A DNA stretch of 34,397 nucleotides from Solidesulfovibrio aerotolerans (GTDB taxonomy: Bacteria > Desulfobacterota > Desulfovibrionia > Desulfovibrionales > Desulfovibrionaceae), in the NCBI RefSeq assembly GCF_009856865.1, contig NZ_WVUD01000040.1, positions 1 to 34,397 of the forward strand. Direction: 5' to 3'. The notes beneath the pieces are model-generated. The model was given only the letters and a program-made list of their open reading frames with translations, ran no database searches and was not told the DNA's origin. The position numbers were made by a program, and so were the translations under genes. This document shows positions 1 through 34,397 of the stretch, piece after piece (the first letter of the stretch is position 1; each line of letters opens with the position of its first letter).

Positions 1-291
1 CTCGGTCGCCGCCAAGCGGTCCAGGCCGCCCTGGCCGAGCCGCCCCAGCCATGCGCTGTGGCCCCCCTGGCCGGGCTGGTTCACGATCTGGCCGCCGCCC
101 GGGGGCACGTTGCCGCCGCTGCCGCCGCCCTGGTCGCCAAAGAGCGCGCCCTGGCCGCGTTTGCCGAGGGCGTGGCCGAGCGTCTGGCTGCGCTCGGTGC
201 CTGTCCGCTGTGCGGCGGCGAACTTTCCACCACGTCCTTTTTGGAAGGCAGCCACCGCCATGCCCAACCGGGCGAGCCGGGGGCCTTGTGA
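1..291 (+). CDS. C-terminal end of a coiled-coil protein with zinc-hook-like CPLCGG (partial, 5' end outside window)
   Basis: The frame is open from base 1 and ends at TGA 289-291, giving 96 visible residues; the start lies outside the window. The fragment is Ala/Leu/Glu-rich and heptad-like, then reads LGACPLCGGEL about 33 residues before the stop. CxxC after a coiled coil is the pattern of the Rad50/SbcC zinc hook. The stop overlaps the GTG start of a Mre11-like phosphoesterase, so the two are translationally coupled. Since the ATPase gene at 1572 has signature and Walker B motifs but no Walker A, I infer that this gene carries the N-lobe with Walker A upstream. The larger ORF beginning at 51 in another frame overlaps this C-terminus and is not the real start of the next gene. 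Function is inferred from context; the ATPase motif itself is not visible here. Confidence 0.7.
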   Translation, partial: LGRRQAVQAALAEPPQPCAVAPLAGLVHDLAAARGHVAAAAAALVAKERALAAFAEGVAERLAALGACPLCGGELSTTSFLEGSHRHAQPGEPGAL

Positions 292-1241
292 GCCTGCCGG
301 TGCGCCAGGCCCGGGGGCTGCTCCTTATCCCCGATCCCCACGTGGCCGCCACGCCGCCCATGCAGCGGCTTGATTCCTACATGGACGACGTTTTGGCCAA
401 GCTGGCCGCCTGTCTGGACCACGCCGCCGCCGAGGAACTCGTGCCCGTGGTTTTGGGCGATCTGTTCCACTGGCCGCGCGAGAATCCCAACGTGGTCATG
501 GTGGCGCTCATTGAGCTTTTCCGGGAGCATCACCCGTATGTGCTGGTCGGCAACCACGACAAGTATCAGGCGCGCTTTACGGCCGATACGTCGTTGGCCG
601 TGCTGCGCGCCGCCGGGGTGTGTGCGGTGCTGGACGAACCGGGCCTGTTCCTGCGTCTGGAGACGCCTGATGGCCCGGCTGTCATTGGCGCGTCACCGGA
701 TGGTTCGGCCCTGCCGATGTCGGTGGCCAAGGAGCCCGGCGAAGCGAGCGTGTGGCTGACACACCACAATGTGGGGTTCCCGGATTTTTTGGACAAGCAC
801 GTCAAAATTCGGGAAATCCCGGGCCTGGACTGGGTGATAAACGGCCACATCCACCGGCCCCAGCCAACGGTTGCGGCCGGGATGACCCGCTGGGCCAATC
901 CGGGCAATGTGACCCGGCTCAAATTTTCCCGCCGCTCCATGGAGCGCGTCCCGGCCGCTGCGATCTGGCGGCCCGGGCTTACCGATCTGGTCGTGTGGCC
1001 TGTGCCGCACCGGCCCTTTGCCGCTGTTTTTCCCGACCAGGAACTGCCGCCGGAAGAGAGCGCCCCGGCCGAGGTCCAGTCCGGCTTTCTCGAAGGTCTG
1101 GCCCGGCTGGCCTGGAAGCGCACCCGCGAAGGGGCCGGATTGCAGGAATTTTTGCGCGCTAATCTTAACCCCGAGCACCCGGAATCCGCCCTTATCTGGG
1201 AGCTGTACCGCGAGGTCACCGATCATGCCGACGCCGACTAA
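288..1241 (+). CDS. Mre11/SbcD-like calcineurin-type metallophosphoesterase
   Basis: A 317-residue protein with the phosphoesterase metal motifs in order: DPH at residues 16-18, GDLFHW from 57, GNHDK at 88-92, HH at 159-160 and GHIHRP from 186. DxH, GD, GNHD, H and GHxH together form the two-metal site of Mre11/SbcD and related nucleases or phosphodiesterases. I chose GTG 288 because it overlaps the previous stop (GTGA) and the fold begins immediately after it; the longer frame back to 51 runs over the end of the upstream gene. The C-terminal 100 residues are less conserved and could act as a capping or ATPase-binding region. The gene overlaps the next one by 17 bases. Position between a hook-bearing protein and an ABC ATPase lobe suggests a DNA-end-processing nuclease partner. 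An RNA- or nucleotide-phosphoesterase role is possible. Confidence 0.85.
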   Translation: MSLPVRQARGLLLIPDPHVAATPPMQRLDSYMDDVLAKLAACLDHAAAEELVPVVLGDLFHWPRENPNVVMVALIELFREHHPYVLVGNHDKYQARFTADTSLAVLRAAGVCAVLDEPGLFLRLETPDGPAVIGASPDGSALPMSVAKEPGEASVWLTHHNVGFPDFLDKHVKIREIPGLDWVINGHIHRPQPTVAAGMTRWANPGNVTRLKFSRRSMERVPAAAIWRPGLTDLVVWPVPHRPFAAVFPDQELPPEESAPAEVQSGFLEGLARLAWKRTREGAGLQEFLRANLNPEHPESALIWELYREVTDHADAD

Positions 1242-1542
1242 GGTCGTTGCCGCCGATGCCGACGCCAGCCTGGAACGCGAACTGGCTGGCCTTAAAAATA
1301 CCTATGATCGTCTGCGCGACGACAAGGTGCGCACCGAGCAGGATTTGCGCCACCAGCAAAACCAGCTCGCCGAACTCGAAGCCAAAGCCCGGGCCGACTA
1401 CGGCACGGCCGAACCCGAGGAACTGGCCCGGCTGCTGGACGAAAAGCGTCGGGAAAATGCGCGCTTGGTGGCCGAATACCGCGAGCACATCGCAGCCGTG
1501 CGGCGCGACCTCGACGCCGTGGAGCAGGATTTTGGCGTCTGA
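1225..1542 (+). CDS. small coiled-coil protein of the Mre11-like operon
   Basis: A 105-residue acidic/basic helical protein. After a short Ala/Asp-rich start it consists almost wholly of heptad-like sequence (LERELAGLKNTYDRL, LRHQQNQLAELEAKA, LARLLDEKRRENARL, VRRDLDAVEQDF), so a long coiled coil is expected. The ATG at 1225 lies inside the end of the phosphoesterase gene (17-base overlap), indicating coupling. No enzymatic motif is seen. In single-chain Rad50/SbcC proteins a coiled-coil arm separates the two ATPase lobes; here a free-standing coiled coil between nuclease and C-lobe could supply part of that arm or bridge subunits. That role is inference only. Confidence 0.75.
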   Translation: MPTPTKVVAADADASLERELAGLKNTYDRLRDDKVRTEQDLRHQQNQLAELEAKARADYGTAEPEELARLLDEKRRENARLVAEYREHIAAVRRDLDAVEQDFGV

Positions 1543-1571
1543 TCTTTTTGGCGTTTCGGCTGGAGACGGGT

Positions 1572-2333
1572 ATGTCGCCTGACGCGTCGCCTGATCTGGG
1601 CGAGTTGGGCGGGCTTAACGACCGGCCCACTCTGGCCGTCCTGGCCGAGGAGCGCCAGGAACTGACGCGCCGGCTCGACCGCCTGTCCGGGCAGGCCGCT
1701 GCCAAGGCCGAGGCCTATATCGAGTCGCGCGGGCAACTGCTCGCCGCCGACGCCTTCCTCGACCTCGCCCCCCAGGCCGCCGCGCGCCTGGAAGAACTCA
1801 CCCGGGAACTGTTCGGCGAAGTGCTGGACGAAATCGAAACCGATCTGACCCACGCCGTGCGCGAAATCCTTGGCCAAAATCGCACCGTCGTCACCCGGCG
1901 CGAAGTCAAAAACGGCAAGCTCGTCATCGAATTCGAGATGGAACAGGACGGCAAGACCGAAGATATCTACGTCGGTCAGGGCGGCTCGGTCTGTAACATC
2001 CTGTCCGTGGGGCTGCGGCTGGTGGCGCTCTCCCAACTCGACCCCGACCGCCACCGGCCGTTTCTCGTGCTGGACGAACAGGACTGCTGGCTGCGCCCGG
2101 ACCTCGTGCCCGGTTTCGTGCGCCTCATAAGCGCCATAGCCGACCGGCTCGGTATCCAGGTGCTCTACATCAGCCATCATCCCGTCGATCTCTTTGCCCT
2201 GGAAGCCCGGCGCGTCTTCGGCCTGCGCCCGGGCCGCGAACACGGCCCCACCCTCGCCGTCCTGGCCGACCGACCAATCCACGCCCACGGCACCGTAACG
2301 CTACCGGGCCTGACCGCCCCAGGCGGTGAATAA
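1572..2333 (+). CDS. ABC/SMC-type ATPase C-terminal lobe without a Walker A
   Basis: A 253-residue protein. Residues 20-100 are helical and coiled-coil-like. They are followed by a lobe with GQGGS (135-139) and NILSVGLRLVAL, equivalent to an ABC signature helix, a Walker B-like FLVLDE (164-169), and an H-loop-like SHH (201-203) after a Leu/Ile-rich strand. This matches the C-lobe of Rad50/SbcC and phage recombination ATPases. No P-loop GxxxxGK[ST] occurs in this protein or elsewhere in the visible operon. ATG 1572 is chosen for its GGAGA about 6 bases upstream; an in-frame TTG at 1548 lacks this. Residues 170-171 are QD where many relatives have PF. Likely partner of the upstream hook-bearing protein, completing a nucleotide-binding site in trans. 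Confidence 0.75.
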   Translation: MSPDASPDLGELGGLNDRPTLAVLAEERQELTRRLDRLSGQAAAKAEAYIESRGQLLAADAFLDLAPQAAARLEELTRELFGEVLDEIETDLTHAVREILGQNRTVVTRREVKNGKLVIEFEMEQDGKTEDIYVGQGGSVCNILSVGLRLVALSQLDPDRHRPFLVLDEQDCWLRPDLVPGFVRLISAIADRLGIQVLYISHHPVDLFALEARRVFGLRPGREHGPTLAVLADRPIHAHGTVTLPGLTAPGGE

Positions 2334-2726
2334 AGCGAAGAGGGAAGATGGAAGAAGGGGGAAGAATGCCTCCGGCGGCCAAAGGGGTGGCCCCTTTGGA
2401 ATCCCACCTGGAAGGCAAGGGGTTAAGGGGGGACGGCGTTGCCGCTGCGGTGGATGGGAGCGCGAACAACGCCAGGAAGCATGACGGGAACCACCGTTGC
2501 TTCGGCGGACCCTTTTTGACAGGTCAGGGAAGCTTGCCGCGAGTCCTTTTCAGGCCTTGGCGACAGGGGGCCCTCTCAATCGCAACGCCGACTCTCCCAA
2601 TCCGCAGCCGACCGATTGCCCACCATCGCCGATAACCCCTTGAAAAACTTCTCCTATCAAGGGGGTCCGGGGGGGATTATCCCCCCCGGCCGCCGGAGGC
2701 ATCTTGTCTCGTCCGCTTCCCTCTCC
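2334..2726. repeat. convergent intergenic gap with an inverted pair of palindromic repeats
   Basis: This 393-base gap lies between two convergent genes. It holds repeat unit R1 (2368-2405; GCCTCCGGCGGCC core plus hairpin CCAAAGGGG-TGG-CCCCTTTGG at 2379-2399). It also holds R2 (about 2640-2705; hairpin with G7/C7 arms at 2667-2689, then CCGCCGGAGGC in reverse orientation). Each unit has its GCCTCCGG end facing the adjacent gene's stop codon. Between them lies about 235 bases of unrecognised sequence. ORFs here have no convincing ribosome site or protein character. Confidence 0.75.
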
Positions 2727-3188
2727 CTACAGATTTTTCACCAGAAATTGCAGGATCATGCGGCGGCTGATTTCGCCGACCAGCACGCCGTTGGGGTCGA
2801 TGACCGGCACGGCCGGGATGCCTTTTTCAACGATCAGTTCGCTGGCCATGACGAACAGGTCTTCGGGATGGGCAAACGGATAGTCGGCGTCCATGATGTC
2901 GCCCACGGGCATATCGGAGATGGAGGCCATGTTGTGGCGCAGGGCGTCGAGCAGATGTTCCTGGCCGTCGAGCAGTCCGGCCTTGGCCTGGACGGTTATT
3001 TCCGGCGAGACGATAATGGACAGAAAGGAGTGGATGGTGACCACGCCGAGCAGCCGGTTGCAGTGGTCCACCACGTAGGTGTTGCGAAAGACGTGGCTCA
3101 TGCCGCCGTACCAGATGAGCACGTGGCCTACGGGTGCTTCGGGGCGCACTTTGATCATGGTGGTGCGCATAATGTCGGCGATCTGCAT
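2727..3188 (-). CDS. tandem CBS-domain protein
   Basis: A 153-residue protein made of two CBS motifs. The first covers about residues 5-70 (IMRTTMIKVRPEAPVGHVL, then VVDHCNRLLGVVTIHSFL). The second covers about 95-150 (VGDIMDADYPFAHPEDLF, IPAVPVIDPNGVLVGEISRRMIL). Such stand-alone pairs form a Bateman module that binds adenine nucleotides and modulates a partner; no catalytic domain is fused. The middle of the first motif carries an insertion (SIIVSPEITVQAKAGLLDGQEHLL) that separates the two motifs more than usual. It is monocistronic by spacing. A possible promoter lies in the 150-base gap shared with the divergent cupin gene. The partner is unknown. Confidence 0.88.
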   Translation of the reverse strand: MQIADIMRTTMIKVRPEAPVGHVLIWYGGMSHVFRNTYVVDHCNRLLGVVTIHSFLSIIVSPEITVQAKAGLLDGQEHLLDALRHNMASISDMPVGDIMDADYPFAHPEDLFVMASELIVEKGIPAVPVIDPNGVLVGEISRRMILQFLVKNL

Positions 3189-3341
3189 GGGGGCCTCAGG
3201 GGCTGTCTTGTGAAAAAAAGTACGTAATAGATAGCACTGCCCGCCCGGCCCGTAAAGGGATTCCCGGGGCAGGCAGGGCAGGATCGTACAAGAAGCCGGG
3301 GCGGGAGTGGGGCATTATCGGCCCAACAAAAGGAGGCAACC

Positions 3342-3734
3342 ATGCATGCAAGTTTGGAGACCTTACTGTCCGAGGGCCACGCTGTCCACACCGTCGCCGG
3401 CTGTCGCGACGCCGGGTCACTTCCCTGGAAGGCGCATCCGGTTTTTGCCGGGGTGGAACTCAAGCACCTGGTCACCGCCGCCGACACCGACGGGGCGCTG
3501 AGCTGCCATCTGGTGCGGTTAAAACCCGGTGCCACACTTGCCAGCCACGTCCATGAAGGGCAATGGGAACTCCATGAGGTGGTGGCCGGTTCGGGCACGG
3601 CCGGGTTGGCGGCGCAGCAGATTGCGTATCAGCCGGGCGTGGCAGCGGTCATCCCCCGGGGCGTAACTCACGAGGTCACGGCCGGCGAGGCCGGGCTGTG
3701 CCTTTTCGCCAAGTTCTTTCCGGCCCTGCTCTAG
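3342..3734 (+). CDS. cupin-domain protein
   Basis: A 130-residue single-domain cupin. Motif 1 is seen as GATLASHVHEGQWELHEVVAGSGTAG (about residues 68-93), giving the metal ligands H75, H77 and probably E83 or H84. Motif 2 is YQPGVAAVIPRGVTHEVTAGEAG, with a His near residue 115. AAAAGGAGG about 7 bases before ATG 3342 is a strong ribosome site. It lies directly upstream of an AraC-family regulator in the same direction, so it may be a sensor-type or small-molecule-binding partner, or the regulated gene. No substrate can be deduced. Confidence 0.85.
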   Translation: MHASLETLLSEGHAVHTVAGCRDAGSLPWKAHPVFAGVELKHLVTAADTDGALSCHLVRLKPGATLASHVHEGQWELHEVVAGSGTAGLAAQQIAYQPGVAAVIPRGVTHEVTAGEAGLCLFAKFFPALL

Positions 3735-3783
3735 GGTTGCGTTCTGGAACCGCCGCGCTGCTTTGAGGTACGACAATAGGCTG

Positions 3784-3800
3784 TAATTGTTGTTAATTGT
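3784..3800 (+). promoter_or_regulatory. possible operator: direct repeat TAATTGT spaced one helical turn
   Basis: TAATTGT occurs at 3784-3790 and again at 3794-3800, a 10-base period, in the short AT-rich gap ahead of the AraC-type regulator gene. Direct repeats in helical phase are typical of AraC-family sites, so autoregulation is plausible. No binding data; inference from spacing. Confidence 0.35.
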
Positions 3801-3851
3801 CAGAAAGCAGACGTGCTTTTTGATAACGCTCCCTGGCCCAAGGAGGCCGCC

Positions 3852-4637
3852 ATGTCCGCGTCGCCGCTGGTGTCCATCACCCGCCTAGCCGAACTGCCGG
3901 GCCTTGAGGTCGTGGCCGGCAGCAGCGTTGCGGCCGACATCACCGCCCACGCCCATGGGGCCATGGTGGTGGGGCTGTGTCTGACGGGCGGGCGGCGCAT
4001 GGTATGCGGCGGGGGGCAGTGGTGCATTAAAGCTGGCGAGGGGTTCATTGTCCCGGCCGGGGTGCGCCATGCCTGTTCGCCGCAGGATGCAGCCGGCCAC
4101 AGCTATCTGGCCTTGGCGCTGCGGCCCGAGGCGTTGTTGCGGGCCGGCGTGGCGGCTGGTGCTCCGGAGGTCTGGGTGCGTCCCTGGCGGGACGCCGGGG
4201 CGGCCGGGCTGACGCGGCAGGCGGCGGAGGCGATCCTGGCCGGCGAGACCGGCCTGGCGCTGGCGGCTCTGGCCGCCCTGGCCGCCTGCCTGGGGCTGCA
4301 CCCGGGGGAGGCGCCGCCGCTCCATCCGGCCACGCGGCGGGTCCGGGCGGCCATCGACGTCGACCCGGCGGCCCGGCACAGTCTGCCGGCGCTGGCGCAA
4401 TTGGCCGGCGTCGGTCCGACGTATCTGGAGCGGGTCTTTGGGCGGGATACGGGGATGTCTGTGGGCCAGTATCTGCTGGACCGGCGGGTCAAACGGGCCG
4501 CGGCGTGCATCGCCGGCGGCGAGCCGTTGGCGGATGCGGCCCTGGCGGCCGGATTTTACGACCAGAGCCATCTGACACGCCATTTCCGCCGGCGCATGGG
4601 CGTTGCCCCTGGCGGCTACCGGGAAACAGGCGGCTGA
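3852..4637 (+). CDS. AraC-family transcriptional regulator
   Basis: A 261-residue regulator. Residues about 20-90 form a cupin-like sensor domain (HAHGAMVVGLCLTGGRRM, then GEGFIVPAGVRHACSP). The C-terminal 100 residues are an AraC double helix-turn-helix: the first HTH is SLPALAQLAGVGPTYLERVFGRDTGMSVGQYL, and the second is LADAALAAGFYDQSHLTRHFRRRMGVAPGGYR. ATG 3852 follows AAGGAGG at a good distance, so I prefer it to the upstream in-frame 3813. The stop abuts, with no gap, the stop of the convergent membrane-protein gene (TGATCA). The upstream cupin gene in the same orientation is the likeliest target or operon mate. The effector is unknown. Confidence 0.88.
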   Translation: MSASPLVSITRLAELPGLEVVAGSSVAADITAHAHGAMVVGLCLTGGRRMVCGGGQWCIKAGEGFIVPAGVRHACSPQDAAGHSYLALALRPEALLRAGVAAGAPEVWVRPWRDAGAAGLTRQAAEAILAGETGLALAALAALAACLGLHPGEAPPLHPATRRVRAAIDVDPAARHSLPALAQLAGVGPTYLERVFGRDTGMSVGQYLLDRRVKRAAACIAGGEPLADAALAAGFYDQSHLTRHFRRRMGVAPGGYRETGG

Positions 4638-5411
4638 TCAGGGCGCGGCGGGGGCTGCCGGGGCGGGGAGCGCGAGCGGGGTGGCTGGCATGGCTGGGGC
4701 GGCGGCCGGTTCGCACCAGGCGTTGGTCTTGTCGTCAAAAAGCCCTGACAGCGGCAGCAGCAGCACAAAGACAATGGCCAGCAGCGACAGCCAGGTTTCG
4801 TAATTGCGGTTGCCGGCCGGTGCGGCGGCGGCGCTTAAGATGCCGATGGCGGCGCAGCCGATGCCTATGTCCAGGCAGGCGTTTATGGGCGAGAGCTTGG
4901 GCACGGCCACCAACACAATAAAAAGCGCGCCAAGGACCGCGCCCCCGCCCGCATAGAGCCAGATTTTGCGCGGCTGAGTCGGTTCGGCCCGCCGGGCGGC
5001 GGCAACGGCCAAGGCCCCGGCCGCGCCCAGGGCCAGCCCGAGGGGGACCAGCCCGGCCAGGAGGGCAGTCGCCAGCCCTGGCGGGAAAAAGGCTGCCGGA
5101 GCGGTGGCGGCCAGCCCCCGGCCCAGGCGGGAAAGGAGCAGGGACAGCGGCAGGCTGGCGGCCACAAAGCCCAGGGCCGGGGCCATGGCATCGGCCGGAT
5201 CGTTGTTGGCGGCTAGCCAGCGCACGAGCCGCGCGCCCAGAAAGAGGCCCGCGCCAAGGCTGACGGCGGCCAGGAGGATGACCATGGGCAGGTGGGCGGG
5301 GTAGGCGGCAGCGATTTCGCGGCCGGTAAGGACGACAAGGGCGGCCCCGGCAAAGCCAAGGGCACCCATGACCGGCCAGGGCCGGCCGTGGCGAAGGGGT
5401 GCGTCTGTCAC
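4638..5411 (-). CDS. polytopic membrane protein of unknown function
   Basis: A 257-residue very hydrophobic protein. At least six membrane segments are apparent (around residues 14-30, 41-60, 80-95, 108-145, 150-170 and 185-230), with a Pro/Ala-rich C-terminal tail (CEPAAAPAMPATPLALPAPAAPAAP-like). Its GTG start overlaps the stop of the MscS-type channel gene by four bases (GTGA), so it is translated with the channel. I recognise no catalytic motif. It may be an accessory membrane protein of the channel; this rests only on gene coupling. Confidence 0.75.
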   Translation of the reverse strand: MTDAPLRHGRPWPVMGALGFAGAALVVLTGREIAAAYPAHLPMVILLAAVSLGAGLFLGARLVRWLAANNDPADAMAPALGFVAASLPLSLLLSRLGRGLAATAPAAFFPPGLATALLAGLVPLGLALGAAGALAVAAARRAEPTQPRKIWLYAGGGAVLGALFIVLVAVPKLSPINACLDIGIGCAAIGILSAAAAPAGNRNYETWLSLLAIVFVLLLPLSGLFDDKTNAWCEPAAAPAMPATPLALPAPAAPAAP

Positions 5412-6904
5412 AAGAAGAGGTTCCTGAACCGGGCGAACAGGGTCATCGCCTCGGTTGTGGCGTCGGGTTGGGAGAATTTGTGGTTGGCCTCGGCCCGGGC
5501 CTCGAAAATGGCCTTGACGCGGTCCACCACAACCGGATGCCGCGTCAGTACCATGCGAAAGCCTTCCCGGTCCACCACCAGACAGGCCGTGGGCTCCAGG
5601 GCGCGCACATCGGCGGCCCGGGGTTCGCCGGTCAAAAGAGCCATCTCGCCAAAGATCTGTCCCGCCGCCAGTTGGGCCACCTCCCGCCCGCCCACGAAGA
5701 CGCCGACCAGCCCGGACAAAATGATGTTCATGGTGGTTCCGGTCTCGCCCTGGGCCATGACGGTCTGGCCCGGGGAGAAGGTCCGGGTGACCGAAGCCCG
5801 CATCAGCATGTGCAGATCCGTCTCGGACATGCCGGCCAGCAGCTTGACCTCGGCCAGGGCCGTCAGTTGCTCCGGGGGGGGCAGCTTGCGCTCGGCCCGC
5901 TCGGTCATAACGATCTGGCGCGTGGGGGCGGGAATGACGATGCCGTGCTCCATGAACTGGTACCAGATGGCGGCAAGCACGGCGTCGGCTGCGGCGAGGC
6001 GGCCGTTGAAAGCGGCGATGTAATAGACCGCGATGTAGACGATGCGGTCAGGCTGGATTTCCTGGAGCCGGGCGGCCGGAGCCGGGTCGCGCAGCACGCC
6101 CTCGGCCCGGCGCAGGGCGGTTAAAATGGCCGATTTGACGGCCACGGGCGGCGCATCCACCGGAGCCGGCACACTGACGATCTGGCGCAGATGGGAAGCC
6201 GGCCGGTCGTAGTTGACCAGGCGCTCCTTGGCCACGACGTTGTTGGGCAAAAGCACGGCGTTGGCGTCCAGGGTGATCACCTTGGTGTAGCGCCAGGTCA
6301 CTTCCGTCACCTTGCCTTCCACGTCGCCCACGCGAATCCAGTCGCCTTCGGCAAAGGGCTTTTCCATTTGCAGCAGCAGCCCGGAAAACAGGCTGCCGAT
6401 GGTGTCCTGCATGGACAGACCGATGACGGCGGTGAGAATGGCCGACGAGGTCAAAAGCGGTCCGAGCTGGACGTTGAGAATATCGCGCAGCCCCCAGCCG
6501 ATAAGAACGGCCAGGATCAGGAATTTGGTGAGATCCTGGAGGATATGGCGCACGGGTTTGCCGTCGCCCCGGACCGGGGAGATTTTGAGGAAGACGAGAT
6601 CCACGCTGTGGCGGGCGATCATCCAGAAAACCACCAGGGCAGCCAGGGAAAAGGCTTTCTCCCCGCTGCCGGCCACCGCGTCGGGCAGGCTCCACTGCGC
6701 CCCCCAGAGCAGAGCCAGGCCGCAAAGCCACTTGACGAGCCGGCCAAACGAGCGGCTAATGGCCCCCCGGCGGGTCAGCAGGCGCAGCACGGCGGCTATA
6801 ATCGCAAAGAGGATCAGGGCCACGAGCAGGCGCACGCCCACGGTGAGGGCGGCGTGGCTTATGCCGGTGAAGTCGGCGAGCAGTTGCAGGGGGCCTGTGG
6901 TCAA
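5408..6904 (-). CDS. MscS-type mechanosensitive channel with C-terminal cyclic-nucleotide-binding domain
   Basis: A 498-residue inner-membrane channel. It has four or so N-terminal membrane helices (about 20-42, 57-70, 84-100, 125-143). The MscS pore and beta domain follow at 150-290, with SSAILTAVIGLSMQDTIGS as the pore helix and FAEGDWIRVGDVEGKVTEV as the beta-domain signature. Residues 350-470 are a cNMP-binding domain with FGEMALLTGEPRAADV, keeping the Glu (about 419) and Arg (427) of the phosphate-binding cassette. This architecture resembles the bCNG group, so gating by cAMP or cGMP is plausible. The start is TTG at 6902-6904 behind AAGGAG; no better ATG is available. The downstream membrane-protein gene overlaps by four bases. 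Confidence 0.9.
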   Translation of the reverse strand: MTTGPLQLLADFTGISHAALTVGVRLLVALILFAIIAAVLRLLTRRGAISRSFGRLVKWLCGLALLWGAQWSLPDAVAGSGEKAFSLAALVVFWMIARHSVDLVFLKISPVRGDGKPVRHILQDLTKFLILAVLIGWGLRDILNVQLGPLLTSSAILTAVIGLSMQDTIGSLFSGLLLQMEKPFAEGDWIRVGDVEGKVTEVTWRYTKVITLDANAVLLPNNVVAKERLVNYDRPASHLRQIVSVPAPVDAPPVAVKSAILTALRRAEGVLRDPAPAARLQEIQPDRIVYIAVYYIAAFNGRLAAADAVLAAIWYQFMEHGIVIPAPTRQIVMTERAERKLPPPEQLTALAEVKLLAGMSETDLHMLMRASVTRTFSPGQTVMAQGETGTTMNIILSGLVGVFVGGREVAQLAAGQIFGEMALLTGEPRAADVRALEPTACLVVDREGFRMVLTRHPVVVDRVKAIFEARAEANHKFSQPDATTEAMTLFARFRNLFL

Positions 6905-6951
6905 CGCAGCGGCTCCTTGTCGGTCGGCGAGCGACCCAAAATTATTTTTCC

Positions 6952-6980
6952 GTCCTACGTGCCCCGCAATGCGTCGTCAA
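6952..6980 (-). promoter_or_regulatory. candidate sigma70 promoter for the MscS-CNBD operon
   Basis: On the minus strand TTGACG (6975-6980) is followed after exactly 17 bases by TAGGAC (6952-6957), about 50 bases upstream of the TTG start. The -35 is good and the -10 weak. The same TTGACG-17-TAG arrangement recurs at 25933-25961 and 33970-33998. Confidence 0.4.
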
Positions 6981-7117
6981 CAATCTGGCGGCGTGGGCCA
7001 CCGTGCGCTGGCAGCGCGCGCCGCAACGCCCTGGCCGCCAACGCCATAGCGCGCCAGCGGCCGGGACGCGCCGCTGGCAACGGGGCCGGGGCGGCAGAGA
7101 CGTCATGGAGACAGTGC

Positions 7118-7942
7118 GTGTCGAAAAAAAAAGCAGAGCGTCCCGAGCCGGCCAGCCTGGGGCTGCCCCGGGTCGGGGTCGAGAGCCATGCCCATCTGGA
7201 TGGCGAAGGTTTTTCGCCGGAAGAGATTCCGGCTGTCCTTGAGCGGGCGGCAGGAGCCGGCATCGCCCAGGTGGGCAACGTCTATCTGGGGCCGGCGGCC
7301 TATGCGGCCGGCCGGGGGCTTTTTGCCGGCCACCCCGAGGTCTTTGGCATCCTGGGGCAGCATCCCTGCGATGCGGCCACAGCCGTCCCCGGCGATGTGG
7401 CGGCCATGGAAGCGGCCTTTCGGGCCGACGGTAACTTAAAGGCCGTGGGCGAGATCGGGCTCGACTACTACTGGGACGCGACCACGGCCGAGGTTCAAAA
7501 GCGGCTTTTTCGCGACCAGCTCGCCCTGGCCCGGGAACTGGCGCTGCCGGCGGTCATCCACAGCCGCGACGCCGCTGCCGACACCCTGGCGATCCTGGAC
7601 GACCTGGGCTTTGCCGGCCGGCCGCTGGTGTGGCACTGCTTTGGCGGCGACGCCGCCCTGGCCCGGGAAATCGCCCGGCGCGGCTTTTACTTTTCCATCC
7701 CCGGGCCGGTGACCTATCGCAAGAATACCGCCCTGGCCGAGGCCGTGGCCGGCCTTGATCCCACGCGGCTGCTCCTGGAAACCGACGCCCCCTATCTGAC
7801 CCCCGAGCCTTGGCGCGGCAAGCGCAACGAACCGGCCCTGCTGGTCTTTACGGCCGCCCGCGTGGCGGCGTTGCTGGGCTTGGAGACGGCTGCGCTGTGG
7901 CGGCAGACCGGCGACAACGCCCGGGCCTTTTTCGGTCTGTAA
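7118..7942 (+). CDS. TatD-family metal-dependent hydrolase
   Basis: A 274-residue TIM-barrel hydrolase of the TatD/YcfH DNase type. It shows ESHAHLD with the HxH metal pair, GEIGLDYYWD with the catalytic Glu, HSRDA, HCFGG and ETDAPYLTPEPWRGK near the end, all in the family order. The known family acts as a 3'-5' exonuclease or deoxyribonuclease, or in tRNA-like hydrolysis. GTG 7118 is chosen because GGAG lies about 9 bases before it; the frame remains open far upstream, but that portion is antisense to the channel gene. A run of nine A residues (7124-7132) directly follows the start, encoding three Lys codons. The gene stands alone. Confidence 0.9.
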   Translation: MSKKKAERPEPASLGLPRVGVESHAHLDGEGFSPEEIPAVLERAAGAGIAQVGNVYLGPAAYAAGRGLFAGHPEVFGILGQHPCDAATAVPGDVAAMEAAFRADGNLKAVGEIGLDYYWDATTAEVQKRLFRDQLALARELALPAVIHSRDAAADTLAILDDLGFAGRPLVWHCFGGDAALAREIARRGFYFSIPGPVTYRKNTALAEAVAGLDPTRLLLETDAPYLTPEPWRGKRNEPALLVFTAARVAALLGLETAALWRQTGDNARAFFGL

Positions 7943-7970
7943 CAGCCAAGGCGCGTCTTTAAGACCTTGG

Positions 7971-8004
7971 CCGGCTTGCCCAAAAGCCGGGGGCGCGCTA
8001 CGAT
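7971..8004 (+). promoter_or_regulatory. candidate promoter overlapping a small hairpin, upstream of the 8047 gene
   Basis: TTGCCC (7976-7981), a 17-base spacer, then TACGAT (7999-8004), about 40 bases before the ATG. The -35 falls in the loop region of an inverted repeat CCGGCTT/AAGCCGG (7971-7990), which could instead be a weak terminator of the upstream gene since no T-tract follows. Confidence 0.4.
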
Positions 8005-8046
8005 GGGCTTTCCAAAAGACTCACCCCCAACGGGAGACGCATTGCC

Positions 8047-8688
8047 ATGGCCCTTGAAATCACGACCCAAGGCGATATCGACCAGATCGTTGTGACCTCG
8101 CTGTCCCGCGCCTTCGTGCAAAAGATCTACCGGCATTGCTGGGGCAAAAACAACACCCCCTATTTCGCCGGCAACTGTTTTCGGGGCGTGCTCTATTTCG
8201 ACGAACGGCTGGCCAGCAAATACGCCGACGACGTGGGATTTCCCTGGCGGGGCTGGTTGTCCGCCCCCAAGTTTCACCACCGCACCGGGGCCAGCCTGGA
8301 CCACGGGCTGAACCTGCTGGTGCGCGACGGGCAGGGCGAGCGGGAAATCTCGTCCGGGGGCATTGCCGTGACCGAGAATCGGGTGCGCCTGGACGCCTTT
8401 CTTGGGTTACTCGGCGAGGACGAAGTGCTGGCCGTACTCGGGGCGGTGGACAAGGGCGAGATGGTGTTTACGCTGCCCGATTACACCGGACCGTTTGACC
8501 CGGACAAGCTGACCATTGTCGTGGATCGCCTGTCGGATCTCTACTGCGAAGAGACCGTGATCACGGGATTGGTCTACGACGGCCAGGTCATGGGCATGGA
8601 AACCGGCGAGTCGCGCGGCAAGAGCGTGGTCGATCCGCTGTTGATCAGCGCCGAGGGCAAGCTGCTCGACATGTACGACTTCGCCTGA
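8047..8688 (+). CDS. hypothetical protein, 213 residues
   Basis: A soluble-looking protein with a good ribosome site (GGGAGA about 8 bases upstream of ATG 8047). It has no signal peptide or membrane segment and no catalytic motif I can name. Notable features are a Cys/Trp/Tyr-rich N-terminal part (IYRHCWGKNNTPYFAGNC), a central acidic strand-rich segment and C-terminal GESRGKSVVDPLLIS. I do not recognise the family. The gene is preceded by a plausible promoter and followed, 130 bases later, by a stand-alone response regulator in the same direction, so a common regulon is possible but unproven. Confidence 0.8.
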   Translation: MALEITTQGDIDQIVVTSLSRAFVQKIYRHCWGKNNTPYFAGNCFRGVLYFDERLASKYADDVGFPWRGWLSAPKFHHRTGASLDHGLNLLVRDGQGEREISSGGIAVTENRVRLDAFLGLLGEDEVLAVLGAVDKGEMVFTLPDYTGPFDPDKLTIVVDRLSDLYCEETVITGLVYDGQVMGMETGESRGKSVVDPLLISAEGKLLDMYDFA

Positions 8689-8818
8689 TGCTGGCGTTTG
8701 CGGCGGCGGGCAATCCTGCCAAGAGGCCGCAAGGTGCCGTCCGTTGCGCCGGCGCGACGGGGACTCGCACTTGGCGGCACCGGCCCCTGCAACCTCAAGT
8801 TCAGCGGAGGAAGCCGAC

Positions 8819-9196
8819 GTGAAAAACGTATTGGTCGTGGATGACGATCCAAGCATTCGCGCGCTTATCCGGCTGTATCTGGAAAGTGCGGGCTACGGTG
8901 TCGTTGAGGCCGCCGATGGACGGGAAGCCATGGCGCTGTTGGACGGGCAGGCGGTGGACCTCGTGATTCTCGACATCTTCATGCCGGAAATGGACGGTCT
9001 GGAGGTGTTGCAAGTGCTGCGGGGACACAGCACCGCGTGCAAGGTCATGGCCATTTCCGGCGGTTCGGCCAAGATCGGCATGGACCTGCTCGGCCATGCC
9101 ACGATTTTCGGGGCCGATCTGGTCTTGGAAAAGCCCTTTGGCGAAGCCACGCTGCTCGGCAAGGTCCGTTCCCTGATCGGGCCGTCAGCGGGTTAA
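8819..9196 (+). CDS. single-domain response regulator (CheY-like)
   Basis: A 125-residue receiver domain only. Acidic pocket DDD is at residues 8-10, the phosphoacceptor is D52 in DLVILDIFMPEMDG, AISGG is the switch region (Ser in place of Thr), and the conserved Lys lies in LEKPFG near the end. GTG 8819 with GGAGG 8 bases upstream is the start; an in-frame ATG at 8744 would add 25 residues of non-domain sequence. There is no output domain, so it should act by protein interaction or by phosphorelay. A REC-Hpt protein is encoded convergently just downstream, which makes a relay between the two attractive. The cognate kinase is not in the window. Confidence 0.9.
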   Translation: MKNVLVVDDDPSIRALIRLYLESAGYGVVEAADGREAMALLDGQAVDLVILDIFMPEMDGLEVLQVLRGHSTACKVMAISGGSAKIGMDLLGHATIFGADLVLEKPFGEATLLGKVRSLIGPSAG

Positions 9197-9258
9197 CGGC
9201 GCGTTCGGGGAGTTCTGTTCCGGTCTGCGGCCGACCGGATTGCCAGCCCGTGCGGCGG

Positions 9259-9390
9259 CCCTTTGAAAAACGTCTCCCGGTGCGTGGACCGGGTGGCTTC
9301 CACTCGCCAACACCCGTCCCCCCCAAAAAAAACTTCTCCCGCTGGGGGGTCCGGGGGGATCATCCCCCCGGCCGCCGGAGGCATTCTTTC
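9259..9390. repeat. palindromic intergenic repeat R3 with a truncated copy of its arm
   Basis: R3 covers about 9328-9390: AAACTTCTCCC, a G-run, the perfect hairpin CCGGGGGGAT-C-ATCCCCCCGG (9351-9371), then CCGCCGGAGGCA. It is in the same reverse orientation as R2, R5 and R7 and points to the stop of the minus-strand REC-Hpt gene. A shorter relative of the left arm (CTTTGAAAAACGTCTCCC) is at 9260-9278. The opposite inverted partner seen elsewhere is missing here. Confidence 0.7.
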
Positions 9391-9407
9391 CTTCTCCTCC
9401 TCGGGCG

Positions 9408-10124
9408 CTACTCGCCGCCGGCGGGCCAGTCCAGGCGGGCTTTGGCCAAAAGGGCCGCAGCCCAGTCCAGGGCCGCCCCGGCGGCCACTGTTTCGCCGGC
9501 CTGTTCCAGGGCCGCCCCGGCCTGTCCCAGTTCGCCAAAGCCATACGACCCGGCCGAACCTTTGAGCCGGTGCCCCAGGCGGCGCACCGTCTCCAGGTCG
9601 CCCCGGGACAATGCCTGCCGCGCCTCGTCCAGGCTCTGCCGGGATGTTTCGTAAAAAAACGGCAGCAGGGCGGTCAGCCGGCCCGGGTCCACGGCCTCGC
9701 GCTCCGGGCGCGACGCTGTTTCGGTCGGCTGGCCGTTGCCGAGAAAGGACAGCAGGGTGCGCAGCATGGTTGTCTTGCGCACGGGCTTGACCAGAAAATC
9801 CGTAAAGCCGGCTTCCTGGCAGCGCAGCCGGTGCTCATCCAGGGCGTGGGCGGTCAGGGCCAGGATGGGCACCGGCGGGCTGTGCCGCTGCCACTCCAGC
9901 GCCCGGATGCGCCGGGTGGCTTCGTAGCCGTCCACCACCGGCATCTCCAGATCCATGACCACCAGATCATAGGAATGGGCGCTAAAAAGCGCCACGGCCT
10001 CGTCGCCGTTGACGGCCTCGTCGAGACGGTACTGGGCGTTGGCCAAAAAAAGGCGCAACAGCGCCAGATTGTCGCGGTTGTCGTCAACCAGCAACAGGCG
10101 GGGGCAGGGTGCGGCTTGGACCAT
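9408..10124 (-). CDS. response regulator receiver-Hpt fusion
   Basis: A 238-residue protein. Residues 8-125 are a receiver domain with D58 in DLVVMDLEMPVVDG as phosphoacceptor and K113 in FLVKPV. Residues about 145-230 are an Hpt four-helix domain with H185 in RRLGHRLKGSAGSYGF. This is the middle of a phosphorelay: Asp accepts phosphate from a hybrid kinase and His passes it to another receiver, or the reverse. No kinase or DNA-binding output is fused. It sits convergent to a lone receiver at 8819 and 68 bases downstream of a DUF4911-like gene on the same strand. The ATG ribosome site is weak. Confidence 0.9.
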   Translation of the reverse strand: MVQAAPCPRLLLVDDNRDNLALLRLFLANAQYRLDEAVNGDEAVALFSAHSYDLVVMDLEMPVVDGYEATRRIRALEWQRHSPPVPILALTAHALDEHRLRCQEAGFTDFLVKPVRKTTMLRTLLSFLGNGQPTETASRPEREAVDPGRLTALLPFFYETSRQSLDEARQALSRGDLETVRRLGHRLKGSAGSYGFGELGQAGAALEQAGETVAAGAALDWAAALLAKARLDWPAGGE

Positions 10125-10192
10125 TGGCGTTCACCGGTTGGCCGGTCGGGTTGGATACAAGGTCGGCTTTCAGTAAAAAGTTCCCCGCAGCA

Positions 10193-10501
10193 TTACCCAT
10201 CTCCACCGCAAGGCGCAACGGGAAAGGCGCTTTGCGGGCGCAGACAAACCGTTGTTTCCGGGCACATGACGGCCAGATCCTCTAAAAAGGCCTCCACCCG
10301 GGCGGTTTCGTCCGGGCAGTAGGTCAGCCGCACCACGGCGGCGAAGCGGTCCACCACCGTGGGCAGGGCCAGATTGTCCTCGGCCTGGAGCAGAAAGGTG
10401 AGCAAGGAGACGTTGCGCGGCATAAGGCGCACATAGAGCCGGGCCGAGGCCGTGGGCACGGGATGGTGGCGACGGCGCAGCGGGCGGTTGCGTTTTTTCA
10501 C
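10193..10501 (-). CDS. small DUF4911-like protein
   Basis: A 102-residue basic-start protein (KKRNRPLRRRHH) with a strand/helix pattern SARLYVRLMPRNVSLLTFLLQAEDNLALPTVVD, then VVRLTYCPDETARVEAFLEDL. I think it belongs to the DUF4911 group common in Desulfovibrio, by recollection of the pattern and of its neighbour; this needs a profile search. The GTG start overlaps the M24 peptidase stop by four bases, so the two are translationally coupled. Function unknown; the length and fold suggest a small regulatory or adaptor protein. Confidence 0.7.
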   Translation of the reverse strand: MKKRNRPLRRRHHPVPTASARLYVRLMPRNVSLLTFLLQAEDNLALPTVVDRFAAVVRLTYCPDETARVEAFLEDLAVMCPETTVCLRPQSAFPVAPCGGDG

Positions 10502-11580
10502 AAAATCTCACAGCCGCGTTCGGTGATAAGGGCCATGTGTTCCCAGCGGGCACCGCCCCATTCGGGATAATACAGCCCCGGTTCCACCGTCACCACCATG
10601 CCCGGTTTGAGCACGCCCTCGGCCGAGGGATTCAGGCTTGGCCCTTCGTGGGTTTCCAGGCCGATGCCATGGCCCAGGGAATGGGTGAAGTGTTCGGCCA
10701 CGCCTTCCCGGACAAAGACCTCCCGGGCCAGGGCGTAGGCCTGGCGAAAGGGCATCCCCGGCTCCAGCCGGTCCAGGGCGGCGGCCTGGGCGGCCTGAAC
10801 CCGGGCCAGCATGGTGGTAAAGCGCTCGGGCGGGGTCGCGCCCACCCAGACGGTGCGGGTCTGGTCCGAGCAGTAGGCAAGCGCCCGGCCGCCCACGTCC
10901 ACCAGCACCAGACAGCCGTCGGTGATGACCGTCTGGCCCGGAATGGCGTGGGGCAGGGCGGCGTTGGCATCAACGGCCACGATGGGGGAAAAGGCCAGTT
11001 CGCTGGCCCCAAGATCCCGGAAGCATTTTTCGATCTCCCAGGCGGCCTGGGCCTCGGTGCGCCCGGGAATGAGGATGTCCGGCAGGCTGGCCATGACCGC
11101 GTGGTTGATGGCGGCCGAGCGGCGCATGCGCTCGATTTCGCCGGCGTCCTTGTGCAGGCGCAGCGGCTCCACCAGCAGCCCGGCCGGGGCCAGCGGGATG
11201 TGTTCGGCCAGACGCTGGTGGGTGTCCACGGACAGGCTGGCGGCCTCAAAGGCCAGGGTCCTAACCCCCCGGTCTTTTAAAAAACCGGCGATGGCGGCAA
11301 ACCGACCGGCCCCGTAGAGGTGCAAATCCTTTTCGGGCCACAGGCGCAGGGCGGCGTCGCGGTAGCGGGCGTCGGTAAAAAGCGCGTCCCGGCCGTCGGC
11401 GGCGACGCACAGATAGCCGGCCGTTTCGTTGCACTGGGGATCGTGCAGTTCAAAACCGCTCAAATAGTAGCGGTTGGCGGCGTGGGACACGAGGAGCGCT
11501 TCGTACCCCAGGCTGGCCAGCGTCAGGCGCAGGCGGTCGCGCCTTGCGGCGAAAAGGGCGCTGTCGGAAGGGTTGCTCAC
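10498..11580 (-). CDS. M24 family aminopeptidase (Xaa-Pro type)
   Basis: A 360-residue pita-bread metallopeptidase. The N-terminal creatinase-like domain covers residues 1-130 (YYLSGFELHDPQCNET). The catalytic domain from about 140 shows metal ligands in order: D in VLVDVGG, D in YCSDQTRTVWVG, H in THSLGHGIGLETHEGPS, E in TVEPGLYYPEWGGARWEH and a final Glu in LITERG. This set matches Xaa-Pro dipeptidase or aminopeptidase P. GTG 11580 has AAGGAG about 12 bases upstream. Forms a minus-strand unit with the downstream DUF4911-like gene. Confidence 0.9.
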   Translation of the reverse strand: MSNPSDSALFAARRDRLRLTLASLGYEALLVSHAANRYYLSGFELHDPQCNETAGYLCVAADGRDALFTDARYRDAALRLWPEKDLHLYGAGRFAAIAGFLKDRGVRTLAFEAASLSVDTHQRLAEHIPLAPAGLLVEPLRLHKDAGEIERMRRSAAINHAVMASLPDILIPGRTEAQAAWEIEKCFRDLGASELAFSPIVAVDANAALPHAIPGQTVITDGCLVLVDVGGRALAYCSDQTRTVWVGATPPERFTTMLARVQAAQAAALDRLEPGMPFRQAYALAREVFVREGVAEHFTHSLGHGIGLETHEGPSLNPSAEGVLKPGMVVTVEPGLYYPEWGGARWEHMALITERGCEIL

Positions 11581-11663
11581 GGCGGTCTGTACTCCTTGGA
11601 GCGGTTTGATTGTGCCGGGGAGGTGTTGCCAATGGGGCTGGCGGCGTCAACAGGACGCGGGGC

Positions 11664-13043
11664 TTACAGGCTGTAGACCGTCTCGGGCTGGTCCAGCACC
11701 AGCCGTTCCGCCCATTGGACGCCCTGCATGAAGGAATGGTCCATGTTGCCGACTTCGTATTTCCAGCCGCCAAAGCGGCCCCGGGACTGGATGCCCAGCC
11801 GCTCCAGGGCCGGCTGGAGCACGGCCAGGGCGGCGTCGCGGGTGAGGCAGGGGACGGGATAGGCATAGTCCACCCGCATCTCCCAGGTGGTCGTGCGCCG
11901 GGCCACATCGTCCGGGGCGATCAGGGTGGTGGCCACGAGGCCGGCGACGGTCGCTTCGGCAAGCGCGGCCGGATCGGCCGGTTTGTGGGCCGAAAAGCTG
12001 GTTTCGGTCATCAGCGCCCGGCTGCGCGGGATCATGCCGTCCGGGTCCGGGGTGTTTAAGGGCGAATAATTGTGGAAGTTGGTGACCCGGTAGAAGGGGC
12101 AGTCGTTTTCCGGGAAATACATCCAGCAGCGGGGGTCCGGGGGCGCGCCGGCAAAGCCCAGGCCGTGGATGTGGGAGCCGCTGTGCGTTAAGCCCTTGGC
12201 CGCTTCGTGCAGGGCGTCGGCGGCCCCGGCAAGCTGCTCGGTGACCAGGATGTCCAGGGGACCGGTGCTGAGCAGGTGGTCGTAGCCGATGACCTGGCCG
12301 GAACCGGTCACAACGGTTTTGGCAACGGGGTCGATGCGCCGGCCGGGGTCGCCCAGGCGCACCCGGTCGGCAAACCGGGCGGCCAGACGGCGATAGATTT
12401 CGCCGGTGCCGCCGGTGAGCGGAAAGCTGAAGGTGTTATTCGGTCCCCAGGCCACGTCGTCGGTGCCGTAGATGATATTTTTAATGACCCGGGCGGCGTC
12501 CACCACGGACACGCGTTCGCCGATCCAGCGATGGGACATGCGCTCGGCCGGATGGGCCCAGACCTTGAAATTGTAGGGCACCATGAAAAGCCGGGCGATG
12601 CCCGGCCCGAACACCCGGTCGATCCATTCCCGGAAATGGGCCGGCGGGTTGGGGTGCACGTTTGCGGCGGCGTCGCGGCCGGCGGCGAGCAGGCCCTCGA
12701 CGCACTCCCAGACGAGATCCGGGGGCAGGCGGCGGATGTTGTTTTGAAACGGGTAGGGCACGAAGGTGCCGGCGGCGCGAATCCAGGATTCGCGCTGGTG
12801 GCGCAGGACATCGTTGCCGAGCAGTTCGTCCAGGAGCCGGTCGAAGGCCGGGTAGTGTGAAAAAACCACATGGCCGCCCACATCCCAGGTGTAGCCGGCC
12901 GGGTCGGTGAAGCTGGCGGACAGGCCGCCGATATAGGCGTTGCGCTCCAGAACCAGGAAATCGTTCTCGCCGAGTTCAGCCAGCCGGTTGGCCGCGCCAA
13001 GGCCGGTGGGGCCGGCTCCGAGGATCAGATACTTGACGTGCAT
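11664..13043 (-). CDS. FAD-dependent oxidoreductase, UDP-galactopyranose mutase/protoporphyrinogen-oxidase-like
   Basis: A 459-residue flavoprotein. It opens with a Rossmann FAD motif YLILGAGPTGLGAANRL and then the acidic-helix EN of LVLERNAYIGGLSASF. A GG motif and DVGGHVVFSHYPAFDRLL follow. The middle reads FMVPYNFKVWAHPAERMSHRWIGERV, seen in sugar-mutase-like amine-oxidase relatives, and the end FGGWKYEVGNMDHSFMQGVQWAE fits an FAD-ribityl contact. A reaction cannot be fixed; polysaccharide precursor rearrangement is one option. I start at ATG 13043 (GGAGACACCC before it); the frame extends 82 codons further but would run through the terminator of the next gene. It follows an RNA-binding protein gene and its hairpin. 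Confidence 0.85.
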   Translation of the reverse strand: MHVKYLILGAGPTGLGAANRLAELGENDFLVLERNAYIGGLSASFTDPAGYTWDVGGHVVFSHYPAFDRLLDELLGNDVLRHQRESWIRAAGTFVPYPFQNNIRRLPPDLVWECVEGLLAAGRDAAANVHPNPPAHFREWIDRVFGPGIARLFMVPYNFKVWAHPAERMSHRWIGERVSVVDAARVIKNIIYGTDDVAWGPNNTFSFPLTGGTGEIYRRLAARFADRVRLGDPGRRIDPVAKTVVTGSGQVIGYDHLLSTGPLDILVTEQLAGAADALHEAAKGLTHSGSHIHGLGFAGAPPDPRCWMYFPENDCPFYRVTNFHNYSPLNTPDPDGMIPRSRALMTETSFSAHKPADPAALAEATVAGLVATTLIAPDDVARRTTTWEMRVDYAYPVPCLTRDAALAVLQPALERLGIQSRGRFGGWKYEVGNMDHSFMQGVQWAERLVLDQPETVYSL

Positions 13044-13105
13044 GGGTGTCTCCATCGGGAAAGGGGCAAGTCTGTCAAAAAAAAGCGCCGGCCAGGGATC
13101 GCGAT

Positions 13106-13143
13106 AAAAAAACTCCCGGGGCCGGACAGGCCGGACCCGGGAG
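13106..13143 (-). terminator. intrinsic terminator of the RRM protein gene
   Basis: On the minus strand a GC-rich inverted repeat (CTCCCGGG...CCCGGGAG with GCCGG/CCGGC inner arms) is followed at once by seven T residues. It lies 22 bases past the RRM stop and about 60 bases before the oxidoreductase start, so it separates the two genes. Confidence 0.85.
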
Positions 13144-13164
13144 GAAACATGTTTCGCCGGGCGA

Positions 13165-13443
13165 TTACCAGGCCGGGCGGCGGGGGGGGCGCGGCGCGCG
13201 AGGCTTGGCCTCGTTGACCTTGAGGTTGCGGCCCTCGAAGTCGGCGCCGTCCAGGGACCGGATGGCCTCGTCGGCAGCGGTGTCGTCATCCATCTCCACG
13301 AATCCGAAGCCGCGCGGTTTGCCGGTCTCGCGGTCGGAAATCAGTTTGACGGATTGGACGCCCCCGTAGCGGGCAAACAGGTCACGGACGTTTTCCTCGG
13401 TGGTGCGGAACGGCAGATTGCCAACATAGATGTTCTTAGCCAT
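13165..13443 (-). CDS. RRM-domain RNA-binding protein
   Basis: A 92-residue single RNA-recognition-motif protein. RNP2 is IYVGNLPF (residues 4-11) and RNP1 is KPRGFGFVEM (about 42-51), both with their aromatic positions. The C-terminal tail is basic (KVNEAKPRAPRPPRRPAW). Proteins of this type in cyanobacteria and delta-proteobacteria bind single-stranded RNA and are often cold-responsive; a role as RNA chaperone is inferred. GGGGAG precedes ATG 13443. The gene appears to be monocistronic: it has its own terminator downstream and a promoter roughly 280 bases upstream. Confidence 0.92.
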   Translation of the reverse strand: MAKNIYVGNLPFRTTEENVRDLFARYGGVQSVKLISDRETGKPRGFGFVEMDDDTAADEAIRSLDGADFEGRNLKVNEAKPRAPRPPRRPAW

Positions 13444-13716
13444 GAGACACGGACTCCCCAAACGGTTGACGTCAGCGAACGCGAAGCGTGGACGCAGGAC
13501 GGAACCCCGGCGGCTACGCTCCTCCCCAGGACAATCCCATCGGCCGCAGGGCCGTTGTGGCCTGACAATCGGAGTGCATCCGTCGATAGGGACGGGAAGC
13601 GACAAAGAAACGGTCTGTGCGCACTCGTATTCCGGACTCCGCAAGAGTCGCGCCGCACAATATCCCGGGAGGAAAATCACGCACCACACGCAAAATCGTC
13701 ACGGGTTTGAGCGATC
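13444..13716 (-). promoter_or_regulatory. long 5' leader of the RRM gene
   Basis: Between the candidate promoter (13723-13751) and the ATG lie about 270 bases without a convincing gene on either strand. It contains a short inverted repeat GACTC-CGCAA-GAGTC (13635-13649). ORFs crossing it are not protein-like. A long leader is typical of RNA chaperones that control their own mRNA, but nothing here proves a riboswitch or thermometer. Confidence 0.4.
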
Positions 13717-13722
13717 ATGGAA

Positions 13723-13751
13723 ACGATAGCGGACGGGTCAATGGCTGGCAA
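13723..13751 (-). promoter_or_regulatory. candidate sigma70 promoter for the RRM gene
   Basis: On the minus strand TTGCCA (13746-13751), 17 bases, then TATCGT (13723-13728). Five of six and four of six positions agree with the consensus and the spacing is ideal. The region just upstream (13740-13800) is AT-rich. Confidence 0.5.
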
Positions 13752-13933
13752 GATAAAATTGTTCGTTATTAAGGTTACACGCTGTATTTTTTATTCTTTA
13801 TGGCTGGCTTGGGCCGGTTGAAATGACGTTGCCACCCTTGGCCGGGGTGCGCTCGCCGGCGAAACAGGGTATGCGGCGGCAGGCGTCCTGCCCAGAGCGC
13901 CAGAGCAGCATCCGGGACGTTGCGAGGAAGTTT

Positions 13934-14692
13934 ATGGCTGCAGTATTGGCAACGCAACGATTCTCCGTGGCGGTATCGTTGCGGGAAAACTACAAGATGG
14001 GGACCGGGACCACCACCCGGGACGGCGAGCGGGTGCTCTACTATTATGCCGAGAAGACGCCCGAAACCGGCATCCGCATCCAGGCCCTAAACGGCAACAG
14101 CGTGCCCAGCGGCGAAGTGACGCCGGTGCCCGAAGCGGAGTTTCTGGAGAAGTACAAGCCCGAACCGCTCCTGTATTACAATCAGGTCAAGCCGCGCATG
14201 GACGCCATGCAGCAGGAACTGGCGCGGGGCGAGAAACATCTGGAGGCCGGACGGCTGGAGCGGGCCGAAGAATCCTTCCAGAGAGCATTGGGGTACGACG
14301 CCGAGAATCTGCGGGCCATTTTCGGCCTGGGCAACGCCTATCTGTCCGGCGGCAAGCTCGACGAAGCCCGGGAAATCTTTGACAAGATCATGGGCATCGA
14401 TCTGGCCTTCGGGCCGGAAAACAAATTTCTGTTCAACGAATTCGGCATCCGCATGCGAAAGATGGGGCTGCTCGATCTGGCCCGGGCGTATTACGAAAAG
14501 GCCCTGGGCGTCAGCGAAAATGACGAAAACCTGCAGTTCAACCTCGGCCGGGTTCTCTACGAACTAAAAGATTACCCCGCCGCCGCACAAGCCGCCGAAC
14601 GCTGTCTGGCCATCAATCCCGGTTTTCTGATCGCCGCCAAACTCGCCAAAGCCGCCCGCAAATCCGCCGCCGCCGCTGCCGAGAAGAGTTAA
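13934..14692 (+). CDS. TPR-repeat protein, paralogue of the 17811-18545 gene
   Basis: A 252-residue protein. The N-terminal 90 residues are strand-rich (RFSVAVSLRENYKMGTGTTTRDGERVLYYYAEK). From about residue 95 there are three or four tetratricopeptide units: LARGEKHLEAGRLERAEESFQRAL, FGLGNAYLSGGKLDEAREIFDKI, NEFGIRMRKMGLLDLARAYYEKAL and FNLGRVLYELKDYPAAAQAAERCLAINP. I start at ATG 13934 (GCGAGGAAG upstream); the open frame extends back to 13823 without a ribosome site. No signal peptide is seen, so a cytoplasmic adaptor is likely. Its C-terminal TPRs closely match those of the other TPR gene in this window. Confidence 0.85.
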   Translation: MAAVLATQRFSVAVSLRENYKMGTGTTTRDGERVLYYYAEKTPETGIRIQALNGNSVPSGEVTPVPEAEFLEKYKPEPLLYYNQVKPRMDAMQQELARGEKHLEAGRLERAEESFQRALGYDAENLRAIFGLGNAYLSGGKLDEAREIFDKIMGIDLAFGPENKFLFNEFGIRMRKMGLLDLARAYYEKALGVSENDENLQFNLGRVLYELKDYPAAAQAAERCLAINPGFLIAAKLAKAARKSAAAAAEKS

Positions 14693-14974
14693 GAGTGCCT
14701 CCGGCGGCCGGGGGGGATAATCCCCCCCGGACCCCCTTGATGGGAAAGTAATTCAATGGGTTTTGGGCGGTGGTGGGCAGTCTGGGCGGCTATCGGCCTG
14801 GACAGCCAGCGGTTGGGCTTGGCGGGAGCCACTGGTGGTCCGGTGCCAAAAAGTGTGAACCTTTTGGAATCCCACCTTGAACCAAGGGAAACCCCCCTTA
14901 TAAAACTTCTCCAGTTGGGGGGGCCGGGGGCCTCAGGCTCCCGGCCGCCGGAGGCACTCTTCTGCCTTCTCTTC
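14693..14974. repeat. inverted pair of palindromic repeats R4 and R5
   Basis: R4 (about 14696-14745) reads GCCTCCGGCGGCC, hairpin CCGGGGGGGAT-A-ATCCCCCCCGG (14708-14730), then ACCCCCTTGATGGGAAAG. R5 (about 14902-14960) is in opposite orientation: AAACTTCTCCAG, a G-run, then CCGGCCGCCGGAGGCA. Their GCCTCCGG ends face the stop codons of the convergent TPR and folD genes. The ~155 bases between them include TTTGGAATCCCACC, also present next to R1. Confidence 0.75.
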
Positions 14975-15856
14975 CTACGCCACAGGGCAGGCCGGGGCTT
15001 CGCGGCGCCAGCGGTAGGCTTCGATGGTGTTGCTCATGAGGGTGGCGATGGTCATGGGGCCGACGCCGCCGGGCACCGGGGTCATGGCCGATACCACGTC
15101 GGTGAGCGCCTCGTAGTCCACATCGCCGCACAGTTTGCCGTCGGCCAGGCGGTTCATGCCCACGTCCACGATGACCGCGCCGGGCTTGACCATGTCCCGG
15201 GTAATGAGCCGGGGTTTGCCGATGGCCGGCACGATGAAATCGGCTTCGCGGCACACGGCGGCCAGATCCGGGGTGCGCGAATGGCAGATGGTGACGGTGG
15301 CGTTGCCAAAGGGCGAGGCGGCGGCCAAGAGCATGGCCATGGGCTTGCCCACGATGTTGCTGCGTCCGACCACGACCGCCCGTTTGCCGGCCGGGGACAG
15401 GCCGTAATATTCCAGCAGCTTGATGACGCCGTAGGGGGTGCAGGGCTTTAAGCACGGCAGGCCGATGGAGAGGCGGCCGACGTTTTCCGGGTGGAAGCCG
15501 TCCACGTCTTTTTTGGGATCGACCAGGGCCAGACAGCGGCTGGCGTCCAGGCCCCGGGGCAGCGGCAGTTGGAGCAGGATGCCGTCGATATCGTCGCTGT
15601 GGGAGAGTTCGGTTAAAAGCTTTTCCAGGGCGCACTGGGTGATGCCGCCGTCAAGCCGCCAGATGCGCGAAACGATGCCCACTTCCTCGCAGGCTTTTTC
15701 CTTGTAGCGGACATAGACCTGGGAAGCGGGGTCTTCGCCGACGAGAATGACGGCCAGATGCGGGGCGCGCCCGTGCTGGCGCACCAAGGCGTCCACGTCA
15801 TTTTTCACGCGCTGGCGCAGATCGGCCGCGACTTTTTTGCCGTCAATAAGCAGCAT
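14975..15856 (-). CDS. folD: bifunctional methylenetetrahydrofolate dehydrogenase/cyclohydrolase
   Basis: A 293-residue FolD. It interconverts 5,10-methylene-, methenyl- and 10-formyl-tetrahydrofolate in one-carbon metabolism in the cytosol. Visible are [14 protein letters not shown] with the catalytic Lys, [52 protein letters not shown] (cofactor-binding loop) and VIDVGMNR, plus [17 protein letters not shown]-like sequence near the end. Length is normal for the family. ATG 15856 is preceded by AAGGAGA at about 7 bases; the frame continues upstream without a ribosome site. In acetogenic or Wood-Ljungdahl-linked sulfate reducers FolD joins the methyl branch; that link is inference. Confidence 0.95.
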
Positions 15857-16333
15857 GGCAGTATCTCCTTGGAAGGTCGGGAGCAGGGACGGACGCGGCG
15901 CGGCCACTGCCGGCGGCGTCACGGCGACACTCTTACCCGGCCGGGCGGGCGTCGTCTACTCCAGGGGAATGAGGAAGAGGGAGAGGGAAAGGAGTGCCTC
16001 CGGCGGCCGGGGGGATGATCCCCCCGGACCCCCCGACGGGAAAAGTTTTCAAGGGGTTTGGGGCGTTGGCTGGTCAACTGATCGGTTGAAGACCGGGACA
16101 GTCGGCGCTTGGGCTTGACGAAAATGGCGGCCGGGGATGCTCCTCGCATCCCGCAACGGGAGCCATGAAACAAGGATGCCCGCGCAATCCGTTGCCGGAC
16201 CGCCAGGGCACCCCACCGGCGAAGAACACGCACCCCGACCCCCTTTTCCCCCTTACAGGGAGGGTCCGGGAGGGGGTTACCCCCTCCCGGCCGCCGGAGG
16301 CATCTTCCTCTTTTCCTCTATTGCGCTTCTCTT
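15857..16333. repeat. gap with inverted repeat pair R6 and R7 between folD and eno
   Basis: This 477-base gap separates the folD start from the eno stop. R6 (about 15994-16055; hairpin CCGGGGGGAT-G-ATCCCCCCGG at 16007-16027) and R7 (about 16240-16305; hairpin CCGGGAGGGGG-TTA-CCCCCTCCCGG at 16266-16290) face each other. R7 lies just past the eno stop as expected, but R6 has no plus-strand gene before it. The ~185 bases between carry TTGGGCTTGACG, similar to TTGGGCTTGGCG inside the R4-R5 pair. The folD promoter probably lies in 15857-15990; I see no clear -10/-35. Confidence 0.7.
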
Positions 16334-18545
<2,212 letters not shown>

Positions 18546-18559
18546 GGAAGGCGCTCCTG

Positions 18560-19333
18560 TCAGCGCGCGGCCAACCACAACTGGCGCAACCCTTCGAGCA
18601 AAAGCTCCGGGCGCACGTCGCGGATGACCGGACAGATGGGGGCAAGTTTCTCGGCGAAACCGCCCGTGGCCAAGACATGGACCTCGCCGCCGAGATGGGC
18701 CTTTAATCGGGCGGTGACACCCGCGACCATGTCGGCAAAGCCGAAAACAAAGCCCTGGTTGATGCAGTCGGTGGTGGAACGGCCGATGGACAGCGCTCCG
18801 TCGCCCGGGTCCAGGGCCACATGGGGCAGCTTGGCCGTCTTGCTGACCAGCCCCGACAGCGAGGTCATCATCCCCGGGCAGATAAGCCCGCCGAGAAAGG
18901 CGTCGTCCTGCACGCAGTCGAAGTTGGTGGCGGTGCCGAAATCCACCACGATGACCGAGGTGGCCGACACGGCCCGGCGGCCGGCAAAGGCCGTGACCAG
19001 CCGGTCCGCTCCGACTTCGTGGGGCCGGCCGTAGCGGTTTTTCAGCGGTATGGGGATATCGGTGGGCACAAAACGCAGCCGCACGCCCAGATAGCGGGAC
19101 ACGGCCTGCTCGATGACGGGATTGAGCGGCGGCACCACGCTGGAGGCCACGGCCGCCTCAATGTCCGTGGTGCGGCAGCCGTGAAAGGGCAGGGCCGTGA
19201 CCAGGGCCAGCCCCAGGCTGTCCGGTGTGGCCGCGCGATCCGTGGGCAGGGCAAACGAGGCGAGCAGGCCGTGCCGCTCGGCCAGACCGAATTTGATATT
19301 CGTGTTGCCGATATCGATGAGAAGCGCTGGCAT
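18560..19333 (-). CDS. coaX: type III pantothenate kinase
   Basis: A 257-residue CoaX that phosphorylates pantothenate, the first step of coenzyme A synthesis. It shows the ASKHA-fold phosphate loop LLIDIGNTNIKFGL at the N-terminus, NRYGRPHEVGADRLVTAFAG with the G-x-D-R motif, VIVVDFGTATNFD (second phosphate motif with the catalytic Asp), GGLICPGMMTSL and LATGGFAEKLAP. Length is typical. ATG 19333 lies four bases after the esterase stop, with only a weak Shine-Dalgarno, so coupling to the esterase is likely. Confidence 0.94.
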   Translation of the reverse strand: MPALLIDIGNTNIKFGLAERHGLLASFALPTDRAATPDSLGLALVTALPFHGCRTTDIEAAVASSVVPPLNPVIEQAVSRYLGVRLRFVPTDIPIPLKNRYGRPHEVGADRLVTAFAGRRAVSATSVIVVDFGTATNFDCVQDDAFLGGLICPGMMTSLSGLVSKTAKLPHVALDPGDGALSIGRSTTDCINQGFVFGFADMVAGVTARLKAHLGGEVHVLATGGFAEKLAPICPVIRDVRPELLLEGLRQLWLAAR

Positions 19334-19337
19334 GGTG

Positions 19338-20052
19338 TCAGGGCGTGCTGGCCCGGGCGGTCCCCAGGCGGGTTACAAATGTTTCCACAGTAGGCAGGAT
19401 GCGGGTGACGATTGCGGCCACGCCTTGGGCCGTGGGGTGCAGGCCGTCGGGCAGGGTCATGCCCGGGACGCCGGTGACGCCGTCGAGAAACGACGGGTCG
19501 AGGGGCGCGTCGTATTTTTGGGCCAGACCGGTATAGACGGCCGCAAGTTCCTCGGCGTAGGCCCGGCCGTAGTTGCGCATGGCCCGGATGCCGCACAAAA
19601 GAACCGGGATGCCGGCCTTTTGGAGTCGCCCCATGATGGCGTCGAGGTTGGCCTGGATGCTGCTCGGGTCCATGCCGCGCAGCATGTCGTTGGCCCCCAG
19701 TTCCAGGATGACGCCGTCCGGGGCGGTGGCCAGCACGCCATCCAGCCGGGCCAGCCCGCCGGCGGTGGTGTCGCCGGAGATGCCGAAATTGCGTATTTCC
19801 ACGGCTTGGCCTTTGGCGGCCAGGGCGCGGGCCAACTGGGCCGGGAAGGCGTCGCCGGCCGGCAGGCCATAGCCGGCCGTCAGGCTGTCGCCCAGGGCCG
19901 CCAGTCGCAGGGCCAGGGCCGATTGCGGCATAAAAAGAACTCCCGTCATGAGCACAGCGGCCAGGACCAGCCGGCAGAGATTGGGGCTGGTTTGTCTTTT
20001 CCGGCCAAGTTGGTATCCTGGCCGGGATGGGTCGGCGCACGAGGTGCGCGGG

Positions 20053-20075
<23 letters not shown>
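19338..20075 (-). CDS. TesA-like GDSL arylesterase/lysophospholipase, exported
   Basis: A SGNH-hydrolase with AALGDSLTAGYGL (block I Ser), NFGISGDTTAGGLARL (block II Gly), LELGANDMLRGMD (block III Asn) and DGLHPTAQGVAAI (block V Asp-x-x-His). The family includes TesA, a periplasmic acyl-ester and thioester hydrolase. A signal sequence RKRQTSPNLCRLVLAAVLMTG ending in SALA precedes the domain. To include its basic n-region the start must be ATG 20075 (245 residues, unusually long n-region, no ribosome site) rather than ATG 19949; the start is therefore uncertain. It is divergent from a YbbA-like ABC ATPase, the same arrangement as tesA-ybbA in E. coli. Confidence 0.82.
19992..20019 (+). promoter_or_regulatory. 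candidate promoter for the YbbA-like ABC gene
   Basis: TTGTCT (19992-19997), a 16-base spacer and TATCCT (20014-20019), each four of six to the consensus, about 35 bases before ATG 20053. It lies inside the predicted 5' part of the divergent esterase gene. Confidence 0.35.
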
Positions 20076-20741
<666 letters not shown>

Positions 20742-20745
<4 letters not shown>

Positions 20746-21269
20746 CGCGGCTTTTTTTCGCGCCGCGCGGGCGTCGTCCCCTGGAGCGGCTGGTGCGGGG
20801 GGCGCTTGTGGTCGGCGTGTTCGCCTTGGCCATCGCAGCCTATCAGCAAAATTTCCAGTCTGTTATCACCCGTATAGAGGCCCGGGGAACCGTGGCCGAC
20901 CCTGGCGGCGTTTTGACCGAGGCCGACCGGCAGTGGCTGCTGGCGCAGGCGGGGTATCTGCGCGCCCGGTTCGGGCTGGATCTGGCCGTGCGTCTGGGCG
21001 GCGATGCCAGGACTGCCGCCGGGCCTGATCCTGACGATGCGAAAAAAGTGTTTGTGTATTGTGACCCTGGCTGCCAGGCCAGCCGGGTGGCCGTGCCGCC
21101 GCTGGTCGCTGCGGGCCTGCCGCCGGGCTTTGCCGCCGATCTTGGCCGGGAGCATCTGGACGCTGCCTGCCGGCAGGGGCGAACGCGGGAAGGCCTGCTG
21201 GCCACTGTTGGACTGCTTATTGACGCCCTGGCCCACGCGGCCGACCGGGCCAAAGGAGAGGATACGTGA
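20742..21269 (+). CDS. membrane-anchored TPM-domain-like protein
   Basis: A 175-residue protein. A basic start is followed by one hydrophobic segment (about residues 18-34, LVRGALVVGVFALAIAAYQ), so it is anchored with the rest outside the cytoplasm. Residues 45-90 read TVADPGGVLTEADRQWLLAQAGYLRARFGLDLAVRLGGD-like, resembling the start of TPM (TLP18.3/Psb32/MOLO-1) domains. Two Cys, in VYCDPGCQAS, may form a disulfide. The C-terminal half is less TPM-like, so this is a divergent or partial domain. It overlaps the ABC gene by four bases and rnhA by four, making a coupled trio. The role is unknown. Confidence 0.7.
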
Positions 21270-21757
21270 CCGAGGAAACGACGACGCCGCCGCGAAAGAC
21301 TGTGATGATCCACACCGACGGGGCCTGCCTGGGCAATCCCGGCCCCGGTGGCTACGGCGCGGTGCTCGACTGCGACGGCGAACGCCGGGAGATTTCCGGC
21401 GGACGAAAGCTCACCACCAACAACCGCATGGAACTGCTGGCCTGCATCGAGGCCCTGGAACTGCTGACCGACCCGTGCGACGTGTCGCTGGTGACGGATT
21501 CACGCTATGTCCACGACGCCATCGAAAAGCGCTGGCTGGCCTCGTGGATCAAGAAGGGCTGGGTCAATTCCGAGCGCAAGCCCGTTAAAAACCAGGATCT
21601 CTGGCGGCGCATGATTCCGCTGCTCTCCCGCCACAAAATCAAGTTCAACTGGGTGCGCGGCCACACCGGCCACCCGGAAAACGAACGCTGCGACGTGCTT
21701 GCCCGCAACGCGGCCAATACGCGGGGATTGCCGGTGGACGAAGGGTATCCGGGATAG
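21266..21757 (+). CDS. rnhA: ribonuclease HI
   Basis: A 163-residue RNase HI that cuts the RNA strand of RNA-DNA hybrids. Catalytic residues appear in order: D in MIHTDGACLGNPGPGGYG, E in NNRMELLACIEAL, D in LVTDSRYV and D in NERCDVLARNAA. KRWLASWIKKGWVNSERKPVKN is the basic handle-like region and FNWVRGHTGHPENE holds the His loop. GTG 21266 follows AAAGGAGAGG and overlaps the previous stop. The chain is a complete, standard-length enzyme. Confidence 0.96.
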   Translation: MTEETTTPPRKTVMIHTDGACLGNPGPGGYGAVLDCDGERREISGGRKLTTNNRMELLACIEALELLTDPCDVSLVTDSRYVHDAIEKRWLASWIKKGWVNSERKPVKNQDLWRRMIPLLSRHKIKFNWVRGHTGHPENERCDVLARNAANTRGLPVDEGYPG

Positions 21758-21768
21758 GAAGAGAAGAC

Positions 21769-21803
21769 CTGGGGGAAACGCTTTTAAAAAGCGTTTCCCC
21801 CAG
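21769..21803 (+). terminator. perfect 35-base hairpin after rnhA
   Basis: Arms CTGGGGGAAACGCTTTT and its exact complement meet at a single A. Twelve bases past the rnhA stop. No T-tract follows on the plus strand, but the arm itself supplies A/T bases. The following ACCCCCTTC resembles the tail of the R-type repeats, so it may serve both as terminator and as a repeat-family relative. Confidence 0.65.
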
Positions 21804-21931
21804 ACCCCCTTCGAAATGACGGGGGGAATGGACGGGCTGGCGGGGGATGCCGGTTACAAGCGGTCGCGGCGTCGCAATGTCCCCGGCTGTGTGATCGCGG
21901 TGGGACAGCCGACCCACCCCTTTGCAGCAGA

Positions 21932-22588
21932 TTACGCCTTGGGGTAGCCCACACACTGGGCCATGATCACCCGCTGGTTGGCCGGCAACCCCATGGCCTT
22001 GGACAGGGCCGGGATGTCGATGCTGGCCCGCACCACCGTGCCAAGACCCATGACGGCGCAATAGAGATAGACGTTCTGGCTGATATACCCGGTGTCGGCC
22101 CAGGCCAGATTGGACTTTTCTTCCTCGGTCTTGCCCGCGACCTTGCCCATATCCGCCACATAGACCAGATCAAGGGGAGCGGTGGGGACGTAGCTCTGGG
22201 TGCCTGTCAGCGCCCGGATGTCCGCGTCACCCTTGGGCACAAGGGCGTGCTCTTTGGCGTCGTAGACGAAAAAACCGTCCTTTTTGGCCACCCAGACGTC
22301 GATTTCCTGTTTATTGACCGCGCTTGGCGCGGTGCGCTTGCCGGTTTCCTTGCGGTTGATGCCGCAGGCGGCCCAGAGCAGTCCCGAAAGCACCTCTCCC
22401 GGCACGTCCTTTTCCGCGTAGCTGCGTATCGATTGCCTGGCCCGAAGGGCTTCTTCCAGGGTCTTGCCGCCCGGCAGGGACGGCGGCGGCAGGATTTCGC
22501 TTTTCTGCGCGAAGGCCGCTTTATTGCCGACGAGTCCCAGGCCGACGCACAGCGCCCCGGCCGAACGTATAAAGGTTCTTCTGTCCAC
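21932..22588 (-). CDS. Tat-exported nitroreductase-family protein (SagB-like)
   Basis: A 218-residue protein with a twin-arginine signal MDRRTFIRSAGALCVGLGLVG and AFA cleavage near residue 27. The mature part is an FMN nitroreductase fold: RARQSIRSYAEKDV (residues 49-61) matches the RxSxRxY FMN motif, LLWAACGINRKETGKRTAPSAVNKQEIDV covers the active-site loop, and YISQNVYLYCAVMGLGTVVRA covers the dimer helix. Export of such a flavoprotein to the periplasm by Tat as a folded, cofactor-loaded enzyme is unusual but seen in anaerobes. GTG 22588 has AAGGAG about 7 bases upstream. Substrate unknown. Confidence 0.88.
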   Translation of the reverse strand: MDRRTFIRSAGALCVGLGLVGNKAAFAQKSEILPPPSLPGGKTLEEALRARQSIRSYAEKDVPGEVLSGLLWAACGINRKETGKRTAPSAVNKQEIDVWVAKKDGFFVYDAKEHALVPKGDADIRALTGTQSYVPTAPLDLVYVADMGKVAGKTEEEKSNLAWADTGYISQNVYLYCAVMGLGTVVRASIDIPALSKAMGLPANQRVIMAQCVGYPKA

Positions 22589-22763
22589 AGGGTACTCCTT
22601 GTAAGGCCTGGCCGGCCTCTTCCGAGGCAGGGTAGAAGTCCTGCGGGAGGAAGTCCAGCCGCGCAGGAGGGGAGCGCCGTCCGGGCCATTTGGATTGCAA
22701 CGCGGCCATGTTTGGCAATCCCTGTGGGACACCGGGGGCATTGCAGTGAATGGCGTCCGCTCT

Positions 22764-25700
22764 CTAGCCACCCATGGTCACGTTGTGGCCCAGCAGCCGT
22801 TCTTCCATATTAAACGATTCAGCCGCCGGATAGCGGCTGGCCAGTTCTTGCAGGTCGTTTAAATAGCGGTGGGCATGGCTGAGATAAAAAGACAGGGCCG
22901 GGGCGAATTTGCGTCCCACCAGTCCCTCGATAAACAACCGGCTGATTTCCCGTTCCCGCAAAAGCACGTACTGCGACAACAAAAACATCCGTCGCTCTTC
23001 CTGGGACATGGTGCGGATGGCCCGGGCCAACACCGTGCGCGCCCGGGGCTGGTACATCCAGAAATAGAGAAAATCCAAGGCATTGACGATGACGATTTTG
23101 TCCAGGTCGCCCTTTTGGGTGCCGATGGAGGCTATAAACGTTTTGGGCGTTTCCAGGAGTTTGGCCACGTCCTCGTTGGGGTAGAGTAATTCCAAGAGGG
23201 CATAGGTGTCATAGAGTTGCTTGAATTTTTCGCGGTAATCCCGCAGCCGCATGCGCACATACTTGGCCCGGTCGGCCAACCCTTCAATGACGGCGGCCAC
23301 GCAGTCTGAGGCGAACTTGGAAACAATGGCGGCAAACGGTTCCAGGGTCGGCCCCGGATCGGGCACCCCGCCAAGGGCCAGGAGCCAGCTCAGCCCTTGG
23401 TTCAGGCCAAAGGCCAGGGGAATGGACAGGACCGAGCGGAACAGGTTGCCAACGGCGGCCGATTTGGGCAGCCCGCGCACCAGATTGTGGCTGGCCAGAT
23501 ACAGGCCGTTGGCCACGGCCATGCAGGCGAAAAGGACCAGGGGCCGGCTGGAGGTGGTGATGCCGAACTGTTGGGCCAGCACAAGCTGGCGCACCACGAT
23601 GTCTAAAAGCGGCACGGAAAATCCGGTGTAGAGCAGCGAATCGGCCAGCCGGTCAAAGCTGACGTAGGCCTTCCAGGTGAGCAGCGGCGAGCGGCGCAGA
23701 CCGCCGCAGCCGAGCACGGCCTGGATGACGTTGCGCACCCCGGTGATGCCAAACCAGATAAACGGCCCCAGCCAGGCCAGCACCCACCAGGAATTGATGC
23801 TGGCAAAGGAGGCGGCGGCCACGGCAAAGCCCAAGCCGATTTTCAGCGCGTTTTTTAGCGTTGTGCTCAAATGCCGCCCGGACAGGCGCAAGGGCCGACG
23901 CTGCGCCTCGGCCCGGCCCAGGAACCGCTGGCTGGCCTTTTGCTGGATGCCGCCCAGGGTGTGGATATTGGCGGTGGCCGGCGTGGCCTTGAAAAAGCGC
24001 TGGGCGATCCAGTCAAAGCGGGTGCGGTAGCCGGCCAGACGCAAGCCGGGCAGGCCGCGCAGGAAGCGATAGCAGCGGGCTGTGGCGGCGCTTGGAAAAT
24101 CATCGGGCAGGGCGCTTAACCGGGGGGTGGCGGCAACGCCCACCGGGATGGCCCGGCGCAGGCTGGAGTCGGGCTGTTTTCCCCGCCGGGCCAGCCGTTT
24201 GCGCGCCCGGGGCGGCAGGGTGTCGGCCACCACCAGCCCCATGCCGTGGCAGCGGGTGGACTGGCCGGTGGAGTCCGTGCCGATGCGGGCGGTGATCGGG
24301 CTTTGCCGGTAGGCCCCGGCCAGGGCGGCCACCTCCTGGCGCAGCTCGCGCAGTTGCCCGGCCAGGGCCGCGTTGCCGGCGGCTTCGACGCTGTCGGCGG
24401 TGCGGGTGAGCAGGCGCTTGAGCGCCACCACATTGCCGGCGTTTAAGATGGAAACCAGTTCCAGCGCCTCGCCGCCGTCGCTGCCCCCGGTCTCGAACAC
24501 ACGCAGGTTAAAGGCGTCGCAGTCGGTGATGCGCCCCCGGCAGGCAAAAAGCGTCAGCAAGACATCGGGCAGAGGCATCTCGGCCGTGCACAGGGCCAGA
24601 CTGTTGTTGTAATGCAGCTCGGCAATGCGGCCCGTCAGTTCGCCCGGGGTGATGGTCAGGCGTTCGGGCGGCGTTTCGCCCGGGGCGGTTGCTTCCGGGG
24701 CCAGGATGTCGGGATTGGCGGCCGGGGAAAGATAGGCGTCGAGCAGGGCTTCCACATCGAGGCTGTCGCGTTCGGCCAGATAGGCGCAGGCCTTGCCCGG
24801 TGCGGTCTGGTCCAGGGTTTGGGCGGCCTGGGCGTTTAAAAGCGGCAGCAGGCAGTCGTGGATGTAGCGGGCCAGATGCAGGACACTGGCCTGGCCCGAG
24901 CCGACAAAGGCCAGAAATTCTTCGTGGTCCAAAGGCTCCAAGGCCAGGTTGAACTGTTCCCGGATGGTGTGGCGGTGGCGGGCGTTAAAAGCTTCCAGCA
25001 GGGCCAGGACATAGCGTTGCTGGCGAAGGGTGAGCTCAAAGCCTTCCCGCATGAAGTCGCGCACGCCGGGTTTTTTCAGGAAAGCGGTAAAATCCTCGGG
25101 CCGGGCAAAGCCGCGCGGCGTCCAGACGATCTTCAGGTGCCCCTCGCCGTGGCGGGCCAGGCATTCGATGCCCAGATCCACGCTCATGTCCATGATGGCG
25201 GCCGCTTCCAGGAGTTCGGCAGCGGTTTCCGGGCGCACGAAGTGGTAGTGGATGACGGTCAGCCGGCGGATGCCCTTGATCCAGGCGTCCATGATGAGAT
25301 GGGTGGGCGATTTGCGGCCCTTGGTGTTGGCGTCGTGGACGTGGTCGTCAAAGGCGAGCTGGTTCCATGCCTCGGGCATTTCCAGGAGATGGTATTCGGC
25401 CAGGAGCCGGCGCACCACCCGGGGACGTCCGGAGACGGCGCTGCGGAAATCATGGGCCAGTTCCAGTTGGCGGCGGGGGGTGTCCCGGGAGCGCACCAGT
25501 TCCTTCATGGTTTGCAGCAGCACCCGGGCGGTGTTTTTTTCCAGGCCCGATTCCGCCGCAGCCATGACTTCGTCGCGCAGCGACCGCAGGGCCGCCAGCC
25601 GGTCGCCGGCCATGCCGGCTTCCAGCGATCCCAGCAGATGGATGACGGCGTAGGCGATGCGTAGTCCCTTGGGGGCCGCCATTTCCTTGATGCCGTGGGG

Positions 25701-25907
25701 ATGGAGATAGGGGGCGAGCAGCCGCTTGAAACCCGAGGAACGCTGCCGGGCCAGGACGTCGTTGACGATGCGCAGCAGCTCGTAATCGCCGGCGTCGAAA
25801 CACAGGCGTGACAGGAAGGTGCGCGGGACGCCATCGAGGGCATGGGAGCCGGCGTTGGTGTCGGGCAGCGGTGGCATGGCCGGGTCGGAAGTAGGTATTT
25901 GGCTCAT
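22764..25907 (-). CDS. 1047-residue membrane protein with a PHP-like domain
   Basis: Very large protein. Residues 1-180 are helical and soluble. Residues about 186-265 look like a divergent PHP metallo-hydrolase: DDHVHDANTKG at 187-197 with HVH, SPTHLIMDAWIKGIRRLTV, then VIHYH at 218-222 in place of TDH, then DLGIECL at 245-251 with a Glu. Later His-rich segments (HRHTI near 311) may complete it. From about 685 to 830 there are hydrophobic spans (LGFAVAAASFASI, WVLAWLGPFIWFGITGV, LLDIVVRQLVLAQ, LVLFACMAVANGLYLA, SVLSIPLAFGL), followed by 200 helical C-terminal residues. I do not recognise the overall family. ATG 25907 lies in an AT-rich region with a weak ribosome site. Confidence 0.85.
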   Translation of the reverse strand: MSQIPTSDPAMPPLPDTNAGSHALDGVPRTFLSRLCFDAGDYELLRIVNDVLARQRSSGFKRLLAPYLHPHGIKEMAAPKGLRIAYAVIHLLGSLEAGMAGDRLAALRSLRDEVMAAAESGLEKNTARVLLQTMKELVRSRDTPRRQLELAHDFRSAVSGRPRVVRRLLAEYHLLEMPEAWNQLAFDDHVHDANTKGRKSPTHLIMDAWIKGIRRLTVIHYHFVRPETAAELLEAAAIMDMSVDLGIECLARHGEGHLKIVWTPRGFARPEDFTAFLKKPGVRDFMREGFELTLRQQRYVLALLEAFNARHRHTIREQFNLALEPLDHEEFLAFVGSGQASVLHLARYIHDCLLPLLNAQAAQTLDQTAPGKACAYLAERDSLDVEALLDAYLSPAANPDILAPEATAPGETPPERLTITPGELTGRIAELHYNNSLALCTAEMPLPDVLLTLFACRGRITDCDAFNLRVFETGGSDGGEALELVSILNAGNVVALKRLLTRTADSVEAAGNAALAGQLRELRQEVAALAGAYRQSPITARIGTDSTGQSTRCHGMGLVVADTLPPRARKRLARRGKQPDSSLRRAIPVGVAATPRLSALPDDFPSAATARCYRFLRGLPGLRLAGYRTRFDWIAQRFFKATPATANIHTLGGIQQKASQRFLGRAEAQRRPLRLSGRHLSTTLKNALKIGLGFAVAAASFASINSWWVLAWLGPFIWFGITGVRNVIQAVLGCGGLRRSPLLTWKAYVSFDRLADSLLYTGFSVPLLDIVVRQLVLAQQFGITTSSRPLVLFACMAVANGLYLASHNLVRGLPKSAAVGNLFRSVLSIPLAFGLNQGLSWLLALGGVPDPGPTLEPFAAIVSKFASDCVAAVIEGLADRAKYVRMRLRDYREKFKQLYDTYALLELLYPNEDVAKLLETPKTFIASIGTQKGDLDKIVIVNALDFLYFWMYQPRARTVLARAIRTMSQEERRMFLLSQYVLLREREISRLFIEGLVGRKFAPALSFYLSHAHRYLNDLQELASRYPAAESFNMEERLLGHNVTMGG

Positions 25908-25925
25908 AATATTATCTTATTTTAA

Positions 25926-25961
25926 GCTAGTAACACTAGCTGGCAGGCCCTGTTCCGTCAA
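25926..25961 (-). promoter_or_regulatory. candidate promoter with overlapping palindromic operator for the 1047-residue gene
   Basis: On the minus strand TTGACG (25956-25961), 17 bases, TAGTGT (25933-25938). The -10 lies in the perfect palindrome GCTAGT-AAC-ACTAGC (25926-25940), a likely repressor site. About 25 bases of AT-rich leader precede the ATG. Confidence 0.45.
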
Positions 25962-26102
25962 GCGCTTCCCGGAAAAGGCCGGGGAAGACGCAACATGGGT
26001 CGTCCTTTCCAAACATATTTGAAAAGTTTGCTTTGGGAGCCGTGTTTGGTCATACTCCTCCCCATGGCGGGGATTTGGGCCGCCAGCAATTCGGGAGGCG
26101 TA

Positions 26103-27603
<1,501 letters not shown>

Positions 27604-27626
27604 CCGCAAATGCACAAGGAAAAAGC

Positions 27627-28391
27627 ATGACCCACGATACTGCCACCCCTGCGGCTGGGCCGCGTCCCGTCGGCGAGCCGGAAGCGCTCCTGGCCCGGCA
27701 GGTCGTTGAGGCCGTGCGCCAGATTGCCGTGCATTACGGCCTGTGGCTGGCTGAAGCGGCCCATCAGTTCGGGCCGCAGGCGGCCGTGGCGCTTGAGGCC
27801 AAAGCCGGCGACGCCTTTGTGCCGCTGCTGGCGCGGCGTATCGAACGGGCGCTTGATCTGCCGGGAGACGTGCCATCGCTTTTGGCCGGGCTTGGGGAGG
27901 AGCGGCTGCAAAAACTGCTGACCGCGCTTTCGGTGTCCTGGCTGGCGGCGGACGGGGTGTGGTTTCGGGCTGTGGAGGACGCGCGCGGCATGCACGACGC
28001 CAAGCGGGTCAACGACAGTTGCTGGTCGCGGCTGGGCTATTACGAGGCGGTGCGGGCCAGGGAATTGCTGGGACTGCCTGCGGGCGGGGGGGTGGCAGCG
28101 TTGCGCCAAGCCTTGGCCGCACGGCTTGTGGCCAACATCAATACCATGGATTTTTATGAGGAGACGCCGGATTCCCTGATGCTGCGCATGGTGGAGTGCC
28201 GGGTGCAGTCGGCCCGGACCCGGCAGGGTTTGGCACCGTATCCCTGCCTGTCGGGCGGCACGGTGGAATATGTCGCCTTTGCCGCCGGCATCGACCCGGC
28301 CATCACCGTGACGTGTGTGAGTTGCCCGCCGGAGACCACGCGCCTGGATTGCGCCTGCGCCTGGCGGTTTACCGTCCCCGCGTCGGCCTGA
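27627..28391 (+). CDS. DUF6125-like protein
   Basis: A 254-residue protein. A central segment WFRAVEDARGMHDAKRVNDSCWSRLGYYEAVRARELLGLP, then a MRMVECRVQSARTRQGLAPYPC-like segment, ends with FAAGIDPAITVTCVSCPPETTRLDCACAWRF. The Cys-rich C-terminus recalls the DUF6125/ATC-hydrolase-like group, which is a recollection and should be tested by profile search. ATG 27627 is preceded by AAGGA. It follows the Old Yellow Enzyme gene by 23 bases and so is likely the third gene of that operon. The Cys set could bind metal or a cofactor; function unknown. Confidence 0.75.
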   Translation: MTHDTATPAAGPRPVGEPEALLARQVVEAVRQIAVHYGLWLAEAAHQFGPQAAVALEAKAGDAFVPLLARRIERALDLPGDVPSLLAGLGEERLQKLLTALSVSWLAADGVWFRAVEDARGMHDAKRVNDSCWSRLGYYEAVRARELLGLPAGGGVAALRQALAARLVANINTMDFYEETPDSLMLRMVECRVQSARTRQGLAPYPCLSGGTVEYVAFAAGIDPAITVTCVSCPPETTRLDCACAWRFTVPASA

Positions 28392-28394
28392 GCC

Positions 28395-29930
28395 TTATTC
28401 TTTATTGATGCCGAGCTTGCGCAGCCGGGAGTCAAACGTCGAGCGGTTGACTCCGGCGGCCTTGGCGGCCTTGGTCACGTTCCACTTGAATTTCTCCAGC
28501 AAAGCCAAAGCGTAGGCGTGTTCCAGCGTCTCCCAGGTGTAGGCGGTCAGGTCTGGGATGCCGGCTGTTTGGGCCAAGGCACCCGGCCCCGGCGGCGGCG
28601 GGGGGCACGCGGCCGGGGCGGCCTCGCCCGGGGGGCTTGGCGGCGGGATGTCCTCGGCCTCGATGACGGCGTCCGGCACCGTGGCCAGCAGGAAGCGCAC
28701 CAGATTTTCCATCTCGCGCACGTTGCCCTTAAAGGGCCGCTGGAGAAGGGCGCGCCGGGCTTTGGGCGAAAACGCCTTGTGCGGCAGCCCCAGCCGGGCG
28801 GTATCGCGGGCCAGGAAATAGTCGAGCAGTTCCGGGAGGTCTTCCAGGCGCTCGCGCAGGGCCGGGAGTTTGAGCGGCAAGACGTTTAAGCGGTAGAACA
28901 GATCTTCGCGAAAGCTCCCCTCGGCAATGGCCCGGGCCAGATCGCAGTTGGTGGCCGAAATGACGCGCACGTCCACGCGCCGGGTCTCTGTGCCGCCCAA
29001 GGGCTTGATCTCGTTTTCCTGGAGCACGCGCAGGATGCGGGCTTGCAGGGCCAGCGGCATGTCGCCGATCTCGTCAAGAAAGACCGTGCCGCCGCCGGCT
29101 GCTTCAAATAAGCCGATCTTATCGCGCTCGGCTCCGGTAAACGCCCCTTTTTTATAGCCGAACAGTTCCGATTCCAGCAGCGTGTCGGGAATGGCCGAAA
29201 CGTTTTGCACTAAAAATGGTTTGTCCTTGCGAGGGCTTAACCGGTGAATTTCCCGGGCGAAAAGCTCCTTGCCGGTGCCGGATTCGCCGGTAATGAGCAC
29301 CGGAAAATCGGTGCGGGCGTAATTGGCCGCCGCATCCAGCGCGGTTTGAAAGGCCGGGCTGCGGCCAACCAGCGGCGTTTCGCCGCGAAATTCGCCTATG
29401 ATGCGCTTAAGCTTTTGCGTCTCTTTTTTCTGGTCGGCAAAGGCCAGGGCATTGCCCAGGGCAATGGAGCCGATGGCCACGAATTCTTCGAGCAGCTCCA
29501 GATATTCCTTGGACAGATTGAGGCGGCTGCCGCCGTGGGCCGTGTCGATGATTTCCACCGCGCCGTACACGTCGCCGTCCTTGAGCACCAGCGGATAGCA
29601 GAGAATGAGCGTGGACTTGACGTCCATGCCCGTCTCGGCCTCCTTGAAATGGCGTTTGTCCTTGCCGGGTTCGGCAATGGTCATGGTGCCGTTTTCGATG
29701 ACCCAGCCGACGATGCTCGGCTTGCCTTTGGGCACCAAAAAGCCCACCAGCCGGTCGGCCTCGTCGCCGGTGGCCTCGATGCACTGGTAGCCGTCGGGGC
29801 GCTTGATCCACAGGGAACCGCGCTCCACGTTCTGAAATTCGACCAGGGCTTCGAGAAAGCGGCGCTGGAGCTTGTCGGTGTCAAGAACCTCGAACAGGGT
29901 CTTGGGGAAATCGGAAATGCTTGGCGACAT
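28395..29930 (-). CDS. sigma54-dependent transcriptional activator (GAF-AAA-Fis)
   Basis: A 511-residue enhancer-binding protein. Residues 10-170 are a GAF sensor domain. Residues 190-425 are the AAA+ sigma54-interaction domain: Walker A GESGTGKE (215-222), GAFTGA loop (262-267), Walker B VFLDEI (283-288), then LFYRLNVLPLKLPALRERLEDLPELLDYFL. A Pro/Ala-rich linker leads to a Fis-type HTH, NVTKAAKAAGVNRSTFDSRLRKLGI, at the end. ATG 29930 is selected because the GAF domain begins just after; an earlier ATG 27 bases upstream is possible. Targets are not evident: I found no clear -24/-12 promoter nearby. Convergent with the DUF6125-like gene, three bases apart. Confidence 0.93.
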   Translation of the reverse strand: MSPSISDFPKTLFEVLDTDKLQRRFLEALVEFQNVERGSLWIKRPDGYQCIEATGDEADRLVGFLVPKGKPSIVGWVIENGTMTIAEPGKDKRHFKEAETGMDVKSTLILCYPLVLKDGDVYGAVEIIDTAHGGSRLNLSKEYLELLEEFVAIGSIALGNALAFADQKKETQKLKRIIGEFRGETPLVGRSPAFQTALDAAANYARTDFPVLITGESGTGKELFAREIHRLSPRKDKPFLVQNVSAIPDTLLESELFGYKKGAFTGAERDKIGLFEAAGGGTVFLDEIGDMPLALQARILRVLQENEIKPLGGTETRRVDVRVISATNCDLARAIAEGSFREDLFYRLNVLPLKLPALRERLEDLPELLDYFLARDTARLGLPHKAFSPKARRALLQRPFKGNVREMENLVRFLLATVPDAVIEAEDIPPPSPPGEAAPAACPPPPPGPGALAQTAGIPDLTAYTWETLEHAYALALLEKFKWNVTKAAKAAGVNRSTFDSRLRKLGINKE

Positions 29931-30019
29931 GGCGTGATCCCGGAGATTTTGCCGGACCATGACGCAAAAGCGGTTTCGGGGCAAGGCTTGGGACCGGGCA
30001 GCGGCCCGACCCGGGAGGG

Positions 30020-30062
30020 CCGGGCAACGGTCCGCCCCGGGAAGGAGCGGACCGTTGCCCGG
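30020..30062 (-). terminator. perfect 16-bp GC hairpin 3' of the 30078 gene
   Basis: Arms CCGGGCAACGGTCCGC at 30020-30035 and its exact complement at 30047-30062 enclose an 11-base loop. It lies 15 bases past the minus-strand stop at 30078 and before the sigma54-activator start. No T-tract, so a rho-assisted or mRNA-protecting structure is possible. Confidence 0.6.
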
Positions 30063-30077
30063 CAGCGGGGCAGGGTA

Positions 30078-30395
30078 TCAGTGCGTGGCCCGGGAGCGTT
30101 CGCGGATGCGCCAGAAATCCTCGGGGACTTCCAGATAGAGATCATTTTCGGGCAGTGGGATGACGCACACGAGCTTGCCCGTGGCTTCCACCCAGTACAT
30201 GTGGCCGGACAGGCCGAGCATGACGTCGTCGAAACTGACGCCTGTCTGGCTGGCCACTTCGTGCATGGCCCGGCGCATGGTATCTATGGCCCCGGAACCG
30301 AATTCCACTTCGAAGACAGAGACATGGTGGAGAACGAGGCCTTCGTCACTGAGTTCCGGCGGTACAGTTGTTCGCAGCGTCAGAGCCGTTTCCAT
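30078..30395 (-). CDS. hypothetical protein, 105 residues
   Basis: A small acidic protein with no membrane segment. ATG 30395 is preceded by GAGGAGG, a very strong ribosome site; the upstream in-frame start would lack one. The visible pattern is a strand-rich N-terminus, then GAIDTMRRAMHEVASQTGVSFDDVMLGLSGHMYWVEATGKLVCVIPLPENDLYLEVPEDFW. I do not recognise it. The gene lies between a sigma54 activator downstream and an AT-rich 250-base region upstream, and ends at a strong hairpin, so it is probably an independent, well-expressed transcript. Confidence 0.75.
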   Translation of the reverse strand: METALTLRTTVPPELSDEGLVLHHVSVFEVEFGSGAIDTMRRAMHEVASQTGVSFDDVMLGLSGHMYWVEATGKLVCVIPLPENDLYLEVPEDFWRIRERSRATH

Positions 30396-30450
30396 GGCGA
30401 CCTCCTCGATGTGATTTCCCTCGCCGTCAGAGGCGAGGACGCTATCTGCT

Positions 30451-30465
30451 ACTATAAGCAATAGT
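30451..30465. promoter_or_regulatory. inverted repeat ACTAT-N5-ATAGT upstream of the 105-residue gene
   Basis: Perfect 5-base arms around AAGCA; on the minus strand the right half reads TATAGT, a good -10 element, about 55 bases before the ATG. No convincing -35 at the right distance. Possible operator over a promoter in this AT-rich gap (30396-30649). Confidence 0.3.
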
Positions 30466-30649
30466 CGTGCAAAGTACACCGCAAGTGTGGAGAATCCGCA
30501 ACAGTTTTATTAATAATATGATTTTATTGGTATAAATGCGTGACTGTCCAGGGTCGGGAAAATCCGGTCCGGGGCCGAGCGTCAGATTGCTGCAAAAATG
30601 GCGGGTGTGAGCGACACTATTGTCGCGCCGTGGCCTGAATGCCGGGCGT

Positions 30650-31183
30650 TCAGACTGTGCGGGCGGCAGCGGCCAAGGCCAGATCGGTGTAGGCCGTGGC
30701 GCATTCGACGCACAGGCCAAGTCCGGCGGCATAGGCCCGGATGACCGGCAGGGCGGTCTTGGCGGCCTGTTCGGTGGCGGCCAGGTGCTCGATTTCCACG
30801 AAGGTTCGCGGATCAAAGTCCACCGTGACCATGGTGACGTCCAGCCCCAACCCGGCGGCAGTGTCATGAAACCGGCGGCAGCGTTTGGCCAGCGCCACCC
30901 GCGGCACATAGCCCAGAGCGGCAAGGATGGCGGCCATGGCCTCGGGATCGGCCACGGCGGTCTCGAATTCTTCCTTGGAGGCGGTTTGGGCGTCAAAGGG
31001 CGGGGCTTTGGCCGTCAGCCACGTTTCGTTGCCGCTGCGCCGCAGCCGCAGTTCCCGGCCCGAAGCGGTCAGCGCGCCATCCGGGGTGTCGTAGTAAACG
31101 TCGCGGCAGGCCGCGTCCGGGAGCGGGTGTCCTTGGGGCGCAAAATCCGGCCCGGCCACAAACTTGATTTCGGCTTCAAACAC
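30650..31183 (-). CDS. CYTH-domain protein (class IV adenylate cyclase-like/triphosphatase)
   Basis: A 177-residue single CYTH domain. The N-terminal ExExK signature is EAEIKF (E3, E5, K7). It is followed by YYDTPDGALTASGRELRLRRSGNETWLTAKAP with the basic tunnel strands, then EEFETAV, LAKRCRRFHD, MVTVDFDPRTFVEIEHL and a C-terminal helix. Enzymes of this fold cleave organic or inorganic triphosphates, form thiamine triphosphate-like products or make cAMP; which applies cannot be read from motifs. GTG 31183 has AAGG upstream. Divergent from an EamA transporter gene. Confidence 0.85.
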   Translation of the reverse strand: MFEAEIKFVAGPDFAPQGHPLPDAACRDVYYDTPDGALTASGRELRLRRSGNETWLTAKAPPFDAQTASKEEFETAVADPEAMAAILAALGYVPRVALAKRCRRFHDTAAGLGLDVTMVTVDFDPRTFVEIEHLAATEQAAKTALPVIRAYAAGLGLCVECATAYTDLALAAAARTV

Positions 31184-31288
31184 CGGGCGCGCCTTGCCCG
31201 GGATTGCGTCCCTTCGTGGATTGGTTCATGCTGTCGGGCTGTTACGCCGCTTTGGCGGCAACGGCAAGACGACATCCCGGAGGCGTGC

Positions 31289-32116
31289 ATGCGCGACGAC
31301 GCCCGGGCCGCCTGGGGCATGGCGGCCACGGCCTTTCTGTGGAGCACCGGCGGGCTGGCCATCAAACTCGTGCCGCTGTCCCCCATGGCCGTGGCCGGTT
31401 GGCGCAGCCTGCTTTCCGCTGTGACGCTGCTGGTGCTTTTCCGGGCGCGCCTGGATTTTCGCCCGACACCGGCCCGACTGGGTGCGGCAGCGGCCTATGC
31501 GGGCCTGCTCATCACCAACGTGGCCGCGACCAAATTGACCACGGCCGCCAATGCCATTTTGCTGGCCTATACCGCTCCGGTCTATGTGGCCCTGTTGGCC
31601 CCGCTGGTGCTCGGCGAGAAGACGCGGCGGGCGGATTGGCTGTTTATCCTGGCCACGCTTGGCGGCATGGGGCTTTTTTTTGTGGACAAGCTCTCGGCCA
31701 ACGGGCTGTGGGGCAATCTTTTGGCCGTAGGCAGCGGGTGTTGTTATGCGGCCTTTACCTTGTGCATGCGGGCTGGTCGCGAGGATTCGCCGGTATCGGC
31801 GGTCATTGCCGGGCACGGGCTCACCGTCGTGGCCGCGTTGCCGTTTCTGGCCGGCCAAGTGCCGGACAGCGCCCTGGCCGTGGTCGGCCTGGGCTATCTC
31901 GGCATCGTGCAGCAGGGGCTGTCGCTGGCCCTATATGTGTGGTGTATCAAGCGGTTGCCGGCCCTGACGGCCATGCTGCTGCTGACCCTGGAGCCGATTG
32001 TCAATCCGCTGCTGGTGGCAGTGGGCTACGGCGAATTGCCGGGCACCTGGGCCATGGTCGGCGGGCTGGTGGTCGTGGCGGCGGTGACGCTGCGCGGGGT
32101 GCTCGGCCGGGGGTAG
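31289..32116 (+). CDS. EamA/DMT-family transporter
   Basis: A 275-residue drug/metabolite transporter with about ten membrane helices in two EamA repeats. The N-terminal repeat has ATAFLWSTGGLAIKLVPLSPMAVAGWR, TNVAATKLTTAANAILLAYTAPVYVALLA and GEKTRRADW. The second repeat begins near NLLAVGSGCCYAAFTLC and has QQGLSLALYVWCIKRLPALTAMLLLTLEPIVNPLLV. It exports or imports small metabolites in the inner membrane; substrate unknown. ATG 31289 follows GGAGG at about 6 bases, which overrides the much longer open frame upstream. Confidence 0.9.
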   Translation: MRDDARAAWGMAATAFLWSTGGLAIKLVPLSPMAVAGWRSLLSAVTLLVLFRARLDFRPTPARLGAAAAYAGLLITNVAATKLTTAANAILLAYTAPVYVALLAPLVLGEKTRRADWLFILATLGGMGLFFVDKLSANGLWGNLLAVGSGCCYAAFTLCMRAGREDSPVSAVIAGHGLTVVAALPFLAGQVPDSALAVVGLGYLGIVQQGLSLALYVWCIKRLPALTAMLLLTLEPIVNPLLVAVGYGELPGTWAMVGGLVVVAAVTLRGVLGRG

Positions 32117-32198
32117 ATCGTTTTTGCTTTGGACCGTTTTTGCAGTCCTTTTTCGCAGCCTGTGTTTCTCAACCCGTGTGATCCATTCCGAGGACAAT

Positions 32199-33326
32199 AT
32201 GTACTATGCGGCCCTTTGCGCCATTGCCAAGGACGAGGATTCTACAATTCGATACTGGGTTGACTATCATCTGCTGCTTGGGTTTGAGCATGTGACGATT
32301 TTTGACAACATGAGTGCGACACCGATCAGCGAGTTGTTGTCGGAGCACATTGGTTTGGGTCTGGTTGATGTTGTACGTTTCGATGTGGCGGAAAATCAGC
32401 AACTGTCAGCCTATTATGCTTATTTGCAGACATGCAAAGACCAGACGCGATGGGCGGCTTTTTTTGATATTGATGAGTATCTGGTGTTAAAAAACAAGGA
32501 TGATGTGAAAGATTTTTTGATGGAGTATGAAGCGTTTTCCGGCGTCGGCGTCCATTGGGTCGTGTTTGGATCAAATGGGCATCTGAAAAGACCGGATTCA
32601 AACGCTCCTGCTTCTTACAGGCGATATCTCTATAAGGATAACGTGGTCAAGTCTATCGTCAAGCCAGGTGCTGTAACCTGTCCGAAATCGCCGCACCACT
32701 TTACGTTTCGAGATGGGCAGTACTGTGTCAATGAAGACAAACTCCCGATTCTCGGTCCGTTTTCCTATCATACGTCCAATTCTGTTCAGTTAAATCACTA
32801 TTATTATCAGTCGCAGCAGGACTTTTGCCGTAAAATGGAACGCGGTTTTGCCACGCCTGTGATGGATCGTGCCAATTATTCGATGGATGAGTTCTACTGG
32901 CAGCACACGCAGGCTGATTACGAAGACGATGCCATTGAGCGGCATTTGAAAAAGCTGGTGTTGTTTGAAAAGCGTCCGGTCGCAGTATTGGCGCGAGTTG
33001 TTACGAAAGATTACTCGACGAGCTGTGAATCGTATATCGAAAAAATAGCCGGCCTTGTTATCCATTCAAAGCTTGAAGAAGCCCTTGCTCAGTTTGACAA
33101 AGCAGGCCGCTATTATGACGAATTGCGATTGGATCTTGTCGGGGTTATGCTCTATTCTCTCTTGAAACAGCACGAAAACGTTTTGTTTTTATTTCGAAAG
33201 ATGCTCCTGAAATATGAGGCGTGTCCTTCAAGTCGGACGCTTATTTATAGTGAACTCTCAAAATATTATAAATCGACCGGCCAGACGGAACAGTCCTGGG
33301 CCATCGACCGGGAAGTGTCGCGCTGA
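32199..33326 (+). CDS. GT92/glycosyltransferase family 2-like protein, AT-richer than its surroundings
   Basis: A 375-residue protein. The N-terminus MYYAALCAIAKDEDSTIRYWVDYHLLLGFEHVTIFDNMS is the typical start of GT92-like glycosyltransferases. FFDIDEYLV at 88-96 gives the DxD-type metal site (D90, D92). Residues to about 245 complete the transferase with many Tyr/His, and the last 100 residues are helical with a TPR-like pattern. ATG 32199 has GAGG 5 bases upstream; the frame opens earlier at a TTG without support. The sequence is visibly lower in G+C than every neighbour, suggesting horizontal acquisition, perhaps from a surface polysaccharide locus. Acceptor unknown. Confidence 0.85.
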   Translation: MYYAALCAIAKDEDSTIRYWVDYHLLLGFEHVTIFDNMSATPISELLSEHIGLGLVDVVRFDVAENQQLSAYYAYLQTCKDQTRWAAFFDIDEYLVLKNKDDVKDFLMEYEAFSGVGVHWVVFGSNGHLKRPDSNAPASYRRYLYKDNVVKSIVKPGAVTCPKSPHHFTFRDGQYCVNEDKLPILGPFSYHTSNSVQLNHYYYQSQQDFCRKMERGFATPVMDRANYSMDEFYWQHTQADYEDDAIERHLKKLVLFEKRPVAVLARVVTKDYSTSCESYIEKIAGLVIHSKLEEALAQFDKAGRYYDELRLDLVGVMLYSLLKQHENVLFLFRKMLLKYEACPSSRTLIYSELSKYYKSTGQTEQSWAIDREVSR

Positions 33327-33426
33327 TCGCAGTGGTGGGGATTGTTTCGGGTGTGCTGCTTTGCCCAGGGCAAGCCGTCTGCTTGGGACGTCCGCATTGC
33401 AGCGGCGGGGATGGTTTCGGTTGCTG

Positions 33427-33915
33427 CTAAATGGTGTTGCTCCAATCGGCCATGGCCTGCTTTTTGGCCTCGGGAAAGCCCTCTCGCACGTGATCAAACA
33501 ACCACCGCAGTGATTTTGTCCGCAGGCTGTTGCGGAAACCGTCTTCTGCTTCCTGAATGACGACCTTGATCAGGCAGGGGCATTTATCTGAAAAAACAGA
33601 CGGATCCTCCACGAAGATGTTTTTCTTGCGGATCTCGGCGCATTGAAACAGATAGGCCGGCCCTTCGACAGCTTCGATGATATCCCAAAACGATATGTCC
33701 TCGGCGTTTCTCGCCAACGCATAGCCGCCTTTGACGCCGGGAATGGAGGTAACGATGTGCGCCCGGCCAAGTTTGGCAAAAATTTTTGAGAGATATGTTT
33801 CGGTAATTCCGTGCAACTCGGCAATACGCTTGATCCCGATGGTCTTTCCTTCAGGAATATCAACCATATAGAAAAGCGAGTGAAACGCGTATTCTACCCC
33901 GACACTGAATTGCAC
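33427..33915 (-). CDS. Rrf2-family transcriptional regulator
   Basis: A 162-residue Rrf2 protein. The winged helix is at the N-terminus: YAFHSLFYMVDIPEGKTIGIKRIAELHGITETYLSKIFAKLGRAHIVTSIPGVKGGYALAR. Three Cys (C92, C112, C114, the last two as CPC) may hold an iron-sulfur cluster, but the spacing differs from the C92-C98-C104 set of IscR. C92 is in the same place. GTG 33915 has GGGAGG about 6 bases before it. It is divergent from an FMN-binding protein gene, and the gap between them has palindromes that fit an Rrf2 operator. Confidence 0.92.
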   Translation of the reverse strand: MQFSVGVEYAFHSLFYMVDIPEGKTIGIKRIAELHGITETYLSKIFAKLGRAHIVTSIPGVKGGYALARNAEDISFWDIIEAVEGPAYLFQCAEIRKKNIFVEDPSVFSDKCPCLIKVVIQEAEDGFRNSLRTKSLRWLFDHVREGFPEAKKQAMADWSNTI

Positions 33916-33969
33916 CCTGAACCTCCCGAGCCAACGGACGTATTCTTACCGCAATTGCGCGCGCCTGTC

Positions 33970-33998
33970 TTGACGGCCCCCACATTACGGACTAGATT
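33970..33998 (+). promoter_or_regulatory. sigma70-type promoter of the FMN-binding protein gene
   Basis: TTGACG (33970-33975), exactly 17 bases, then TAGATT (33993-33998). Good match at -35 (five of six) and fair at -10 (four of six). It is overlapped on its downstream side by the operator-like inverted repeats at 33994-34029. The ribosome site CTAAGGAG lies before ATG 34049. Confidence 0.55.
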
Positions 33999-34029
33999 TA
34001 TCCAGGATATATTAAATCTGCAATTTAAT
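33994..34029. promoter_or_regulatory. two nested inverted repeats, likely Rrf2 operators
   Basis: AGATTTA (33994-34000) and TAAATCT (34013-34019) form a perfect 7-base inverted repeat with a 12-base spacer. ATTAAAT (34011-34017) and ATTTAAT (34023-34029) form a second one with a 5-base spacer, sharing bases with the first. They overlap the -10 and the start of transcription of the divergent gene, the place expected for repression by the adjacent Rrf2 protein. Confidence 0.5.
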
Positions 34030-34048
34030 CAACCTAAGGAGTCGCGCC

Positions 34049-34273
34049 ATGTTCACGGAAAAGTTTAAAGAAGTGATCGGCAAAGAAGGGGTGGTGTCCA
34101 TTGTCACGTGCGCGGATGGTGAGGCCCATGTAGTCAATACCTGGAATTCCTATCTGGTAACCCCGGACGAAAAGACCCTGCTCATCCCGGCCTGGAAAAT
34201 GCGGCAGACCGAAGGAAAGGTAGCGCAAAACAACAAAGTGCTGTTGACGCTTGGCAGCAAGGAAGTCGAGGGG
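34049..34273 (+). pseudogene. FMN-binding split-barrel protein, interrupted after 75 residues
   Basis: Residues 1-75 resemble the N-terminal part of the 122-residue Desulfovibrio FMN-binding protein: EVIGKEGVVSIVT, HVVNTWNSYLV, KTEGKVAQ-like and VLLTLGSKEVEG. The reading frame then shows Cys and a stop (TGT TGA), so the C-terminal third of the barrel is lost. The break coincides with TGTTGATCAGC, the probable left end of an insertion sequence at 34274. The intact gene would have been driven by the TTGACG-17-TAGATT promoter next to the Rrf2 gene. The remaining fragment lacks the C-terminal strands needed for the dimeric FMN site and is unlikely to work. Known family length comes from memory. 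Confidence 0.85.
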
Positions 34274-34397
34274 TGTTGATCAGCATGGAATATTGACCCC
34301 TCTTTGGATGAAATCAGCGTCCAAAGTTGACCCCCTCGGCAGCCCCCTTAGATGTCTTCGATCATCGGAGACGGGAGGGGCAGCGAGAGGAGATGCT
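34274..34397 (+). mobile_element. left end of an IS21-family-like insertion sequence (partial, runs out of window)
   Basis: From TGT at 34274 the sequence reads TGTTGATCAGCATGGAATATTGACCCC and repeats the box TTGACCCC at 34293-34300 and 34327-34334. IS21-family ends begin with TGT and carry several short repeated boxes, which this fits. It has no protein frame before an ATG at 34393-34395 preceded by GAGAGGAG, a possible start of the transposase (istA) gene. Family assignment is from memory of end motifs; the rest of the element and the target duplication lie outside. Confidence 0.65.

Follow-up and report, generated by a model that had tools for sequence, protein, structure and literature searches.

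Rad50 and SMC ATPases are thought to work through a single chain that folds back on itself, with its lobes and coil strands linked through a hook or hinge. The lobes of Pyrococcus Rad50 have reportedly been made as separate chains for crystallization. That construct (1f2t/1f2u) is a man-made truncation without arms or hook, and the natural set described here resembles it in having the C-lobe as a separate chain. In SbcCD, the bacterial form of Mre11-Rad50 (families TIGR00618 and TIGR00619), SbcC and SbcD are treated as a co-occurring complex, as far as the excerpt of PMC1193525 goes. The excerpt of PMC3175470 describes fusion proteins of Mre11 and Rad50 (Mimivirus R555 and others), which place nuclease and ATPase in one chain; judged from that excerpt, they are the opposite rearrangement to the one reported below, and both are rearranged systems that are shared with viruses. 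For a local control, we collected 11 canonical operons of Desulfovibrionaceae: in 10 of them sbcD lies beside a one-chain SbcC of 935-1102 aa that has a P-loop, LSGGE and a CPLC inside the chain, and the eleventh (L222) reads as one longer frame with the same motifs.

We analyzed a window of 34397 bases, which is the whole of contig C96 of the 4.6-Mb, 161-contig genome of Solidesulfovibrio aerotolerans and whose left edge cuts gene 1 of the locus. A first-pass annotation had placed four linked reading frames at this edge and had read them as possibly a Rad50 cut at its hook with the nuclease inserted between the pieces. It had not anticipated that the set ranges over phyla and phages, that it is not found together with SbcCD in Desulfovibrionaceae, that the C gene may be unlinked, that the N arm consists of units of about 39 residues or that the signature is a variant one. 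The frames, their coordinates, overlaps, short gaps and motifs were all confirmed (Table 1), and the reading itself is supported by the N-lobe found in relatives, by a predicted model of the C-lobe and by the gene order N-D-CC-C (N-half, nuclease, coiled-coil protein, C-half). We consider it highly probable that these genes encode a four-subunit complex of Mre11-Rad50 type, in which the Rad50-like chain is spread over three proteins (N, CC and C) and the nuclease is the fourth. The set shares with SbcCD a P-loop N-lobe, a CxxC hook, a C-lobe with Walker B and H-loop, and an adjoining Mre11-type nuclease. Unlike SbcCD, it has the chain in three pieces with the hook at a chain end, the nuclease gene between the pieces, GQGGS as signature, and a nuclease that scores far under the SbcD cut-off.

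Table 1. Features of the split locus in the window (positions from the left edge of the contig).
Feature	Position	Strand	Remarks
N-half gene, 3' end	1..291	+	last 96 codons, open from base 1; cut by contig edge
Hook motif CPLCGG	202..219	+	residues 68-73 of visible gene 1, 23 residues before C-terminus
Mre11/SbcD-like nuclease	288..1241	+	GTG start, 4-base overlap with gene 1
Nuclease motifs	DPH 333-341, GDLFH 456-470, GNHD 549-560, HH 762-767, GHIH 843-854	+	
CC, 105-aa coiled-coil protein	1225..1542	+	17-base overlap with nuclease
C-half, 253 aa	1572..2333	+	29-base gap after CC; no Walker A
Signature-like GQGGS	1974..1988	+	C-half residues 135-139
Walker B FLVLDE, then QDCW	2061..2078	+	C-half residues 164-169
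H-loop SHH	2172..2180	+	C-half residues 201-203

Elsewhere in the window, a 1047-codon open frame (22764-25907, minus strand) has no Pfam match at E 1e-5, and a TatD-type DNase (7184-7939, plus strand) forms the end of a 583-codon frame starting at 6191; the DNase gene is probably much shorter than that frame.

Over 90 aa, the visible end of gene 1 shares 69% identity with residues 400-489 of the Desulfovibrio sp. DV N-half, a 495-aa protein with a GPNNTGKS P-loop at residue 29. A search of the window's own assembly for the remainder of gene 1 gave only C96:1-270 and a single weak match, to the P-loop region of a different gene on C139. In all of 53 complete N-halves of relatives (399 to 566 aa), the P-loop falls at residue 29 or 30, and 15-34 residues separate the last CxxC from the C-terminus. 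Ending so soon after the hook, these proteins are without a C-lobe of their own. The hook is followed by one or more His in 51 of the 53, and by HxH in 24. The N-lobe of the N-half profile aligned with that of canonical SbcC (HHalign probability 97.7, E 2e-12; 11 SbcC sequences, 10 of them from Desulfovibrionaceae and one from genome G435). Against the PDB, the best match of the profile was the SMC6 head (E 1e-7), with Rad50 heads coming after it (E 4e-6); at its hook end the profile matched two solved Rad50 hooks, 6zff (E 4e-4) and 1l8d (E 0.0015). The proposed Walker A lobe at the start of gene 1 therefore stands for the relatives, by the P-loop count and the SbcC profile match, while the P-loop of the window's own gene 1 would lie outside the contig. 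The two contrary cases that had been named, a gene 1 with Walker A, signature and Walker B complete and a gene 1 with no P-loop at all, do not occur among these relatives; the N-terminus of the window's own protein lies off the contig.

Between lobe and hook, the N arm carries L..L..PP turns that are mostly 36-42 residues apart and often exactly 39 (five proteins). As the arm is built in units of about 39 residues and is longer than the C arm and CC together, a canonical antiparallel coil cannot be complete. A complete N-half is present in 9 of the 14 genus genomes, in the stretches read. In four of the 14 assemblies (G000, G007, G008 and G010; the window at position 1 and loci L026, L008 and L013) a contig starts inside the N-half gene, and in G012 one starts inside the nuclease gene; the G+C-rich, repeated N arm may hinder assembly.

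Contig edges of this kind raise the question of whether gene decay or an assembly artifact has left a broken sbcC that merely resembles a designed split: the window itself starts inside gene 1, as do the contigs of G007, G008 and G010. However, the same break point and gene set recur in other genera, in other phyla and in phages, the frames are open and the catalytic residues invariant, and canonical SbcC of Desulfovibrionaceae is one chain with an internal hook. The conservation of break point and gene set rules out decay or artifact for practical purposes, and we give that explanation next to no credence.

The C-half consists of a long helix (residues 21-100) followed by an ABC C-lobe. In place of LSGG[EQ], 72 of 79 C-half relatives have GQGGS, with the two central Gly retained; a form of LDE..CW and the SHH motif are present in 79/79, and a P-loop pattern in 0/79. 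In a 67-row alignment, the motif positions vary little or not at all. The signature motif is essential to ATP binding according to the title of entry 1us8, and the variant GQGGS may alter how ATP closes the heads. When the predicted model of the C-half was compared by VIA-align, the best match was the Rad50 C-lobe (1f2t/1f2u); the product of 1572-2333, earlier proposed to be an ABC C-lobe, is thus modeled as an ABC/Rad50-type fold and not as some other one. At the profile level, C-half against SbcC gave no significant match (HHalign probability 0.4), nor was there a significant C-lobe match in a filters-off search of 25 SbcC/SbcD sequences. The C-half profile does match SMC C-lobes, with E 2e-6 to 1e-4 in the genome search and E 3e-8 to 6e-7 for SMC-like ORFs in a filters-off hmmsearch (none at E 0.01 in the filtered search); three of these ORFs are SMC by NCBIfam. 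Because the SbcC profile match is not significant, we base the assignment of a C-lobe on the model, on the matches to SMC profiles and on the motifs.

These matches bear on whether the head derives from Rad50 at all. An SMC-type head could have recruited a Mre11-like nuclease and a hook, in which case the complex would hold or loop DNA and the nuclease would be accessory. The C-half profile speaks for such an origin in matching SMC C-lobes and not SbcC, as does the N-lobe in finding SMC6 before Rad50. SMC proteins differ from the split set in having a hinge, a single chain and no Mre11 partner. We regard an SMC origin as unlikely.

The nuclease matches Pfam Metallophos (E 5e-8) and has all five phosphoesterase motifs with the metal ligands of Mre11/SbcD. 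In an alignment of 20 homologues, ligands D16, H18, D58, N89, H90, H159, H160, H187 and H189 are invariant, and a C-terminal stretch is conserved as well. SbcD and Mre11 lead the matches to PDB profiles (E 4e-4 to 4e-3), and the protein fails the SbcD cut-off TIGR00619 (15.9 bits vs 77.65). In a 44-row tree, 20 split nucleases and 12 SbcD rows each fall on one side of a branch with support 100/99. The 12 phage rows are nearer the split nucleases than SbcD, although their place is unsure because some of the branches are long. A Rad50 or SbcC protein carries its two lobes and two coil strands on a single chain; here the genes are separate and sometimes unlinked. Taken with the signature, the C-lobe match and the unmatched SbcD cut-off, the lack of a one-chain architecture places the split set within the Mre11-Rad50 kind but outside the SbcC and SbcD families. 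Among the matches listed in a search of open-access full-text literature, there was no paper on a split Rad50 or SbcC.

To survey relatives, genome contigs were scanned with a profile of the C-half alignment, and 80 loci were kept of 124 relatives. They come from Desulfovibrionaceae, Syntrophobacteraceae (Desulfacinum), Desulfobacca, many Planctomycetota and two Clostridia/Bacillota MAGs, the closest named locus being that of Desulfovibrio sp. DV, followed by Solidesulfovibrio. Coverage limits were passed by N in 53 of the 80, the nuclease in 62, CC in 71, C in 79 and all four in 50, the remaining loci being cut by contig ends, unlinked or under the limits. All 50 loci with the four genes have the order N-D-CC-C, and the conserved four-gene order that the first-pass annotation had named as a check is present. 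N and D overlap in 42 of these 50, and D and CC in 51 of 62. All 14 genus genomes have a C-lobe homologue, with a single match each; this and the near-invariant motif positions make the locus more than a chance arrangement. In a sample of the phylum, 15 of 296 genomes, including the window's own, have a strong C-half match.

Linkage is not universal. In G011 and G004, the C gene is some 5.5 kb distant and on the other strand, and 10 genomes are without N at the C locus: six have a long N match elsewhere, three have no N, and in G440 the 3' end of N lies at a contig edge. N, D and CC stand together in three of the 10; G440 has the same grouping with the 3' end of N, and in G446 N stands alone. 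With N and C unlinked within one genome, the pieces would have to meet in trans.

Versions of the set also occur in phages, found by tblastn with the N-lobe, by a scan with a phage C-lobe and by tblastn with a phage C-lobe; a scan of viral contigs with the bacterial C-lobe alignment found no relative. The N-lobe search led to Bacillus phage vB_BboS-125, in which the N-half is gp32 (471 aa, ending in CPLCEQTHKGGGC), the coil-type protein is gp34 (78 aa) and the C-lobe is gp35 (211 aa; C profile E 1e-8), and the nuclease lies in an unannotated kilobase after gp36 (bacterial nuclease profile E 1e-14). The phage set thus has the same parts as the bacterial one: a terminal-hook N-half, a small coil-type protein, a C-lobe and a nuclease. 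It differs in its order N-CC-C-D, in the signature RGGG and in an AP2-domain gp33 between N and CC. Annotations in the set include phrog_16465 ("exonuclease") and phrog_15167 ("ATPase"). The public record annotates no gene in the kilobase that holds the nuclease frame (L171:9256-9993; NC_048735.1, about 22432-23169). The AP2-domain gene (L171:7407-7979) occupies the place where bacterial sets have the nuclease, and AP2-like genes are found there in some other phage loci (phmmer).

A scan of viral contigs with gp35 gave 27 loci, vB_BboS-125 being the first and many being close kin of each other. In 28/28 phage loci, N, CC, C and the nuclease follow in that order on one strand, and the P-loop, the terminal CxxC and four tested nuclease patterns are present. 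The bacterial CC profile had no match in the 28, where the assignment of CC is based only on its size, coil character and position. In Microcystis phage Mvi-JY20, the bacterial order N-D-CC-C reappears in four neighboring hypothetical proteins; its N ends shortly after CSQC and its CC match is weak (E 0.015). N, D and C are also present in an uncultured 485-kb phage, all in a stretch of about 8 kb. The recurrence of the four-part set across several bacterial phyla and in phages suggests that the split is a long-standing functional arrangement and not a damaged gene.

Other phage candidates were set aside. None of the small ATPases of Paenibacillus phages PG1 and Lilo matches C, CC or the nuclease, and among them the Lilo N-like part alone matches the N profile (E 2e-12). 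Two Lilo genes (315 and 219 aa) correspond to one 542-aa ATPase of PG1 (L172:5995-7623, L173:5995-7623), so that this ATPase, which has no CxxC hook, is split in one phage genome and whole in the other. Microbacterium phage Magritte has a C-lobe-like protein, and the 7 kb read there contain no N, CC or nuclease.

A working model can be drawn from the parts. N would supply the Walker A lobe, a helical arm and the hook at its C-terminus, C a short arm and the lobe with signature and Walker B, and CC a short coiled coil. N and C would pair as one composite ABC head, two heads would close on ATP with a nuclease dimer sitting on them, and the hooks would join two N arms through metal. CC may pack against the N arm where the descending coil is missing; CC and the C helix would supply the second coil strand near hook and head. 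By analogy with SbcCD, the complex would cut blocked ends and hairpins in an ATP-dependent manner.

The part given to CC can be read differently. CC has a conserved YGT.DP..L turn between two helical stretches, and a recognizable homologue with complete profile coverage lies between nuclease and C-lobe in 71 of the 80 loci. As a piece of the SbcC descending coil, CC was rejected: the comparison showed no significant relation (HHalign probability 3), and the best alignment, which sets the YGT..P..L turn on a similar SbcC turn after the hook, is a lead only at that probability. CC might instead regulate or load the complex, as the same comparison and the failure of the bacterial CC profile in the 28 phage loci would allow. 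But bacterial loci and the 28 phage loci alike have a small coil-type gene adjoining that of the C-lobe, and the N arm would otherwise be without a partner. A regulator or loader is a serious candidate, which on balance we doubt; we keep CC as the stand-in for the missing coil.

We compared the distribution of the split set with that of canonical SbcCD in a family sample of 119 genomes, counting N and C matches at E < 1e-40 and SbcC matches at E < 1e-30 and leaving weaker ones out. Strong C-half matches occur in 47 genomes, of which 45 have a strong N-half; in the other two (the window's own and G018, which is G440) N is cut by a contig edge. Strong SbcC occurs in 24 of the 119 and above-cut-off SbcD in 21, none of them among the 47. 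The mutual exclusion of split set and SbcC has a Fisher value of 1e-6 by genome and a hypergeometric value of 0.002 by genus, both uncorrected for kinship. By genus, 18 of 44 have the split set and 10 SbcC, and 16 show neither system. At E <= 0.001, the counts are 93 for N, 48 for C and 69 for SbcC of 119. Six first-look candidates were scored for SbcC per genome, so SbcC may be undercounted. The curated SbcC cut-off was reached by 0 of 119 SbcC matches, and the clear SbcC of L213 misses it too. The window's own genome has no TIGR00618 or TIGR00619 match at E 0.001. Outside Desulfovibrionaceae the exclusion is not absolute, as an SbcC-like protein is also present in 2 of 26 chosen split genomes.

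Where it is present, the set most likely does the housekeeping work of SbcCD. Pairs of Mre11-Rad50-like ATPase and nuclease are also known in defense, e.g., Lamassu, and the same head-and-nuclease complex could serve immunity or mobile-element biology instead of housekeeping repair. Its presence in phages and prophages would fit such a role, as would the weak matches of the C-half to PADLOC models, of which mad8 is the best (E 0.003). A single match in each of the 14 genus genomes, the exclusion of strong SbcC matches across the 119 family genomes and the lack of any PADLOC match below E 0.001 for the window proteins (search threshold 1) argue against it, and we judge a role in immunity quite improbable.

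Beyond the housekeeping role, we tentatively suggest, at something short of even confidence, that the split set forms a separate and old Mre11-Rad50-like class. Its arm would be permanently cut at the hook, with N, CC and C assembling in trans, CC acting as a removable strut or gate and arm length set by the number of units of about 39 residues; the class would be shared with phages and would have replaced or preceded SbcCD in whole bacterial lineages.

A conserved natural version of the Rad50 chain cut at its turn would reveal which of the covalent links can be dispensed with, and the natural split offers a direct test of communication between hook and head. The finding also suggests a function for phage proteins that currently carry the labels exonuclease, ATPase, chromosome segregation or hypothetical protein, and it suggests how some Desulfovibrionaceae without detectable SbcCD may process broken ends.
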